Shown here: piece by piece, positions 1-64,000 of the stretch | How the letters are laid out: the number at the start of each line of letters is the position of its first letter | Numbering within the stretch: the first letter of the stretch is position 1 | Translations under genes and position numbers: made by a program | Source of the DNA: Spirochaetaceae bacterium | GTDB lineage: Bacteria; Spirochaetota; Spirochaetia; Treponematales; Treponemataceae | Assembly (NCBI GenBank): GCA_017618015.1 | Contig: JAFZVC010000074.1 | Coordinates: 62,001-126,000, forward strand | Direction of reading: 5' to 3' | Length of the DNA stretch: 64,000 nt | Notes under the pieces: model-generated | Database searches by the model: none | What the model saw: only the letters and a program-made list of their open reading frames with translations | Told to the model about the DNA's origin: nothing

Positions 1-349
1 TGCCGCCGGCGGCATCAGTTATAAGCGCACACTCTTCAGCTGTGGAAGTGTCGTTCCAAAGTTTGATGTTGTAGAGCGCGGAACCGTCTTCAGCAAGCGG
101 TACGAATCCGTGCTGCTGACCAGAAACACCGATTGCCTCGATAGAAGCTTTTGCTCCAGATGAAAGCTCAGAGAAGCATTTTTTCATCGCAGCGTCGTAC
201 CATTCTGTCTTCTGCTCGCGTGTTCCGTCATTCTCTGAAATAAGTTCGAGCGGACATGATTTTTTTTCGATAATCTCTTTTTTCTCGTAGTCGTAGATAA
301 CCACTTTTATACTTTGGGTTCCAAGATCAATACCACATACTGTTTTCAT
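1..349 (-). CDS. xylB: Xylulokinase, N-terminal part (runs off the window)
   Basis: FGGY-family carbohydrate kinase that would phosphorylate D-xylulose to xylulose 5-phosphate in the cytoplasm. The first ~116 residues are visible. They begin MKTVCGIDLGTQSIKVV, the phosphate-binding loop of the sugar-kinase/actin fold, followed by a GVSGQQHG block and an IKLWND block, both typical of xylulokinases. The ATG at 349 follows a GAGGAA ribosome site. The gene is read leftwards and its C-terminal two thirds lie outside the window. Other FGGY kinases (glycerol, gluconate) are possible, but the QQHG and LWND motifs favour xylulose. Confidence 0.85.
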   Translation of the reverse strand, partial: MKTVCGIDLGTQSIKVVIYDYEKKEIIEKKSCPLELISENDGTREQKTEWYDAAMKKCFSELSSGAKASIEAIGVSGQQHGFVPLAEDGSALYNIKLWNDTSTAEECALITDAAGG

Positions 350-374
350 ATATTCCTCACTTTTAACGCAAGAT

Positions 375-407
375 GCGTATCTAAAACATTATGATACGCC
401 AATTATA
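375..407 (-). promoter_or_regulatory. xylB promoter -10 with overlapping inverted repeat (operator candidate)
   Basis: On the minus strand a TATAAT hexamer (402-407) lies upstream of xylB. Directly downstream, where transcription would begin, is the inverted repeat GCGTATC (375-381) / GATACGC (393-399), 7 bp arms separated by 11 nt. The position over the start site fits a repressor operator, for example for a sugar-responsive regulator. The -35 is not clear. No regulator gene is in the window. Confidence 0.5.
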
Positions 408-523
408 CATCAACAATCGGGAAAATGCACGAAAAAAACGGTCGTGTTTTGCCGATAAAATAATATCGTTATTTCTATTCCGTTTTTTTGTTTTTGAAAT
501 TTAATGTGTCATAATATAAGTAG

Positions 524-3500
524 TTGGTGGTTAAAAAAGTGAAGAAAAAAGTATCAGACTTTTGTGTAAAATATCTTTCAGTATTTACCGTGCTGTGTTT
601 TTTCTGCGTTGTTCTTGTTTCCTGCGACTTCGGTAATTTGTTTGACCCTACGTTTGACGATTCTTTTGAGGAATATCTTGATTACTGGGCTTCCACATGT
701 CAGGTGGGGGAGATAGAATATGTCTCAAGCCATGTGACGATGGACGATGGCGAGAATCTTTCCGCGCAGGATAAAATTGAGCTTGAGATACTCGTTATAA
801 ACCCAAAAGAATATAATCTGCTTTGTAAGAATGGTGGCGGAAATTGTTTTTCTTTTAGAAACGAAGCAGGCAATTTGGCTTATTCCGAATATACGGAAGA
901 AGTCGTAAACCCTTCAAAAATCAAAATAACGGCAAGGCTTACCGATGCTTCCGAAGGACAGAGAATAACGCTTTCAGGCTGCTTGTGGCCGGAGAATACT
1001 TCGAATTTTACGGAAGAATCATTAAGGCAGCAGAACAATGATCTTTTCTACGATACGTCTTTCATTCAGAACACTCCGCCTGATGGCGTTCGAAATGTTT
1101 ATGTACCGCCTTACACAATGAATAACAAGCATTATGTGTCTTTTGAAATCCCCGACCAGACAAAAAACAAAAATAAGGGTGTTAAGTTCGAGGTTCAGTA
1201 TTTCCTGCGCGAGAACGACGGACTGAACTTTAAAGGCAGCAAGGTTCTTTCTTTGAGCGACAGTAAAACGCCCGGCAATATTTTTACATATTATTTTGAC
1301 GAGCAGGAAGATTTCCTTGCATACGAATATTCAGTAAAAGTGTGGGGCGGGCGAGGACTGAGCATCGAACAGGTTTCCACCGATCCGGGGCTTGGCGTTC
1401 ACGTTATGGTTGAGCCTACAATTACTTTTGGAACGCCGTTTACAGGTCATACTGACGCGCAGGGCTACGAGTACATTGAGGTGTCGTCTGGCTCGGCGAC
1501 TGTTTCATATACAATTTCGTCAGATGAAGCAGGGGCTGTGCTCAGCGGCAATGTGGACGGCGTTCCGTACACAGGCGCTCAGAATGGAACGCTTGCCGTA
1601 GGCGCGCATACGCTCGTCGCGACTGTCCACAAAGACATGTGCCGTGATGTTACTGTAACAAGAAAGATAATGGTCGCGCAGTCCATGAACGGTGCTACGC
1701 TGACGTTTACAGGCGTTACATACGGCAACACGGACACGAACGGATACCGCTACTACGAGGTGAACACAAATTCTGATGTCGTTCCGTATTCAATAGTCGC
1801 GACGGAAGCAGGTGTATCGCTTGCGGGAACTGTAGACGGCATTTCGTTCAGCGGTTCAAGCAGCGGCAATCTTGCGATAGGAGAACATACGCTTGTCGCG
1901 ACCGTAAGCAGGGAAAACTACAACGACGTTATGGTTACGGAAAAAATCATGGTCGTAAAGAAACTCGCGCCAGCGGTACTTACGTTCACCCCGACATTCA
2001 ACGGATGCGGAACGGATGATGAAGACTACGAGTACATTGAGGTCGCGACAAGTTCCGCCACAGTTTCTTACGGAATCGCGATGCCGGAAAGCGGTACGAC
2101 GATTACCGGCACGATTGACGGCTCGGCGTTCAGTGGCGTTCAAAGCGATGTTTTCGCAATCGGCTCGCACACGATAACCGCGACAATACACAGGGATTAC
2201 TACCACGACATAACCGTTACGAAAAACGTGATGGTTGTGAAAAAGCTCGATGCGCCGACAATCGGAATTACAGGTACGACTTACGGCAATACCGATGGTG
2301 TCTACACGTATTATGAGGTTTCTTCTGCTAACGGCACAGTCGGTTACACGATAACTTCCGAAAGCGGAACGACGATTACTGGAAGTGCCGGAACAAGCTA
2401 CTCGACGACGGGGACTTCAACGGAGAACGAAAAAACCGGAACGCTTGGTATAAATACAACCGGTTACGAGATTACGGCGACGGCTCACAAACCTTACCAC
2501 TTAGACAGCGAGCCAGCTTCGATGAAAATTCAGGTCGTGAAAAAACTGGAAGCGCCGAATATCGAATTTGAAGGTACTACTTACAACAATATCGATGACG
2601 AGGGCTTTAAATATTATGAGGTTTCTTCTGCTGATGGCAAAATTGTTTACACGATAGCCTCCGAGAACGGAACGACGATTACGAGCAGTTTGGGCAATGT
2701 TTCGACTCACATAAAAGAGGGCGAGCTTGGTATTGAAAGCTACGAGATTACGGCGACAGCGCATAAGCCTTACCACCATGACAGTGCGGCTACTACAAAG
2801 AAAATTAAGGTTGTCCGTGCGCTTCAAGAGCCGACGATGAGTTTCTACAGCAACTCCGAGCGGACGAACACAGTTTCGAATGTAACTCCGTATGACTCCA
2901 ATTATAACTCGTGGGCATGCTATGACATAACGCTTGATAACAACGGAAATGGCAGTTTGTATTACACGTTTGAGGCGCAGGATTCTGGAGCAATCCTGTC
3001 AACGGCTGAATCTGGTTCTCCACTCAATAATTCAAGCTCGTTCGCAATCGGTCCGCATACAATAACGCTTACGGTTTCCAAGCAGTACTATGAACCGAAA
3101 ACATTCACGAGAAATATTTATGTTGAAGGTGTTCTGTCTGATGCGGTTGTCACTTCTACACTGTCACCTGGAGTTACTACTACAAACTCTGGCAGCTTGC
3201 AGTTCAGTTATTTGAATTATAACGAGATGTCGGTTTCCGTATCTGCAGGCAATTCAGGAAACACAATATCTTCTGTAACAGCAGGAGGTGCGTCAAAAGG
3301 AACGAGTTTCAGCCTTGCGCACGGTTTTAACGGCAATGTAGTTGTTGTACAGACAAGAACGTATTGCAAGGCAAAGACGACGACAAGAAGTTATGCGGTA
3401 ACAATAAAGCCAGTTACAGCTTATGTACCTACAGACCAACAAATGTATTTGAATTATGACGACGACGACGAATTAGGTTCCGAGGGTGAGCTTTATGGTA

Positions 3501-3820
3501 CAGTTTATCTAGGAAAAAATGGCGACAGTTGGACGGCTGTTCGTACCTTTGAGAATACTGATTTTAAGGAACATGAATATGAACGTTTTAATCATAGTGC
3601 TTGGAGCTGCGTATTGTACAGTCCGTCAGACAGTGTAAGTTTTAAAACTGAAGGTATGTATGAAGACGATACCACAGGAGATGATGAAATAAGTGAGGTA
3701 AATACTTCCAAAGCATTAAGTGCACTAAAAGGGTATGCCCGAATAGAAATTACCTCAAACGCTGAAGGTCGCGGCGGAGAGTGCGTTCACTATAAAATTG
3801 ATTTTAGTCTCAGTGAATAA
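524..3820 (+). CDS. Large surface lipoprotein with seven Ig-like repeats
   Basis: Unrecognised 1098-residue exported protein. A Lys-rich N-terminus and a hydrophobic stretch end in the lipobox LVSC (Cys34), so it should be a lipoprotein. Residues ~35-295 are a unique region. Residues ~296-965 hold seven ~90-100-residue beta-rich repeats, most with a GNTD-Y-YYEV start and an ITATAHK or LVATVHK centre and ending near VVKKL. A ~130-residue acidic C-terminal region follows. The start is uncertain: TTG at 524 (used here) or GTG at 527, neither with a ribosome site. TAATAT at 512-517 lies six bases before the TTG, so a leaderless message is possible. The repeats suggest an adhesin or stalk, by inference only. 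The next gene follows by 8 nt. Confidence 0.7.
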   Translation: MVVKKVKKKVSDFCVKYLSVFTVLCFFCVVLVSCDFGNLFDPTFDDSFEEYLDYWASTCQVGEIEYVSSHVTMDDGENLSAQDKIELEILVINPKEYNLLCKNGGGNCFSFRNEAGNLAYSEYTEEVVNPSKIKITARLTDASEGQRITLSGCLWPENTSNFTEESLRQQNNDLFYDTSFIQNTPPDGVRNVYVPPYTMNNKHYVSFEIPDQTKNKNKGVKFEVQYFLRENDGLNFKGSKVLSLSDSKTPGNIFTYYFDEQEDFLAYEYSVKVWGGRGLSIEQVSTDPGLGVHVMVEPTITFGTPFTGHTDAQGYEYIEVSSGSATVSYTISSDEAGAVLSGNVDGVPYTGAQNGTLAVGAHTLVATVHKDMCRDVTVTRKIMVAQSMNGATLTFTGVTYGNTDTNGYRYYEVNTNSDVVPYSIVATEAGVSLAGTVDGISFSGSSSGNLAIGEHTLVATVSRENYNDVMVTEKIMVVKKLAPAVLTFTPTFNGCGTDDEDYEYIEVATSSATVSYGIAMPESGTTITGTIDGSAFSGVQSDVFAIGSHTITATIHRDYYHDITVTKNVMVVKKLDAPTIGITGTTYGNTDGVYTYYEVSSANGTVGYTITSESGTTITGSAGTSYSTTGTSTENEKTGTLGINTTGYEITATAHKPYHLDSEPASMKIQVVKKLEAPNIEFEGTTYNNIDDEGFKYYEVSSADGKIVYTIASENGTTITSSLGNVSTHIKEGELGIESYEITATAHKPYHHDSAATTKKIKVVRALQEPTMSFYSNSERTNTVSNVTPYDSNYNSWACYDITLDNNGNGSLYYTFEAQDSGAILSTAESGSPLNNSSSFAIGPHTITLTVSKQYYEPKTFTRNIYVEGVLSDAVVTSTLSPGVTTTNSGSLQFSYLNYNEMSVSVSAGNSGNTISSVTAGGASKGTSFSLAHGFNGNVVVVQTRTYCKAKTTTRSYAVTIKPVTAYVPTDQQMYLNYDDDDELGSEGELYGTVYLGKNGDSWTAVRTFENTDFKEHEYERFNHSAWSCVLYSPSDSVSFKTEGMYEDDTTGDDEISEVNTSKALSALKGYARIEITSNAEGRGGECVHYKIDFSLSE
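1409..3421 (+). repeat. Seven tandem ~290-bp coding repeats (Ig-like units)
   Basis: In-frame tandem units inside the surface lipoprotein gene. They start near 1409, 1690, 1970, 2250, 2550, 2830 and 3140. Units 1-3 share a TVDG-SG-NLAIG-HTLVATV pattern. Units 4 and 5 share EVSSA-G, SGTTIT, and YEITATAHKPYH, and are closest to each other. Units 6 and 7 are the most diverged. The nucleotide-level similarity of units 4-5 suggests recent duplication and possible copy-number change. Confidence 0.7.
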
Positions 3821-3828
3821 AAAAACTT

Positions 3829-5094
3829 ATGATTTATAAAAAACTAAAAAGTAAAAAAAATCCTCTTATAGCCGTGTTTGTCGTATTGCTCTTCGTTTAC
3901 ACGATAACTGGCGCGTATGCCGATGATTTTGCAGGCGAGTTTTCTAGCGAGTTTCTGGAAAATAAGCTTCGGCAACCGCTTCGCTGGAAGAGTTCTGGCG
4001 AGGCTCTTGAATATCACATAACGATTTTTCAGAAAAACGTTCTCTCCGGTTTGTACGAGCAGTGCTATTACCACAAGACGGACAGGGCAGAAACCGATGC
4101 GTGCCTTATATATATCGAGCCAACGCTGTCTCCGGGAAACTACCGCGCGGAAATCAAAGTCTGCAATTTTTTCAATGTTGTTGAAGAAGCTTTGACAAGA
4201 ACGTATGACTTTACGGTTTATCAGGCATATTTGCCAGAAGTCAGCGATGTATCATATCCTGTTTCCGGACGGGCTTTAATCTATCTTGATGACCTTGACA
4301 ATGACGGAATAATCGAGTTGGAGGGTAATAATCTTTTCATGCCTGACAGCTCAAAAAAATCAGTTTCCTATACCGACTATTTTTTGAAGAACAGCGAAAG
4401 AACTATCTATCCGGATAAAATAATATCGCACGATGATGTCCAGAACAAAAAAATTACTTTGCAATTTGATATGGACGTGCTTGTACCGGGAACATATCAT
4501 TTTTTCGCACAGGATGCGAGCGGGCTTCACTCTGAGGAAGAATCGGACTCGGAGTTTGTTATTAAAGCAGGAAAACTTGTTGATTTTGATATAGAAGCAG
4601 GATATACGTGCTTCTTTTTACGTGATGAATCGATTTTAAGCTATATGGGTGAAACTATATTTCCTTTGAGCGCGCATGCACGGCTTTCTTTATTTTTCCT
4701 TAAACGGAACTGGGGGTATTTGGGAGTAGGTCTTCGGGCGAACTACAGTAATATTTCGGATGTAGAAAGGACTTATAGCATAGACGGAAGTATTGGTATG
4801 GCGCATTTTCTTTTGCTTTATCAGGTTCCGTTGTATCGTCGTAGAATCTTTTTGGAAGCGCGTGCCGGAGTGGGCGGAACTTATTTCCACGATATAAAGT
4901 TTCATTTCCAACAAAACATTGAATCAAGACCGCTGAATACAGTTAGTATTTCGTACGATGCAGGTGTGAGCGGGATATTCTATTTGACGAAACGATTCTT
5001 TTTGGAAGCAGGATTTGACTATACGTTTACGGTTAACAAGAATTCCATGTTGGGCGGTATTCTTGCTTCCGCCGGAATCGGGTGGCAATTCTAA
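3829..5094 (+). CDS. Outer-membrane beta-barrel-like protein
   Basis: Unrecognised 421-residue exported protein. Residues 1-31 form a signal peptide ending near AYA-DD. Residues ~32-240 are a soluble beta-rich part that includes a DLDNDGIIELEGN calcium-loop-like stretch. From ~250 on, alternating polar and hydrophobic strands (for example RIFLEARAGVGGTYF and RFFLEAGFDYTF) run to a C-terminal Phe (GIGWQF), as in outer-membrane barrels. It lies 8 nt after the repeat lipoprotein and probably shares its transcript, so the two may act together at the surface. No clear ribosome site precedes the ATG. Confidence 0.65.
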   Translation: MIYKKLKSKKNPLIAVFVVLLFVYTITGAYADDFAGEFSSEFLENKLRQPLRWKSSGEALEYHITIFQKNVLSGLYEQCYYHKTDRAETDACLIYIEPTLSPGNYRAEIKVCNFFNVVEEALTRTYDFTVYQAYLPEVSDVSYPVSGRALIYLDDLDNDGIIELEGNNLFMPDSSKKSVSYTDYFLKNSERTIYPDKIISHDDVQNKKITLQFDMDVLVPGTYHFFAQDASGLHSEEESDSEFVIKAGKLVDFDIEAGYTCFFLRDESILSYMGETIFPLSAHARLSLFFLKRNWGYLGVGLRANYSNISDVERTYSIDGSIGMAHFLLLYQVPLYRRRIFLEARAGVGGTYFHDIKFHFQQNIESRPLNTVSISYDAGVSGIFYLTKRFFLEAGFDYTFTVNKNSMLGGILASAGIGWQF

Positions 5095-5137
5095 CGTGTA
5101 AAATTAGAGATTTTGTTGAAAATAGATATATTTTTGC

Positions 5138-5167
5138 TTGTATCGTTTTTTATAAATGTGATACAAT
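5138..5167 (+). promoter_or_regulatory. Promoter of the corrinoid operon
   Basis: TTGTAT (5138-5143), 18-bp spacer, TACAAT (5162-5167), preceded by TG plus one base (extended -10). The predicted start near 5174 leaves a leader of under 20 nt carrying AAGGAG (5177-5182) before the ATG at 5191. That is too short for a cobalamin riboswitch. Confidence 0.7.
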
Positions 5168-5190
5168 CAATTTTGTAAGGAGTATAGAGA

Positions 5191-5583
5191 ATGAAGAAGA
5201 GTTTCCTTTTGACTGTAGTGCTGCTTTTTGCAATTATGCTGTTTTCAAGCTTTGCCACTAATGACGGCAAAATTCTTGCTGACGGTACATATTGCGTGGA
5301 TGTTGAGTTTGAAGGTGGCACAGGAAAGGCAAAAATTATTTCTCCTGCTTTGCTCAATGTAAGTAACGGAGCGGCTACTGTAACTGTTTTCTGGAACAGC
5401 AAGAGCTATGATTATATGATCGTTGACGGTGTTAAGTACATGAACCAGACTCCAGGCGACTCGTCTTCTTTTACGTTCCCAATCACGGAGCTCGGAAAAA
5501 CGATGGATGTAATCGGTAATACCGTAGCGATGAGCAAACCTCATGAAATTGAGTACAAACTGACATTTACACTGTCAGAATAA
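5191..5583 (+). CDS. Secreted NEAT-like domain protein (uptake-associated)
   Basis: 130-residue exported protein: a signal peptide of ~23 residues, then one beta-sandwich domain with the pattern ADGTY-V-VEFEGGTGKA, a Y-YM-VDG core and the ending EIEYKLTFTL. This resembles the NEAT-like iron-transport-associated domains placed beside metal-chelate ABC transporters. It lies 2 nt before the substrate-binding lipoprotein gene, so it may capture a corrinoid or haem-like ligand and pass it on. The ligand is not shown by the sequence. AAGGAG supports the start. First gene of the corrinoid operon. Confidence 0.65.
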   Translation: MKKSFLLTVVLLFAIMLFSSFATNDGKILADGTYCVDVEFEGGTGKAKIISPALLNVSNGAATVTVFWNSKSYDYMIVDGVKYMNQTPGDSSSFTFPITELGKTMDVIGNTVAMSKPHEIEYKLTFTLSE

Positions 5584-5585
5584 AT

Positions 5586-6851
5586 ATGTTTAGAACTGTA
5601 CAAACTTTCGCCGTCCTTGCTTTGCTGTGTGCTTCTGCGTTGTTTTTCGCGGGGTGCAGCAAAAAAGCAGATTCGGACGGCGGCACAAATACGAATGCGG
5701 CGGCTTCCGGCAACGTTGGCTCTTTAGAGGACTTTGCGACAGCCGCTGTTTCTTTTTCTGCGCTTGAAAAAACTGGCAGCTTGAGTTTGCGATACGCGAC
5801 GCAGTTTTCTGTGGATGAGTACTCGGTCGTGTCAGGTGGCGCAGGCAATTCGCGCGGGTCGGATAACGCTCGCGTGTCCGGTACGGGTCCTGTTTACAAG
5901 CTTGTGCGTATAGCAAGCGGCAGCACGTTTCTGCTTGTGCCGGAGGGTGCGCCCGTCCCGCAAAATGTGCCGCCCGACGCGACTGTTCTGCAGCTTCCCC
6001 TTAAAAATGTATACCTTGTCGCCACGTCAGCGATGGATCTTATAAACGAGTGCGGTGCGCTAGATGAAATTGCGTTCTCCGGCACAAAAGCCAAGGACTG
6101 GAGTGTTCCGGAAGCCGCCGCCGCTATGAACGACGGAAAAATCACGTATGCGGGAAAATACAGCGCGCCTGACTATGAGCTTCTGACAGCCGGTGGTTGC
6201 GACCTTGCTATTGAAAGCACGATGATTTTTCACAAGCCGGAAGTTAAAGAAAAGCTTGAAGAGCTAGGCATTCCGGTTCTTGTCGAATATTCGTCGTATG
6301 AGCCGCATCCGCTCGGACGGCTTGAATGGATAAAGCTTTACGGCGTTCTTTTTGGCAAGGCGGCGGCGGAACAGTATTACGAAAGCGAACTTGCCCGCAT
6401 CGAGCCGATTATGCAGAAAAAGCCTGTCGGGAAAAGCATCGCGTTTTTTTATGTAAACTCGAACGGAGCTGTGAACGTCCGCAAGCCAAACGACTATGTT
6501 GTAAAGATTATCGAGCTTGCCGGCGGCAAATACGCGCTTTCAGAGCTTTTGGTCGAAGAGGAAAATGCCCTTTCGACAATGAACATGATGATGGAAGATT
6601 TCTATGTTTCATGTGTGGATGCGGATATCCTTATATATAACGGTACGATAGACACAGCTTTTTCCAGCATTGACGACCTTTTTGCAAAAAGCGAGCTGTT
6701 CCGCGATTTCGCCGCCGTAAAAAGCGGGGAAGTCTATTTCGTTTCAAAAGATTTTTATCAGCAGACAACCGGAATTGCAAATTTCATAGAGGACTTGAAC
6801 AAAGTATTGAACGGCGAGTATTCTAATCTTATATATCTTACAAAACTTTGA
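5586..6851 (+). CDS. Substrate-binding lipoprotein of a corrinoid/iron-complex ABC transporter
   Basis: 421 residues with lipobox FAGC (Cys24). The mature part has the two-lobed TroA/BtuF-type fold pattern: LPLKNVYLVATSAMDLINE, then DYELLTAGGCDLAIES and IPVLVEYSSYEPHPLGRLEWIK, as in iron-complex and cobalamin receptors. It delivers its ligand to the permease encoded 10 nt downstream. The position ahead of cobalamin assembly genes argues for a corrinoid ligand over a siderophore, by inference. It starts 2 nt after the previous stop without a good ribosome site, which suggests translational coupling. Confidence 0.8.
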   Translation: MFRTVQTFAVLALLCASALFFAGCSKKADSDGGTNTNAAASGNVGSLEDFATAAVSFSALEKTGSLSLRYATQFSVDEYSVVSGGAGNSRGSDNARVSGTGPVYKLVRIASGSTFLLVPEGAPVPQNVPPDATVLQLPLKNVYLVATSAMDLINECGALDEIAFSGTKAKDWSVPEAAAAMNDGKITYAGKYSAPDYELLTAGGCDLAIESTMIFHKPEVKEKLEELGIPVLVEYSSYEPHPLGRLEWIKLYGVLFGKAAAEQYYESELARIEPIMQKKPVGKSIAFFYVNSNGAVNVRKPNDYVVKIIELAGGKYALSELLVEEENALSTMNMMMEDFYVSCVDADILIYNGTIDTAFSSIDDLFAKSELFRDFAAVKSGEVYFVSKDFYQQTTGIANFIEDLNKVLNGEYSNLIYLTKL

Positions 6852-6861
6852 TAGTAGTATT

Positions 6862-7875
6862 GTGAAAAAAAGGTTAGTTATCGCTTTTTCTGTAATGATT
6901 TGTGTCCTCATCGTGATTTTTTTGTGGAATCTTGCCACAGGAAGCGTTTCTATCCCGTTTTCTAAAATCATCTCCATCATCTTCGGTGACGATTCTGACC
7001 TTACGCGCTACCGTGTAATCTGGAATATAAGACTTCCGCGCCTTCTTTCCGCCGTCATTTTGGGCGGTGCTCTCGCTGTTTCTGGCTTTTTGCTCCAGAC
7101 ATTTTTCGGCAATCCGATAGCTGGTCCTTATGTGCTCGGTATCAGTTCCGGCGCGAAGCTTGTCGTCGCCCTCACGATGATTTTCTTCCTCGGCAAAGGA
7201 ATCGCTTTTAACGCTTTTGGCATGGTTGTCGCGGCATTTTTCGGTTCCATGATATCGATGGGAATTATCCTGCTGCTTTCGGCAAAAGTGCGGAATATGT
7301 CAGTGCTTGTCGTGTGCGGCATAATGATTGGCTATATCTGCTCTGCAATCACCGATTTTGCAGTTACTTTCGCGAACGATTCAAACATCGTAAATCTTCA
7401 CAACTGGTCGCTCGGAAGCTTTTCCGGCATGAACTGGACTGATGTAAAAATAATGTCGGTAATCGTTTTTGTCGTCTTGGCTTTTGCTTTTTTCCTTTCA
7501 AAACCAATGGGCGCATATCAGCTTGGCGAAAACTACGCGCGTAACATGGGCGTGAATGTTATACGGCTGCGTGTCGTCCTTATCCTGCTTTCAAGTTTGC
7601 TTTCTGCGTGCGTCACCGCGTTCGCGGGGCCTGTTTCGTTCGTCGGTATTGCGGTTCCGCACCTTGTAAGGGCTTCTTCAGAAACCTCGAAACCGCTTGT
7701 CCTTATCCCCGGCTGCTTTCTTGGTGGCGCAATCGTGACGGTTCTTTGTGACGGCATCGCACGCACCGTATTCGCGCCCACGGAGATAAGCATCAGTTCC
7801 GTTACGGCGATTCTTCTTGTGCCTGTAGTTGTTTATATGATGCTCAAAAAACAGGGGAGAAAGCCGAATGATTAA
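6862..7875 (+). CDS. FecCD/BtuC-family ABC transporter permease
   Basis: 337-residue polytopic inner-membrane protein of the FecCD family, with about nine to ten hydrophobic segments. Family motifs include [20 protein letters not shown] near residue 55, the [18 protein letters not shown] block, and [15 protein letters not shown] near 255. It should form the channel for corrinoid (or iron-chelate) uptake as a homodimer with the downstream ATPase. GTG start at 6862. The last 8 nt overlap the next gene. Confidence 0.88.
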
Positions 7876-10261
7876 AACTACAGATTTATGCGCCGGTTAT
7901 GGCAAAAAAGTGGTTATATCGGGCGTTTCTCTTGAAGTTAAAGCGGGTCAGATCGTGACTTTGATTGGTCCGAACGGTTCGGGTAAATCGACTGTTCTTA
8001 AAACGATTACGGGGCAGCTCGCGCTTCTTGGCGGAAGCATTTCTGTGATCGGTAAGGATTTGACAAGTCTTCCGGCTTCCGAGGCTGCTCTGCACGTTTC
8101 TATGGTGATGACGGAGCGGATTCATCCTGAGTACATGACGTGCCGTGACGTTATTGCGACCGGGCGCTATCCGTATACGGGAAAACTTGGCATTCTTGGC
8201 GAAGCGGATTGGCGCGCGGTTGAAGAGGCGATAAAGCTTGTTCATGCGGAAGATGTCGCGGATTCTGATTTTATGCGGATAAGTGACGGTCAGCGGCAGC
8301 GCGTCATGCTTGCGCGAGCGATTTGTCAGGATACAGAGATTATCGTGCTTGATGAGCCGACTTCGTTCCTTGATATGTTCTACAAGCTTGATTTGCTTAA
8401 GACTATCCGGTTTTTGGCGCGGGAGCGCGGAAAGGCGATTTTGATGTCGCTCCATGAGCTCGATTTGGTGAAGATGATAGCTGATACGGTTGTCTGTCTT
8501 AAGAATGATGGCGTTGACGGTGCTCATGTCGTACGGCTTGGTGCGCCGAGCGAGATTTTCGCCGGAAGATTCGTGCAGGATTTGTACGGAGTTGAGCCTG
8601 ATGAGTTCGATCCGGAGACAGCGAGCTTGCATTTGAAGCCAGAGAGTGCGGGAGTTTCGGAGCGAGCCGCGACCGTGCCTGCTGCGGAAGATCGCGCCGA
8701 TTTGAAGCCGGTCAAGTCAGATGCGGCAGCCGAGGATGCGCCGTATGCGCGAGCCACTCCAGATGCGGCATCCGTGAAATCCAATAAGAAAAAACGCGCC
8801 AAGGTCATTATGGTGCAGGGAACAATGTCCAATGCCGGAAAAAGCCTTCTTGTCGCCGGTTTGTGTCGTGTTTTCCGTCAGGACGGCTACCGTGTCGCGC
8901 CGTTCAAATCGCAGAATATGGCGCTCAATTCGTTTATAACGAACGAGGGGCTTGAGATGGGACGCGCCCAAGTTATGCAGGCGGAAGCTGCCGGCATTGA
9001 GCCGGTTGTAGCTATGAACCCGATTCTTCTGAAACCGACTGACGACAAAGGCTCTCAGGTTATTGTGAACGGCGAAGTCGTCGGAAATATGCGCGCTAAA
9101 GACTATTTCAAATATAAAAAGCAGCTTATCCCCGATATAAAAAAGGCGTTCTCCGCTTTGGAAGAGATTGCCGACATCATTGTGGTTGAAGGCGCGGGAA
9201 GTCCTGCGGAAATCAATCTGCGAAGTGATGACATTGTGAACATGGGGCTTGCAGAGCTTCTTGACGCGCCTGTGCTTCTTGTCGCCGACATCGACAGGGG
9301 AGGGGTTTTCGCGCAGCTTTGCGGAACTGTGCAGCTTTTACGTGACGACGAGCGTGCCAGGGTGAAAGGGCTTGTGATAAACAAATTCCGGGGCGATAAG
9401 AGCATTCTTGACCCGGGAATCAACATGATAGAAGATATGCTCAAAATTCCTGTGACCGGCGTTCTGCCTTATCTTGATATTTCGCTTGACGATGAGGACA
9501 GCCTGAGCACGCGTTTTGAAAAGAAAGATACAAAGCTTGTGAACATCGGTGTGGTAAGGCTTCCGCGTATTTCAAACTTCACTGATTTTTCGGTTTTTGA
9601 ACAGATAGATGATGTCGCCCTTCATTACATAACGACTGTGCGTGAAATTCCAAAAATGGATATGGTTATAATTCCGGGCAGCAAAAACACGATTGGCGAC
9701 ATGAAGTGGCTCCGTGAAAGCGGTTTGGAAGCCGCGATAAAGAAGTTCGCTGCGAAAAAGCCTGTGTTCGGCATTTGCGGCGGCTATCAGATGCTTGGAA
9801 ACTTGATAATTGACAAGGATGGTGTTGAGGGCGGCGGCGAGCTGCGCGGGATGGAACTTCTTGACTGCAGTACGGAACTTATGCCGCAAAAAGTGCGTAC
9901 CCGTGTTTCCAGCTGTCTGGGGACTGTTGAAGGTGTTCTTTCGTGCCTTTCTGGAAAAGATTTTTCTGGTTATGAGATTCACATGGGGGAGACAACCGTC
10001 GGAGAAAACTGTCACGTTATGGAGAAAGGTGCGTACAGTGAAAATGTGTACGGCACATATATCCACGGCTTCTTTGATGAGGGCGATATAGCTTCTTGCG
10101 TTGTCCGCGCGCTCGCCGCCGCCAAAGGCGTGTCGCTCTCTGGGCAGCGTTTCGATTATCGCGCATTTAAAGAAACTCAGTATGACAAGCTTGCGGACGC
10201 TGTTCGCGAGTATATGGATATGAAAGCCGTTTATGGTATGCTCCGTGAAGCGGCGTTTTAG
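7868..10261 (+). CDS. cobQ: Fusion: BtuD-type ABC ATPase + cobyric acid synthase (CobQ/CbiP)
   Basis: 797-residue two-domain protein. Residues 1-250 are an ABC ATPase: Walker A GPNGSGKS (34-41), signature SDGQRQ near 139, Walker B IIVLDEP near 160, and the switch His in SLHELDL. Residues ~255-310 are an Ala/Glu/Lys-rich linker. Residues 311-797 are a complete cobyric acid synthase: P-loop [19 protein letters not shown], and a class I glutamine amidotransferase with Cys in FGICGGYQM (~637) and His in GYEIHMG and GTYIHG. CobQ amidates four side chains of adenosyl-cobyrinate diamide using Gln and ATP. Transport and synthesis enzymes are normally separate. The frame is continuous with no stop or slippery run at the junction. 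Confidence 0.9.
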
Positions 10262-10278
10262 CATTGTGCGGAGTGCGG

Positions 10279-11319
10279 ATGGATTACGAAAAAAGATACG
10301 ACGAGATTTATGAAACGATAAGACGCGGATGGGATTCCATCGCAAAGCCGCTCGAAAGCCTTGGCCGCTTGGAAACGCTCGTTGCGAAGCTCGGAGCTGC
10401 CCAAAATAAGGAACATCCGGCTGTGGAGAAAACAGCGCTGCTCGTCCTCTGCGCAGACAACGGTATTGTTGAGGAAGGCGTTTCCCAGTCAGCGCAGGCT
10501 GTGACAAGAGTCTGCGCTGAGAATATCGCTGCGGGAAAGACGACAGCCGGGATAATGGCATCGCAAACAGATACTGAAGTTATTGTTGTTGATATGGGAA
10601 TTGCTTGTTCGGAAAGCATTCCCGGCGTTTTGAGCCGGAAGATACGGCAGGGTACGCGTAATTTTGCAAAAGGGCCTGCAATGACGCAAGCAGAGGTCGA
10701 GCAGGCAGTGCAGACCGGGATTTCCCTTGTGGAGGAGTGCCGGAAACGCGGCGTTGACGTGATTTGCATCGGTGAGATGGGCATTGGTAACACAACGACA
10801 TCGGCTGCCGTTGCGGCTTCCCTTTTGAAATGCCCCGCGAAAACTGTTGTCGGCCGTGGCGCCGGACTGTCCGAAGCTGGTTTGGCTCGTAAGCGGGAAG
10901 TCGTTCAAAACGCGATAGATTCTTATGGTTTGTATGAAGCTTCTACAATTGATGTGCTTCGGTCTGTCGGCGGCTTCGATATTGCCGGGATGGTCGGGGT
11001 TTATGAAGGCGCACGGCGTTATGGTGTTCCAGTGATACTCGACGGCGCGATAAGCCTTGTGGCGGCACTCGTTGCGGAGCGGATGAATCCTGGTGTTATG
11101 CGCTATCTTCTTCCGTCTCATAAAAGCCGCGAGCCGCTTTCTGCCCTCGTTTGTGACGCTCTTGGCATAGAGCCTGTTCTTGACGCAGACATGGCTTTGG
11201 GCGAGGGAACTGGCGCACTTCTTATGCTCGGTGTGCTTAAGACCGCTGTGGCCGTTTATGAAAAAAGCTTGCGTTTCAGTGAATCTGGTGTCGCGCAATA
11301 CAAGAGGCATGGTGTATGA
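10279..11319 (+). CDS. cobT: Nicotinate-nucleotide-dimethylbenzimidazole phosphoribosyltransferase
   Basis: 346 residues. Makes alpha-ribazole phosphate from nicotinate mononucleotide and the lower-ligand base. Family marks: LLVLCADNGIVEEGVSQSAQ, GEMGIGNTTTSAA, VGRGAGLS, and the C-terminal GEGTGALL with the catalytic Glu. The start is set at ATG 10279 because GGAG lies 5 nt upstream. A TTG at 10264 is in frame but has no ribosome site. It follows the CobQ fusion by 17 nt and overlaps cobU by 4 nt. The base activated (DMB or another) cannot be read from sequence. Confidence 0.92.
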   Translation: MDYEKRYDEIYETIRRGWDSIAKPLESLGRLETLVAKLGAAQNKEHPAVEKTALLVLCADNGIVEEGVSQSAQAVTRVCAENIAAGKTTAGIMASQTDTEVIVVDMGIACSESIPGVLSRKIRQGTRNFAKGPAMTQAEVEQAVQTGISLVEECRKRGVDVICIGEMGIGNTTTSAAVAASLLKCPAKTVVGRGAGLSEAGLARKREVVQNAIDSYGLYEASTIDVLRSVGGFDIAGMVGVYEGARRYGVPVILDGAISLVAALVAERMNPGVMRYLLPSHKSREPLSALVCDALGIEPVLDADMALGEGTGALLMLGVLKTAVAVYEKSLRFSESGVAQYKRHGV

Positions 11320-11915
11320 TTAAGCTTGTTTATGGCGGCAGCGGTAGCGGAAAATCATCGTTCGCGGAGCAGCTTGCCGTTTCGTGCGGAGCCGAGCGCA
11401 AGTATTACGTTGCCACGATGCAGGTTTATGATGACGAGGGCAGGGCGAAAGTTCGCCGCCATCAGGAAATGCGCGCTGATAAAGGCTTCGTCACGATAGA
11501 GCAACCGGTGGACATCGGTGTGGCGGCAGAGCGCATCGCGCGCGGAAAAGGGACTACAGAAACGTGCCAAGCCGTGCCGACCGCTAAAACTGCCGTGCTT
11601 TTGGAATGCGTCACAAATCTTGTCGCAAACGAGATGTTCCCGCCGGAATGCTTTTCAGGCATAGAAGAAACTGTCGTTGTGGCGCGCATAAAAAGCGGCT
11701 TGGAAAAGCTTTTCTCCTGTGCCGACGACGTTGTTGTTGTCAGCGGAAACGTCTTTGACGACGGCGCGGAATACGATGAAAGCACACTCAGCTATATGCG
11801 CGCGTTGGGCGCAGTGAACGCATTCATCGCATCAAAATCCGACGAAGTGTATGAGGTTGTAGCTGGAATCCCCATTAAACTCGCGCATCAAAGCAAATGT
11901 GCGGAGCTTTGTTAA
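11316..11915 (+). CDS. cobU: Adenosylcobinamide kinase / adenosylcobinamide-phosphate guanylyltransferase
   Basis: 199 residues. P-loop GGSGSGKS at residues 7-14, YYVATM, and RRHQEMR with the GMP-accepting His region. The usual Asp-Cys-Leu block appears as LLECVTNLVANEMF, followed by VVVSGNVFDDGAEYDEST and an ending SDEVYEVVAGIPIKL. It phosphorylates and guanylylates adenosylcobinamide in the nucleotide-loop branch. It overlaps cobT by ATGA. A second, shorter relative is encoded at 12727-13107. Confidence 0.88.
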   Translation: MIKLVYGGSGSGKSSFAEQLAVSCGAERKYYVATMQVYDDEGRAKVRRHQEMRADKGFVTIEQPVDIGVAAERIARGKGTTETCQAVPTAKTAVLLECVTNLVANEMFPPECFSGIEETVVVARIKSGLEKLFSCADDVVVVSGNVFDDGAEYDESTLSYMRALGAVNAFIASKSDEVYEVVAGIPIKLAHQSKCAELC

Positions 11916-11934
11916 AATGTAGGTTGAACTGAAT

Positions 11935-12717
11935 ATGATAAAACGTTTTTTCAAATCAATAATCGTCGCTTTCTCCCTGTACTCGCGCATCCCGATGCCC
12001 CGCTTTCAATGGGCATCGGATGACATGAAATATCACCTTTGCTTTTTCCCGTGGGTAGGTGCTGTCATCGGGCTTGCAGAATATGGCTGGAAACTCGCCG
12101 CTGTCTGCCTGAATATCGGGCCTGTGCTTTACTACGCGCTTGCGCTCGCGCTTCCTTTGCTCCTGACCGGTGGTTTCCACATGGACGGCTTTATGGACAC
12201 GATGGACGCGCTCCACTCGTATCAGGATGCTGAAAAAAAACGTGAGATACTTAAAGATCCACACGTTGGCGCATTTGCCGTCATAAGCCTTGCCGTTTAT
12301 ATGCTTCTTGCGGTTGGCTTCGCTTCCGAGGTAAAAACGCTCGCAGCTGTTCGTATCATGGCGTTTTCGTTTTTCATTTCGCGCTGTCTTAGCGGTTTGA
12401 GCGTGACTTATTTTCCAAAGTCAAAAAAAGAAGGAATGCTTTATACAGAGGCAACTGCCGGAAACTCAAAAATTGTAGGCATCAGCCTTGTCGTACAGCT
12501 CGTAATCGGTGTCGCGCTCATGTTGTACTTGTCGCTTCCTGAATCGTTCGCAGCAGTTTTTGCGCTCGTCGGCATGCTGCTTACGTTCGTCTATTATTAT
12601 TTTATGAGTAAAAAGCAATTCGGCGGTATTTCTGGCGATATATCAGGCTTTTTTGTCGTTGTTTCGGAGCTTGCCGCGCTGATCGGCGTTTCGTTCGCGA
12701 GTATTTTCGGACTGTAG
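11935..12717 (+). CDS. cobS: Adenosylcobinamide-GDP ribazoletransferase (cobalamin synthase)
   Basis: 260-residue integral membrane protein that joins adenosylcobinamide-GDP and alpha-ribazole (phosphate). Marks: YSRIPMP near the N-terminus, FFPWVGAVIG, the acidic GGFHMDGFMDTMDAL block that binds Mg2+, DPHVGAFAV, and several hydrophobic helices. Length agrees with the family. It sits 19 nt after cobU, and the partner enzymes lie on both sides. Confidence 0.92.
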   Translation: MIKRFFKSIIVAFSLYSRIPMPRFQWASDDMKYHLCFFPWVGAVIGLAEYGWKLAAVCLNIGPVLYYALALALPLLLTGGFHMDGFMDTMDALHSYQDAEKKREILKDPHVGAFAVISLAVYMLLAVGFASEVKTLAAVRIMAFSFFISRCLSGLSVTYFPKSKKEGMLYTEATAGNSKIVGISLVVQLVIGVALMLYLSLPESFAAVFALVGMLLTFVYYYFMSKKQFGGISGDISGFFVVVSELAALIGVSFASIFGL

Positions 12718-12726
12718 GAGGATGGC

Positions 12727-13107
12727 ATGGAGCTGATTTTAGGCGGTTATGCGCAAGGAAAGCGTGATTTTGCGAAGTCATGCTATCCTGATGCGGTTGT
12801 TTTTTCGGAAGTTCCTGTAGATTTTGGCGACGATGATGTAAAAATCTGGGATAATTTCAACATATCTGTGAAAAAAATGATTGAATCAGGTAAAAAAGAT
12901 GATGATGTGCGCGACATGATTCAAAGGGCTGTAGGATTTCACAAGAATCTTGTTATTATCAGTGATGAAATTGGATGCGGAATTATCCCGATGAGTGCGG
13001 ACGAACGCCATTTCAGGGAATTTATCGGGCGAATACAGTGCTTTTTGGCGGATAAAGCTGATAAAGTGTTCCGGGTTGTTTGCGGCATCTCGCAGAGGAT
13101 AAAATGA
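12727..13107 (+). CDS. Short CobU-like protein
   Basis: 126 residues. The N-terminus MELILGGYAQGKRDFAK resembles the CobU P-loop region but has GGYAQGKR instead of GGSGSGKS. The C-terminal half (LVIISDEIGCGIIPMSADER, then a KVFRVVCGISQRIK ending) is a good match to the end of CobU. The central His/guanylylation region is missing. It may be a specialised kinase or a partner of the full CobU three genes upstream; its activity is unknown. A GGAGG site precedes the ATG. It overlaps the next gene by 4 nt. Confidence 0.75.
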   Translation: MELILGGYAQGKRDFAKSCYPDAVVFSEVPVDFGDDDVKIWDNFNISVKKMIESGKKDDDVRDMIQRAVGFHKNLVIISDEIGCGIIPMSADERHFREFIGRIQCFLADKADKVFRVVCGISQRIK

Positions 13108-13745
13108 TGGACAAAGTGAAGCTTGTTTTTATCCGGCATGGTGCGACGGCTGGCAATGCTGAGAAACGGTACATTGGCAGGGCTGACGAGCTTTTGAGCG
13201 AGGCTGGCAGGGAAAAACTGCGGGATTTTTGTGCGGCTGGGATGTATTCTGATGTTTCAGCTAGTGCGCAGTTATTTGTAAGCCCGATGAAGCGTTGCGC
13301 TGAAACGGCACAGATTCTGTTTCCCGATGTCAAACCTGTCGTTATAGAAAACTTCCGCGAGACAGATTTTGGGCTTTTCGAAGGCAAGAATTACGATGAG
13401 CTTATGGCGAATCCGACGCTAAAAGATGAATATCAAAAGTGGATAGACAGCAACGGAGAATCGCCGTTCCCAAGCGGAGAAAGCAGGGAAGCCTTTATAG
13501 AACGGACTGTGCAGGGATTCAGATTGATGATGGACTTGATCCTTGAGAACGGGGCGGAATGTTGTGGCGACGATGTTGTTGCTGTCATCCACGGGGGAAG
13601 CATAATGGCGTTACTGTCGTCGTTTTGCGGCGGCAGTTTTTACGATTATCAGGTTGAGAACGGACACGGTTTTGTTTGTACGCTCGATGTGGTGGCGTAT
13701 AACCGTGGGAATACGGGTTCTATGTCCGTTTTGCAGAGATTTTAG
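13104..13745 (+). CDS. cobC: Histidine phosphatase, probable alpha-ribazole phosphatase
   Basis: 213 residues. Phosphoglycerate-mutase-like fold: VFIRHGATAGN with the phospho-accepting His near residue 12, second Arg in SPMKRCAETA, ETDFGLFEGK, and the second His in VAVIHGGSIMAL. Within a cobalamin operon the likely reaction is removal of the phosphate from alpha-ribazole 5'-phosphate or cobalamin 5'-phosphate. The start is ATG 13104, which overlaps the preceding stop (ATGA) and has AGAGGA upstream. A TTG at 13080 is less likely. Confidence 0.8.
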   Translation: MMDKVKLVFIRHGATAGNAEKRYIGRADELLSEAGREKLRDFCAAGMYSDVSASAQLFVSPMKRCAETAQILFPDVKPVVIENFRETDFGLFEGKNYDELMANPTLKDEYQKWIDSNGESPFPSGESREAFIERTVQGFRLMMDLILENGAECCGDDVVAVIHGGSIMALLSSFCGGSFYDYQVENGHGFVCTLDVVAYNRGNTGSMSVLQRF

Positions 13746-13748
13746 AAA

Positions 13749-14744
13749 ATGCGGATGATTCTTGGCTTTCATTTAATCGCGTTTGTCGGCGGATTTTTGC
13801 TCGATTTGCTGCTGGGTGACCCGCACTGGATGCCGCACCCGGTAAGGCTGATAGGAAAGCTAATTTCGTTTTTGGAAGCGCGGCTGCTTGGGGCTTCTGA
13901 CGCTCACTTCGTAGCTCTTTCTTCACGCCAAAAACGTGCTCGTGGTGTGCTTCTTGTGATTGTTGTGTGTGCATCTGTTTCTGCCGCAGCTGCCGCAATC
14001 CTTGTTCCGTGCTATATCATCAGTCCGATTTTAGGCTGCGTCGTTGAAGCTGTGATGACGTATCAAATGCTTGCGACAAAATGTTTGAAAGACGAAAGCA
14101 TGAAAGTTTATCGTGCGCTTGAAACGGGAACTTTGTACGATGCGCGTCGGGCTGTTTCTATGATTGTTGGGCGTGACACGGATCATCTTACCGATGAAGA
14201 AGTGACTAAAGCCGCCGTAGAGACTGTCGCGGAGAATACGTCTGACGGAGTTATCGCGCCGATGCTTTATTTTACGCTGGGCGGGCCTGTTCTGGGCTTT
14301 TTTTATAAGGCGGTCAACACGATGGATTCGATGGTTGGCTACAAAAATGAGCGTTATATCGATTTTGGGCGGTGTGCCGCTAAAACTGATGATGTTTTGA
14401 ACTTTCTGCCGGCGCGGATCAGCGCGTTTTTGATGATTGCCGCCTGTCTTCTTTTGGGACGCGACTTCAACGCGAAAAATGCGCTTCGTATTTACAAGCG
14501 TGACAGGTTAAAGCATGAAAGCCCGAATTCAGCGCATACAGAAAGCGTGTGCGCCGGTGCGCTCGGCATAAGGCTTGCAGGACCGGCAAGCTACGGCGGC
14601 ATCGTGGAAGAAAAGCCTTTCCTTGGTGACGATATGCGGGCTGTGCAACATCGTGATATAATAAATGCTAACCGGCTATTGTACGCAGCTTCGTTTTTAG
14701 GGGTGATTTGGTGCACGGCGGCGATGTTTATCGCAATAAAGTAA
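13749..14744 (+). CDS. cbiB: Adenosylcobinamide-phosphate synthase
   Basis: 331-residue membrane protein of the CbiB/CobD family that attaches aminopropanol phosphate to adenosylcobyric acid. Marks: DLLLGDPHWMPHPVRLIG near the N-terminus, VAENTSDGVIAPMLYF, AVNTMDSMVGYKN, and SPNSAHTESVCAGALGI. It has four or five hydrophobic helices. It follows the phosphatase by 3 nt and overlaps the aminotransferase-like gene that supplies aminopropanol phosphate. Confidence 0.92.
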   Translation: MRMILGFHLIAFVGGFLLDLLLGDPHWMPHPVRLIGKLISFLEARLLGASDAHFVALSSRQKRARGVLLVIVVCASVSAAAAAILVPCYIISPILGCVVEAVMTYQMLATKCLKDESMKVYRALETGTLYDARRAVSMIVGRDTDHLTDEEVTKAAVETVAENTSDGVIAPMLYFTLGGPVLGFFYKAVNTMDSMVGYKNERYIDFGRCAAKTDDVLNFLPARISAFLMIAACLLLGRDFNAKNALRIYKRDRLKHESPNSAHTESVCAGALGIRLAGPASYGGIVEEKPFLGDDMRAVQHRDIINANRLLYAASFLGVIWCTAAMFIAIK

Positions 14745-15835
14745 AATACGATTTCTCTATAAGCGTGAATCCGCTGGGTATGCCGCAGGCGGTTAGGGAA
14801 GCCGCCGTCGCGGCTGTTTCTGATGCGGAAAAATACCCCGATATTCAGTGCGAGTCTTTGCGCCGCGCGATTTCTGGCAAGCTTGGCTGTCCTCTGGAGA
14901 ATGTTGTGTGCGGAAACGGCGCATCGGAACTGATTCAAGCTTTTCTCCGCTCTGTTTGTGGGATGAATGCGAAACATCAGGATCTCCCGAAAAAAGTGAT
15001 GATTCCCGTTCCATGCTTTACCGGATATGAGTATGCAATCGATTCTGTAAATGCTTGTATTGGCGATATTTCCGCTGAATATTTCTTTTTGCCGGGGATA
15101 ACGGCGAAAAATCCGTTCTGCATGACTTCTGATGTGCTTCCTGCGTTTTTGGAAAAGCTTCACGCGTCAAAACCAGATGCATGCATCATAACGAACCCGA
15201 ATAACCCGAATGGAAAGCTTGTCGAGCGCGACGTTTTGGAAGAAATCGCGTCCGAGTGCGAAAAAACGGGCACTTGGCTTTTAATCGACGAATGCTTTAT
15301 GGAGCTTACCGGAAAAGCGGACGGCTATTCGTTTATCCCGCTGCTTTCGCGGTACAAGTGTGTAATTGTTCTTCGCGCATTTACAAAAACTTTTGCTATT
15401 CCGGGGCTGCGACTTGGCTACTGTGTTACTTCTTGCGCGGAGACTGCAACGGTTTTAAGGAACATGCTTCCTGAATGGAATGTGTCAGCCCTGGCACAGG
15501 CTGCCGGTGTCGCAGCGGTGAAAGAGGACGCGTATATTAAAGATGCTCTGCACCTTATAAGCGAGGATCGGCGGTTTTTGACGGCGGAACTGAAAGAGCT
15601 TGGCTTTACGGTGTTTCCGTCTGACGCGAACTTTCTGCTTTTCTGTGTGGCTGGCGCACAAAACTCTGTTGTCCAGAATCTTTTTGACGCGCTTCTCACG
15701 GATGGTATACTTATACGCGACTGTCGCGATATTGCAGGGCTTGGCGAAGGCTTTTATAGAATCGCCGTGCGGAAACATGCGGAAAACGAGGTGCTTGTGA
15801 ACAGCCTGAAAAAGTTTTGCCGCGCAACCAAATGA
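14711..15835 (+). CDS. cobD: L-threonine-O-3-phosphate decarboxylase, PLP-dependent
   Basis: 374 residues, fold-type I PLP enzyme. Starts MHGGDVYRNKVKYDFSISVN, the usual N-terminus of this family. Further marks: the ASELIQAF substrate loop, NPNNPNG, LLIDECFMEL with the PLP Asp, and the Lys Schiff base in AFTKTFAIPGLRLGY. Makes (R)-1-aminopropan-2-ol phosphate for CbiB. GTG at 14711 is preferred because AGGGGTG lies about 5 nt upstream; TTG at 14708 is too close. It overlaps cbiB by 34 nt. Confidence 0.88.
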   Translation: MHGGDVYRNKVKYDFSISVNPLGMPQAVREAAVAAVSDAEKYPDIQCESLRRAISGKLGCPLENVVCGNGASELIQAFLRSVCGMNAKHQDLPKKVMIPVPCFTGYEYAIDSVNACIGDISAEYFFLPGITAKNPFCMTSDVLPAFLEKLHASKPDACIITNPNNPNGKLVERDVLEEIASECEKTGTWLLIDECFMELTGKADGYSFIPLLSRYKCVIVLRAFTKTFAIPGLRLGYCVTSCAETATVLRNMLPEWNVSALAQAAGVAAVKEDAYIKDALHLISEDRRFLTAELKELGFTVFPSDANFLLFCVAGAQNSVVQNLFDALLTDGILIRDCRDIAGLGEGFYRIAVRKHAENEVLVNSLKKFCRATK

Positions 15836-15845
15836 GGTTAACAAA

Positions 15846-16493
15846 ATGAACGGAATAGAATACGTGCTTCCTTCAGAAATAGAAAAACGAAGTTTCGAGA
15901 TAATTGCCTCGGAACTTGCTTCAAACAATATAGTTTTGCCGGCGGACGAAAAGCCTGTCACAATGCGCGTTATCCACACGACAGCTGATTTTGAATACGC
16001 AGAGACAATGTGTTATTCTGCCGGAGCTGTCGCCGCCGCCCGAAAACTGCTTCAAGACGGTGCCGATATAGTTACGGATACAAACATGGCTAAAGCTGGC
16101 ATAAACAAAAAGACGCTTGCGTTATATGGTGGCGAGCTTCACTGCTTTATGGCGGACGACGACGTTGCTGAAGAGGCCCGCAAACGGAAAGTTACACGTG
16201 CGTGCGTAAGCATGGAACGCGCCGCACAGCTTGGCAAAAAAGTGATATTCGCCATAGGAAATGCGCCTACTGCGCTTATCTCCCTTTACGAAATGATGGA
16301 AAAAGGCGTTTACACCCCTGATTTTGTGATTGGCGTTCCGGTCGGATTTGTGAACGTCGTCGCGGCAAAAGAGCTTTTTTTGGGCTCGAACGTTCCGTAC
16401 ATCATAAACAAAGGCAGAAAAGGCGGAAGCGGTGTTGCAGCCGCTATATGCAACGCGCTTTTGTATGGGCTTGCGGAAGATAGGGTGGTGTGA
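15846..16493 (+). CDS. cbiC: Cobalt-precorrin-8 methylmutase
   Basis: 215 residues. Precorrin-8X isomerase family: VIHTTADFEYAETM with the catalytic His, DTNMAKAGINK, FAIGNAPTAL and VGVPVGFVNVV. Moves a methyl from C-11 to C-12 of the corrin ring. A GAGG site precedes the ATG. With cbiD it is one of only two ring-building enzymes in this operon. The others must be elsewhere, or the ring pathway is incomplete. Confidence 0.93.
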   Translation: MNGIEYVLPSEIEKRSFEIIASELASNNIVLPADEKPVTMRVIHTTADFEYAETMCYSAGAVAAARKLLQDGADIVTDTNMAKAGINKKTLALYGGELHCFMADDDVAEEARKRKVTRACVSMERAAQLGKKVIFAIGNAPTALISLYEMMEKGVYTPDFVIGVPVGFVNVVAAKELFLGSNVPYIINKGRKGGSGVAAAICNALLYGLAEDRVV

Positions 16494-16494
16494 T

Positions 16495-17694
16495 TTGAGC
16501 GACGAAAACTTTACGAATCCGCTTACAAACGCGAATGGGTTACGATTAGGTTTCACAACGGGTAGCTGTGCCGCCGCCGCCTCGAAAGCAGCTGTATATA
16601 TGCTTCTAACTGGCAGAGAAAAACACACAATATCGATTGAAACGCCGAAAGGCATTCGTTTTGACGCGCAGATTGTGGACATTGAGCGGGAAGAAACTTA
16701 TGTCAGCTGTGCCGTAATAAAAGACAGCGGCGATGACCCCGATGTCACGACGGGCGCACATATCGTTTCGACGGTACGCTTCCTGCCTGACTCTGCGCTT
16801 AGTACGGATTCAGGCTCGGCGCGCTCCGCATCGCAGCAGCCAATCACACAAAAAGATCCGTTCGTCGTGATTGATGGCGGGAAAGGCGTTGGGCGCGTCA
16901 CTCTTCCGGGTCTTGATCAAAAGCCGGGCGCGGCGGCGATAAACCACGTTCCCCGCGAAATGATAACGAAAGAAGTTCTTGAGGTTTGTAACCTCTGCGA
17001 CTATAAAGGCGGCATATCAGTTGAAATCTCGGTTCCTGAAGGCGAAGAACTTGCCGCAAAGACGTTCAACCCGCGCCTCGGCATTAAAGGCGGTATTTCT
17101 ATCCTTGGAACGAGCGGTATTGTGGAGCCGATGAGCAGCCAGGCTTTGCTCGACACGATCCGTACGGAACTCAACCAGAAAAAAGCCCTTGGTGCGACAG
17201 TCGCCGCCGTATCCCCCGGAAACTACGGTCTTGATTTTATGCGTCAGGCATACGGCTACGACCTTGATAAAAGCGTAAAATGTTCGAATTTCATCGGTGA
17301 CACAATAGACATGGCGGCGGAACTTGGCTTCAAAAAGTTCTTGCTGACTGGCCACATCGGGAAGCTTATAAAAGTTTCGGGCGGCATAATGAACACGCAC
17401 TCAAAAGAGGGCGATTGCCGCATGGAGCTGCTTGCCGCCGCCGCAATAAAAGCCGAATGCCGTATGGAGACAGCCAGCGCAATACTTGAAGCCGCTACGA
17501 CAGAAGAAGGCGTGCGGTTAATAGAGCAGGATGGCAAACGCGATGAAGCGATGGCTTATGTTATGGAACGCATAATGTTTTATTTGAATAAGCGGGCGGC
17601 GGATAAAATGGAAATGGGCTGTATAATGTATTCGAACGATTTTGGGCTTCTTGCACAAAGCCCGAATGCGGCGGCTATGCTGAGGGGTTTTTAA
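16495..17694 (+). CDS. cbiD: Cobalt-precorrin-5B (C1)-methyltransferase
   Basis: 399 residues. CbiD family: LRLGFTTGSCAAAASKAA at the N-terminus, DVTTGAHIVSTV, GITIL-type block (GGISILGTSGIVEPMS), and GHIGKLIKVSGGIMNTHS. C-1 methylation in the anaerobic cobalamin route. Start assigned to TTG 16495, 1 nt after the cbiC stop, with AGGGTGG six bases upstream. An in-frame ATG at 16432 lies inside cbiC and would add 21 residues unrelated to the family. Last gene of the operon. Confidence 0.92.
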   Translation: MSDENFTNPLTNANGLRLGFTTGSCAAAASKAAVYMLLTGREKHTISIETPKGIRFDAQIVDIEREETYVSCAVIKDSGDDPDVTTGAHIVSTVRFLPDSALSTDSGSARSASQQPITQKDPFVVIDGGKGVGRVTLPGLDQKPGAAAINHVPREMITKEVLEVCNLCDYKGGISVEISVPEGEELAAKTFNPRLGIKGGISILGTSGIVEPMSSQALLDTIRTELNQKKALGATVAAVSPGNYGLDFMRQAYGYDLDKSVKCSNFIGDTIDMAAELGFKKFLLTGHIGKLIKVSGGIMNTHSKEGDCRMELLAAAAIKAECRMETASAILEAATTEEGVRLIEQDGKRDEAMAYVMERIMFYLNKRAADKMEMGCIMYSNDFGLLAQSPNAAAMLRGF

Positions 17695-17811
17695 GGGGCA
17701 AAACTTAATCAAGCTCTTGCCCCTTAGGCGTGAGGGTCGCGGACAAGACCGGAGCGCGCCGGACTTTTGTACGGCGCGCGAGGACTTGGAAGCGAGGGGG
17801 CGACTGCCCCC
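17693..17811. repeat. GC-rich three-hairpin intergenic element
   Basis: Between the convergent ends of cbiD and the vor genes. Three stems in a row: AAGGGGCAA/TTGCCCCTT (17693-17725), GCGCGCCG/CGGCGCGC (17754-17779) and GGGGGC/GCCCCC (17796-17811). No T-run follows, so these are not plain intrinsic terminators. A similar arrangement, including a CGAGGA-GGA-GCG stretch before the last stem, recurs at 35988-36105. Confidence 0.6.
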
Positions 17812-17820
17812 TACCACAAT

Positions 17821-18375
17821 TTATCCCTTGATATCGTAGTCTTTGCTGAATGCAGCTTCGATCGTTGCGATATTAATTGGGTTGAACTTCTTGTTGCGTG
17901 CAGAAATAGCCTCGTCGAGAGCGTACTCGAACGGTTTTACTCCGCTGATCATGCCTGGAATAACCTTTGCAAGGCAGCCGAGCACGACCATGTTCGCACC
18001 ACGCGCGTTGTTTGTCTGCTCTGCAATTTCGTTGGCAGGAAGCGCGATTGTGCGGATATCCGTGCGCTGTGGCTTCTCGCTGATAAGCGATGAGTTGTAA
18101 ATGAGCAGACCGCCCTTCTTGAGAGCAGGCTCAAACTTGACCATCGACGGCAGGTTGAGCGCAACAACAACGTCAGGATGCTCGATAACCGGGGAAGCAA
18201 CCTCGTCATCAGAAACGATGACTGAGCAGTTCGCCGTACCACCGCGCATCTCCGCACCATAAGACGGAATGTGAGAAACGTATTTATCCTCGCTCATGCC
18301 GGCAAGGGCAAGAATCTTTCCAGCAAGGATAACACCCTGACCGCCGAATCCGGCAAAAATAATCTCAGTTGTCAT
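17821..18375 (-). CDS. 2-oxoacid:ferredoxin oxidoreductase, gamma subunit
   Basis: 184 residues. Pyruvate/ketoisovalerate oxidoreductase gamma-domain protein: FAGFGGQGVILAGKIL at the N-terminus, SYGAEMRGGTANC, and NLPSMVKFEPALKKGG. Binds part of coenzyme A in the VOR/KGOR complex that decarboxylates a 2-oxoacid to acyl-CoA with reduction of ferredoxin. Last gene of the four-gene minus-strand operon, 12 nt after the beta subunit. Confidence 0.9.
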   Translation of the reverse strand: MTTEIIFAGFGGQGVILAGKILALAGMSEDKYVSHIPSYGAEMRGGTANCSVIVSDDEVASPVIEHPDVVVALNLPSMVKFEPALKKGGLLIYNSSLISEKPQRTDIRTIALPANEIAEQTNNARGANMVVLGCLAKVIPGMISGVKPFEYALDEAISARNKKFNPINIATIEAAFSKDYDIKG

Positions 18376-18387
18376 AATTCATACCCC

Positions 18388-19176
18388 TTACTTATTGACG
18401 ACACCGGCTTTAGGGCAGGCAGCTTCTGGAATAACTCCGGCAGGAATGTCGCGGAAAACACCGAGCGGATAATACGGCTCCATTGCGTCGCGAACCCAGT
18501 CGGCAGCCGTTGTCGGCTCTACGCCCCAGTTCGTCGGGCACATTGAAAGAATCTCGACAAAAGAGTAGCCCTTGCCTTCGCGCTGATACTGAATGGCTTT
18601 CTTTATGGCTGCTTTTGTCTGGTTGATATGCTTTACGTCATAAACGGCGCAACGCTCGATGTATTTAGGTTCAACAAGCGTGTTGATAAGCTCCGCGGCG
18701 CGGATCGGGTAACCAACATCGTTAGCATCGCGTCCGTAAGGAGTTGTCTTTGTAACCTGACCAACGAGTGATGTAGGAGCCATCTGTCCGCCTGTCATAC
18801 CGTATATCGCGTTGTTGATGAAGATAACGGTGATGTTCTCGCCGCGGTTTGCTGCGTGAACTGTCTCTGCAGTACCAATAGCGAGCAGGTCGCCGTCACC
18901 CTGGTAACAGATAACGATTTTGTCCTTGTGAACGCGCTTCATACCTGTTGAAACTGCCGGTGCGCGACCGTGTGCAGCCTCAACTGAGTCAACGTCAAGG
19001 TAGTTGTATGCGAAAACGGCGCATCCTACAGGCGCGGTAAGAAGAACATCTTCCTGAATGCCAAGCTCGTCAATAACCTGTGCGATAAGCTTGTGGACGA
19101 TTCCGTGACCGCAACCGCCGCAGTAGTGCGTCTTTACGTTTTTCATTGATTTTGGAAATGTATAAATCTTAGACAT
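18388..19176 (-). CDS. vorA: 2-oxoacid:ferredoxin oxidoreductase, beta (thiamine-diphosphate) subunit
   Basis: 262 residues. TPP-binding subunit: HYCGGCGHGIVHKL near the start, the GDG Mg-TPP motif in CYQGDGDLLAIGTAE, and IFINNAIYGMTGGQMAPTS. Contains the active site for decarboxylation. The subunit set (gamma, beta, alpha, small ferredoxin) is that of 2-oxoisovalerate or 2-oxoglutarate:ferredoxin oxidoreductases, so the substrate is probably a branched-chain 2-oxoacid but not proven. Overlaps the alpha gene by 8 nt. Confidence 0.88.
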   Translation of the reverse strand: MSKIYTFPKSMKNVKTHYCGGCGHGIVHKLIAQVIDELGIQEDVLLTAPVGCAVFAYNYLDVDSVEAAHGRAPAVSTGMKRVHKDKIVICYQGDGDLLAIGTAETVHAANRGENITVIFINNAIYGMTGGQMAPTSLVGQVTKTTPYGRDANDVGYPIRAAELINTLVEPKYIERCAVYDVKHINQTKAAIKKAIQYQREGKGYSFVEILSMCPTNWGVEPTTAADWVRDAMEPYYPLGVFRDIPAGVIPEAACPKAGVVNK

Positions 19177-20227
19177 AGCTCTTCACCTTCTCCATAATCA
19201 CGTCAAGCTTCGGGATAATTCCGCCCGGCTCGCCGTAGAAATCATGCTCACTCTTCTTTTTGCCGCTGTAAAGGCGGACATCCTGATACATCTGACCCAT
19301 GCTCATTTCGACGGTGAGCACTTTCTTTGCCTTAGCGCACGCAGCTTCGATAGCGTCCTCTGGAAACGGCCAAAGCGTAATCGGGCGGAAAAGACCGGCT
19401 TTAATGCCCTGGTCGCGAAGAAGTTTTACTGCCTTCTTGCAGACACGAGCGCTCGTTCCATATGCGCAAAGAACTACATCAGCGTCGTCGCACATGAAGT
19501 TTTCGTATTTAACTTCGTTTTTGGCGATTTCGGCGTAGTTTTCGGCAAGAGCCTTTACGTGACGGTTAAGATAAGCATCGTCTTTTCCGAGCTTAAGGGA
19601 AGCTATGATATGTGATTCCCTGTCGGCTGTCTTTCCTGTAAGTGCCCACGGCTTTGCAGGAAGATTCTTCACTTCTTCTGGAAGAACGCATGGCTCTGCC
19701 ATCTGTCCAAGATAACCGTCACCAAGAAGCATAACGACGACGCGGTATTTGTCCGCAATCTCGAAAGCCTTTACTGTATAGTCCGCAAGCTCCTGAACTG
19801 TTCCCGGTGCAAGAACGACGACGTGATAATCACCGTTACCGCCGCCGCGTGTCGCCTGGAAGTAGTCTCCCTGAGCTCCGGCGATGTTACCGAGTCCAGG
19901 ACCACCGCGCATCATGTTGATGACGACAGCCGGAAGCTGTGCGCCGGAAAGATACGAGATACCTTCCTGCTTCAACGAGATTCCCGGTGAAGATGATGAT
20001 GTCATAACTCTCGCACCAGCGGCGGAAGCACCCATGACCATATTTATAGCGGCAAGTTCGCTTTCTGCCTGCAAAAATGTTCCCTCAACCTGCGGGAGAC
20101 GTTTTGCCATATACGCAGGAATTTCATTCTGGGGTGTAATTGGATACGCGAAGTAAAAGCGGCAGCCTGCAAGAATGGCGGCTTCGCCAATAGCTTCGTT
20201 TCCTTTCATAAGAATCTTTTTGCTCAT
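19169..20227 (-). CDS. vorB: 2-oxoacid:ferredoxin oxidoreductase, alpha subunit (VorB type)
   Basis: 352 residues. Pyrimidine-binding TPP domain: KGNEAIGEAAILAGCRFYF, AYPITPQNEIPAYMA, SSSSPGISLKQEGISYLSGA, and RGGPGLGNIAGAQGDYFQAT. A C-terminal transketolase-like domain (FRPITLWPFPEDAI, VEMSMGQM) follows. The arrangement and length match VorB (3-methyl-2-oxobutanoate type). Encoded between the ferredoxin subunit and the beta subunit. Confidence 0.9.
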   Translation of the reverse strand: MSKKILMKGNEAIGEAAILAGCRFYFAYPITPQNEIPAYMAKRLPQVEGTFLQAESELAAINMVMGASAAGARVMTSSSSPGISLKQEGISYLSGAQLPAVVINMMRGGPGLGNIAGAQGDYFQATRGGGNGDYHVVVLAPGTVQELADYTVKAFEIADKYRVVVMLLGDGYLGQMAEPCVLPEEVKNLPAKPWALTGKTADRESHIIASLKLGKDDAYLNRHVKALAENYAEIAKNEVKYENFMCDDADVVLCAYGTSARVCKKAVKLLRDQGIKAGLFRPITLWPFPEDAIEAACAKAKKVLTVEMSMGQMYQDVRLYSGKKKSEHDFYGEPGGIIPKLDVIMEKVKSYV

Positions 20228-20244
20228 AATATCTTCCTTACCCT

Positions 20245-20457
20245 TTAGTCCTTTTCAATCTCTATTGCCACGTCAGGGCACATGGTCGCGCAGAACGTAC
20301 ACGCAATGCACTTGGACTCGTCGTTGCAAACTGGATAATGTACACCCTGACCGTTCGTCTGCTTTGACATCTCCAACAAGGATTTTGGACATGCACGGAT
20401 GCAAAGACCGCAACCCTTACATTTCTCTACAGCTATTACAGGTCTTCCTGAAGCCAT
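20245..20457 (-). CDS. Ferredoxin-type (delta) subunit of the 2-oxoacid oxidoreductase, 2 x 4Fe-4S
   Basis: 70 residues with two clusters: CKGCGLCIRACP and CIACTFCATMCP, the bacterial 8Fe ferredoxin pattern. Passes electrons from the TPP site to free ferredoxin. The start is placed at ATG 20457, because GGAGGT (complement of 20462-20467) lies 4-5 nt upstream. An in-frame ATG at 20520 would add 21 residues outside the ferredoxin fold. That ATG is only 8 nt from a strong -10 box and could be used on a leaderless message. Confidence 0.88.
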   Translation of the reverse strand: MASGRPVIAVEKCKGCGLCIRACPKSLLEMSKQTNGQGVHYPVCNDESKCIACTFCATMCPDVAIEIEKD

Positions 20458-20528
20458 TCTAACCTCCAGAATATTTTTTGGCGAAAGCCGGACTTTGTCT
20501 TGAATCTTAAAGCCCGACATTTTGTACG

Positions 20529-20557
20529 ATTATATAGAACAGATAAAAAAGAAACAA
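20529..20557 (-). promoter_or_regulatory. Promoter of the vor operon
   Basis: Minus strand: TTGTTT (20552-20557), exact 17-bp spacer, TATAAT (20529-20534). The predicted start is near 20521, giving a leader of ~64 nt to the Shine-Dalgarno-led ATG at 20457, or almost none to the ATG at 20520. Confidence 0.7.
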
Positions 20558-20767
20558 TAAAGAAAGGGTGGTTTTCTGCATTTTTACTAAAATTCTTTAG
20601 TATTTTTTTAGTTCTATACATACATATTTATAGTGAGTAATTTTGGAGATAATTGAGTTTAAGTATATGATATTTAGAAACACGAAAAAATTTATGATTT
20701 TTCTTAATTTTTTACTATAAAGGGCTTCTCAAATCATAAATCTTGTGTATACTGATACTATAAGAAA

Positions 20768-20899
20768 TTAAGAAAGTTCAGAGCGAAGGAAAATATAAAT
20801 AATCAAAAGATGCCGAAGGTTCCATCTGGTGAACCTTCAGTTAAAAAAGTAGTTTTTTATGAAAGTTCTGCCGGATATCGCAAGGTATCCGGTTTTTTT
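20768..20899 (+). ncRNA. Candidate ~130-nt structured small RNA with its own terminator
   Basis: Lies in a 500-nt gap between two minus-strand operons and is read on the plus strand. An extended -10 (TG-A-TACTAT, 20753-20761) precedes it. Inside is a perfect stem GAAGGTTC (20815-20822)/GAACCTTC (20831-20838). It ends in a classic intrinsic terminator: CCGGATA (20871-20877)/TATCCGG (20886-20892) followed by seven T. No plus-strand gene lies downstream, so this is not a leader. A 33-codon reading frame from 20811 covers the hairpins but has no ribosome site. The rest of the gap (20521-20740) is AT-rich with nothing recognisable except the vor promoter. Confidence 0.55.
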
Positions 20900-20960
20900 A
20901 TGCCCAAATGAGATTGGCGCGCGTTCAGAAGTTTCTCGCACAGTTTTCCGCCACCGTCCG

Positions 20961-20998
20961 AAAAAAAACGCCACCCGAACTTTCGTCCGGGCGGCGTT
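20961..20998 (-). terminator. Intrinsic terminator of the purine permease gene
   Basis: Read on the minus strand: an ~12-bp GC-rich stem (AACGCCGCCCGGAC / GTTCGGGTGGCG, one or two G-T pairs) and then eight T (complement of 20961-20968). It lies 23 nt past the permease stop codon. Confidence 0.9.
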
Positions 20999-21020
20999 CC
21001 TCACATTAAGCGTGAATTAA

Positions 21021-22358
21021 TTATTTCACAGCCTCAAAGATGATATCTGCAAGGAAGATAGCGGCAAGAATCCATGTGATAACAGGGATGTCTTTTGCTT
21101 TCTTTCCAGCGCACTTTGCGATAACGTAAGAAATGATACCGAAAGAAATACCCTTTGAGATTGAATATGCGAAAGGCATAGTCATGATTGTGATGAAAGC
21201 AGGGATACCTTCTGTCGGGTCACTGAACTTGATATCAACGACAGACTTCATCATAAGATAGCCGACGAAGATAAGTGCAGGAGCTGTAGCTGCTGACGGG
21301 ATAAGGAAGAAAAGCGGGCTGAGGAAAAGTGAGAGCAGGAACAGAACAGCCGTAACGACTGATGTAAGACCTGTGCGTCCACCAGCTGCAACACCGGATG
21401 AAGACTCAACGAAAGAAGTAACTGTTGATGTACCAAGAGCAGCACCTGCTACTGTACCAACAGCGTCTGAAAGGAGAGCGCCCTTTGCGTTGATGATGTT
21501 TCCATCTTTATCCTTAAGGTTAGCCTGCTCAGCAACACCCATAAGAGTACCGATTGTGTCGAACAAGTCTGTGAAAAGGAATGTGAAGAAGATGATGAAG
21601 AACTTTCCGAGAACTGCGCCAGAGAAGCTTCCTGTTGCATTAAGGAAAATACCCTTGAAGTCAAACTCGAAGAAATAAGGAGCATCTGGAACAGAGAATG
21701 GCTTCCAGCCAGCTGGAATAGTCGTTACTCCGAACGGGATACCAATTATTGTCGTGATAGCGATACCAAGAAGGATTGCTCCAGGAACCTTGAGTATGAA
21801 AAGTACAATCGTGATGATAAGACCAAGGATAGCTACGAGAGCTGTTGCATTAGCCATGTTGAAGTTTACGAAACCAACGATTGTTCCTGTATCTGGTGAA
21901 CAGATACCTGCGTTAACAAGACCGATAATCGTGATAAAAAGACCGATACCTACGGCAACGGCTTTCTTAAGACCTTCAGGAATAGACTTGATGATAGCCT
22001 CGCGGATACCGCAAATAGAAAGTACGATAAACAGGATACCTTCAAGAAGAACAGCTGTTAAGGCAAGCTGCCAAGAACATCCCATGCTGAAAACGACAGT
22101 ATAGGTGAAGAATGCGTTCAGTCCGAGTCCCGGTGCAAGAGCAACAGGAAGGTTTGCGACGAAAGCCATAACGAGAGTCGCAATTGCAGCAGAAAGAGCT
22201 GTTGCTGTGAACACTTTACCCCAAGCCATTCCAGAAGCAGAAAGGATATCTGGGTTTACTGCAAGAATGTACGCCATCGCGAGGAATGTTGTTACACCGG
22301 CTACGATTTCTTTACCGACCGTTGTTCCCCGTGCCTTAAGTTTGAATAACTTTTCCAT
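21021..22358 (-). CDS. NCS2-family purine (hypoxanthine/guanine) permease
   Basis: 445 residues with about 12-14 hydrophobic segments. AzgA/PbuG-type marks: TVGKEIVAGVTTFLAMAYI near the N-terminus, LAPGLGLNAFFTYTVV, SICGIREAI, FTDLFDTIGTLMGVA, and GAALGTSTVTSFVESSSGVAAGGRTGL. Proton-coupled uptake of purine bases across the inner membrane. The start is ATG 22358, with AGGAG eight bases upstream. An in-frame upstream ATG at 22484 lies within the promoter itself and is rejected. Single-gene transcript with its own promoter and terminator. Confidence 0.9.
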   Translation of the reverse strand: MEKLFKLKARGTTVGKEIVAGVTTFLAMAYILAVNPDILSASGMAWGKVFTATALSAAIATLVMAFVANLPVALAPGLGLNAFFTYTVVFSMGCSWQLALTAVLLEGILFIVLSICGIREAIIKSIPEGLKKAVAVGIGLFITIIGLVNAGICSPDTGTIVGFVNFNMANATALVAILGLIITIVLFILKVPGAILLGIAITTIIGIPFGVTTIPAGWKPFSVPDAPYFFEFDFKGIFLNATGSFSGAVLGKFFIIFFTFLFTDLFDTIGTLMGVAEQANLKDKDGNIINAKGALLSDAVGTVAGAALGTSTVTSFVESSSGVAAGGRTGLTSVVTAVLFLLSLFLSPLFFLIPSAATAPALIFVGYLMMKSVVDIKFSDPTEGIPAFITIMTMPFAYSISKGISFGIISYVIAKCAGKKAKDIPVITWILAAIFLADIIFEAVK

Positions 22359-22449
22359 AATAGATCTCCTCATATGCCCGGCATTTACCACCAGGCATTG
22401 ATTCTCGGTATCGCAGTTTTGCCGACGGCAAAAAAACGAGCGAAAACAC
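22359..22449 (-). promoter_or_regulatory. Structured ~90-nt leader of the purine permease mRNA
   Basis: Between the predicted transcription start and the ATG are two stems. The first is TTTGCCG/CGGCAAA, with a one-base loop as drawn. The second is ATGCCTGG/CCGGGCAT with a 9-nt loop (one G-U pair), ending just before the ribosome site. It does not carry the conserved core of the known purine riboswitch. A cis-regulatory role is possible because the second stem could sequester the ribosome site region. Confidence 0.45.
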
Positions 22450-22455
22450 CTTTCT

Positions 22456-22484
22456 ATTATACACCTATCCCGGAAAATCTTCAA
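22456..22484 (-). promoter_or_regulatory. Promoter of the purine permease
   Basis: Minus strand: TTGAAG (22479-22484), 17-bp spacer, consensus TATAAT (22456-22461). Predicted start near 22449. Confidence 0.85.
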
Positions 22485-22505
22485 ATGTTATGATACGGGA
22501 TTCTG

Positions 22506-24176
22506 TTAAAATTCTGTAAAAAAGATTTTGTTCAGCACAGTAGCGGTCGTCGTGTTCCTTTCAGGAACCCAGTTTTGTGAATCGGCCACAAACGCGCTCT
22601 GCGTAAGGTCTCCGCTGTTTTTTATGTAAGCGGGAGAAAAGTTGTACGAAGGCGCTCCTGATGACGTGAGCGGGGAAAAGTAAATTCCGAGCTTCGCATT
22701 TTTGGCGCCATTCCCGCTCCACGAGGAAACAGCTTTGTTCAAGGCCGTCACAAAACTGCTGCGGCGCGAATCCATGTGGCTGAAGACTTCGGTATCGTCC
22801 GGCTCCGAAAAAATAGTGTCTTTCGAAGTATTCATCTGGTTTACGAACGAATACATGTCAATATACATGTCGCAGGCGGAGCCGGGGTAAGAGAACGAAA
22901 GGACATTGCTCATTACGCAGTTAAGCACATTTCGCGCCGCAGACGACGACGTTATGCCGCTTATGACACTTGCACAGAACCTTTCGAAGGCCGATTTAAG
23001 CCCCTCGACTTTGGAAAGGTTGATTTTGCTTATGGAAGCGGATGCCATGCCGGTATACTGCTCTGAAAAAGCTGATACGGCGCAGTTGGCGAGAGTTTCA
23101 GCGGGCAGCGAAGCGGCGGACGCAGTCTGTGAAGCTTGCGCGGCTTGCGCTGACGTCGCGTTTTGGCAAGCTTCGGCAGCGACACTGTCTAGGAAAATCT
23201 GGTAGTTCCACCCGTTTGACGGCACGATGTTCTCTGAACCGACCATAAAAGCGGCATCGTTCCGGAATTCCCATGCAGTTTCCAAAAGCGCGCTATAACA
23301 TGTGTCGAACCCAATAAATCCTAGCTTTTCTGGCAGTTTTGAAATTGCCTGATGAACTTGCGAAATCGTCATAAACGATGCGCTGTAGTCATCGATCGCA
23401 AACGCCTTGACGCCAGCGGTTTCTGTCACCGGGCCATATGACCCGCCCTCAGAAGAGAAACAGTTCGTTCCACGCCAACCCGTGCCGTGCCCCCACATGA
23501 TAAGCCCGTATTCAGAAGCGGGATACTGCTTTTGTGCAAAACGCAGTACGTTGTGAAGCACGTTCGGATCAGCCATATTGAGCTCTGAATCATCATCAGC
23601 TGAAAGCCCCAGCGTGTTGCATGAAATCCGCTCAGAAATGATATTCCCATTCAATCCGTCATCATCATGTTTTATTTCATAAAGTCTTGTATCTGTCCAA
23701 TTGCCGTTCGTTCCATCATATCCTTCCGCACGGTCAACGAGCGCAAGTACTGTTATTCCGCTGTCCTCAATATCAGCGGCTTCCATTTCGTTGATATCAA
23801 GAATCGCAGCAGATTCAAGGTCGTTGTCAGCCGCCATATACATCACTATTGTCCAGCTTCGTCTTGTAAATTCACCACCAAGCTCCATATCTCCGTTAAT
23901 GACAACTGTCCTTTCCGGCTCTGAAACGCCGTCGCTCCAGCATTTGAACATAAAGCCTTCATTTGGAATAGCCTTGATGGACACTGTTTCACCAGCGGAA
24001 TACGTGCTTTTTGAAGGATTTGACTCGAAAGTACCACCCTCTGCATCGCGTAAAACAAGCTCAAAACTGTTTTGCGGTGGTTCTATGCTTATTTCGCGCC
24101 ACAATATCTGGTCACAAGAAACACAAATAAAAGCCGATAAAATCACAGCTAAAAGCATCTTGAAATTGAATCTCAT
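22506..24176 (-). CDS. Clostripain-family (C11) cysteine protease lipoprotein
   Basis: 556 residues. Lipobox CVSC at residues ~18-21. Residues ~40-95 form a small repeat domain (DAEGGTFESNPSK, PNEGFMFKCWSDG) like the divergent InlB B-repeat. The peptidase domain starts at WTIVMYMAADNDLE. The catalytic His is in LIMWGHGTGW and the catalytic Cys in GFIGFDTCYSALLETAWEF, as in clostripain (Arg-specific) and related C11 enzymes. Last gene of the type II secretion operon, overlapping the previous lipoprotein by 4 nt. It is therefore a natural candidate for a cell-surface or secreted substrate of that system (inference). Confidence 0.88.
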   Translation of the reverse strand: MRFNFKMLLAVILSAFICVSCDQILWREISIEPPQNSFELVLRDAEGGTFESNPSKSTYSAGETVSIKAIPNEGFMFKCWSDGVSEPERTVVINGDMELGGEFTRRSWTIVMYMAADNDLESAAILDINEMEAADIEDSGITVLALVDRAEGYDGTNGNWTDTRLYEIKHDDDGLNGNIISERISCNTLGLSADDDSELNMADPNVLHNVLRFAQKQYPASEYGLIMWGHGTGWRGTNCFSSEGGSYGPVTETAGVKAFAIDDYSASFMTISQVHQAISKLPEKLGFIGFDTCYSALLETAWEFRNDAAFMVGSENIVPSNGWNYQIFLDSVAAEACQNATSAQAAQASQTASAASLPAETLANCAVSAFSEQYTGMASASISKINLSKVEGLKSAFERFCASVISGITSSSAARNVLNCVMSNVLSFSYPGSACDMYIDMYSFVNQMNTSKDTIFSEPDDTEVFSHMDSRRSSFVTALNKAVSSWSGNGAKNAKLGIYFSPLTSSGAPSYNFSPAYIKNSGDLTQSAFVADSQNWVPERNTTTATVLNKIFFTEF

Positions 24177-24664
24177 TTCTTCCCCCTTGCGAAAAATGTT
24201 CCGATATTGTCACTCCACTTTTGCCCATCCGCGTATAAAACTTCTTTCAAGTATAAAAAATCGATGTAATAAGGCGTTTCCGGGATTTCTGATATATACG
24301 CGTCCAAAGCGGCTTCAAATTGCAAAGATCCACCTGGTGCAATGGTGCAGTCAAAATCGGCTGTCACGATATTTTTGCCGGAGAATGGATTCCCGCCTTG
24401 CGCATCCTTAAAAACAGAAAAAACGGCGGTGATTCCTTTGATTTCCGACTGCCGTGCGTTCCAGACGGAGAATTTGACCCCGGCAAAGCGGAAATTACCT
24501 GTTTCTGATGTGAGCACACATTCTGGAGCTGATAAGATGAACGGCGGACTTTGGAAAAGGCTGTCGCAAGAAAAAAACAGACATGCGCAAACTGATGATA
24601 AAATCAGGATGAGCACAGTTAGTAAAAGAGTTTCTAGTGAATTACGGTTCTTTTTGTTTTTCAT
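24173..24664 (-). CDS. Hypothetical lipoprotein of the secretion operon
   Basis: 163 residues, unrecognised. N-terminal hydrophobic helix with lipobox LFFSC (Cys near 33), then a single beta-rich domain (FRFAGVKFSVWNARQSEIKGI, IAPGGSLQFEAALD). Overlaps the GspL-like gene by 23 nt and the protease gene by 4 nt, so translation is likely coupled. It could be a pilotin-like or protease-partner protein, with no direct support for either. Confidence 0.6.
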   Translation of the reverse strand: MKNKKNRNSLETLLLTVLILILSSVCACLFFSCDSLFQSPPFILSAPECVLTSETGNFRFAGVKFSVWNARQSEIKGITAVFSVFKDAQGGNPFSGKNIVTADFDCTIAPGGSLQFEAALDAYISEIPETPYYIDFLYLKEVLYADGQKWSDNIGTFFARGKK

Positions 24665-26285
24665 AAGGATCTCCTTTTATGATTTTTCCGTCACGTTTAC
24701 GGTAAAAACTGATATAAGTTCCGTCTTCCATACAGACGGAGCCGATTTCCACAGCATCGTGGATTTGAACAATCGGGAGTGTGGAAGGCTGTTCTTGTAC
24801 AGGGGGCGGTTCTTCGTCATTTTCGAGTGGGATTTGGGGCGGGTTCCTGTCGGGATAAATAGACGCGATGCTTTCGAGCGGGAAAAAGACGGGTTTCTCA
24901 TTGCCGAATTCCGCACGGATAATGATAGAAGCCTTATCTGGTTTTGCTAAAGGCAAGGCTGAAGTTACGTCAAATGCGACATCGCTTATACCGAATGAAG
25001 GGCTTTCAGAGAATTGTTCCGCGACTTTCTCTGATAATGTGTTTAAAAGCCGTGCAGGAACAGAGCCCGATACAAACGGTGGTTTTATGCTTTCTGACGT
25101 GACGTTGCCGCCTGTTTCCACAATAAGCTGGCGGAAAGTAGCCGGAACTGGCGTTTTTACTTGATTAAGACTCGATTCGGCATGGGCTAAGTCGAAACTG
25201 GAGTAGTCGATTGACAGTGAGAATGACGGAATGTTGTCTTTGTAGCTTATGGAACTGAACGAAAGAAGCGGGAAAACTGCCGTTTCCGCGAATTGGCTTC
25301 CGCCTGTAGATGCTTCGCCGCACAGCCTTTCGACGCAGTCGTACACATCTTCTGGGAAGCAGCCTTCTAGTGTCAGCGTAGCGGAAGCAGTGGGGAAAGT
25401 CTGCCAGCGGAAGCTCGATAAAGTACCGCCTGCTTCAAAAATGAGTGAAAGGAAGTCATCAAGGAAAGGCGGTTCGGACAGTTCTGGAGCGGATGGTTCT
25501 TGTGGTTCTGTAAGTTCTATAAACTCTGTCTCTTCTTCTTCTGTTTCATCGGATTTCGCAGAATCCAATTCTGCTGTTTCTGGCACCGTTGGCGTTTCAT
25601 CGATTACGGGCTGTTCTGGGCTCTGTTCTGGGTTTTGAGCTGGGAATTGCGCAGGCTCGCAAAAAACTATTTCTTCTATTACTTTTTGCGGCTCGTCTTG
25701 TGTATCCGCACAGGAAACTTCATCAAAAACCTCAGAAAAACTGAGTTTTTCAGGCTCATCAGGCTTAATAGCTGTTTCAACAACAGACGCGATATCCGCA
25801 GTCGCGAAATCATTATCGTCCTGCGGCGCACTGAAGCTCTCCATAACAACAACAGGCGAAGTTTCAACTGGACCGCCGTGCCCCGCAAAGCCCGACAGCA
25901 CCGCCATCCCGATTATGAACGCAAACGCCGGAACTACAAGCAGCTTCCGTACGGGCGACTTTGCGGCGAAAACCCGCCTTTTATAAGGGCGATGCACATA
26001 AACCGCCGTGTGCTTTTTCACAAGATGAGGCGCAATCTGCATTTTCTCCGCGACGGTAACGAGCGCCATAATCTGTCCGTTTTCTTTATAAAACCTTATG
26101 TCGTTTATAAATCGCCCGTCAAAACACGGATGAAGTTTTTCCATCCATGAAAGCGCCCATTGTTTAACGCTCTTCCGTGGAAAAATAGTACATAAAAACT
26201 TTTTCCGTTTAAGAACAGTTTCCGGTATTGGAAACATATAGATATCATATTCTTCTGTTTCAAGAAAAACTTTATTTCTCAACAT
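24642..26285 (-). CDS. GspL/PilN-like inner-membrane protein with long periplasmic part
   Basis: 547 residues, not recognised by family motif. Residues ~1-115 are cytoplasmic, one transmembrane helix follows (LLVVPAFAFIIGMAVLSG), then a Pro/Glu-rich linker of ~130 residues. The C-terminal half contains two similar modules of ~90 residues: FLSLIFEAGGTLSSFRWQ and FRQLIVETGGNVTSESIK each begin one. Topology and operon position fit the GspL/GspM assembly platform of type II secretion. The start is uncertain: ATG 26285 has AAGGAGG only 2 nt away, TTG 26282 has 5 nt, and GTG 26309 has none. Confidence 0.6.
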   Translation of the reverse strand: MLRNKVFLETEEYDIYMFPIPETVLKRKKFLCTIFPRKSVKQWALSWMEKLHPCFDGRFINDIRFYKENGQIMALVTVAEKMQIAPHLVKKHTAVYVHRPYKRRVFAAKSPVRKLLVVPAFAFIIGMAVLSGFAGHGGPVETSPVVVMESFSAPQDDNDFATADIASVVETAIKPDEPEKLSFSEVFDEVSCADTQDEPQKVIEEIVFCEPAQFPAQNPEQSPEQPVIDETPTVPETAELDSAKSDETEEEETEFIELTEPQEPSAPELSEPPFLDDFLSLIFEAGGTLSSFRWQTFPTASATLTLEGCFPEDVYDCVERLCGEASTGGSQFAETAVFPLLSFSSISYKDNIPSFSLSIDYSSFDLAHAESSLNQVKTPVPATFRQLIVETGGNVTSESIKPPFVSGSVPARLLNTLSEKVAEQFSESPSFGISDVAFDVTSALPLAKPDKASIIIRAEFGNEKPVFFPLESIASIYPDRNPPQIPLENDEEPPPVQEQPSTLPIVQIHDAVEIGSVCMEDGTYISFYRKRDGKIIKGDPYEKQKEP

Positions 26286-26442
26286 AACCTCCTTCGCGGA
26301 TTTGTTCACGCTTCAAATACAGCTCGTATCTTTCTGTGCTTGTTGCTTTTTTTAACCGCATAATCTCCGTTAACGGAGCTGAAAGCGCATTTACAAGCAG
26401 TATCAGTGCAGCAATGGCAGCAATCGCTTCAACAAGTTTCAT
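26272..26442 (-). CDS. Very small pseudopilin-like protein
   Basis: 56 residues starting MKLVEAIAAIAALILLVNAL. This looks like a prepilin N-terminus (a Glu five residues into the hydrophobic helix region, as in TLVEALVALAIL) with almost no leader and no folded head domain. A ribosome site AAAGGG precedes ATG 26442. It overlaps both neighbouring genes (14 nt each). Possibly a minor pseudopilin (GspI/J-like) reduced to its helix. Confidence 0.55.
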   Translation of the reverse strand: MKLVEAIAAIAALILLVNALSAPLTEIMRLKKATSTERYELYLKREQIREGGYVEK

Positions 26443-26629
26443 AGAAATCACCCTTTGAAAAGACGGCAGAAACAGATTCGAGCTCTTGATGGATTTTTCT
26501 GTACTCTGCATAGCTTGCGCGGAGCAAAAGCCCGACTGCGACTACGAAAAAAAGCAGGATAAGCACAGTCAGCCCAAGAAAGCTTCCGTCATCGCGTTTG
26601 TTGTTATTTCCATGAAACGATATCTTCAG
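26429..26629 (-). CDS. Small single-helix pseudopilin-like protein
   Basis: 66 residues. A charged start MLKISFHGNNNKRDDGSF is followed by a hydrophobic helix LGLTVLILLFFVVAVGLLL and a short tail. The KRDDGSF-L layout resembles a prepilin cleavage site (KKDDGFSFAE in the neighbouring GspG), but the Glu at +5 is missing. GGGAGG eight bases before ATG 26629 fixes the start inside the end of gspG (26-nt overlap). Function inferred only from place and shape. Confidence 0.55.
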   Translation of the reverse strand: MKISFHGNNNKRDDGSFLGLTVLILLFFVVAVGLLLRASYAEYRKIHQELESVSAVFSKGDFYETC

Positions 26630-27038
26630 CATCGCCGTCGCCTCCCTCAAAGCCGTCGCTTCCAAAAGAAACAACGGTGAACGGAAGTTTCCTGTTCCGC
26701 CGCGTTGAATAAACGAAATCGTTTCCCCAAGGATCTTTTTGTATTTCTTTGTCAACGTAAGGACCGTTCCAGCCGGATGGGACCGGATACAAGACAGGCT
26801 TTTCCCATAAAGCCTCAAGCCCCTGTTCATCAGTCGGATACGAACCGCAATCAAGATAGTACGACTGCAGCGCGAGCCGATAAACTTCTATCTGACTTTC
26901 TGCGGACAGCCTTCGGGCTTTTTGCACATAACCGGCGGCGGAAAAACCAACGCCGGCGGTAAGAATGAGCATTATCGCAAGCACCGCGATAGTTTCTGCA
27001 AATGAAAATCCATCATCTTTTTTTGACTTAATTCTCAT
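26604..27038 (-). CDS. gspG: Type II secretion major pseudopilin
   Basis: 144 residues. Prepilin leader MRIKSKKDDG with cleavage before FSFAETIAVLAIML (Glu at +5), long N-terminal helix, then the GspG head: LDCGSYPTDEQGLEALWEKP and DPWGNDFVYS, the calcium-site region of major pseudopilins. AAGGAG precedes ATG 27038. Builds the periplasmic pseudopilus that pushes substrates through the secretin. The prepilin peptidase is not in this window. Confidence 0.92.
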   Translation of the reverse strand: MRIKSKKDDGFSFAETIAVLAIMLILTAGVGFSAAGYVQKARRLSAESQIEVYRLALQSYYLDCGSYPTDEQGLEALWEKPVLYPVPSGWNGPYVDKEIQKDPWGNDFVYSTRRNRKLPFTVVSFGSDGFEGGDGDAEDIVSWK

Positions 27039-27082
27039 AAAATCTCCTTTGAAACCCCAGCGATTGCCGCTGAGCATGATGT

Positions 27083-28063
27083 TTACAATATGTGTTCGAA
27101 ATCCGTGATAAACGGAAGAATCACATTTTGCGCGAGCAAAAGCACATAAACCCCTACGGCGGAAAGCAAAACAGGCTCGCCATAACGCAGAAAACGCTGT
27201 TTTTCCTGTTTTTCTGCGGTGGAAATCCGTGACGCTATAGTTTTGCAAGCATTAGCAAGGTCACCGGATTTTTCGGCAAGAGCGATAAGTGCGACCGCCT
27301 CACTGGAAAAGCCACCTATTTCTACAAGGGATTTGGAAAAAGGAACTCCGCAAGAAAGCTTTTGGAGAATGGATGCGCACAAAGATGCGTTTTTAAGCCC
27401 GCCCGCTATTGAAACGAGAGAAAGCGCATTTTTTAGGTCAAAGCCGCACGAAAGAAAAAACGAGAGGGAACTGAAAAAGATAAGCTGCGGGTTTCCTTTG
27501 CCAGCTTTGAAAGCAACCCATAGAAAAGCAAATATAAATAGCCCGATAAAAGCGATTGCAGTCATTAAGCCTGAAAAAACGCCGTCGGGAACAGCCTTGA
27601 AACCGAGCGCGGCGCAATGTTGAACTAAGAACAAGCTGCCGCCGCCGGCAAGAAGTATTATTCCGAACGGATATAAGATTGCGCCTGCAAGTTTTGAAGA
27701 AAAACTTGATTTTTCTGCTTCGGAGTCAGTTATGAACTTGAGCATCCCGCATAAGTTACCGGCTTTATCGGCGGCGGCGATGAGCGAACAAAGCTTTTCA
27801 TCCGTGCGGATGATTCCGTTGACTGAAATCGCGCTCGAAAAAGAGTATCCACGCTTCATAAAAGAAAGAATGCGTTCGGAAAGCCGTTGCAGTTTTTTGC
27901 TGCGGCCGGCGGACCATGCTGCCTTTGCGTGAGCCGCCCGGAATTTTACGTGAGCTGCGGCAGGTTTCGCCAGAATCTCCAGCGACTCACCGATTGGAAG
28001 CCCAGACGCGAGCAGTCCGCAAAGATATTCGCAAAATGTAAGGAAAATGCGGTTATCAATCAT
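27083..28063 (-). CDS. gspF: Type II secretion inner-membrane platform protein
   Basis: 326 residues. Two GspF domains, each of helices plus membrane anchor: FCEYLCGLLASGLPIGESLE begins the first and FSSLSFFLSCGFDLKNALSL the second. Three transmembrane stretches are seen, including the C-terminal VLLSAVGVYVLLLAQNVILP. It is shorter than typical GspF (~400), lacking the N-terminal extension. Start ATG 28063 has GGAGGT upstream and overlaps gspE by 8 nt. Confidence 0.9.
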   Translation of the reverse strand: MIDNRIFLTFCEYLCGLLASGLPIGESLEILAKPAAAHVKFRAAHAKAAWSAGRSKKLQRLSERILSFMKRGYSFSSAISVNGIIRTDEKLCSLIAAADKAGNLCGMLKFITDSEAEKSSFSSKLAGAILYPFGIILLAGGGSLFLVQHCAALGFKAVPDGVFSGLMTAIAFIGLFIFAFLWVAFKAGKGNPQLIFFSSLSFFLSCGFDLKNALSLVSIAGGLKNASLCASILQKLSCGVPFSKSLVEIGGFSSEAVALIALAEKSGDLANACKTIASRISTAEKQEKQRFLRYGEPVLLSAVGVYVLLLAQNVILPFITDFEHIL

Positions 28064-29621
28064 TGAACACCTCCTTCCCGGCAATTATGCCGAGAGCTTT
28101 TTTCGCGTCGAAGTTTTCACGGAGCGATACCATTCCCTGCGAGTGCATGCATGACGCAAAGGCAGAAACTGGTGCTTTTTCTGCAATGAGTTTGCGGACT
28201 TCTTCTGTTCCGCAAAGAATTTCCGCGACGACAGTTCTTCCGCCGGCTGCGGCTGGAACAAGGCTCTGGGCAACCGCCGCCCCGAACACTGATGAAAGCA
28301 AATACGGCTCAATTCCCATGTCGAGCAGGCGGATAACTGCCGCGCTCGCTGATGAGGCATGAACAGTCGCAAGCACAAGATGACCTGTTACAGCTGCCCG
28401 GACGGCGGTCGCGGCAGTTTTACCATCCCGGATTTCGCCAATCATCAGCACGTCAGGATCGTGACGGAACACATGACGCAATGCGTCTCCAAAATCGAAG
28501 TTTATTCCGGGGCGAACTTCAATTTGTGTAACGCCGGGAATGCGGTATTCCACCGGATCTTCGATTGTGATTATTTTTTTACTTCCGCTGGCGACAACAG
28601 GCACGGATTCCGCTGTATCACTGTTTGTATATGGATCCGCGCCAGACGAATCGTTTTCCTCGCGCCTTGTTGTACCGCCAGACGCCAGATACGAAACCAT
28701 TCCCGCCAATGTCGTCGTTTTCCCGGCTCCGGTGGGCCCTGCTACGAGAACAAGACTGTTCCGCTGCGAAAGGATTTTATGCAGCGTCCTGACGTGCGTC
28801 TCAGAGAATCCAAGTTCCTCAAGCTTCACTTGGGCGACCGCCGTCCGCAAAAGCCGAAGGACGGCAGACTCGCCGTTCCAAAGCGGAATTACAGAAACGC
28901 GTATATCTGCGGAAAGTCCCGCGTTTTCCCATATAAACCTGCCGTCCTGCGGTCGCCGGGACTCTTCTGCTCTAAGCCCCGCAAGCATCTTTATTCGTAC
29001 GATAACTGGTTCTAAAAGCGAAAAATCTGTACTTTTGTATAAGACAAGACGACCGTCTTTTCTAAAGCGGATTAAAAGCTTTTTCGTGCCATCAGCAAAA
29101 CTGCATGGTTCAAAATGGATGTCGCTGACGTTATCAGTCAGAGCTTCGATAATCACTGAATCAATCAGGTTTACAGCCGGAACATCCGCGTTTTCATCAG
29201 ACATAAACGAAGAGCTTTGTTCGTGTTTCTCCGCCATGTTGTAATCCGCGTTACTTGAAAATGGCTTTCTGTAGCCAGCGTCGACAAGCATCCGTGCTAT
29301 TGAACGGCGGCAAAAATCTTCCGTGACTTTCACAAATTCAAGTTTTGTGTCTTTGGGCTCTGAAATGTCGAACACACGGCGGATGTGATTCTGCAGCTGG
29401 TAGTCATCTGTGTCGCACATGCCGACGGAGACTGTTTCTCTGGTTTCGTCTGCTTCGACGATGCAGACTTTGTTATGGATGCAGAATACTGGCGAAAGGT
29501 GGAATCTTCCACATGTTTTGTTTTTTTGCGTACTGCAAGTGTCAGAAGGTGACGAGCTTTCAAAATCCGCCGTTGCTCCCGAATCGCAACTATAGAGGGT
29601 TTCATTCATTTCTCTCCGCAT
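28056..29621 (-). CDS. gspE: Type II secretion ATPase
   Basis: 521 residues. N-terminal region of ~130 residues, then the N2 and catalytic domains: Walker A AGPTGAGKTTTL, Asp box TIEDPVEYRIPGVTQ, Walker B VLMIGEIRD, and His box VTGHLVLATVHA. Powers pseudopilus assembly at the inner membrane. Two oddities: the CxxC-CxxC zinc site expected after AVAQSL is absent (the sequence runs VPAAAGGRTVVAEIL), and ~35 Ser/Asp-rich residues are inserted between Walker A and the Asp box. GGAGG seven bases before ATG 29621 supports the start. It overlaps gspD by 20 nt. Confidence 0.92.
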   Translation of the reverse strand: MRREMNETLYSCDSGATADFESSSPSDTCSTQKNKTCGRFHLSPVFCIHNKVCIVEADETRETVSVGMCDTDDYQLQNHIRRVFDISEPKDTKLEFVKVTEDFCRRSIARMLVDAGYRKPFSSNADYNMAEKHEQSSSFMSDENADVPAVNLIDSVIIEALTDNVSDIHFEPCSFADGTKKLLIRFRKDGRLVLYKSTDFSLLEPVIVRIKMLAGLRAEESRRPQDGRFIWENAGLSADIRVSVIPLWNGESAVLRLLRTAVAQVKLEELGFSETHVRTLHKILSQRNSLVLVAGPTGAGKTTTLAGMVSYLASGGTTRREENDSSGADPYTNSDTAESVPVVASGSKKIITIEDPVEYRIPGVTQIEVRPGINFDFGDALRHVFRHDPDVLMIGEIRDGKTAATAVRAAVTGHLVLATVHASSASAAVIRLLDMGIEPYLLSSVFGAAVAQSLVPAAAGGRTVVAEILCGTEEVRKLIAEKAPVSAFASCMHSQGMVSLRENFDAKKALGIIAGKEVFND

Positions 29622-31638
29622 TTCTCAGCCTCCGTTTCCGAACAATTTCCTGAATATCTGTTTTTATCATCTCTTTCATGCTGTCTTCTCCGCCGCTGCC
29701 CCGGTTCGACAAGGAGTTTTTATCATCCTCCCCGCAAATCCGTGGAATCAGATATATCGTAAGTTCGTTGCTTTCCTCCGTATCGTCGTGCGACTTAAAA
29801 AGCCAGCCTAGAATCGGGATTGAAGAAAGCAGCGGCGTGCCTGTTCCGGACTTGCTTTCATCGTTTTGGACAAGTCCGCTCAAAACGATGACCTCGCCGG
29901 AACGTCCTCTTACTTGTGTTGTTACGATTTTCTCAGAGGTTGGTGGCGGATTCCCAGCTGATGACGTGTCAACGCCCTGCCTTGAATACGATGCTGTTAC
30001 GGATGTCGTTATCATGCCGTCGCCAGAAATCCAGCCGGTTATGTCCAGCACAAGACCGGAAACAATTTCGCGTGTTACGCTGCTGTTCATTGTTCGCCCG
30101 GTTTCCGCATCAAGGTACGGGTCGCGATATCTGTATGTGTTTGTATTACGGAAGCTTATAGGCACGCCGGAAACGCCGTGCAGTGTAGTGTCCGCGAATA
30201 TTTTCGCTTTGTTCTCGGAAACTGCCGCTTGCAGTTTTGCGGAGAAAATATATCCGAACGCAGCCACCACATCGATGTTGAATTTGAAAGATGGTGATGC
30301 GGTTGCCTGAAGGTGAGTGTTTTTGCCGGGCGAAAGCTGGGACGCGTCAAGGCCCGATGACCAGCTTGAAGAAACACTTTTTTGAGCCTGGACAATAAGA
30401 AGATCATACGACAACAATTCTGCGGGACGGTCAATGAACTCCATCAGTGAGCAAAGCTGTTCGTAATTCCCGTCTGAGCCGGAGTAAAAAAGAATATTGT
30501 CGTTCCCGGTTTTCTTAAACGATGAAGATGAAAAACCGTGGGGCAGGCTGTTCAAAAAATCTTCAGCGCGTATGTACTTAAGCGAAACGATATGTTCTTT
30601 TTCGCGGACATCGCACAAAGAAAGATACTCTTGCATCTCATCGTGCTTGTCGGGTGTTGTTCGGCACATAAAACGACCCGACCCAATCTCAGAAAAATCC
30701 GTTTCCGGGAACCGCAGCCTCATCAGTCTGCAAGCCTCGTCCGCGCCTATGTATCCTGTTGAAAAAACAAACCACTCTTTTGTTTCTTCACGGAACTGCT
30801 TTCCTGCGTCCGGCTGCGAAAAGAAAACGTAAAGTCCCTGAACGCAGCGGAAGCCAACATCTGCATGCGCGCAAATAATTTCGAGGGCTTTTTCAAAAGA
30901 CTGATTTGAAAAAGAAACGCGTTGAACCGCAGAACCGGGTTTTACGAGCGAGCAGAATTCAATGCCCGATATCTCAGCAATTTTCTCGATAATCTCCGGG
31001 AAGTCGGCGTTTGAAAGCTCCGCAGAATAACGGTCTTCATCGCAATGAATTTCTAGTTTATCCGTCTCCTGCTTAAAAGTTTGGTACTGACTTCCAGTGT
31101 TTGTGGCGACAACTCTTTCTATCAAAACGTTTCCGTTGTCGAGCGAGACGGCATATCCGCCGAATTTGCGCATTATGATTGCAGCCGCGGAGCATACGTC
31201 TACCGCGCCCAAATGAACGGAAACAGAAACGGACGGAACCGCGTCATATATAATGGGTATGCCCCCAGCTGTCGAAAGCTTCTCGAAAATCTTTTCAGGA
31301 AGCATGTCGCAAACATCTATGTCCATAAGTCCGTCATCATGGTTGATGATTCTGATGCGCGAGACGACCCAGCGGCTATCCTCCTTTTTAACATAAAGCC
31401 GGTTCGTAAGCAAAAATGAGTCGAACGCTGTATCAAAATCCCCGCCAGCGAAGCGGAAAGATGCCCTGCCCGAAACAGTATCATCACAGATTATTGGAAA
31501 AGAACGAGCAAGAGAGACAGAATAGACGATCTCCGATATCTCCTGTTCAGGAAAATCGAAACCAGTCTGGGCGTGAAGCGTAGACGCAGCCCAGATTAAC
31601 AAACCGATTACTGATAACTTTAGAATTATGTTTCTCAT
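29602..31638 (-). CDS. gspD: Type II secretion secretin
   Basis: 678 residues. Signal peptide to ~HAQ, then N-domains (NADFPEIIEKIAEISGIEF, SFEKALEIICAHADVG), then the secretin core with GEVIVLSGLVQND and GTPLLSSIPILGWLFKSH, the gate/barrel signature, ending TIYLIPRI. Forms the outer-membrane pore. Start ATG 31638 chosen for the signal peptide; an in-frame upstream ATG at 31728 would bury it. No ribosome site. A TATAAC lies exactly 6 nt upstream, so the message may be leaderless. First gene of the nine-gene operon. Confidence 0.9.
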   Translation of the reverse strand: MRNIILKLSVIGLLIWAASTLHAQTGFDFPEQEISEIVYSVSLARSFPIICDDTVSGRASFRFAGGDFDTAFDSFLLTNRLYVKKEDSRWVVSRIRIINHDDGLMDIDVCDMLPEKIFEKLSTAGGIPIIYDAVPSVSVSVHLGAVDVCSAAAIIMRKFGGYAVSLDNGNVLIERVVATNTGSQYQTFKQETDKLEIHCDEDRYSAELSNADFPEIIEKIAEISGIEFCSLVKPGSAVQRVSFSNQSFEKALEIICAHADVGFRCVQGLYVFFSQPDAGKQFREETKEWFVFSTGYIGADEACRLMRLRFPETDFSEIGSGRFMCRTTPDKHDEMQEYLSLCDVREKEHIVSLKYIRAEDFLNSLPHGFSSSSFKKTGNDNILFYSGSDGNYEQLCSLMEFIDRPAELLSYDLLIVQAQKSVSSSWSSGLDASQLSPGKNTHLQATASPSFKFNIDVVAAFGYIFSAKLQAAVSENKAKIFADTTLHGVSGVPISFRNTNTYRYRDPYLDAETGRTMNSSVTREIVSGLVLDITGWISGDGMITTSVTASYSRQGVDTSSAGNPPPTSEKIVTTQVRGRSGEVIVLSGLVQNDESKSGTGTPLLSSIPILGWLFKSHDDTEESNELTIYLIPRICGEDDKNSLSNRGSGGEDSMKEMIKTDIQEIVRKRRLRNAERNE

Positions 31639-31644
31639 GTAAAA

Positions 31645-31650
31645 GTTATA
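31645..31650 (-). promoter_or_regulatory. -10 box of the gsp operon, 6 nt from the start codon
   Basis: TATAAC on the minus strand (complement of 31645-31650), six bases before the gspD ATG. The -35 is weak (ACTTTT at a 17-bp spacing). Transcription would begin at or next to the ATG. Confidence 0.45.
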
Positions 31651-31738
31651 CGAGCGAGGTATACGCAAAAAGTAAACTTTTTCAGAAAAAAAACGGAAAA
31701 AAATCAAAAAAAATGATATTTCCCGCAAAGTATAAATG

Positions 31739-31747
31739 TGATATAAT
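31739..31747 (+). promoter_or_regulatory. Extended -10 promoter of the coiled-coil/parE operon
   Basis: TG-A-TATAAT at 31739-31747. A leader of ~32 nt follows with GGAGG nine bases before the ATG at 31786. Divergent from the gspD promoter in a shared 147-nt region. Confidence 0.7.
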
Positions 31748-31785
31748 ATTGCGAAAAGTATCGGTAGCTTTACGGAGGTACAAAA

Positions 31786-33252
31786 ATGGCATCTTATAAA
31801 CGTTTAGTTGAGAATTATGAAAGAAGAGAAAACGAACTTAACGCATCGCTTGTTGCCTTTTACTTGCAGGCAGGACATCTGATACTTTCTGGAAAAACTA
31901 ACTTAAAAGATGATGAGCATAGCCGCCATTACGAACTGATTGCGTCAGAAATCAGCTCAATAAACGAGCAGTGCAGAGAGATAACTGCAAACGAGCAGCG
32001 TAAAGTTGAGCTTGAAAAATCGGTTCAGACATTGAAAAAGACGATACAGGAATTTGAGCCGCAAAAGCGTAGCCGATACATAGAGCTCGGAAAATATCTT
32101 TTTGAAAACTATACGCAGCATTTGGCATCTACGTTCGGATCGGTTTATTCTGCTTTGTGCGAAGAGAAAAAAGCCGCCGATACGCTCGAAAAAAGCATTG
32201 CGGACATACAGGCACAAATCGAAAGGAAAGATTTTTTCTCGAAGATTTTACTAAGGATTAAACAGTCCTCTTTGAATACACAGCTTAGCGTTCGTCAGCA
32301 CAAGATGGAAAACCTTATGGCAGAAGGTGCGGAAAAAGCGTTCCGTGCCGGTGCTGTCAACACGGAGAACGGCGGTACAAGTTACAGTGCATGCCGCATC
32401 TTGCAGGAAGAAATTGATTCTGTGGACGCTAAATTGGAAGATACTCTTTCAGAGATAGCGAAAGTTTCAGAAAAGCTTAAAGAATCGGACAAGAAAAACA
32501 GGCTGCTTGCCGCCGCCGCAGAAAAGGCGGGCGAGCTCGATAAGCTTGCGGAAAGCGCGGGAAGCAAGCTCGTCGACAAATATGTTTCACCGGAAGCCGT
32601 TATGCTTGCTGATTTCCCGGAAAGCTACGCGCGTATTTTTACCGGAGTTGTGGAAACACGCCGCGAACTTTGCTCTATCGCCCGCCGCAAGGAAATGCTT
32701 CGCTGTTCCGAGCAGATTGATAATGCAGTTGCGAGCATGGACGCAATGAAAAAAGAAGTAGAAGTAAACAAAGCGGATATAGAGCGGCTCGTTAAGCGCA
32801 ACGAAGAACTTGCTGAGCGCATCACATCAACGGCGGCGGCCGCCGAATCGATAAAGCAGCGGAAAATCGCGCTTGAAGTTGAGGAAGGCGTTTCTGTGAA
32901 CAGGCTTCTGGGTGTTGTACCGGAAGCGGCAGATGCGGGTGCCGCTGAGACCAGTTCTGCGGCGGACGTGACAGATACGGCGACCGCGAGTGTAGGCGAG
33001 GGCGAGACTGACGCAAAATCCGCTGCAGCTGCGAAGGATGCTGGTGCGACCGCCGATGCGCCAAAGCCGAAGCGGACATACAAAAAGCGCGTTCCAAAAA
33101 CTTCGGAGTCGGCAGACGCTGGCAAAGCAAAAAAGCCTGCGAAAGCTAAATCTACGGGAAAGAATGCGGACGTGGCATCAAAAAAGCCAAAATCGCCGAA
33201 AAAAGAGGCTGGCGCATCTTCAGATAAACCTGGCGAAAAGAAAAAAGACTAA
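31786..33252 (+). CDS. Coiled-coil protein with histone-H1-like basic tail
   Basis: 488 residues, unrecognised, no signal peptide or membrane segment. Residues ~45-110 and ~205-385 are long charged heptad-rich coiled coils. Residues ~405-488 are low-complexity, first Ala/Asp/Thr-rich, then Lys/Ala/Pro-rich (KPKRTYKKRVPK, AKKPAKAKS, KKPKSPKK), like eukaryotic H1 tails and bacterial Hc1-type DNA binders. It ends 24 nt before parE, so probably cotranscribed. An SMC-like or nucleoid-associated role is plausible but inferred. Confidence 0.65.
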   Translation: MASYKRLVENYERRENELNASLVAFYLQAGHLILSGKTNLKDDEHSRHYELIASEISSINEQCREITANEQRKVELEKSVQTLKKTIQEFEPQKRSRYIELGKYLFENYTQHLASTFGSVYSALCEEKKAADTLEKSIADIQAQIERKDFFSKILLRIKQSSLNTQLSVRQHKMENLMAEGAEKAFRAGAVNTENGGTSYSACRILQEEIDSVDAKLEDTLSEIAKVSEKLKESDKKNRLLAAAAEKAGELDKLAESAGSKLVDKYVSPEAVMLADFPESYARIFTGVVETRRELCSIARRKEMLRCSEQIDNAVASMDAMKKEVEVNKADIERLVKRNEELAERITSTAAAAESIKQRKIALEVEEGVSVNRLLGVVPEAADAGAAETSSAADVTDTATASVGEGETDAKSAAAAKDAGATADAPKPKRTYKKRVPKTSESADAGKAKKPAKAKSTGKNADVASKKPKSPKKEAGASSDKPGEKKKD

Positions 33253-33276
33253 AATATCGACATTTGTGGGTGGGAA

Positions 33277-35097
33277 ATGGCAGAAAAGAAAAAATCAGTA
33301 TACGACGAGTCTAAAATCAAGACTCTGTCTCCTCTTGAACATATCAGGCTCAGAACAGGTATGTACATCGGCCGTTTGGGAGACGGCTCCAATCAGAACG
33401 ACGGTATCTACATCCTGCTTAAAGAAGTTATAGACAACGCTATCGATGAGTTCATCATGGGCAACGGACGGCGCATCGACATCGAAGTAAAGGACAACCG
33501 CGTCCGCGTCCGTGACTATGGGCGTGGAATCCCGCTCGGAAAAGTCGTCGAGTGCGTATCTGTCATAAACACCGGCGCAAAATACGATGACGAAGTTTTC
33601 CAGTTTTCCGTCGGTTTGAACGGAGTTGGCACAAAAGCCGTCAACGCGCTCAGCTCATATTTCCGTGTAATCTCCGTCCGCGATGGCAAATGCACCGAAG
33701 CGATTTTCGAGCGTGGCAAGAAAAAGAGCGTCCGCAACCTCGACGCTAAACCCGGCGTAAAAAATGGCACATACGTAGAGTTCGTGCCGGATGAAGAAGT
33801 TTTCGGCTCATACAACTTCAACCAGGAGTTCGTCGAAAAACGCATATGGAATTACGCGTACCTTAATACAGGACTTACGCTCGTCTACAACGGAACAAAA
33901 TACGTCAGCGAAAAAGGACTCCTCGACCTCCTGAACAAAGAAATAGAAGGCGAGTCGCTATATCCGACAGGCTACTACAAAGGCAAGCAGCTCGAATTCT
34001 CGTTCACACACTCAAACGCTTACGGCGAGAACTACTTCTCATTCGTAAACGGACAGTACACCTCTGACGGCGGAACGCACCTTACAGCGTTCAAAGAGGG
34101 CTTTCTCAAAGGCATTCAGGAGTTTTACCGCAAGCCCTACAAGAGCGAGGACGTGCGCGAGGGTATGACAGCCGCCGTTGCCGTAAAAGTTCAGTCACCT
34201 GTTTTTGAAAGCCAGACGAAAAACAAACTCGGCAACACGGAAGTGCGCAGCTGGATTCTTGCAGAAACTAAGTCCGCCGTCGTCGATTTTCTCCACAGAA
34301 ACGCAGATACCGCAAAAGCCCTTGAAGCCAAAATCGAGGCTAACGAAAAGCTCCGCACAGAGCTTAACTCGGTCAAAAAAGAAGCACGCGAGGCAGCTCG
34401 CAAAATCTCGCTCAAGATCCCCAAGCTCAAAGACTGCAAGTATCATGTCGAGGACGGTGAGAAAGGCGAGAACAGCATGATTTTCATCACTGAGGGAGAC
34501 TCTGCAACAGGCGCGATGGTCGGTTGCCGAGATGCGAACACACAGGCGCTTTTCAGTTTGCGCGGAAAGCCGGAGAACATGTTCGGACGCAAGCGTGCTG
34601 ACATCTACAAAAACGCAGAGCTTTACAACCTGATGATGGCGCTCGGCATTGAGCAGGATTCGGCGAATCTCCGCTACAGCAAAATCGTAATCGCGACCGA
34701 TGCCGATAACGACGGTTTCCACATTCGAAACCTCGTTATGACGTTCTTCTTGGGTTACTTCGAAGAGCTGATAACGAGCGGCAAAGTTTTCATCCTGGAA
34801 ACCCCGCTGTTCCGCGTCCGCAACAAAAAAGAAACCCATTACTGTTACAGCGAAAGCGAGCGCGATAAAGCAATCAAGAAAATCGGTTCCGGTGCAGAAG
34901 TCACACGCTTCAAAGGACTAGGTGAAATAAGCCCCAAAGAGTTCGGACAGTTCATCGGCGATGACATAAAACTCGTGCCGGTCGAAGTCTCACAGCTAAG
35001 TGCCGTCCCGAAACTCCTGGAATTCTACATGGGCAAAAACACGCCAGCTCGCAGGGAGTTCATCGTCAACAACTTGCTCCAGGAAATCGACGCATAA
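33277..35097 (+). CDS. parE: Topoisomerase IV subunit B (GyrB/ParE-type ATPase subunit)
   Basis: 606 residues. GHKL ATPase: EVIDNAIDEFIMGNG, RDYGRGIPLG, GLNGVGTKAVNALS. Transducer domain with the catalytic-lever Lys in QTKNKLGN. TOPRIM: IFITEGDSATGAM, LRGKPENMFG and DADNDGFHIRNL. C-terminal tail RFKGLGEISPKEF. Length and the lack of a GyrB insert fit ParE better than GyrB. No parC follows; the next gene is on the other strand, so the A subunit lies elsewhere. A GGGTGGG site precedes the ATG. Confidence 0.85.
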   Translation: MAEKKKSVYDESKIKTLSPLEHIRLRTGMYIGRLGDGSNQNDGIYILLKEVIDNAIDEFIMGNGRRIDIEVKDNRVRVRDYGRGIPLGKVVECVSVINTGAKYDDEVFQFSVGLNGVGTKAVNALSSYFRVISVRDGKCTEAIFERGKKKSVRNLDAKPGVKNGTYVEFVPDEEVFGSYNFNQEFVEKRIWNYAYLNTGLTLVYNGTKYVSEKGLLDLLNKEIEGESLYPTGYYKGKQLEFSFTHSNAYGENYFSFVNGQYTSDGGTHLTAFKEGFLKGIQEFYRKPYKSEDVREGMTAAVAVKVQSPVFESQTKNKLGNTEVRSWILAETKSAVVDFLHRNADTAKALEAKIEANEKLRTELNSVKKEAREAARKISLKIPKLKDCKYHVEDGEKGENSMIFITEGDSATGAMVGCRDANTQALFSLRGKPENMFGRKRADIYKNAELYNLMMALGIEQDSANLRYSKIVIATDADNDGFHIRNLVMTFFLGYFEELITSGKVFILETPLFRVRNKKETHYCYSESERDKAIKKIGSGAEVTRFKGLGEISPKEFGQFIGDDIKLVPVEVSQLSAVPKLLEFYMGKNTPARREFIVNNLLQEIDA

Positions 35098-35122
35098 AAG
35101 AAGAGAAGGGGGGCTCAGCGTC

Positions 35123-35938
35123 CTAGCCCAGGCAGTTTTCGCACGCGGTCCACAGTGGGTCGAGTGACGGGAGTGGGCTTACGACCTTTATCAGCTGTTT
35201 TTTGCCGGGTGTTACGAAGCTGACTTCTCGTGCATGGAGCCTGATGCCTGGCAATGTGTCTGCGCGGCGTGCCCCATACTTTACGTCGCCTTTTATATGA
35301 AACCCTGCATGTGCAAGCTGAGCGCGTATCTGATGCGTGCGCCCTGTAAGAAGCTCCACTTCAAGAAAGCTGTACCTGTCGCCGGCACCGGCACAACGCC
35401 AGTATAGCTGCGCCTTCTTGGCTTTCCGGGTTTCTGCCTTTACGATAAAAGTCTTTTGTTTTTTTGTGTCGAACACAAGATAATCTTCAAGCAGCACTGG
35501 TGTTTCGCTGACAGGGATTACTCCCTCAACGACAGCCCAGTATTTTTTGCTCGCGGTCGTGTGGTTCGTGAACTGTCCTGAAACGTTTGCGAGCGCGTTT
35601 TTGTTGCGCGCCATGACGGCGCAGCCTGAGACTGGGCGATCTATGCGATGGACGCACTCAAGGAACGGCTTTCCTGCTTTTGTTGCGCTAGATTCCGCGA
35701 CTGCGACAGAGCCGCCAATCACGCTGGTGCCGGCGACAACTCCGCTTTCAGAACGAAGTCGTTCGGCGACCGCATCGGCGAATACGTCTGGCAAATACGG
35801 TGCTTCTCCCGATTTTTCGCCGTCCACGAAAGAGCATACCTCGCCAGGGAGCTTGTTCACGACGACAACATCATCGTCTATGTATAGGATGCGGTCGCTG
35901 GGGGACGCCGCGCAAACTGTATCAGTATTATCGAGCAT
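35123..35938 (-). CDS. RluA-family RNA pseudouridine synthase
   Basis: 271 residues. Catalytic block HRIDRPVSGCAVMARN with the essential Asp, then YWAVVEG, LLTGRTHQIRAQLAHAGF, and a GDVKYG-like end. Converts uridine to pseudouridine in rRNA or tRNA; the target is not readable. The N-terminal S4 RNA-binding domain of RluC/RluD is absent, as in RluA/TruC-type enzymes. No ribosome site. TAAACT lies 6 nt before the ATG (35945-35950), another possible leaderless start. Confidence 0.88.
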   Translation of the reverse strand: MLDNTDTVCAASPSDRILYIDDDVVVVNKLPGEVCSFVDGEKSGEAPYLPDVFADAVAERLRSESGVVAGTSVIGGSVAVAESSATKAGKPFLECVHRIDRPVSGCAVMARNKNALANVSGQFTNHTTASKKYWAVVEGVIPVSETPVLLEDYLVFDTKKQKTFIVKAETRKAKKAQLYWRCAGAGDRYSFLEVELLTGRTHQIRAQLAHAGFHIKGDVKYGARRADTLPGIRLHAREVSFVTPGKKQLIKVVSPLPSLDPLWTACENCLG

Positions 35939-35987
35939 GGTTTAAGTTTACTGGAAAAACTGATTTTTTTGTAGTAGGACTTTAGCG

Positions 35988-36105
35988 CACCGGGTGGCAT
36001 AACGAGCGCGGAGCGCGAAGTTATGCGAGGTGGGGTAGCGGAAGACACCGCAGGGCGAAAGCTCGCCCGAGGAGGCTGGAGCGTAGGGGCGGGCTCGCCC
36101 CTTCA
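35988..36105. repeat. GC-rich three-hairpin intergenic element
   Basis: Between rluA (upstream side) and the end of the HD gene. Stems: CATAAC/GTTATG around a GAGCGCGGAGCGCG core, GGGCGA/TCGCCC, and GGGGCG/CGCCCC. The stretch CGAGGAGGCTGGAGCG before the last stem parallels CGAGGACTTGGAAGCG at 17779-17795. No T-run. Probably a dispersed element of this genome. Confidence 0.55.
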
Positions 36106-36119
36106 TTCTTTTCCCTGTA

Positions 36120-36767
36120 TTAAATCATGTCGTAAAAATCGCGGTCGGCAAGCTTTTCGAAATATTCTTTCAGTTCAAAATTCTTGTTCCATTTCGCTTC
36201 TGGATAGTAGCCGTAGCGGGCTTTTACGTCGCCCATCCGAGCCTCAAGGTTTTTCGTTCCGTCGGCGGCGCAAGTGGAGTCGAGCAGTTGTATGAGCCTG
36301 TCGTAATCGTCGAATTCTGTCGCCTCCAAAAGTGACTTTAGCTCCACAAACTTTTCGTCCGAAATGTCGATTTTGCCGATGTAATCGTCCGTCGTCTTCA
36401 AATTAAAGGAATGCGTAAGACAGATTCGTGCCGCGTTCTTGTAGCCGAGACCGCTCAAAAAATGGTAACCATCATATACGTGAGCGATGTAAGTGTGGCC
36501 TTCCTGCCGCCCGATGTCGTGGAGTAGTCCGTAGATATAAGCAAGGTCTGGATTCATCCGTTCTTCGCCTTGTTTTTCGTTAACAGCAAGCGCAATTTTT
36601 TCAGCCGCTTCTGCGACTGCGATGCTGTGTTCGCGCCATGGTCCAGGATTTTTCGCGACACCTTGTTCCAAAAGTTGTTTTGCAATTTCCCGCGTTGGCT
36701 CTGAATTAGAAGCAGCCTCTGGTATGCAGTTTTCATGAACATCGTTTTTAATTGTTTCAAAACTCAT
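36120..36767 (-). CDS. HD-domain metal-dependent phosphohydrolase
   Basis: 215 residues. HD signature: His in WREHSIAVAEAA, the His-Asp pair in YGLLHDIGRQEGH, further His in CLTHSFNLK, and a closing Asp in LLDSTCAAD. Substrate (nucleotide or RNA end) unknown. Free-standing gene with a strong promoter whose -10 is 6 nt from the ATG and no ribosome site. Confidence 0.82.
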   Translation of the reverse strand: MSFETIKNDVHENCIPEAASNSEPTREIAKQLLEQGVAKNPGPWREHSIAVAEAAEKIALAVNEKQGEERMNPDLAYIYGLLHDIGRQEGHTYIAHVYDGYHFLSGLGYKNAARICLTHSFNLKTTDDYIGKIDISDEKFVELKSLLEATEFDDYDRLIQLLDSTCAADGTKNLEARMGDVKARYGYYPEAKWNKNFELKEYFEKLADRDFYDMI

Positions 36768-36773
36768 GAGCCT

Positions 36774-36802
36774 ATTCTATTGAAAACTAAGCCTTTTTGC
36801 AA
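36774..36802 (-). promoter_or_regulatory. Promoter of the HD gene, apparently leaderless
   Basis: Minus strand: TTGCAA (36797-36802), exact 17-bp spacer, TAGAAT (36774-36779), then six bases and the ATG at 36767. No Shine-Dalgarno fits between. The best-formed leaderless promoter in the window. Confidence 0.7.
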
Positions 36803-36879
36803 ATACGGGGAAGCTTGTCATTTGCATTGACCGGCGCAGATTGTTGAGCAGATTGTGCGCAGAAGCACTTTGTTTTTGC

Positions 36880-36908
36880 TTTCATTTTTCGTGTAAATCA
36901 GTTATAAA
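36880..36908 (+). promoter_or_regulatory. Promoter of the DUF1538/P-II operon, apparently leaderless
   Basis: TTTCAT (36880-36885), 17-bp spacer, TATAAA (36903-36908), then six bases to GTG 36915. No ribosome site. Confidence 0.5.
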
Positions 36909-36914
36909 TGAATC

Positions 36915-38426
36915 GTGAATATCCTTAATAAATTGAAAGAAACTTCGATATCCGTAATTCCCGTCATGGCGATTGTCCTGATTCTTGGCTTCACGGCTGT
37001 TCCTATGGACGGCATGATGCTTGGACGGTTCGTTTTTGGCGGATTTTTGCTGATTGTCGGGTTGACTATTTTTTTGCTGGGCGTAGATTTGGGTATTCAG
37101 CCGATGGGAGAGCGGTGTGGCGCGGAACTTACGAAAAAGCGTAATTTGGTGCTGCTTGTAGGTGTCGCTTTTGTAATCGGTTTTATGGTCACTGTAGCAG
37201 AGCCGGATATCCAAGTTTTTGGGGATCAGGTACGCTCTGTATTTAGCCATGTGAATAAACTTTCTCTTGTAGTGATTATTGCGGTTGGCGTTGGGCTTTT
37301 TATAATGATCGGGCTTTTGCGCACCGTTATGAATCTTTCGATAAAACTGACGCTGCTCATCGCTTATGCGGTATTGTTCGCTGTCGCGTTTTTTGTGCCT
37401 AACGAGTTTGTGGGCGTTGCGTTCGATTCCGGTGGCGCGACAACCGGCCCGATGACCGTTCCGTTTATTCTTGCGCTCGGTTTGGGTGTTTCTTCCGTCC
37501 GTTCCGATGATAAAAGCAGCTTCGGCCTTACGGGTGTTACATCGGTAGGACCGGTAATGGCAGTTCTGATTTATTCGCTTTTCGTCGCGGGGGGTGGCTC
37601 TGGTGCCGCCGCAAGTGTGACTGCCGCAAATGTGACTGCCGTAGATACGTTGCCAACCGCCGTTACGCAGGGGTTTTTCGCGCCTTTTTCGGCGGCGATG
37701 CCCGGAATCGTTCTTGAATCGCTTCTTTCAATTTCTCCGCTTGTATTAATGCTCATCGTTTTTCAGCTTACGCTTTTAAAAATGTCTGCAAGACAGATAA
37801 TCAGGGTTATAATAGGTCTTGTATACAGCTTTGCGGGGCTTCTTTTGTTTTTGTGCGGGGTACAGGGCGGCTTTATGCCGGCTGGAAAGGAGCTTGGCAT
37901 GGTTCTGGGAGCGAAAGCCGCAACTTTGGGTGGCGGATGGTTCGCACTCCTTATATGCACAGGGCTTGTGCTTGGCGCGATTGTCGTATGCGCGGAGCCT
38001 GCCGTTTGGGTGCTCACGGAGCAGGTTGAGCAAGTTTCTTCGGGCACGATAAGACGCAAGGTGCTCCTCGTGTTTCTTGCCGCCGGTGCCGCCGCCGCTA
38101 TTGGACTTGCGCTTTGGAGGGCGGTCGAGGGCTTCAGCCTTAAGTTTATCCTCGTTCCGGGGTACATCGTCGCAATGCTGCTTATGATTTTTTCTCCGCC
38201 GCTTTTTACAGGCATTGCTTTTGATTCTGGCGGCGTAGCATCCGGCCCGATTACGTCGACTTTTGTGCTTTCGTTCACGCTCGGTGCGTCGAAAAGTGCC
38301 GGCGGCAGTACGGACGCGTTCGGGGTTATCGCGCTTGTGGCAATGATGCCGCTCATAGCGATTCAGCTGCTCGGCATTATTTATCAGCGGAAGAAGAGTA
38401 AAAAAGGAGGTGCGCAAGATGCATAG
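36915..38426 (+). CDS. DUF1538-family membrane transporter-like protein
   Basis: 503 residues, about 12 hydrophobic segments in two homologous halves: GVAFDSGGATTGPMTVPF in the first and GIAFDSGGVASGPITSTF in the second, each with the DUF1538 signature. Function unknown; proteins of this family are commonly encoded next to P-II regulators, as here (8-nt overlap with the P-II gene). It is thus likely a transporter under metabolite control. GTG start at 36915; no better start codon in frame. Confidence 0.82.
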   Translation: MNILNKLKETSISVIPVMAIVLILGFTAVPMDGMMLGRFVFGGFLLIVGLTIFLLGVDLGIQPMGERCGAELTKKRNLVLLVGVAFVIGFMVTVAEPDIQVFGDQVRSVFSHVNKLSLVVIIAVGVGLFIMIGLLRTVMNLSIKLTLLIAYAVLFAVAFFVPNEFVGVAFDSGGATTGPMTVPFILALGLGVSSVRSDDKSSFGLTGVTSVGPVMAVLIYSLFVAGGGSGAAASVTAANVTAVDTLPTAVTQGFFAPFSAAMPGIVLESLLSISPLVLMLIVFQLTLLKMSARQIIRVIIGLVYSFAGLLLFLCGVQGGFMPAGKELGMVLGAKAATLGGGWFALLICTGLVLGAIVVCAEPAVWVLTEQVEQVSSGTIRRKVLLVFLAAGAAAAIGLALWRAVEGFSLKFILVPGYIVAMLLMIFSPPLFTGIAFDSGGVASGPITSTFVLSFTLGASKSAGGSTDAFGVIALVAMMPLIAIQLLGIIYQRKKSKKGGAQDA

Positions 38427-39150
38427 ACTAATTATTTCTGTCGTTCCAAAAAACAGCGCGGAATTTGTGACTGCCGCCGCGAACAAGACAGGAGCCGCCG
38501 GTGGTTCCGTTCTTATGGGGCGAGGTACTGCATCGAACTCAATAATTCAGCTGCTTGGATTAGGCGACACCTCGAAGGAAATTGTGCTTGTAATCGCGGA
38601 GCAGGGCATTGTGGCGGCTGTAATCGACGCGATAAAAAATGCGGTCGCCGATAAAAAGCACTTTGGAGTTATTTTTTCTGTGGCTGTTCCATCGTTTTTC
38701 AGGAGCGGCGACATAAATGGAACTGGTGGGACAAGCGGAGCTGTTGCAGCATCGGCATGCCCGCAGACTGCCGATGCGGTCGGCGAAAACCCTCAAAAAA
38801 CTAGTAATACAGGAGATGACAATATGGCAGATACAGCGAATACAAACGCTTATGAGATGATAAATATAATCGTGAACAAAGGTTATGCCGAGGACGCGAT
38901 GGCGGCGGCGCGTAAGGCGGGCGCGGGCGGTGGCACGATCCTTTCTGCGCGTGGCACGGCGAAAGAAGGCGATGAAAAGTTTTTCGGCATGGAAATTGTG
39001 CCTGAAAAAGAAATGCTGATGATTCTTGTGCCGTCCGACAAAAAAGAAGCTGTTCTTGATGCGGTCAAGTCGTTGCCCTGCTTGGAGAAAGCTGGAAGCG
39101 GCATTGTGTTCAGCAGCGAGGTGGAAAGCTTTTCTGTTTTGGGAAAATAG
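38419..39150 (+). CDS. Tandem P-II-like regulatory protein
   Basis: 243 residues made of two P-II (GlnB-like) domains: residues ~1-95 (MHRLIISVVPKNSAEFV, VLMGRGT) and ~137-243 (EMINIIVNKGYAEDAM, TILSARGTA). A ~35-residue linker separates them. Both lack the T-loop Tyr used for uridylylation. Probably binds nucleotides or metabolites and gates the DUF1538 protein. GGAGG nine bases before ATG 38419 supports the start; an in-frame GTG at 38410 is too near. An internal ATG at 38824 also has AGGAG before it, so the second domain could be made alone. Confidence 0.8.
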   Translation: MHRLIISVVPKNSAEFVTAAANKTGAAGGSVLMGRGTASNSIIQLLGLGDTSKEIVLVIAEQGIVAAVIDAIKNAVADKKHFGVIFSVAVPSFFRSGDINGTGGTSGAVAASACPQTADAVGENPQKTSNTGDDNMADTANTNAYEMINIIVNKGYAEDAMAAARKAGAGGGTILSARGTAKEGDEKFFGMEIVPEKEMLMILVPSDKKEAVLDAVKSLPCLEKAGSGIVFSSEVESFSVLGK

Positions 39151-39218
39151 CGCGGAGGCGCGGGAGCCCGCAAAACTCATGCAAAGCCCGCGCGAAACCG
39201 ATTTGGGCATAAAAAAAG

Positions 39219-39292
39219 CGGGTCCAGAGGGACTCGAACCCCCTACCTACTGCTTAGAAGGCAGTTGCTCTATCCAGATGAGCTATGAACCC
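39219..39292 (-). tRNA. tRNA-Arg (anticodon TCT)
   Basis: 74 nt on the minus strand. Acceptor stem GGGTTCA/TGGACCC (one G-U), D-arm AGCTCATCTGGATAGAGC, anticodon stem ACTGC/GCAGT around loop CTTCTAA (anticodon TCT), variable loop, and T-arm GGGGGTTCGAGTCCCTC. CCA is not encoded. A T-run (complement of 39211-39217) directly follows. Confidence 0.95.
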
Positions 39293-39305
39293 GTGAATAT
39301 ATGCG

Positions 39306-39334
39306 ATTCTACAAGCCATCGTGAAAAAAGTCAA
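39306..39334 (-). promoter_or_regulatory. Promoter of tRNA-Arg
   Basis: Minus strand: TTGACT (39329-39334), 17-bp spacer, TAGAAT (39306-39311), ~14 nt before the mature tRNA 5' end. Confidence 0.85.
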
Positions 39335-39379
39335 CAACGCAACGTTCATGGTCGTTTTTCCTTTTCTGCCATTTTTTCC

Positions 39380-39408
39380 TTGCTGAATCGGCTTTTTCCC
39401 TGTAAAAT
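39380..39408 (+). promoter_or_regulatory. Promoter of the chemosensory operon
   Basis: TTGCTG (39380-39385), 17-bp spacer, TAAAAT (39403-39408). The first ATG is at 39418, so the leader would be only about 1-4 nt and there is no ribosome site. Confidence 0.65.
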
Positions 39409-39417
39409 ATTTCTATT

Positions 39418-39924
39418 ATGGCTGAAGAGATTTTATCCCTTATAAAAAGTAGTGCACAAGAAAAAAATGAGAGTCAGAATACCGAACAAAAAACTACATG
39501 GCTCATTTTTACGATAGGCAACCAAGCTGACAGAAAGAACCTTTATGCAATGCCCGCTGGTAAGGTTAAAGAAATCCTGCGCGATGCTACAGTGTTTCCT
39601 CTTCCTTTTGTTCCAACATACGTGAACGGTGTCTTAAACCGATATGGCGATCCTTATGTCGTTATCGATCCTGCCATTATGGACGGAAAAGAAGCCCAAA
39701 AATCATTCCTTTTTATCGTTATAAATGACGAAAGCCATACGTGCCTTCGCATCACCGACGTTAAAGATTTTTTTACGGCGACAGAAAACGATATCGTTCA
39801 TTTTTCGGATGCGGAACTTTCCGATTTTTATGAAGGAACGCTTAACATAAACGGTGATGATGTTTTTGTTATGAATGTACAGGCGATTATTGATAAAGCA
39901 GGAAAAGAAATTGCATCAGCCTGA
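39418..39924 (+). CDS. CheW-like coupling protein, first copy
   Basis: 168 residues. After a ~28-residue polar N-terminus, one CheW fold: WLIFTIGNQ, LYAMPAGKVKEILRD, PFVPTYVNGVLNRYGDPYVVID, and LRITDVKDFF. Scaffolds CheA to receptors. It differs from classic CheW in several core positions. First gene of an eight-gene chemosensory operon; overlaps the next by 14 nt. Confidence 0.75.
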   Translation: MAEEILSLIKSSAQEKNESQNTEQKTTWLIFTIGNQADRKNLYAMPAGKVKEILRDATVFPLPFVPTYVNGVLNRYGDPYVVIDPAIMDGKEAQKSFLFIVINDESHTCLRITDVKDFFTATENDIVHFSDAELSDFYEGTLNINGDDVFVMNVQAIIDKAGKEIASA

Positions 39925-40348
39925 GAAATTCATTTGCATCTCGTATCCTCAAATTGATTTTTTGATTCCAAGTGATTTTGTGATTTCTGCAGTCAGTATA
40001 AACGATTTGGATACATCGCTTTTACAAGACCAGACAACGGGAATTTTCAACTTTGATGACATTGCATCATCGTTTGCTCAAAATCCGCGTGAAGCTAATG
40101 TAAAAACAATGATGCTTTTGCAAGGCGATGATGATATCCCTGTTTCTGTTGTAACGGGACAGGAATGTAAGGTTTGCAACGTTCCGCTCAATAATTTTTC
40201 TTTGTTCACGGATCATTATGCTGACTGTCTTAAAAAAATCGGGCTGCTCGCGTGTATTTTTGAAAACGAAAGAATTAAGTACTTGCTTGATGTAAAACAA
40301 GCAATCAGCCATATAACAGGCGGCATGGCAGATGGAGGGGTTCTGTGA
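39911..40348 (+). CDS. CheW-like coupling protein, second copy
   Basis: 145 residues. FICISYPQIDFLIPSDFV begins a degenerate CheW fold; LKKIGLLACIF and ISHIT follow. Weak match, supported mainly by position between cheW and cheB. TTG at 39911 is chosen because AGGA lies upstream and the frame then begins at the fold; ATG 39875 would overlap the previous gene by 50 nt. Overlaps cheB by GTGA. Confidence 0.6.
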   Translation: MHQPEKFICISYPQIDFLIPSDFVISAVSINDLDTSLLQDQTTGIFNFDDIASSFAQNPREANVKTMMLLQGDDDIPVSVVTGQECKVCNVPLNNFSLFTDHYADCLKKIGLLACIFENERIKYLLDVKQAISHITGGMADGGVL

Positions 40349-41421
40349 TTCGGGTTTTAGTGGCTGATTCCTCAGCTGTCGTTCGTTCTGTATTAAAAGA
40401 AATAGTGCTGAAAACAAAAAAACTTGTATGGGTCGGAGAAAGTGGTTCATTCGGTGAGCTTCAAGCTGAAATTAGTAAGGTTAAACCCGATTTTGTAATT
40501 GCGGTAAAGCGGATTTTTGACAATGAGGGGACGAGCGTTCTTGCCGACTTATATGCTCCGCTTAATATACCTTCTATCTTTTTTTATGAGAAAGGTGATA
40601 AGAACGTCCCGACGATAAAAAATATCAAGTTTGTTGAAATGCCGGAGTTCATAAAGTTTTCGTCTCAGCAAATGGAAAAATACGCTCTTTTATTAGAGCA
40701 GCAGGTTTATGATGTGAAATCTGCCGTGCTTTTCGAAAACCATCTTGTGGCGAACGCGGCGGCAGCAACGATGATAAACGAGGATGGAAGTGTCACTCCA
40801 CCGTTGAAGGAGCTTTCAAAAAGTTTTGTCGGTCGGAACTATAAGGCTGTGCTTATCGGCGTTTCAACCGGTGGCCCCGGTACGCTCGCAGAGCTTTTGA
40901 AAGGAATCGGCAAGAACTTTCCGCTGCCTATTTTTATAACGCAGCACATCGATTCGTTTTTTGACAAGAATCTTATCACTTGGCTTGGAAAAGAAACTTC
41001 TGTTCCTGTCCACCTGGCGGAAAACCACAAAAAGCCGGTGGCTGGTCACGTTTATTTCGCGCCGTCAGATGAGCACCTTACCTTTGAGCTTAATCTTGAG
41101 GGCGGTTATAGCATTCTTCTGACCCAAGACCCGCCGGTGAATTTTTTGCGTCCGGCAGTAGATAAGATGTTTGACAGCGCAGCCCGCGTTCTTGGTGGAA
41201 GCTGCATAGCGGTCGTGCTTACGGGAATGGGAACTGACGGCGCGGCAGGCTGCCTTAAGCTTAAATCGCTTGGCGCATACACGATTACGCAGAACCGGGA
41301 AACTAGCGTGATATATGGAATGCCAAAAGCGGCTTTTGAAAACGGAGGCTCCTGTGAAGAGCTTCCGCTGGAACAAATCTCTGAAAGGCTTTGGAGCCTT
41401 GTGGGGAAAAACAGGGTTTAG
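40345..41421 (+). CDS. cheB: CheB methylesterase with degenerate receiver domain
   Basis: 358 residues. C-terminal esterase with full triad: Ser in GVSTGGPG (~173), His in ITQHID (~200), Asp in GMGTDGAAG (~297). The N-terminal receiver (1-120) keeps only part of the acidic pocket (VADSS) and has Val at ~54 where the phosphorylated Asp should be (KPDFVIAVKR). It should therefore demethylate receptors without CheA-driven activation. GTG start, coupled to the preceding gene. Confidence 0.9.
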   Translation: MIRVLVADSSAVVRSVLKEIVLKTKKLVWVGESGSFGELQAEISKVKPDFVIAVKRIFDNEGTSVLADLYAPLNIPSIFFYEKGDKNVPTIKNIKFVEMPEFIKFSSQQMEKYALLLEQQVYDVKSAVLFENHLVANAAAATMINEDGSVTPPLKELSKSFVGRNYKAVLIGVSTGGPGTLAELLKGIGKNFPLPIFITQHIDSFFDKNLITWLGKETSVPVHLAENHKKPVAGHVYFAPSDEHLTFELNLEGGYSILLTQDPPVNFLRPAVDKMFDSAARVLGGSCIAVVLTGMGTDGAAGCLKLKSLGAYTITQNRETSVIYGMPKAAFENGGSCEELPLEQISERLWSLVGKNRV

Positions 41422-41424
41422 AGT

Positions 41425-42849
41425 ATGGAAAAACGCGATTTTATTGACATCATAAGCTCAAAAATCCTCTCTTATTCGGGAATATACGTAGCGAACTCAC
41501 AAATTCCTGCGGTGTCGGCTTTCGTTGAGAAAAAAGCCGCGCAATGCGGAACAACGCCGCTAGAATATTGCGAAAAGCTTTCGTCCGGTTCTGCGGACTT
41601 TGACGAGCTTATCAATCTTGTAACAGTTAACGAAACGTATTTTTTCCGTGAAGAAAAGCAGTTCGACCTGCTTAAGAACGAGATTTTCCCTAAGTTCGCG
41701 GATAAGAACCTTACTATATGGACATGCTGTTGCTCGACCGGAGAAGAGCCTATATCAATTCTTGCGCTCGCTCTTTCAATGGACATTAACATTACTCTTT
41801 ACGCTTCTGATATAGATGATGATGCGCTCAACACGCTTCATAAAGGGCGGTACTCTGCTTTTTCGTTGCGCACGGACGGAAAGAAGTATCATAAGCTTTT
41901 GGAGCCTTATTCTAAGAAAGAAGAACACCAGATCGTGTTCAACCAAGACTTTTTAAGCCGCATAAACGTGTTCAAGTTCAATTTAATTAAGGATACGTCA
42001 CTTCCGTTCTTTGATAATGTTGATATAATATTTATGCGCAACGTGTTCATCTACTTCGACAAAGAGACTCGTATTTTAGTCTGCAAAAAAATAGCTGATC
42101 GGCTTAAAAACAACGGGTACCTTTTCTTTTCGATGAACGAGATTGGTTCAATAGACAGGAATGTTATTCCAGCCGGGCTTTATAAGACGAACCGCGAGCA
42201 AGTTTATTATTTTGTGAAAGGCCACATTGAAGAGGCGAAATGCGAGACTCCGGCTGTGCGGTATTCCGCACAGAAACAGGAAAGCATAAAGCAGGAAAAG
42301 CTTCGTCATGAAGTGGAGAAGGTAAGAAGCAACAGGCTTAATGAGCAGAGCGAGCGTGGCGGGAATGGCAGTTCCAGCGCGGCGGGGCAGCAGAGTGCAC
42401 TCAGTTCGCATGATGCGTCAAGCAATGCGGAATGTTCCGATTTTGACATAAAGGGCACGTTCGAGTCTATTTGCTCCGAGATAAACCGTAACAGTTTTGA
42501 GAAAGCTATGACAATTGCACGCGCTGTTAGCGGGTCAAATTACAAGAAATATTCTTTCTTTTTGCAGGGCTATATTGAATATCATGCTGACAAAAGGGAT
42601 GCTGCGGAGACGTTCTTTGCTTCGGCAGAAACGCTTTCGCCCGATTTTTGGCCGGCGTTCTTTTACCACGGAATAGTCCTGCGCGACATGGGAAGAACGG
42701 AGCAGGCCACCGTTTGTTTTACGAAGTGCAAAAAGTTGCTTGAATCTTGTAAAAGCAAGGTTCAGTATGACTTTACGCTTGACTCGTTCAGCCCTTCGTA
42801 CATTTATTCGCTTTGCGAGACTTTTACCAATGCTGGAGGCAGTAAATGA
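41425..42849 (+). CDS. cheR: CheR methyltransferase with C-terminal TPR-like region
   Basis: 474 residues. CheR N-domain (residues ~1-80), then the SAM-binding domain with TCCCSTGEEPISILAL, FSLRTDGKKYHKL, and VDIIFMRNVFIYFDKETR. Methylates receptor glutamates. A Ser/Gly-rich linker (~280-345) leads to a helical repeat region of ~125 residues (YIEYHADKRDAAETFFASAE, YHGIVLRDMGRTEQA) of TPR type, as in CheR proteins of non-flagellar chemosensory systems. Confidence 0.9.
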   Translation: MEKRDFIDIISSKILSYSGIYVANSQIPAVSAFVEKKAAQCGTTPLEYCEKLSSGSADFDELINLVTVNETYFFREEKQFDLLKNEIFPKFADKNLTIWTCCCSTGEEPISILALALSMDINITLYASDIDDDALNTLHKGRYSAFSLRTDGKKYHKLLEPYSKKEEHQIVFNQDFLSRINVFKFNLIKDTSLPFFDNVDIIFMRNVFIYFDKETRILVCKKIADRLKNNGYLFFSMNEIGSIDRNVIPAGLYKTNREQVYYFVKGHIEEAKCETPAVRYSAQKQESIKQEKLRHEVEKVRSNRLNEQSERGGNGSSSAAGQQSALSSHDASSNAECSDFDIKGTFESICSEINRNSFEKAMTIARAVSGSNYKKYSFFLQGYIEYHADKRDAAETFFASAETLSPDFWPAFFYHGIVLRDMGRTEQATVCFTKCKKLLESCKSKVQYDFTLDSFSPSYIYSLCETFTNAGGSK

Positions 42850-44975
42850 ATCTAGACAAGTCTTTGTTCATATCAGATTACATTTCTGAAGCGCGTGAAA
42901 TCTTGAATTCTCTTGATGATATTGCGGTTCTGGCGATAAAAGAAAAAAGAAATTCCACTTATCTCGAAGAAATTCTGCGGTTGCTCCACACTCTGAAAGG
43001 TTCTTCCAGAATGCTTGAATTCAATCAGATAGAAAAAGTGATGAATCATCTGGAAAACATTTTCAAGAATATCCAGAGCAACCAGGTGGAAATCTCTCAT
43101 AAAGTGATTCAGCTTTTACTCGGTGTTCTGACTGTAATGCACAAAGTCATCGACAGCATAGAAGACGGCTATGACGGAACTTTCGAGGCATATGATGAGG
43201 TTATAAAAAACATAGACAAGGCTATGGAAGATGAGGATTATGAGACTGATTTTACGGATATTGCCGAATCGGTATCATCCGCGACAGACGAAAAATCCGA
43301 GGATTCCGCTCCCGAAGCTGAATCTGAAGCAGAAGAGTCCGGCACCGAATCATCCGAGTTTTTCCATGACTCGCAGACAATTAAAATACAGACTTCAGAA
43401 ATTGAAGCAATCCTTCAGTCGCTAGACAAGCTCATAATGCGTCAGATAAAGCTGAAAAACGAAATTGACTTCTTGAAGAAAAGCGGAAATGACTCAGAGT
43501 TTCAGGCTTATCAGGAGCTTTCCGAGAACATAGCAGTTCTTGAAAGCCAGAGCATAGACATACAGAAAAGCATTATCGCATTGCGGATGCTGCCGTTCGA
43601 CATGATTCTGCGCCCAATAAAGCGTTCCATCCTTTCCGAGTCGCTTAAAATGGGCAAGAATATCGATTTTGATATTCCACAGTCGGATATCACGATTGAT
43701 AAGTCAATTTTGGAAAAGCTTCCGGCAATTCTCGTCCATCTTGTACGAAACTCCGTGGACCACGGAATTGAGTCTGTTGAAAGACGGAAAATGCTCGGCA
43801 AGAGCGAGAAAGGCAAAATATCAATCAGCATAAGCCAGGTTTCAAACAGAATATATATTACCGTTAAAGACGACGGACACGGAATCGATTACGAGAAGAT
43901 AAGGGCAAAGGCTCTTCGTGTTTTCCCGGAGCGGATCAACGAAATTATGAACGCCGATGAAACCGAGCTTTTGCAGTACATTTTCTCATCGGGCTTCTCA
44001 ACGAAAGACGAGCTTACAGAGCTTTCCGGGCGCGGAATAGGGCTTGATGTAGTGCGTACGGAAATGGACAAGCTTAAGGGAAAAATCTCTGTTTATTCGG
44101 AGCTCAACAAAGGCACCACCTTCGAGCTTTCGCTTCCGGCTTCCCTTGCAACGCAGGACGGACTTTTTGTTTCGGTTTCTGACAACTCGTATTTGATTTT
44201 ATCGCATTACATAAAAGAAATCCTGACGGTCAACAAATCTGATTTCCTGCAGCTTCAGCATGGACCTGTCCTTAACGTTCACAACGAGCTTATCCCGGTT
44301 TTTGACTTCGACATCATAACTCCGAATTCGGCAAAGCATTCTGACATGAAAAATGAAGTTTCTGTCATCATCCTTGAGTATTTGAACCGTAAAATAAGCG
44401 TTATTGTAGACAGAGTCCTTCATTACGGCACTGTCGTTATCAAGCCTGTTCCTCCTCTTTTACGTGAATTCACAGCATTGCAGGGCATCGTTTTTGACGA
44501 GGATTACCGCATCGTTCCGGTTCTTAATATCCCCGACACGATGAAACGCTTTAAGGTTATAAATGTATATGATGTAAAGAATCTTGAAGTCCGCAAAATG
44601 CCGAAAATCCATTCGATTCTTGTCGTCGACGACTCTCATGCGACGCGCCATATCGAGCAGATTATCCTTGAGGCAGAAAACTACAACGTCGCGACAGCCG
44701 TCGACGGAATTGATGCGCTTGAAAAGATGAAGCAGCATAAATTTGACCTTGTTGTTACGGACGTTAAGATGCCGCGAATGGACGGTTTCGTCTTGCTTCA
44801 TAATATGCGCCACAAGGAAGAGCTCAAGGACATTCCTGTTATCATGGTTTCTTCCGTATTTGAGAGCGATACCCTCGACAGAGTAAAGAATCTTGGCGGA
44901 CAAGGTTATATCGTCAAGTCTGATTTTGAGCGCGAAAGCCTGACCGCAAAGGTAAAGGAGCTGCTCCATGAATAA
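42846..44975 (+). CDS. cheA: Hybrid CheA histidine kinase with C-terminal receiver
   Basis: 709 residues. Hpt domain with His48 in LLHTLKGSSRM; acidic linker ~130-175; dimerisation region; HATPase with N-box VHLVRNSVDHGIE (~300), KDDGHGID, SGRGIGLDVVR and GKGT-like NKGTTFELSLP; CheW-like domain ~445-580; REC domain 590-709 with Asp ~638 in VVTDVKMPRMDG. The fused receiver, and no separate CheY in the operon, place it with CheA-REC kinases (for example FrzE, ChpA). GGAGG upstream. Overlaps the cyclase gene by 8 nt. Confidence 0.92.
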   Translation: MNLDKSLFISDYISEAREILNSLDDIAVLAIKEKRNSTYLEEILRLLHTLKGSSRMLEFNQIEKVMNHLENIFKNIQSNQVEISHKVIQLLLGVLTVMHKVIDSIEDGYDGTFEAYDEVIKNIDKAMEDEDYETDFTDIAESVSSATDEKSEDSAPEAESEAEESGTESSEFFHDSQTIKIQTSEIEAILQSLDKLIMRQIKLKNEIDFLKKSGNDSEFQAYQELSENIAVLESQSIDIQKSIIALRMLPFDMILRPIKRSILSESLKMGKNIDFDIPQSDITIDKSILEKLPAILVHLVRNSVDHGIESVERRKMLGKSEKGKISISISQVSNRIYITVKDDGHGIDYEKIRAKALRVFPERINEIMNADETELLQYIFSSGFSTKDELTELSGRGIGLDVVRTEMDKLKGKISVYSELNKGTTFELSLPASLATQDGLFVSVSDNSYLILSHYIKEILTVNKSDFLQLQHGPVLNVHNELIPVFDFDIITPNSAKHSDMKNEVSVIILEYLNRKISVIVDRVLHYGTVVIKPVPPLLREFTALQGIVFDEDYRIVPVLNIPDTMKRFKVINVYDVKNLEVRKMPKIHSILVVDDSHATRHIEQIILEAENYNVATAVDGIDALEKMKQHKFDLVVTDVKMPRMDGFVLLHNMRHKEELKDIPVIMVSSVFESDTLDRVKNLGGQGYIVKSDFERESLTAKVKELLHE

Positions 44976-46869
44976 CCGTCGCATTTACATAGCAGAATCT
45001 TCACGCATTCTTTCGAAGCAGATAGCAAAGGCTCTGAATGATAAGGGCTTTTCCACCCAGATTTTTATGGACGGACTTTCCGCGCTCAAAAAGATAGTCG
45101 ATGATGCTCCAGATTTGATTGTTGCCGACAAGAACCTCGACAAAATAAACGGAATCCAGCTTTGCAAGATTTTAAAGAAAGGTTCTACAAAAAGTTCTGT
45201 TCCGTTCATCCTGATTTCTACCGACGAAGAAGTTTTCGATTTTTGGAACAGGTCTACAGATGCGAACAAAACGCTTTCAGTCTCTTCAGAAAACTTTGAG
45301 AGTCTTATAGATGCCATCTGCGAGCTTTTGGACAGCGGCTACATTAACGAAGATTCGTTCTTTAATGAAGCCGGAAACGACATATACGGAATAAAAGCTT
45401 TGCTTTCAAAAGCGGGGGCGAACGAAGCTTTGACAGAAGCACAGAGGCAGTCTGAAGAAGAGGAAATGACTTCGTGGATTGTCAATGCGATGGAAAGAAG
45501 CGAATCGTTCCTGCAGATGACGAACAACGTTATAAAGCTTTATTCGTACGTTAAAGACACCGACGAGCTTGTCAAAAAGCTTTTTACGATGATTTATGAC
45601 GCGTGCAACTACGATGCGATTGCGCTTATTCTGGACAGCCAAAAAACTAAAGTGTACAAGGCTGGTACGGAACAGCTTGAAGAAGGGCTTTCCGGTGAGT
45701 TCTGGAACATTTGCAAGACTTCGTACGAACAGCAGGCTAAGAAAAAACACACGATAACTTACGTGCAGAAAGATGTTTCAGGTATCGTCCCATGTGACCC
45801 CCAAAACCGTTCCAAGCTGAAGTCATACTACGACTTTGTTATTGAAACAGATAACGAGTTTGTAGGAACGCTTCACGTTGCCTCTTCAAAAAAGAAACTT
45901 TTCACCTACAAAGTTCAGTCTTCAATAGAGTATATTCTGCCGCCGCTCGCCTATCTTTTGCAGCAGTCAATCCAGTTTTCGGCGGTAACGCTTACAGAAA
46001 GCAAGCTTCATTCAGCGTTCCTTAAGTTCGTTCCGCCGCAGGTAATCGACGACATGCTTACTTCTGACGAAAGCGAGCAGCAGACGAACAACAACGAAAA
46101 GCGCAATGTCGTCGTTCTTCTGAGCGATATAAGAAACTTCACTTCCATAAGCGAGATAAACTCGCCGGAGGACGTAGTTTATTTCTTGAACACGTATTTT
46201 ACGCAGATGGTAAACATCGTGAAAAAATACGGCGGAACGGTAGACAAGTTCATTGGCGATGCTGTCATGGTTCTTTTCGGTGCGCCTATCAGCTATACGG
46301 ATAACGCGAAGAGAGCTGTCCTTGCGGCTATTGAAATGTGCGCGCAGCTCAACCAGATTCCTTGCGGTCAGCTTAAGTTTCCGGAAGGAGTGAAGCTCGA
46401 CATCGGTATCGGAATCCATTATGGCGATGTTATTGTAGGCAACATAGGCAGCGAGGATAAAACGAATTACACTGTTATTGGTGATACGGTGAACCTTGCT
46501 TCAAGACTGGAAGGTCTTACAAAGCTTTATGGCGCGAAGATTCTTGTTTCACAGGCTGTTAAGGAAGAGCTTGATGATTCTGTAAACTTGATGCTTCTTG
46601 ATTCTGTAAAAGTAAAGGGAAGAAAAGAAAGTGTCCAAGTGTACAGAGTAGACGACAAGCCGCTTCCGGAAGACTTTATGCAGATATATGAGAAAGGCTT
46701 CAAAACATATAACGAGGGCGCGTTCAGCCTAGCTGTTCCTTATTTTGAGAAAGCACTCGAAATGATGCCGGACGATAAAGCCGCTAAAATACTGCTCGGA
46801 CGTTGTGCCGAGTTTGCTGTAAATAAACCAGAGAATTGGGACGGTGCGATAGCACTTACTTCAAAATAA
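44968..46869 (+). CDS. REC-GAF-class III adenylate cyclase
   Basis: 633 residues. Receiver (1-120) with Asp54 in IVADKNLDKING, though the first acidic pair is Glu-Ser (IAESS); GAF-like domain ~185-330; cyclase ~365-550 with metal-binding Asp in LLSDIRNFTSISE and KFIGDAVMVLFG, and purine-selecting Lys in EDKTNYTVIGDTVNLASRLE, favouring ATP over GTP; TPR-like tail. The likely output of the chemosensory system: CheA phosphorylates the receiver and changes cAMP. AAGGAG supports the start. Confidence 0.88.
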   Translation: MNNRRIYIAESSRILSKQIAKALNDKGFSTQIFMDGLSALKKIVDDAPDLIVADKNLDKINGIQLCKILKKGSTKSSVPFILISTDEEVFDFWNRSTDANKTLSVSSENFESLIDAICELLDSGYINEDSFFNEAGNDIYGIKALLSKAGANEALTEAQRQSEEEEMTSWIVNAMERSESFLQMTNNVIKLYSYVKDTDELVKKLFTMIYDACNYDAIALILDSQKTKVYKAGTEQLEEGLSGEFWNICKTSYEQQAKKKHTITYVQKDVSGIVPCDPQNRSKLKSYYDFVIETDNEFVGTLHVASSKKKLFTYKVQSSIEYILPPLAYLLQQSIQFSAVTLTESKLHSAFLKFVPPQVIDDMLTSDESEQQTNNNEKRNVVVLLSDIRNFTSISEINSPEDVVYFLNTYFTQMVNIVKKYGGTVDKFIGDAVMVLFGAPISYTDNAKRAVLAAIEMCAQLNQIPCGQLKFPEGVKLDIGIGIHYGDVIVGNIGSEDKTNYTVIGDTVNLASRLEGLTKLYGAKILVSQAVKEELDDSVNLMLLDSVKVKGRKESVQVYRVDDKPLPEDFMQIYEKGFKTYNEGAFSLAVPYFEKALEMMPDDKAAKILLGRCAEFAVNKPENWDGAIALTSK

Positions 46870-46883
46870 AACAGGAGTAATGT

Positions 46884-48665
46884 ATGAAACTGACGGACTT
46901 TGCGGAAAAACTGAGAAAGAAGCAAAAAGATGATTCTTTAAGCGGGAATAATTTTCGTAGTGAAATTTTTATGAATTTTCTGCCACCCGCTGCAATTATC
47001 TGGACTATAACTCTTGCTTTTTGTTTCTTGCTTGGCGATATTCCTACATCGGCTTATTTGGATGCAATCGCCGCGGGTATCTTCTTCTGCTATTTTATTT
47101 ATTGTTGGCTCGTATTTATGGGAAACATTTTTGTTTCAAACCATATCGGTGAAAACATCGTTGAGATAAATACGTACGAGTCAACAGTCCGTGAAAGGAC
47201 GAAGCTTTTGAAACAGATTGTGAATCTGCCGATTACAATCGGAATCATCTGTTTCTTGTTTTTCATTGCGTGTGGAGCAGTATGGCTGGCAATCGTAGCT
47301 GACCATGCTCAGATGGATACGGATTCCGTCCTTTTGTGTGCATTCACCATATATCTTGGTGCTTATTTCCTTTTTGTTTATTTAATTATCAGGGCTTTGC
47401 AAAAAGTCTGCTCACGCTATGCCTACAAAATTGCCGAGAAAGGCATTTCAAACATGGAAATTGAGAAATACCACTCATTCGGATTGAAATCCAAAGTGCT
47501 TGCGATCATCAGTATATTCTTGCCAATCGTATTTATAGCACTGAATTTCTACGTCCTTGCATGGCGTGCTTACGAGTCGAATATGCCTGTCGATCTTATG
47601 CTGAAACGCCTTATTGTCGTTGGTGGTGAAAGCGCTCTTTTTTATCTTGTGTTCGCGCGTGTCGTATTCAATAAGATGATGCGTACTGTTCACAATATGA
47701 AAAACATTCTTGGCGGAATGAACAAAGAAAACCTGCACAAAGTCCAGTACGAAAAGACTGACCTTTCTAACGAGTTTATGTACAACATTCATCTTATAAA
47801 CACAATTCTGGGGATTTTGCAGAAAATCTTAAAAGAAAGCCAGAAAATAAGTATGGATGTAATTGAGTCGAGCAACGAGCTTTCTGTTATTTCGCGCGAA
47901 ACGGCCGTCACATCGCTGGAACAGAACTCTGGAATTAAAGAGCTTCTTTCCGCAATGGAAGAGACGGACGCTCTTTCAAAGAATATCGCTGAAAAAATCG
48001 GTGAGGTTTCAATCGTTGCGAAAAAGACAACGGGCAATATTATGGACGGCTTCGGCATCCTTAAGCAGAATATGCAGAAGCTTGATGAAATCAAGGCTGC
48101 TAACGACATCACTGTTGAAGGCATTAAAAAGCTTACTGAAAAGATATCCGGCATTTCGGATATCGCAAGGATTATAAATGGAATCGCTGATCAGACGAAC
48201 ATCATTGCGTTCAATGCGGAGCTGGAAGCTTCGAGCGCGGGCGATGTAGGCGAAAACTTCTCGCTTGTAGCGAACGAAATCCGCCGTCTTACGAACAGCA
48301 CCATTCAGTCGACGGAAGAGATACGCAAGCGCATCATAGAAATTCAGCATTCGTCAGATGAGCTTCTGCTTTCTTCGCAGAACGGCACGAAAAAGATTGT
48401 TGACGGAAACCAGATTATAAATGAGCTTAACGCCCGCTTCGAAGAGCTTAAGCAGTCTTCCGAAAGCATGGATTATGCATCGGAGGACATCAAGAAGATT
48501 ATTGAGCAGCAGACGGCTTCGTTCGCGCAGATTGTTATAACGCTGCAGCAGATTGCGCAGACAACGGAATCGTTCTCCAGCTCAACGCAGAAAATCAGCG
48601 ATTCGGCACAGCATCTATGTACGATTTCTGAAAGCCTTAAAAAACTGCAGCCAGAAGAAGAATAA
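46884..48665 (+). CDS. Membrane chemoreceptor (MCP), first copy
   Basis: 593 residues. N-terminal ~260 residues contain about six transmembrane helices with short loops and no periplasmic sensor domain. Then a cytoplasmic signalling domain with tip sequence IINGIADQTNIIAFNAELEA followed by SSAGDVGENFSLVANEIRRL. It differs from ordinary receptors (ALNAAIEAARAGE). No HAMP and no CheR-binding pentapeptide at the C-terminus. Paired with a paralogue directly downstream. Confidence 0.85.
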   Translation: MKLTDFAEKLRKKQKDDSLSGNNFRSEIFMNFLPPAAIIWTITLAFCFLLGDIPTSAYLDAIAAGIFFCYFIYCWLVFMGNIFVSNHIGENIVEINTYESTVRERTKLLKQIVNLPITIGIICFLFFIACGAVWLAIVADHAQMDTDSVLLCAFTIYLGAYFLFVYLIIRALQKVCSRYAYKIAEKGISNMEIEKYHSFGLKSKVLAIISIFLPIVFIALNFYVLAWRAYESNMPVDLMLKRLIVVGGESALFYLVFARVVFNKMMRTVHNMKNILGGMNKENLHKVQYEKTDLSNEFMYNIHLINTILGILQKILKESQKISMDVIESSNELSVISRETAVTSLEQNSGIKELLSAMEETDALSKNIAEKIGEVSIVAKKTTGNIMDGFGILKQNMQKLDEIKAANDITVEGIKKLTEKISGISDIARIINGIADQTNIIAFNAELEASSAGDVGENFSLVANEIRRLTNSTIQSTEEIRKRIIEIQHSSDELLLSSQNGTKKIVDGNQIINELNARFEELKQSSESMDYASEDIKKIIEQQTASFAQIVITLQQIAQTTESFSSSTQKISDSAQHLCTISESLKKLQPEEE

Positions 48666-48676
48666 GAGGTGGAAAA

Positions 48677-50476
48677 ATGAATACGAACGATAAAAACGGA
48701 ACAGTGTCATTTGAAAAGGAACTTTTGAACGCGAGCTATGTGCCTGATATCGCCTGCGGTATAGTGATGTTGATTTATTCAATATTCATTCTGAATCTTG
48801 ATGTTAAGAGTCATTATTTAGTCATATTCGGCATACTTATATTGATTGTCGTTTTCCAATTCCTGGTATCACCTGTTATAAATCACATGGTGATGGGCAA
48901 AGTGTCCAAAAAAATACAGGAATACAAGCTTAAAGGCATGAATGTCGAGGAACGGACCGAGCTTTTTAAGATGATCCATAGAATGCCAATGAGAAAGCAG
49001 CTTGAAACGGCGACTTTCTTCGTAGGAACCGCATTCATTCTGACTGCGATGTATCACTTTTTGTATGACATGAACTTTGTGCTTAATATGGTGAATCTTT
49101 TTGCTATGTTCTTGGGCTCTTATGTCGCTTCTCTTTTTGCGCTTTCTTATACGCGCAGAATCTGTTCAAAATATGCATGCATGCTTGTGGAAGATGGAAT
49201 TGATGAAAGAATCCTTAAAGAAAGATATGCGTTCGGTACGTCATACCAGCGGTCTTTTATAATTTACGGAGCAGTTCCTGTTGTTTGGAGCATTCTGCTT
49301 GCGATGGCTCTGTTCTATGTCTATTATTACAACAATATTTCTGCCGGATCAGGATTCCTTCCCGCCGTCTATGGTGAATATGGACTTAAAAACTCTCAGT
49401 TTATGCGCATCGGAATTGTCCTTTTAATAAACATGATGATCGGCATTCTTTCCGTTTACTCGTTCTTTAAGGGAATCTCTACTTCTTCTGACAAATTGCA
49501 GGGTTCAATGCGTCATATCATCAAGAACGATATTTTTACGGTTGATTTGGTCGCGACTGATTTTGAGAACGAAGTCTCATACAATATGTACCTTGTGAAC
49601 CAGATTGTTCTTCTTTTCCGTTCGATTTTGGACGACATCAGGAAAATTGCGAAAACAATGGTCATGCCGATTGGCGAACTTTCTGAAATCTCACAGGCAA
49701 CGGCTTCGTCTTCACTAGAGCAGTCTACCGGCGTAAAAGAGATTCTTGCGACAATGGAAGATACGGACAGGCAGACACGCAATATCGTTGAGAAGATTGC
49801 GGACGTTACGGATGTTGCAGAAGGCACGGAAAAGAACGTTAACGCCGGATTTGAGACGTTGCAGCTCAACCTCGACAAGATGACAGAGATTACGGAAGCG
49901 AATGTTTCGACGATTTCCGGAATCCGCGAGCTTGGCGAGAAAATCGGAAGCATTTGGGAAATCGTAAAGATTATCAACGATATTGCTGACCAGACGCGTA
50001 TTATTGCGTTCAATGCGGAGCTGGAAGCTTCAAGCGCTGGTAACAGCGGAAGAAACTTCCATATAGTAGCTAACGAAGTCCGCCGCCTTGCAGCCGGTAT
50101 CACGAACTCCGTAGAGCAGATTAAAGACAAGATAACGGAAATTCAGCATTCATCTGATAATCTGATTATTACGTCGGAAAGCGGAACGGAGAAGATACGA
50201 GAAGGTCTTGAACTTTCCGAAAAGCTTAAGGAAAAATTCAGTGACATTCAGAGTTCTTCTGAAATCACTGTAGAATCTGCGAACCAGATAAAGGAAATAA
50301 TCCACCAGCAGTCTGCGGCGTTTGACCAGATTGTTGCGACGGTCCGCCAGATTTCTTCGGGAATTGAGAACTTCTCGACTTCTACTAGCACTGTGAACAA
50401 TACGGCGCAAAATCTTAAGGACGCGGCTAATCTTTTGGAGAACCTTCATTCGACGATTGTTTCTGCCACGGAGTAA
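48677..50476 (+). CDS. Membrane chemoreceptor (MCP), second copy
   Basis: 599 residues. Same architecture as its neighbour: multi-helix N-terminus, no periplasmic domain, signalling tip IINDIADQTRIIAFNAELEA then SSAGNSGRNFHIVANEVRRL. The two copies probably arose by duplication and may form mixed arrays. AGAGGTGG precedes the ATG. Confidence 0.85.
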   Translation: MNTNDKNGTVSFEKELLNASYVPDIACGIVMLIYSIFILNLDVKSHYLVIFGILILIVVFQFLVSPVINHMVMGKVSKKIQEYKLKGMNVEERTELFKMIHRMPMRKQLETATFFVGTAFILTAMYHFLYDMNFVLNMVNLFAMFLGSYVASLFALSYTRRICSKYACMLVEDGIDERILKERYAFGTSYQRSFIIYGAVPVVWSILLAMALFYVYYYNNISAGSGFLPAVYGEYGLKNSQFMRIGIVLLINMMIGILSVYSFFKGISTSSDKLQGSMRHIIKNDIFTVDLVATDFENEVSYNMYLVNQIVLLFRSILDDIRKIAKTMVMPIGELSEISQATASSSLEQSTGVKEILATMEDTDRQTRNIVEKIADVTDVAEGTEKNVNAGFETLQLNLDKMTEITEANVSTISGIRELGEKIGSIWEIVKIINDIADQTRIIAFNAELEASSAGNSGRNFHIVANEVRRLAAGITNSVEQIKDKITEIQHSSDNLIITSESGTEKIREGLELSEKLKEKFSDIQSSSEITVESANQIKEIIHQQSAAFDQIVATVRQISSGIENFSTSTSTVNNTAQNLKDAANLLENLHSTIVSATE

Positions 50477-50478
50477 GA

Positions 50479-51264
50479 GTGTTTTCCAACGCGCATTTGC
50501 ATTTTAAGGAAACATTTTCTCCGGCAGATTTTTGCGGACAGAATGTTTGTTTTTGCGCCGGAAGCGCGGAAGAGTTTGCGAGTGCCACGTCGTTCGCGCA
50601 AGCCGTGAATGGTTCGGGTTCCGTTTCGCTTTCCTCTCCGGCGGTTACAGGCGGAATTTGTGCATCTGGTGAGAGGCGCGCGCTTGTTTCTGCAGGGCTT
50701 CATCCGTGGACGGTAGCGGAGGCGTCGGGAGAACCGTTGCTCGGTTGGCTGGAACGGCTTTTGCAAGAGAATGCGGACGAGGTTGCTGCAATTGGTGAGT
50801 GCGGAATCGACTTGTACACACCGGAGCTGAAGGCCGCGCTTCCGGCACAGTTAAATGCCTTTGAAAAGCAGATTGACCTTGCCACCCGCTACGAAAAGCC
50901 ACTTGTCGTTCATTGCCGCCGCAGTATCCAGTATTTTTTCGAGTATGCGCCGCGCCTAAAAAAACTTCGTTCAGTTATTTTTCATGCATATCCAGGAACG
51001 CTCGCAGAATGTGAAAGCTTGTTGAATCGCGGCATAAACGCATATTTTTCGTTTGGCGGGAGTTTTTTGCGCGGCGGCAAACATGCGGCGGAGTGCGTGA
51101 AAAAGCTTCCTGCGGACAGGCTGCTTTTGGAAACCGATGACGAAGAGTGTGCACCGGCATTGTTAAAAGAAGTGTTCGGCGCGACGGCGGACATCTGCGG
51201 TACGACTATCGAAGAATTGTCCGTGGTATGCGCGAACAACTTCCGCCACGCGTTTTTATGTTAA
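50479..51264 (+). CDS. TatD-family metal-dependent hydrolase
   Basis: 261 residues. Metal ligands: NAHLHF (HxH) at the start, SAGLHPW, IGECGIDLYT (Glu), VVHCRR (His), IFHAYPG (His) and LETDDEE (Asp). TatD enzymes are cytoplasmic DNases or D-aminoacyl-tRNA deacylase-like. An unusual Ala/Ser-rich stretch at ~30-60 precedes SAGLHPW. GTG start at 50479 with GGAG five bases upstream. Converges with the Hpt gene, with a 4-nt overlap of stop codons. Confidence 0.85.
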   Translation: MFSNAHLHFKETFSPADFCGQNVCFCAGSAEEFASATSFAQAVNGSGSVSLSSPAVTGGICASGERRALVSAGLHPWTVAEASGEPLLGWLERLLQENADEVAAIGECGIDLYTPELKAALPAQLNAFEKQIDLATRYEKPLVVHCRRSIQYFFEYAPRLKKLRSVIFHAYPGTLAECESLLNRGINAYFSFGGSFLRGGKHAAECVKKLPADRLLLETDDEECAPALLKEVFGATADICGTTIEELSVVCANNFRHAFLC

Positions 51265-51611
51265 AGTGTTGCCTGGACTTTCTTCAGTTCGGCTGTCGTC
51301 TCCGCGAAAAGCCTGTTTACTTCGTCTTTTCCCGCCGGAATATCGCCCTGCGTTTTTCCTTTGAGGATGTCGTCAAGACGCTGGCTTGCGTCGAAAAGCA
51401 GTTCCGCGCCGAGCGTTCCTGCAATTCCTTTTAGCAGATGAACGAGTTTTTCAGCTTCCTGAATCTTGCCGTCTGAGACGAGCTTGTCCAAATCTTCCGG
51501 TTTGAACTGAGGATCCTCAAAAAACATTGTAAGTAAATCGTTATATAATTCTTTGTCGTTATCGACACGAGCCATAGCTTCTTCGACGTTGACAAGTTTT
51601 AAGTTTTCCAT
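51261..51611 (-). CDS. Stand-alone Hpt phosphotransfer protein
   Basis: 116 residues. Four-helix Hpt domain: the phospho-His in EKLVHLLKGIAGTLGAELL. No other domain. Takes phosphate from or to receivers, possibly the CheA or cyclase receivers encoded just upstream. ATG 51611 has GGAGG upstream; an in-frame upstream start at 51629 is less likely. Opposite strand to the chemosensory operon. Confidence 0.88.
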   Translation of the reverse strand: MENLKLVNVEEAMARVDNDKELYNDLLTMFFEDPQFKPEDLDKLVSDGKIQEAEKLVHLLKGIAGTLGAELLFDASQRLDDILKGKTQGDIPAGKDEVNRLFAETTAELKKVQATL

Positions 51612-51676
51612 ATTTAACCTCCGCGTCATTTTTTTTCAGCATTGCTGATTTTATTGTAACATTTTTTTTTGAAATT

Positions 51677-51685
51677 TGCTATAAT
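51677..51685 (+). promoter_or_regulatory. Extended -10 of lepB, leaderless
   Basis: TG-C-TATAAT (51677-51685), then exactly six bases to the ATG at 51692. A T9 run (51662-51670) lies in the spacer; no good -35 or ribosome site. Confidence 0.65.
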
Positions 51686-51691
51686 TATTAT

Positions 51692-53542
51692 ATGTCAAAG
51701 AAAACTGTTGCAACAAATGCCGCCGCGCCGTCAGAGTCGGTGCAGACGACTTCAATTTCAAAGAAACTTGTTATAGCTAATATCGCTTCAGCCGCGCTGT
51801 GTGTGCTGTTCTCTTTCTTCCAGATACATTTTGTAGGTGATATTTCGGTACTGGCTTTCCCGCTTTCAGTCCTGTTTTCAGTGCTGCTCTCACTTGTAAA
51901 TGCTAAAGTTCTGCTTGGCGGCGGTAATGTGAAATACGTCGGTGTTTTGCGGAAATTCAACGAATATGTTCCTTTCGTAATGCTTTTGTCGTTCGTTCTC
52001 CGCCGCGCTGGAGAGAACGGAACTTCCTGGGGCTATGACCTTATTACGGTGATTCTTTGGGTTCTGCTTACTGCGGCATCGATTTTTGCTTGCTTTTATC
52101 TTTCAGAGAAGCGTGTTTGCCGTGACAATCCAGTTTTTAAGGCACAGCGCGAAGAAAACCCGCTGAAAAAACGAAAGGGTGCGGTTCGTGTTGCGATAGA
52201 GGCTGTTAGCTGGATAGATGCCTTTATTCAGGCGGCTTTTACCGTTGCGCTGCTCAATATTTTTGTTTTCCAGCTTTACGAAATCCCGTCAGAGTCGATG
52301 GTGCCTGAATTCCTTATAAAAGACCGGGTTTTTGTGTTCAAAACTACATCTGGTCCAAAGTTCCCGCTCTCTAACATCGGGCTTCCGTGCCTGCGCTCCT
52401 ATGACAGGGGCGATATTGTTGTTTTTAGGAATCCGCATTACGAGAACGACCAGAAGAGCGAGGTGAAGAACTTTGTCTCTACGCTTGTGTATATGCTTAC
52501 GTTCACTCAGGTCAACCTGAATGTAGACGAGGACGGAGCGCAGAAGGCAGATCCGCTCGTTAAGCGTGTTACCGGTGTCCCCGGCGAGCAGCTGATGCTG
52601 CAGGACGGCGTTCTTTACAGCCGTACAGCAGCTGATCCGGTGTTCAAGCCTGTCGAGGCTGACGCGACTTGGGCAGAGTGGAATGTTTCTGCTTTGTCCG
52701 CTGAGTTTCTTAAGAACGTAGAGACAATTCCGATTACTGGCGATATGTACAACGCGCTGCTCGCCGTGGAAGAAGCCCGCCGCAACATGAGTTACGCAGA
52801 AGCCGCCGCCGAAAGCCGCCGCATAGCAGCCCGTTTCTTGGAAATAAGGAACCTTGTTAACCCGACGCTTGCTGGAGAAGCCGCGAGCGATATCGTGTCA
52901 AAGTCTGATATGTACGTGACGACGCTTTTTAACAAGGCGGATGCGCTTTATATAAAGCTGCTTTCAGTTGAGGGCGGCGCGGAATGGCTTGCTGAATTCC
53001 TTACGTCGTGGATTCCGGTTTACGAAAAGTCCGTTGCGGCGGGAAACACTGAAATAAACGGAAACTTGTACGATGAGTCGATGTTCCGTTTCAACATAAT
53101 GATAAAGAACTGCCTTGGTAACCTTATCCTGCGCAGTGCGGAAATGAGTCTTGAAGGACTTGGAGCTTCCGCCCGCACGACCGATGCGACGAGAACGAGC
53201 CTTCTGCAGGAAGCGAACCGTTATGTGCTGTACGCTGTGCTGAACGAAAGCCGAAATATGCCGGTGTTCCCGGCGAACGACGCGAACGGAAACCCACAGT
53301 ATATTCCTGAGGGTAACTATTTTATGATGGGCGACAACCGTTTCAACTCGCTCGATATGCGCCATTCCTATGACCAGAAAACGATTCCTGTTACGGAATT
53401 TGATCCATACTCCGCATATTATAAGTCGAATGTTGATCCGCAGTATGTGAGCGAAAGTCGCATCCTTGGTTCACCGAACCTGCGCTTCCTGCCGCTTAGC
53501 CGCTTCGGTATTCCGGGACAGACCGCCGAAGTCCGCAACTAG
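51692..53542 (+). CDS. lepB: Signal peptidase I, long spirochaetal form
   Basis: 616 residues (usual length 180-330). Residues ~25-195 contain four to five hydrophobic helices. The catalytic Ser is in YEIPSESMVP (~203) and Lys in LVKRVTGVPGEQ (~291); later boxes GNYFMMGDNRFNSLDMR (~545). Between ~315 and ~520 about 200 residues, largely helical, are inserted where other enzymes have a short loop. Cleaves signal peptides at the outer face of the inner membrane. It starts at 51692, 6 nt after a -10 box. Confidence 0.88.
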   Translation: MSKKTVATNAAAPSESVQTTSISKKLVIANIASAALCVLFSFFQIHFVGDISVLAFPLSVLFSVLLSLVNAKVLLGGGNVKYVGVLRKFNEYVPFVMLLSFVLRRAGENGTSWGYDLITVILWVLLTAASIFACFYLSEKRVCRDNPVFKAQREENPLKKRKGAVRVAIEAVSWIDAFIQAAFTVALLNIFVFQLYEIPSESMVPEFLIKDRVFVFKTTSGPKFPLSNIGLPCLRSYDRGDIVVFRNPHYENDQKSEVKNFVSTLVYMLTFTQVNLNVDEDGAQKADPLVKRVTGVPGEQLMLQDGVLYSRTAADPVFKPVEADATWAEWNVSALSAEFLKNVETIPITGDMYNALLAVEEARRNMSYAEAAAESRRIAARFLEIRNLVNPTLAGEAASDIVSKSDMYVTTLFNKADALYIKLLSVEGGAEWLAEFLTSWIPVYEKSVAAGNTEINGNLYDESMFRFNIMIKNCLGNLILRSAEMSLEGLGASARTTDATRTSLLQEANRYVLYAVLNESRNMPVFPANDANGNPQYIPEGNYFMMGDNRFNSLDMRHSYDQKTIPVTEFDPYSAYYKSNVDPQYVSESRILGSPNLRFLPLSRFGIPGQTAEVRN

Positions 53543-53576
53543 CGGGCTTGTCAGCGCGTTTCCGTGAGGTGGCTTT

Positions 53577-54248
53577 GTGTACAGACTTTTCGTCATAGAA
53601 GACGATACAGGTATTGCATCCGCGATTTGCGACCAAGCCGCGATGTGGGATATGGAAACACGCACTGTCCACGATTTCCGTAACATTGCCGCCGAAGTCG
53701 CCGATTTCTCGCCGCACATCATTTTGCTCGACATAAAGCTTCCGTGTTTCAACGGTTTTCACTGGTGCACGGAAATCCGTAAGTTTTCGCGCGTGCCGAT
53801 AATCTTTATTTCTTCTGAATCAGACAACATGAACGTCATCATGGCGATGAACATGGGCGGCGATGACTTTATCGCGAAGCCGTTCGACCAGAACGTGCTG
53901 ATGGCGAAAATTCAGGCGTTGTTGCGGCGGACGTATGATTTTGCGGCTTCTGTTCCCGTTATGGAACATCGCGGCGTAATCCTTGATATGGGCGAAAATT
54001 CCGTTTTGTATAACGGAAAGCGCATTGAGCTTACGAAAAACGAATACCGCATTTTGCTTACGCTTATGCAGAACAAGGGCTGTGTTACGAGCCGCGAGAA
54101 GCTTATGGAAGCGTTGTGGCAGACGGACTGCTTTGTTGACGAGAACACGCTTTCCGTCAACGTCGGACGGCTTCGGAAAAAGCTTGAGGCGGAAGGGCTT
54201 GCTGATTTTATCGCGACGAAATTCGGCGAAGGGTATATAGTTAAGTAA
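53577..54248 (+). CDS. OmpR-family response regulator (BceR-like)
   Basis: 223 residues. Receiver with acidic pocket VIEDD and Asp in IILLDIKLPCFNGF (~52); C-terminal winged-helix DNA-binding domain (IELTKNEYRILLTLM, VNVGRLRKKLE). 26 nt before the sensor gene. GTG start preceded by GAGGTGG. By gene type it should control the BceAB-like transporter at 61338; a 21-bp-spaced direct repeat upstream of that operon may be its site. Confidence 0.88.
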   Translation: MYRLFVIEDDTGIASAICDQAAMWDMETRTVHDFRNIAAEVADFSPHIILLDIKLPCFNGFHWCTEIRKFSRVPIIFISSESDNMNVIMAMNMGGDDFIAKPFDQNVLMAKIQALLRRTYDFAASVPVMEHRGVILDMGENSVLYNGKRIELTKNEYRILLTLMQNKGCVTSREKLMEALWQTDCFVDENTLSVNVGRLRKKLEAEGLADFIATKFGEGYIVK

Positions 54249-54277
54249 TACGATTTGTTTTTTTTCGGACGGTTTTG

Positions 54278-55288
54278 ATGAAGTTTTTCCTTAAGTATAT
54301 TAGCCAGTTCAAGACTTTTTTTATCGTGTTTTTTGCAGGCGCGATTTTTTTCTCCGTGACTTTTTATCTGTATCACATTCCGGTTATGGCAGTGATTTAT
54401 CCGTCTGTTGTATGCGTTGTGTTTTCGCTGCTTGTGCTTGCTGTGCGGTTCAATTCGGAAAAAAAGCGACACAAGTATTTACAGGATTTGAAAAATTGCG
54501 TTCCCGAGCTGCCACAGAACCTTTTTGCGCAGACGATATGCGAAAATGATTTTGAGGAATTGCTGCGTATTCTTTGCGCAAATATTGCGGAACTTAATAC
54601 GCAGAAAGACGCGCAGTACGCCGACATGCAGGATTACTACAGTCTGTGGGTGCATCAGGTGAAAACGCCGATAACAGCGATGAAACTGATGCTGCAGAAC
54701 GAAAAATCTGCTTCTTCCGCACGGCTCCAAGCCGATTTGCCCCGCGATTTGGGGCGCGAATTACACCGTATAGAGCAGTATGTGGACATGGCTCTTACGT
54801 TTATCCGGCTTGAGTCTGAGACAACGGACTATGTAATCAAAGAGCATGAGCTTGATGATATTATAAAATCCGCCGTGCGGGGCTTTGCCGGCGAGTTCAT
54901 AAGCAGACATCTGCGGCTTATTTACAATGAGTGCGGCAAGAAAATTGTTACTGACGCTAAGTGGTTTTCGTTTGTTTTGGAGCAGGTGCTTTCGAACGCT
55001 CTCAAATACACGCCTGAAGGTTCTGTTTCCATTTTTGTCGAGAATGATGACACGCTCTGTATACGCGACACTGGAATCGGTATAAACCCGGAAGATTTGC
55101 CGCGCGTCTTTGAGAACAGCTACACAGGCAGGAACGGACGCGGAGAAAGCTATTCGTCGGGAATAGGGCTTTACTTGTGCCGGCGTATCTGCAACAACTT
55201 GAACCACACGATTTCGATAGAATCACGTCCGAACGAAGGTACGACAGTGCGGATAGGCTTTGGCCGCAGGGCAGAAAGACTGGAGTAA
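54278..55288 (+). CDS. Sensor histidine kinase (BceS-like, intramembrane-sensing)
   Basis: 336 residues. Two transmembrane helices within the first 60 residues and almost no extracellular loop. Phospho-His in WVHQVKTPITAMKLML; N-box EQVLSNALKYTP; G1 box IRDTGIGINPEDLP; G2 box SSGIGLYLC. This layout belongs to kinases that sense peptide stress through a BceAB-type transporter. ATG 54278 preferred to TTG 54275. The following BceAB genes are displaced by 6 kb of GH5 genes. Confidence 0.88.
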   Translation: MKFFLKYISQFKTFFIVFFAGAIFFSVTFYLYHIPVMAVIYPSVVCVVFSLLVLAVRFNSEKKRHKYLQDLKNCVPELPQNLFAQTICENDFEELLRILCANIAELNTQKDAQYADMQDYYSLWVHQVKTPITAMKLMLQNEKSASSARLQADLPRDLGRELHRIEQYVDMALTFIRLESETTDYVIKEHELDDIIKSAVRGFAGEFISRHLRLIYNECGKKIVTDAKWFSFVLEQVLSNALKYTPEGSVSIFVENDDTLCIRDTGIGINPEDLPRVFENSYTGRNGRGESYSSGIGLYLCRRICNNLNHTISIESRPNEGTTVRIGFGRRAERLE

Positions 55289-55304
55289 GCGACCTTCTGG
55301 AGTG

Positions 55305-55330
55305 CAAAAATCCCCGGCTTGGCCGGGGAT
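55305..55330 (-). terminator. Intrinsic terminator after GH5 copy 1
   Basis: Minus strand: ATCCCCGGC/GCCGGGGAT stem with a 3-nt loop, then five T. It sits between the convergent GH5 copy 1 and sensor kinase genes and may stop both. Confidence 0.85.
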
Positions 55331-55336
55331 TCTGCG

Positions 55337-56905
55337 TTACCTATGTTTAAATACAATGTCGTCGATGTAGATGTCGCCGGTGTTTCTGTTTTCCCAATCA
55401 TCAAAGTCGAAATGAAGGGTTTTAAAGCGATTCCAGTCAAATTCTCCACGAGGATCAAGCCATTTGTTTTCCTTGCTTGACCATGCCCCGCTTTCTTTAA
55501 AGTTCGAAAGTGGAATTTCAACCGTTACCCATTCGCCGACTTTATAATCAGAAGCTTTAATTGTAAAACCCAAATTCCACGGCAGAAATCCTTCTTCGTC
55601 AGAATCTGCAAGATTAAGACGGAATTCCTGCTTGGCACTCGTAAACTTTACGGCAAAGCTGATGCTATAAGCATTATGGTTTTCTATCACTTTTGATAGA
55701 ACTTTTTTTGGAAGAGTTAAAAGGAAATTACTCGATTGAACAGGGTAAGACACCTTTGCACATAGTTTGTGGGAATCGTCAGTTGTAGCAGATTTTACAT
55801 TAAACATACTTTTTGTGCTTGTTCCTTTTGCTGCAAGACCATCGTAGACGACATAAGGTTTTTGCGGGAAAGCTTTGAGCTCAAGGTTTGCATTTGCAAC
55901 AAGCGATTCATCGGGCATCTTAAAGCCGTAGGCTTCCAAAGCGTATTGATCAATATCATCAGGGAAAATTAATGATAAATCTTCTGTTTCCAAAAATCCG
56001 AAATCGAAATCAATTCCCCATGTGCAATAAGGAATGTTGTATTCGTTTAGCGCCGCAACTGTTGTATTCATCCAAACAAGGCGATCAACTGGCATTGATC
56101 TTGCAGCTGCTCCAATTTCGCCTGCCCAGACTCTTACATTATTCTTTTTTGCCCAGGTTGCGACTTTCTTTATCTGGGAATTTATATATTTTACAGTTCC
56201 CTGCTGGGGATATTTTTCTTCAATTTCAATTTTTCCAAACCATCCAAGGCTGGGGTTTAATTCTGGCATACGGCGTTTGTCATAAGGAAACGGTAAATAC
56301 TTTACATCTTGAGCCGGACCATGTGTTCCCTGGTTGGTAAATGGCCCCGGTTCATAAAAATGGAATGCGTATATAAGATTTGGATCTTCATACGGCTTCA
56401 TATTTACAAGGTCATCAAGGCTGTCAAAGTTTGCACATGTTACAACAACAGTATGTTTTGTGTCGTACTGTCTGATAATGGCAAGAATTTCTCTTTGGAT
56501 TTTATCCCAGCAGTCCAAAAGATTTTTAGGCGGTTCGTTCTTTATTTCATAAATGATATATTCGCTTCTGTTTTTGTAGCGTTGTGCTAATTGTGGCCAC
56601 AAAGCCTTTAAATGGGTTTCATATGTTTCTGGCGGTATAGTGTTTTGTATTTCTATAGCACCAAAAGAGTGATCGTCTATAACAAGATAAATCTGATATT
56701 TTTCTGCCCAGTCGCAAACCTGATCAAGTTTTTCTAAAACTACGTCATTTACTTTGCCGGTGTTTATTGGTTCCATCTGAAATTCGAACATAATAGGAAG
56801 TCTTACAACATCAACACCCATGCTTTTAAGACAGGCAAAGTCCGCTTCATCATATTTATTCAAATCAGGAAGACCATCAGTACCTGTTCCAAACCAATCA
56901 GTCAT
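55337..56905 (-). CDS. GH5 glycoside hydrolase, copy 1 (signal peptide out of frame)
   Basis: 522 residues in the open frame. GH5 catalytic domain: general acid Glu in IYEIKNEPP, nucleophile Glu in VRVWAGEIG, plus GVDVVRLPI. A C-terminal ~170-residue beta-sandwich (CBM-like, ending GDIYIDDIVFK) follows. The frame opens upstream into a lipoprotein signal (ILLIFACFALTAC) with no start codon of its own. The natural ATG at 57054 is separated from it by a G7 tract that shifts the frame after 17 codons. Translation from 56905 would give an unexported enzyme. Probably endo-beta-1,4-glucanase or mannanase. Confidence 0.8.
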   Translation of the reverse strand: MTDWFGTGTDGLPDLNKYDEADFACLKSMGVDVVRLPIMFEFQMEPINTGKVNDVVLEKLDQVCDWAEKYQIYLVIDDHSFGAIEIQNTIPPETYETHLKALWPQLAQRYKNRSEYIIYEIKNEPPKNLLDCWDKIQREILAIIRQYDTKHTVVVTCANFDSLDDLVNMKPYEDPNLIYAFHFYEPGPFTNQGTHGPAQDVKYLPFPYDKRRMPELNPSLGWFGKIEIEEKYPQQGTVKYINSQIKKVATWAKKNNVRVWAGEIGAAARSMPVDRLVWMNTTVAALNEYNIPYCTWGIDFDFGFLETEDLSLIFPDDIDQYALEAYGFKMPDESLVANANLELKAFPQKPYVVYDGLAAKGTSTKSMFNVKSATTDDSHKLCAKVSYPVQSSNFLLTLPKKVLSKVIENHNAYSISFAVKFTSAKQEFRLNLADSDEEGFLPWNLGFTIKASDYKVGEWVTVEIPLSNFKESGAWSSKENKWLDPRGEFDWNRFKTLHFDFDDWENRNTGDIYIDDIVFKHR

Positions 56906-57024
56906 GTTTACGCCTTTTGTAAAAGGCAGCGGTTCAACTTCTGAAACCGGTTCGGTTGATAGACATGCGGTGAGCGCGAAGCATGCAAAAATCAGCAGGA
57001 TTAAGAATTTACAGGTAGAGAACG

Positions 57025-57031
57025 CCCCCCC
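57025..57031 (-). repeat. Poly-G tract (G7) in the signal-peptide codons of GH5 copy 1
   Basis: Seven C on the plus strand (G7 in the mRNA), ten codons after the conserved ATG at 57054. The signal peptide is in frame with the enzyme only for G5 or G8; G7 reads to a stop 17 codons after the ATG. One added G would restore the protein. Confidence 0.75.
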
Positions 57032-57103
57032 GTACGTTTGTGTAGTAGTTTCATGAAAAAACCTCTCTTTTTATTAGTCGCCGCGCAAAACGGCGTTAGA
57101 ATC

Positions 57104-57112
57104 ATTATAGCA
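57104..57112 (-). promoter_or_regulatory. Promoter of GH5 copy 1 (conserved in all copies)
   Basis: Extended -10 TG-C-TATAAT on the minus strand. Its leader has a CGCCG/CGGCG hairpin and AGAGAGG before the ATG at 57054. Near-identical sequence lies upstream of copies 2 and 3. Confidence 0.7.
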
Positions 57113-57168
57113 CAGATTTTTGATTTTTTGTTGAACAGCAAATTAAATTAGGGAAGGTAGCATACAAC

Positions 57169-57210
57169 AAAGAGCAGCTCTTGTATAAACCGATATACAT
57201 GCTGCTCTTT
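57169..57210 (-). terminator. Hairpin terminator after GH5 copy 2
   Basis: Inverted repeat AAAGAGCAGC (57169-57178)/GCTGCTCTTT (57201-57210). An inner TGTATA/TATACA pairing extends the stem. It lies 21 nt past the copy 2 stop. The T-run is short. Confidence 0.6.
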
Positions 57211-57231
57211 GTGCTGGAAGAATTATAGGCT

Positions 57232-58800
57232 TTACTTCTGTTTAATTACAACGTCGTCGATGTAGATGTCGCCGATTTTTTTACCGTCAAAATCATCAAA
57301 ATCGAAATAGATGGATGAAAATCTGGCCCAGTCAAATTTACCCTGTGCATCAAACCATTTGTTTGCCTTGCTTGACCATGCACCGCTTTCTTTGAACTTT
57401 GAAACTGGAATTTCGACAGTTACCCATTTCCCAACCTGATAATCAGAAGCTCTTATTGGAACAGTAATATTCCAAGGAGGCAGTTCTTCTCCTTCGTCTG
57501 TATCTGAAAGGTTAAGCCGGAATACCTGATTAACATTCGAAAATTTTACAGCAAAACTAATATAAAAGGAATCATGGTTTTCTATAACTTTTGATGTGAC
57601 TAACTTTGGTAGGGAAAAAGCCATATTGCTCTGTTGAACAGGGTATGATACCATTGCGCAATATTTGTGAGAATCATCAGCGTTAACAGTTTTAGCATTA
57701 TACATATTCATGCTTGTTCCTTTTGTTGTAATACCATCATAAACAATAAAAGGCTTTTTGGGAAAAGCTTTAATCTCAAGGTTTGTTTTTGCAGCAAGCG
57801 ATTCATCAGGCATGGTAAAGCCATATGCTTCCAGAGCTTGTTTATCAATATCATCAGGGAAGATCATGGATGCATCTTGTGTTTCAAGAAATCCAAAACT
57901 ATAATCAATTCCCCATGTACAATAAGGAATATTTTCGTCTTTTAATGCTGCAACGTTTGCCTTGATACAAACAAGACGATCAGCTGGCATCGTTCTTGCG
58001 GAGGCTCCTATTTCACCTGCCCACACTCGAACTTTATTTTTCTTGGCCCAGGCGGCGATTTTCTTAACCTTGTTATTTATATTCTTTTCGTTTCCATACT
58101 GCGGATAGTTGGTTTGAAGGTCCCTTTTTAACCAATCTTCAAGATCATCACTAAGTTTTGGCATACGAGATTTATCATAAGGAAATGGTAAATCCTTTAT
58201 TTTAGAGGCCCAGCCTTCTTCTCCCTGCATCACAAACAACTGAGGCTCATAAAAATGGAATGTGTAGATCAAATTATCATCTTTATATGGTTTCATTTTT
58301 ACAAGGTTATCAGGATTAGACCAGTTTGCACAGGTAACAACAATAGTGTGTTTTGTGTCGTACTGTCTGATAAGTTCAATCGTTTCTTTTTGAATTTTAT
58401 CCCAACTCTTCGAAAGATTTTCCGGTGGCTCGTTTAATATTTCATAAATGATATATTCGCTTCTGTTTTTGTAACGTTGAGCTATCTGTGGCCATAAAGC
58501 CTTTAAATGCGTTTTATATGTTTCTGGCGGTATAGTATTTTGTATTTCCTGTTCATTAAAAGAATGATTATCTATGACAAGATAAATCTGATATTTTTCT
58601 GCCCAGTCACAAACCTGATCAAGTTTTTCGAATACGATGTCAGTTACTTTGCCGGTGTTCTTTGGTTCCATAATCCACTCGAAATGAATAGGAAGTCTTA
58701 TAACATCAACACCCATGCTTTTAAGACAGGCAAAATCAGCTTCATCATATTTATTCAAATCAGGAAGACCTTCATAACCTGTTTCAAACCACTTAAGCAT
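57232..58800 (-). CDS. GH5 glycoside hydrolase, copy 2 (signal peptide out of frame)
   Basis: 522 residues in the open frame. Same architecture as copy 1: IYEILNEPP acid/base, VRVWAGEIG nucleophile, and a C-terminal GDIYIDDVVIK domain. The protein is clearly paralogous to copies 1 and 3 but diverged along its whole length. As in copy 1, the lipoprotein signal (FALTAC) is upstream in the frame. The ATG at 58948 is out of frame because of a G6 tract, so it reads only 14 codons to a stop. G5 or G8 would give a full lipoprotein. ATG 58800 is the first start in the enzyme frame and would give a cytoplasmic product. Confidence 0.8.
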   Translation of the reverse strand: MLKWFETGYEGLPDLNKYDEADFACLKSMGVDVIRLPIHFEWIMEPKNTGKVTDIVFEKLDQVCDWAEKYQIYLVIDNHSFNEQEIQNTIPPETYKTHLKALWPQIAQRYKNRSEYIIYEILNEPPENLSKSWDKIQKETIELIRQYDTKHTIVVTCANWSNPDNLVKMKPYKDDNLIYTFHFYEPQLFVMQGEEGWASKIKDLPFPYDKSRMPKLSDDLEDWLKRDLQTNYPQYGNEKNINNKVKKIAAWAKKNKVRVWAGEIGASARTMPADRLVCIKANVAALKDENIPYCTWGIDYSFGFLETQDASMIFPDDIDKQALEAYGFTMPDESLAAKTNLEIKAFPKKPFIVYDGITTKGTSMNMYNAKTVNADDSHKYCAMVSYPVQQSNMAFSLPKLVTSKVIENHDSFYISFAVKFSNVNQVFRLNLSDTDEGEELPPWNITVPIRASDYQVGKWVTVEIPVSKFKESGAWSSKANKWFDAQGKFDWARFSSIYFDFDDFDGKKIGDIYIDDVVIKQK

Positions 58801-58919
58801 GTTTACGCCATTTGTAAACGGCAGGGGTTCGACTTCTGAAACCGGTTCGGTTGATAGACATGCGGTGAGCGCGAAGCATGCAAAAATCAGCAGGATTAAG
58901 AATTTACAGGTAGAGAATG

Positions 58920-58925
58920 CCCCCC
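58920..58925 (-). repeat. Poly-G tract (G6) in the signal-peptide codons of GH5 copy 2
   Basis: Six C on the plus strand, at the same place as the G7 of copy 1. It is flanked by the same ~27-bp insert that copy 3 lacks. G6 is off-frame; G5 or G8 would be on-frame. Confidence 0.75.
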
Positions 58926-58996
58926 GTACGTTTGTGTAGTAGTTTCATGAAAAACCTCTCTTTTTATTAGTCGCCGCGCAAAACGGCGTTAGAATC

Positions 58997-59005
58997 ATTA
59001 TAGCA
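58997..59005 (-). promoter_or_regulatory. Promoter of GH5 copy 2
   Basis: Extended -10 TG-C-TATAAT with the same leader hairpin and AGAGAGG as the other copies, ~50 nt before ATG 58948. Confidence 0.7.
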
Positions 59006-59058
59006 CAGATTTTTGATTTTTTGGGGAAAAATAGCCTTTTGCGGCTGACAACAAAAAT

Positions 59059-59139
59059 ATTATAAAACTTGTAAATATTGCTTAGAAAAACATTATAAAA
59101 CTTGTATTTGGCGCTTGAAAAAGTATTATAAAACTTGTA
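59059..59139. repeat. Three tandem copies of a 33-bp repeat
   Basis: ATTATAAAACTTGTA begins at 59059, 59092 and 59125, an exact 33-bp period; the rest of each unit is similar (AAATATTGCTT, TTTGGCGCTTG, AAATACTGCTT). Located in the 236-nt gap between the promoter of GH5 copy 2 and the end of copy 3. Confidence 0.75.
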
Positions 59140-59153
59140 AATACTGCTTGTGA

Positions 59154-59279
59154 ATTTGCAGCAAAAGAAATTCTGCCAACAACTTTGCGTATAACGCGGA
59201 ACAGGATATCCTCACAATTCCGCATTATGCCGTCTTTGCGCTGGCAGAAGATTTGGCGAAAGGTACTATTTCTGCTTAA
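59154..59279 (+). pseudogene. Fragment of an unidentified protein-coding sequence
   Basis: A plus-strand frame open from a stop at 59151 to TAA at 59277-59279 with no start codon reads NNFAYNAEQDILTIPHYAVF and ALAEDLAKGTISA. It looks like the C-terminal end of a real protein. It overlaps the last codons of GH5 copy 3 on the other strand. Probably a relic left by rearrangement; the parent family was not recognised. Confidence 0.35.
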
Positions 59280-60951
59280 TCATCACATCGTCGATGTAGA
59301 TGTCGCCGTTTTGGTTGTTATCATGATGAAAACCAAAAAAGATATGCTCAAAACGAGACCAGTCAAATTTACCCTGCGGGTTGTACCATTTATTGACTTT
59401 GTCTGACCATGCACCGCTTTCTTTGAATTTTGACATAGGAACTTCAACAGTTAGCCATTCTCCAACCTTGTAATCAGAAGCTCTTATATAAACCGTGTTT
59501 CTCCATGGCGGCAGTTTCTCTCCTCCGTCAGAATCCACAAGATGAATTTCAAAGACTTGATTTGCGTCATTAAACTTTACAGTAAAGCTTAATGCAAGTT
59601 CATTGTGGTATTCTGCCACTTTGGAAGCAATTGCTTTTGGAAGATTAAGAATAAAATTAGCATCTTTCATGCCTGATGACTCTTGAAAATAGTTGTGAGA
59701 TTCATCATCTTTCGCTGCTTTTGATAGATAAGAATGATATGTACTTGTACCTTTTCCACAAAGCCCGTCAAAAACGACATAAGGCTGTTGAGGAAAAGTT
59801 TTGAGTTCAAGGTTTGTTTTTGAAACAAGCGATTCATCAGGCAGTTTAAGGCCATAAGCATCCAAAGCATATTTATCAATATCATCAGGGAAGATTAATG
59901 ATAGATCTTCTGTTTCCAGGAATCCAAAATCGGCATCTATTCCCCATGTACAATAAGGAATATTGTAATTGTTTAGCGCTGCCACATTTGTTTTGATACA
60001 ATAAAGACGATCCTTTGGCATCATTCTGGCTGCTACACCGAGTTCACCACACCATATTCTTACGTTATTCTTTTTTGCCCAGTCTGCTACTTCTTTTATC
60101 TTATTATTCAAAAAAGCTTCATTTCCTTGCTGCGGATATATAGTCTGAATATTGTTTTTTACCCAGGCTTCTAGGCTGTCGTCCAGTTTCGGCATACGTT
60201 TTTTGTCATAAGGAAATGGTAAATCTCGTATATTTGCTGACCATACACCTGTTCCTTGGTTTGCAAACATTTCCGGTAAATAAAAATGGAATGCGTAAAT
60301 CAGATTTTTATCCTCGTATGGTTTCATTTTTATTAGATCGTCGGTATGAGACCAATTTGCAGTGGTTACAACAACAGTGTGTTTTGTGTCGTACTGTCTG
60401 ATAAGGGCAAGTATTTCTCTTTGGATTTTATCCCAGCTATTCATAAGGTCTTCTGGCGGTTCGTTTAGTATCTCATAAATAATGTATTCGCTTCTGTTTT
60501 TGTAGCGCTCTGCTATTTGTGGCCACAAAGCCTTTAAATGCGTTTCATAGGTTTCTGGTGTTGCATCTTTTTGTTGTTCTGGGTCATTAAAAGAATGATT
60601 ATCTATGACAAGATAAATCTGATATTTTTCTGCCCAGTCACAAACCTGGTCCAGTTTTTCAAGAATAATGTTATCTATTTTTCCTGTATAATTCGGTTCC
60701 ATAACAAATTCAAAATGGATAGGAAGTCTAATTATATCTACGCCCATGCTTTTGAGGCATGCAAAGTCCGCTTCATCATATTTATTCAATGGCGGTAGGG
60801 TATTATTCCATGTTTCAAACCAGCGAAGCAGGTTTACACCTTTTGTAAAAGGCAGGGGTTCGACTTCTGAAACCGGTTCGTTGGTTTTGCATGCGGTGAG
60901 TGCAAAGCATGCAAAAATCAGCAGGATGAAAATTTTATGTAGTAGTTTCAT
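59266..60951 (-). CDS. GH5 glycoside hydrolase lipoprotein, copy 3 (intact)
   Basis: 561 residues. A complete lipoprotein signal MKLLHKIFILLIFACFALTAC (lipobox LTAC, Cys21) leads directly into the GH5 domain: MGVDIIRLPIHFEF, acid Glu in IYEILNEPP, nucleophile Glu in VRIWCGELG. The C-terminal beta-sandwich ends GDIYIDDVMIK. Cell-surface plant-polysaccharide hydrolase (beta-1,4-glucan or mannan). It lacks the ~27-bp insert with the poly-G tract found in copies 1 and 2, so it is constitutively in frame. AGAGAGG precedes the ATG. Confidence 0.92.
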   Translation of the reverse strand: MKLLHKIFILLIFACFALTACKTNEPVSEVEPLPFTKGVNLLRWFETWNNTLPPLNKYDEADFACLKSMGVDIIRLPIHFEFVMEPNYTGKIDNIILEKLDQVCDWAEKYQIYLVIDNHSFNDPEQQKDATPETYETHLKALWPQIAERYKNRSEYIIYEILNEPPEDLMNSWDKIQREILALIRQYDTKHTVVVTTANWSHTDDLIKMKPYEDKNLIYAFHFYLPEMFANQGTGVWSANIRDLPFPYDKKRMPKLDDSLEAWVKNNIQTIYPQQGNEAFLNNKIKEVADWAKKNNVRIWCGELGVAARMMPKDRLYCIKTNVAALNNYNIPYCTWGIDADFGFLETEDLSLIFPDDIDKYALDAYGLKLPDESLVSKTNLELKTFPQQPYVVFDGLCGKGTSTYHSYLSKAAKDDESHNYFQESSGMKDANFILNLPKAIASKVAEYHNELALSFTVKFNDANQVFEIHLVDSDGGEKLPPWRNTVYIRASDYKVGEWLTVEVPMSKFKESGAWSDKVNKWYNPQGKFDWSRFEHIFFGFHHDNNQNGDIYIDDVMIKQK

Positions 60952-60999
60952 GAAAAACCTCTCTTTTTATTAGTCGCCGCGCAAAACGGCGTTAGAATC

Positions 61000-61008
61000 A
61001 TTATAGCA
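61000..61008 (-). promoter_or_regulatory. Promoter of GH5 copy 3
   Basis: Extended -10 TG-C-TATAAT on the minus strand, the same module as copies 1 and 2, with the CGCCG/CGGCG leader hairpin. Confidence 0.7.
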
Positions 61009-61044
61009 CAGATTTTTGATTTTTTTGGTAAGAAAACAAGCTTG

Positions 61045-61080
61045 TTCTCTATGTCATTTTTGGTAAAATGACATAGAGAA
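61045..61080. repeat. Perfect 16-bp inverted repeat with 4-nt loop
   Basis: TTCTCTATGTCATTTT (61045-61060), TGGT, AAAATGACATAGAGAA (61065-61080). A 12-bp palindrome AACAAGCTTGTT (61035-61046) overlaps its left edge. Located between the divergent GH5 copy 3 and bceA genes. Too AT-rich and lacking a T-run for a normal terminator. Confidence 0.7.
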
Positions 61081-61084
61081 TTAA

Positions 61085-61235
61085 GTTTTGGGGCAGGGGG
61101 TGTAAGGGCAGCCCTTTAGGGCTGTTCGGTAGTGATGGAGCCCCTAAACAGGGGCGACAGAACGGACGAATGGAGCGCGGTTAGCGCGGAACCCTGAAAC
61201 ACCCGGTGGCGGCAGTTTGCCGCCAGCCCCCCTTC
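61085..61235. repeat. GC-rich multi-hairpin intergenic element
   Basis: Four stems: GGGCAGCCC/GGGCTG region, GCCCC/GGGGC, GCGCGG-type core, and GGCGGCA/TTGCCGCC (61208-61224). Similar in style to the elements at 17693 and 35988. No coding frame. Confidence 0.5.
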
Positions 61236-61246
61236 AAATCTAACAA

Positions 61247-61314
61247 AAATGTAAGAAATTTCACGCGAAATGTAAGAACATAAAATAGAGTTTTTTGTGC
61301 GCGCCGTTTATATT
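61247..61314 (+). promoter_or_regulatory. Regulator-binding direct repeat and promoter of the BceAB-like operon
   Basis: AAATGTAAGAA occurs at 61247-61257 and 61268-61278, exactly 21 bp apart (two helical turns), as expected for an OmpR-family dimer site. -10 candidates are TATATT (61309-61314) or TAAAAT (61281-61286), with no good -35, which suits an activated promoter. AAGGAG leads the ATG at 61338. Confidence 0.6.
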
Positions 61315-61337
61315 TTAGATGCTTAAGGAGAAATCAA

Positions 61338-62105
61338 ATGAACGTATTGGATGTTAACGGCATTAAAAAGATTTACAGAAGCCGGTTTGGAACGAATCAG
61401 GTAGAAGCATTGAAAAATATCACTTTTTCGGTAGAGAAGGGTGAGTACATAGCGATAATGGGCGAGTCAGGCTCTGGTAAGACTACGTTGCTCAATATTC
61501 TGGCGGCTTTGGACAAGCCTACCGCGGGAACTGTCATGCTTGAAGGACAGAACCTTACGGGCATAAAAGAGTCGGCAATGGCGACTTTCCGCCGCGACAA
61601 CTTGGGGTTTGTGTTCCAGGAGTTCAATCTGCTCGACACTTTTTCGGTTGAGGACAATATTTTCCTGCCGCTCGTGCTTTCCGGCAAAAAGAACGAGGAG
61701 ATGGTTGAGCGCCTTGAGCCGATTGCAGCGCGGCTTGGAATAGCGGAGCTTTTGAAAAAGTATCCGTACGAGATTTCTGGCGGTCAGAAGCAGCGTGTCG
61801 CGATTGCGCGTGCGATTATCACTGAGCCGAGGATTATCCTTGCTGATGAGCCGACTGGTGCGCTCGATTCTCGCTCAACGGACGACATTCTGCGCATTTT
61901 CGCGGACATCAACAAAACAGGGCAGACAATCCTGATGGTAACGCATTCGATTAAAGCCGCGAGCAAAGCGGGAAGGGTGCTTTTCATCAGGGACGGCGAG
62001 GTGTTCCATCAGATTTACAGGGGCGACGCGACGGACGAGCAGCTTTACCAGAAGATTTCTGACACGCTGACGAGGTTGCAGGCTGGCACAGGAGCTGAGA
62101 GATGA
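61338..62105 (+). CDS. BceA-like ABC transporter ATPase
   Basis: 255 residues. Walker A GESGSGKTTLL, Q-loop FVFQEFNLLDTFSVEDNIFL, signature ISGGQKQRVAIARAI, Walker B IILADEPTGALDSR, and H-loop MVTHSIKAA. The FNLLDTF block is typical of MacB/BceA-type exporters acting on lantibiotics, bacitracin or other peptides. Operon with the permease (ATGA overlap). Functionally linked to the RR/HK pair at 53577-55288. Confidence 0.92.
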   Translation: MNVLDVNGIKKIYRSRFGTNQVEALKNITFSVEKGEYIAIMGESGSGKTTLLNILAALDKPTAGTVMLEGQNLTGIKESAMATFRRDNLGFVFQEFNLLDTFSVEDNIFLPLVLSGKKNEEMVERLEPIAARLGIAELLKKYPYEISGGQKQRVAIARAIITEPRIILADEPTGALDSRSTDDILRIFADINKTGQTILMVTHSIKAASKAGRVLFIRDGEVFHQIYRGDATDEQLYQKISDTLTRLQAGTGAER

Positions 62106-64000
62106 AAAACACTTTTTACCTTCAGCTTGCATGGACGGGAATAGGAAAGAACAAAAAGCTCTATCTCCCTTACCTTATAACGTGTACCGGCATGGTGATG
62201 ATGTACTACATCGTCACAAGTCTTTCGCTCTCGCCCGTAATCAGGGTGCTGCGCGGCGGTGACACAATCCAGATGATGCTCGGACTTGGCAGCTATGTCG
62301 TGGCGTTCTTTTCGGTGCTGTTCCTTTTTTACAGCAACTCGTTCCTTATCCGCCGCCGACGAAAGGAGTTCGGCCTTTACAACATCCTTGGCATGGGAAA
62401 AGCCAACATCGGGCGCATCCTTTTCGGTGAGACAGTTATCACAGTTCTCATCTCGCTCGTTGCGGGGCTTCTTTTCGGCGTGCTCTTTTCAAAACTTGGC
62501 GAGCTTGTGCTTGTCAACATGCTGCAGGGCGATGTGACTTACTTGTTCTCGCTCACAATGCCAGCAGTAAAATGGACGCTTATCATCTTTCCGGTGATAT
62601 TTGCCGTCATCTTTTTGTGGAACATCGTCAGCGTGCACGCCACGAACCCGATAGAGCTTCTTCACAGCGAGAACTCCGGCGAAAAACCGCCCCGCGCCAA
62701 CTGGTTCTTGGGCATTGCCGGTGTTGCGGTTCTTGGTGTCGCGTACTATATCGCTGTCACGATTGAGCAGCCTATCGCCGCTTTGATGTGGTTTTTCATC
62801 GCGGTTATTTTGGTAATTGCCGCAACGTATCTTATTTTTATCGCCGGTTCCGTGCTTATGTGCAGAATCTTGCAGAAAAACAAGAAGTACTACTACAAAA
62901 CAGAGCATTTTATCTCCGTTTCATCGATGCTTTACCGTATGAAGCGTAACGGCGCGGGGCTTGCGTCTATCTGCATCCTTGCCACGATGGTGCTCGTTAT
63001 GATTGCATCGACAGCCTGTCTTTTCTTCGGGCTTGACGACAACATCAAGAGCCTTTATCCGTATGACGTGAACATTAACGCCTACTACGATAACCCTGTT
63101 GTTTTAAGCGATGATGAGGTTGCGCGGTTTGATGATGTCGTGCGCTCTCAGTTCGCGAAAAAAGGAGCTGCGCCGACAGCCGTTTCTGTATACCGCTCTG
63201 CAAATGCCGTTGCCTCTGTTGCGGGTGGCGTTATAGACACGAACGTAGACACCCTTGATGCGATGAATCAGTATTCGATGGAGAACGTCTTCTGTTTGTC
63301 GATCATGTCGTATGACGATTTTGCCCGGATGCGGCGCAGTGAGGATGCGGGAAGCACGTCAAGTTTGGCGCAGGCTGACGCGGGGTTGCCTGTCGCGCGT
63401 CCAGCTCGCAACGAGATTCTTGTCCTCGGTGCAGCCGACAAGCTTAAGTACGATTCTCTTTCAACGGCAGCCGGTTCGACTTATGCGATTAAGACTGCCG
63501 ATGACGTTACGCTCAGTACAGGAGACGTGACCGAGATTTTCCCGACGCTGTATTGTGTCGTAGATGACGCGATTGCTTTTGTTGAGCAGTTCGACAAGGA
63601 GGAGCCCGACGGGACAACTACGAACCCCTTTCTTTCTTCGCTGTTTTATGGAGCTAATCTTACGGGCGATGACGACAGCCGCGTCGAGGTGTACAAATCT
63701 GTTTCTGAGGTACTTTCTGCTGAGCGTCCGAACCTTGCTTATGAGCGCGTCAATGTTAATTCTCCTATTGTAGAGCGGGGTGGTGCGTATGCGATGTACG
63801 GCGGGCTGTTGTTCTTGGGAATAATGCTGAGCATCGTTTTCCTGTTCGCGACGATACTCATCGTGTACTACAAGCAGATTTCGGAGGGCTTCGAGGATCA
63901 GTCACGCTTCGAGATTATGCAGAAAGTCGGCATGACGAAAAAGGATATCCGCAAGAGCATAAACTCGCAGATGCTTACGGTATTCTTCCTGCCGCTCGTG
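62102..64000 (+). CDS. BceB-like FtsX permease, 3' end beyond the window
   Basis: 633 codons visible, no stop. Begins MKNTFYLQLAWTGIGKNKKL. Helices follow, with the RRRRKEFGLYNILGMGK cytoplasmic loop that marks BceB/FtsX permeases. A large extracellular domain spans ~320-560; membrane helices resume at YGGLLFLGIMLSIVFLFATI. Transports or releases antimicrobial peptides and acts as the co-sensor for the kinase. Truncated by the window edge only. Confidence 0.9.
   Translation, partial: MKNTFYLQLAWTGIGKNKKLYLPYLITCTGMVMMYYIVTSLSLSPVIRVLRGGDTIQMMLGLGSYVVAFFSVLFLFYSNSFLIRRRRKEFGLYNILGMGKANIGRILFGETVITVLISLVAGLLFGVLFSKLGELVLVNMLQGDVTYLFSLTMPAVKWTLIIFPVIFAVIFLWNIVSVHATNPIELLHSENSGEKPPRANWFLGIAGVAVLGVAYYIAVTIEQPIAALMWFFIAVILVIAATYLIFIAGSVLMCRILQKNKKYYYKTEHFISVSSMLYRMKRNGAGLASICILATMVLVMIASTACLFFGLDDNIKSLYPYDVNINAYYDNPVVLSDDEVARFDDVVRSQFAKKGAAPTAVSVYRSANAVASVAGGVIDTNVDTLDAMNQYSMENVFCLSIMSYDDFARMRRSEDAGSTSSLAQADAGLPVARPARNEILVLGAADKLKYDSLSTAAGSTYAIKTADDVTLSTGDVTEIFPTLYCVVDDAIAFVEQFDKEEPDGTTTNPFLSSLFYGANLTGDDDSRVEVYKSVSEVLSAERPNLAYERVNVNSPIVERGGAYAMYGGLLFLGIMLSIVFLFATILIVYYKQISEGFEDQSRFEIMQKVGMTKKDIRKSINSQMLTVFFLPLV

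Follow-up and report, generated by a model that had tools for sequence, protein, structure and literature searches.

The analysed window, a stretch of 64,000 nt from a Spirochaetaceae bacterium, contains a trio of GH5 genes (copies 1 to 3). Their features are listed in Table 1 together with related loci elsewhere. All three products were assigned to GH5 by their PF00150 matches (E 1e-37 to 1e-39), and their translations contain the catalytic motifs NEP (acid/base) and GE(I/L)G (nucleophile). The nearest solved relatives are endoglucanases (FnCel5A, CelC). The trio lies between a response regulator/histidine kinase pair (window 53577-55288) and an ABC-transporter ATPase (61338-62105) that is followed by a permease-like start, an arrangement that recalls a split two-component/ABC module. 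Three 31-nt direct repeats with a ATTATAAAACTTGTA core and 33-nt spacing were seen between copies 2 and 3 (59053-59149). The Signal peptidase I (PF10502) encoded at 51692-53542 has 616 aa, which is unusually long for its family.

Table 1. Coordinates of the GH5 genes, poly-G tracts and related loci. Positions without a contig prefix are those of the window.
Feature	Position	Strand	Remarks
GH5 copy 1	55337..57054	-	ATG 57054; out of frame as assembled; enzyme frame resumes past tract
G7 tract, copy 1	57025..57031	-	within CGTAC(G)nCGTTCTCTACCTGTAAA
Putative switchable lipoprotein signal, copy 1	56963..57054	-	ATG, tract, FLILLIFACFALTAC; lipobox Cys codon 56965-56963
Ribosome-binding site AGAGAGG	57062..57068	-	upstream of copy 1 ATG; from sequence
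TGTGCTATAAT, extended -10-like box	57104..57114	-	conserved upstream of copies 1-3, C59 and C72; from alignment
GH5 copy 2	57232..58948	-	ATG 58948; out of frame as assembled
G6 tract, copy 2	58920..58925	-	
Putative switchable lipoprotein signal, copy 2	58858..58948	-	lipobox Cys codon 58860-58858
GH5 copy 3	59266..60951	-	ATG 60951; no tract; in frame; lipoprotein signal MKLLHKIFILLIFACFALTAC; putative constitutive form
Further cassette, G7	C4:43616		GH5 gene
Further cassette, G9	C59:1784		GH5 gene
Further cassette, G9	C72:13349		GH5 gene
Poly-G promoter loci, this genome (G000)	C12:292, C16:16920, C87:49331, C99:64432, C115:36043		
Poly-G promoter loci, G001-G002	L059-L069		

Copies 1 and 2 carry G7 and G6 tracts after conserved ATGs, at the coordinates given in the preliminary description. 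The distance of about 30 nt from ATG to tract given there was wrong, as the tract starts 23 nt after the ATG. The reading frames were recomputed, and the remaining statements about them were correct. As assembled, copy 1 is read as MKLLHKRTGGRSLPVNS and copy 2 as MKLLHKRTGGILYL, and translation stops after 17 and 14 codons, respectively. When the tract was set to G5 or G8 in both copies, the product became MKLLHKRTG(G)AFSTCKFLILLIFACFALTAC joined to the enzyme with no stop, so that either length would connect an intact lipoprotein signal to the GH5 body. A stretch of about 28 nt of copies 1 and 2 is absent from copy 3, which is open from its ATG. The AGAGAGG ribosome-binding site is common to copies 1-3 and to the paralogue on contig C4 (see below), and the near-identical AAGAGAGG is found in the paralogues on C59 and C72. 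The TGTGCTATAAT box may be a promoter element.

The whole 3.28-Mb genome was searched with the 5' region of the copies. Three further cassettes were found (C4, C59 and C72), all of them on GH5 genes. The cassette, ATGAAACTACTN-ACAANCGTAC-Gn, is thus common to at least five GH5 genes of two subfamilies: C4 groups with copies 1-3, and C59 and C72 fall into a second subfamily, whose proteins are about 700 aa long and carry an additional region at the N-terminus. Three tract lengths occur among the five cassettes (G7 in copy 1 and C4, G6 in copy 2, G9 in C59 and C72). Frames computed for all five showed copies 1, 2, C4 and C59 to be OFF and C72 to be ON. With its G9, C72 reads through into MKLLNNRTGGGKNSVKKYFSLLIILSCTFAAFAQ... 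and encodes a full-length protein of 702 aa with a signal peptide, so both states are seen among the paralogues. In the ON frame the hydrophobic stretch is followed by a lipobox, FLILLIFACFALTA-C in copies 1, 2 and C4 and LILACCVLTA-C in C59. The signal of C72 ends in AFA-Q instead, and by inspection it is an ordinary signal peptide. The GH5 enzymes of the cassette genes may be displayed on the outer surface. In every cassette a homopolymer tract lies in the 5' coding region and its length decides the frame. In this respect the cassettes have the sequence form of slipped-strand translational contingency loci, although the tracts of copies 1 and 2 are borderline or short for one.

Two further observations were made on the additional cassette genes. 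In C4 (L104:3508-3640, G000) an ATG lies 28 nt upstream of the cassette ATG, in frame with the enzyme at G7; it could serve as a second start and make the locus a three-state switch. The ends of contigs C59 and C72 (L105:1-339 and L106:7217-7555) lie inside GH5 genes and are 96% identical over 339 bp, which probably reflects a tandem array of second-subfamily genes that was left unassembled and that would include one or more additional copies lacking their 5' end.

Across the two subfamilies, 10 secreted GH5 genes could be read at their 5' end, and 6 of them bear a putative poly-G switch, five by the cassette (copies 1 and 2, C4, C59, C72) and one, C99, by its promoter. Those without are copy 3, C2, C73 and C4:22310. 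PF00150 matches number 14 in this genome versus 3-7 in the sister species. None of the six sister species examined from the genus has the cassette. Pattern searches outside the genome gave two matches, an in-frame tract in T. zioleckii and a chance match in a membrane-protein gene of a Lentisphaeria MAG, and the idea of a more widely spread mobile insert was rejected.

Runs of six or seven G are not rare in themselves. GGGGGG occurs 6 times in the window, which has 46% GC, versus 8.0 +/- 3.7 times in shuffles; rarity of the runs was therefore rejected as an argument, and the run alone would not justify the claim of a switch. The motif CGTACGGGGG occurs twice in the window versus 0.01 expected, and 6 times in the 3.28-Mb genome, 5 of these at the same position of a GH5 gene. 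Runs of G9 or longer number 9 in the genome versus about 0.6-2.3 expected from Markov models fitted to the window.

Five of these nine long runs separate a -35 box from a -10 box ahead of genes for secreted proteins or lipoproteins. One of the genes so preceded is C99, a GH5 paralogue of the C59/C72 type, which has no cassette; its promoter reads TTGACA-N9-G10-TAAAAT with a spacer of 19 bp. Nearly all examined spacers of this kind (G7 or longer, 16-20 bp between the boxes) precede lipoprotein or secreted genes. They were found in 36 of 60 family genomes, with up to 20 per genome, and the reversed-pattern control gave 1 match. This family-wide poly-G promoter phasome merits separate study. Tracts within unrelated coding regions were also found. 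At C73:157820 (L103:1321-1329, G000) a lipoprotein gene carrying InlB-type repeats (PF09479, PF18998) has G9 in a Gly-rich linker just past the lipobox and is out of frame as assembled. In sister species G005 (C100, L165:1042-1050) a different lipoprotein gene carries its G9 in the signal N-region and is one nucleotide out of frame; the 365-aa remainder matched no Pfam family. In sister species G002 (C8:73623, L157) a G10 tract puts an acyltransferase-like membrane protein, so classified by inspection, out of frame by one. In Treponema zioleckii kT3 an unrelated lipoprotein beginning MKQLYKRTGG (MKQLYKRTGGVLLFILLMTAILALGC) has G8 and is in frame.

Purifying selection acts on the enzymes encoded behind the closed frames, and their coding sequences are intact. 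Counted from the lipobox, the reading frames of copies 1, 2 and C4 run for 541-551 codons without a stop. Pairwise dN/dS (NG86) was 0.16-0.34 over six paralogues and 0.17-0.34 among copies 1, 2 and C4; for the OFF copies 1 and 2 it was 0.34 at dS 0.59. When copy 2 and C59 are compared between tract and lipobox in the enzyme frame, codon positions 1, 2 and 3 show 0, 2 and 8 differences, a pattern which indicates that this frame of the signal region has been translated. It fits selection on a translated signal peptide, and would not be needed by a leaderless enzyme or a pseudogene.

If tract length is disregarded, copies 1, 2 and C4 share 98-100% identity over their first 63 nt, and the coding bodies (from +110) fall from 89% to 56% identity by section. 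This suggests either that strong constraint at the nucleotide level holds the cassette constant or that recombination has carried it from one paralogue to another. Copy 3 groups with copies 1 and 2 in the protein tree, and not outside C4 (support 89/91; drawn open). Given this grouping, loss of the tract in copy 3, which would have locked it ON, is the simpler reading. It is also possible that the cassette was moved by gene conversion.

Slipped-strand phase variation of GH5 export is the explanation that best fits these sequences, and we regard it as quite probable. The G tract would be a contingency switch in the N-region codons of the signal peptide, most likely working by slipped-strand mispairing that acts on translation. 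Gain or loss of G at replication would decide whether the lipoprotein signal and the enzyme share the frame of the conserved ATG. If they do, a GH5 lipoprotein would be exported; if not, translation would end after 10-18 codons and no enzyme would be exported. Copy 3 and the other paralogues without a tract would be the constant members of the cellulase display. We infer slippage in vivo, lipoprotein export, surface display and any benefit, such as a sharing of labour among cells or the evasion of phage or of immunity. Two other candidates for the role of the 5' region were rejected. An RNA element at the cassette would be expected to fold better than shuffles, and the fold was no better (z 0.37 and 0.45); reinitiation after a leader peptide would need a start, and no usable one lies between the OFF stops and the lipobox.

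The phase variation put forward in the preliminary description is supported by the five cassettes, one of which is ON, by the GH5 paralogue with a poly-G promoter spacer, by out-of-frame poly-G tracts in unrelated lipoprotein genes, both of this genome and of a sister species, and by the intact, selected enzymes behind closed frames. Evidence from the wider genome counts for more here than that from the two window copies. For poly-G tracts, cut-offs of at least 7 (PMC6321876) and, in T. pallidum, at least 8 (PMC7864442) have been used for phase variability, and in Campylobacter slippage rises with tract length from G8 to G11 (PMC4965091). C59 and C72 (G9) lie above these cut-offs, copy 1 and C4 (G7) are borderline and copy 2 (G6) lies below. 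The loci most likely to switch fast are therefore C59 and C72. Switching may be slow at copy 1, C4 and especially copy 2, or these genes may be parked OFF. Active switching at copies 1 and 2 themselves is likely, judging from the sequences compared here.

Assemblies often err in homopolymer length, copy 1 is short of frame by one G only, and the exact G counts may each be wrong by one. In that case copies 1 and 2 might really have in-frame tracts (G8 or G5), with the genes simply ON behind a fixed poly-G linker. We consider this improbable, since four of the five cassettes would need correction and in differing directions (copy 1 by +1, copy 2 by -1 or +2, C4 by +1, C59 by -1), and since sister genomes, which were assembled separately, contain comparable out-of-frame tracts as well. 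Miscounting could alter the ON/OFF calls but not the cassette, and the repeated tract would stay even so. It is also unlikely that G6 and G7 froze after an earlier switching phase and left copies 1 and 2 silent or decaying. Their tracts are at or below the usual switching length and G9 is kept in C59 and C72, which speaks for such a history; against it stand the intact 540-codon bodies with their catalytic motifs, the dN/dS between the two copies and the near-identical cassette sequence in three genes. Selection on the bodies disfavours decay, and recent silencing is possible.

The tract would not decide expression if translation began elsewhere, either at a downstream ATG without a signal or at a rare CTG or ATC inside the signal. 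Enzyme-frame ATGs are present at 56905 and 58800, CTG starts have been reported in spirochetes (PMC7864442), and C4 has the upstream ATG described above. However, copies 1, 2 and C59 have no ATG, GTG or TTG between tract and lipobox, and no Shine-Dalgarno-like sequence precedes the CTG codons. A leaderless product would not require the signal that is conserved in the enzyme frame, and the ATG and ribosome site are conserved in all cassettes and used in frame by C72. Except in C4, the conserved signal and the lack of usable starts disfavour alternative starts, and the probability of this explanation appears low. Runs of G6-G9 can be slippery, and ribosomal or transcriptional slippage might yield a fixed low amount of in-frame product from every allele; the tract would then dampen expression and would be no genetic switch. 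This is very unlikely, as tract lengths differ between paralogues, one of which is genetically in frame, and no unusual RNA structure lies near the tract (z about 0.4). Slippage in transcription or translation could add a leak beside the switch.

If phase variation is accepted, the sharing of one cassette by at least five GH5 genes means that the cells of a clonal population would form a mosaic, differing in the cellulases they display. A wider picture, which we offer tentatively as quite possible, is that of a fibre-degrading treponeme with a combinatorial cellulase phasome. It would comprise at least six GH5 genes of two subfamilies, five controlled by one signal-peptide cassette that spreads among the paralogues via recombination and one by promoter spacing, within the family-wide poly-G promoter phasome. 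Sister cells would display different enzyme sets, as bet-hedging in polymer foraging and not as antigenic variation. Clonal treponeme cells would then divide cellulolytic labour at random, which offers a testable idea on public goods, phage or immune escape and substrate foraging. The matter also bears on annotation: ORF-based gene calling would start copies 1 and 2 at the downstream ATGs, yielding leaderless cytoplasmic enzymes and missing both signal and switch. Phase variation has been studied mainly in pathogen antigens, surface glycans and restriction systems. In the open-licence literature we found no paper that treats phase variation of rumen treponemes or describes cellulases switched by slipped-strand mispairing; random on/off switches of this kind are known from pathogen surface proteins, and we found none reported for plant-fibre enzymes.

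Among known systems, the opa genes of Neisseria carry CTCTT repeats in their signal-peptide codons. As is proposed for the GH5 cassette, their frame is switched at the level of translation, inside the signal sequence and across a multigene family, which gives a combinatorial display. The opa repeat is a pentanucleotide and its cargo an adhesin, whereas here the repeat is mononucleotide G and the cargo a GH5 enzyme. The preliminary description named homopolymeric G tracts as phase-variation switches of treponemes, and this agrees with Treponema pallidum, in which the length of poly-G tracts changes in vivo and affects expression (PMC7864442). The tprE/G/J, tprL and tp0126 genes resemble the present loci in having tracts of varying length on genes for exported proteins of a treponeme, and the switch of tp0126 depends on the distance between -35 and -10 (PMC7864442), which makes it comparable to the promoter class described above. 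The T. pallidum switches studied are promoter or upstream tracts of putative outer-membrane proteins (PMC7864442), whereas the GH5 tracts lie in signal-peptide codons and precede a glycoside hydrolase. Neisseria porA has its poly-G between -35 and -10 (as described in PMC7864442), like the promoter-class tracts including C99; this likeness extends to C99 and the lipoprotein promoters only, and not to copies 1 and 2. The phasome of Campylobacter jejuni likewise has many poly-G tracts per genome, many of them translational, with G8-G12 assayed (PMC4965091, PMC6321876). Its poly-G cargo is mainly capsule, lipooligosaccharide and other surface-modifying genes, in contrast to the GH5 enzymes here. 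To our knowledge, no shared signal-peptide cassette occurs in that phasome. By analogy, the GH5 cassette would work like neisserial opa combined with the treponemal poly-G loci; the kind of switch is already known, and what is new here is the GH5 cargo and the sharing of one cassette.
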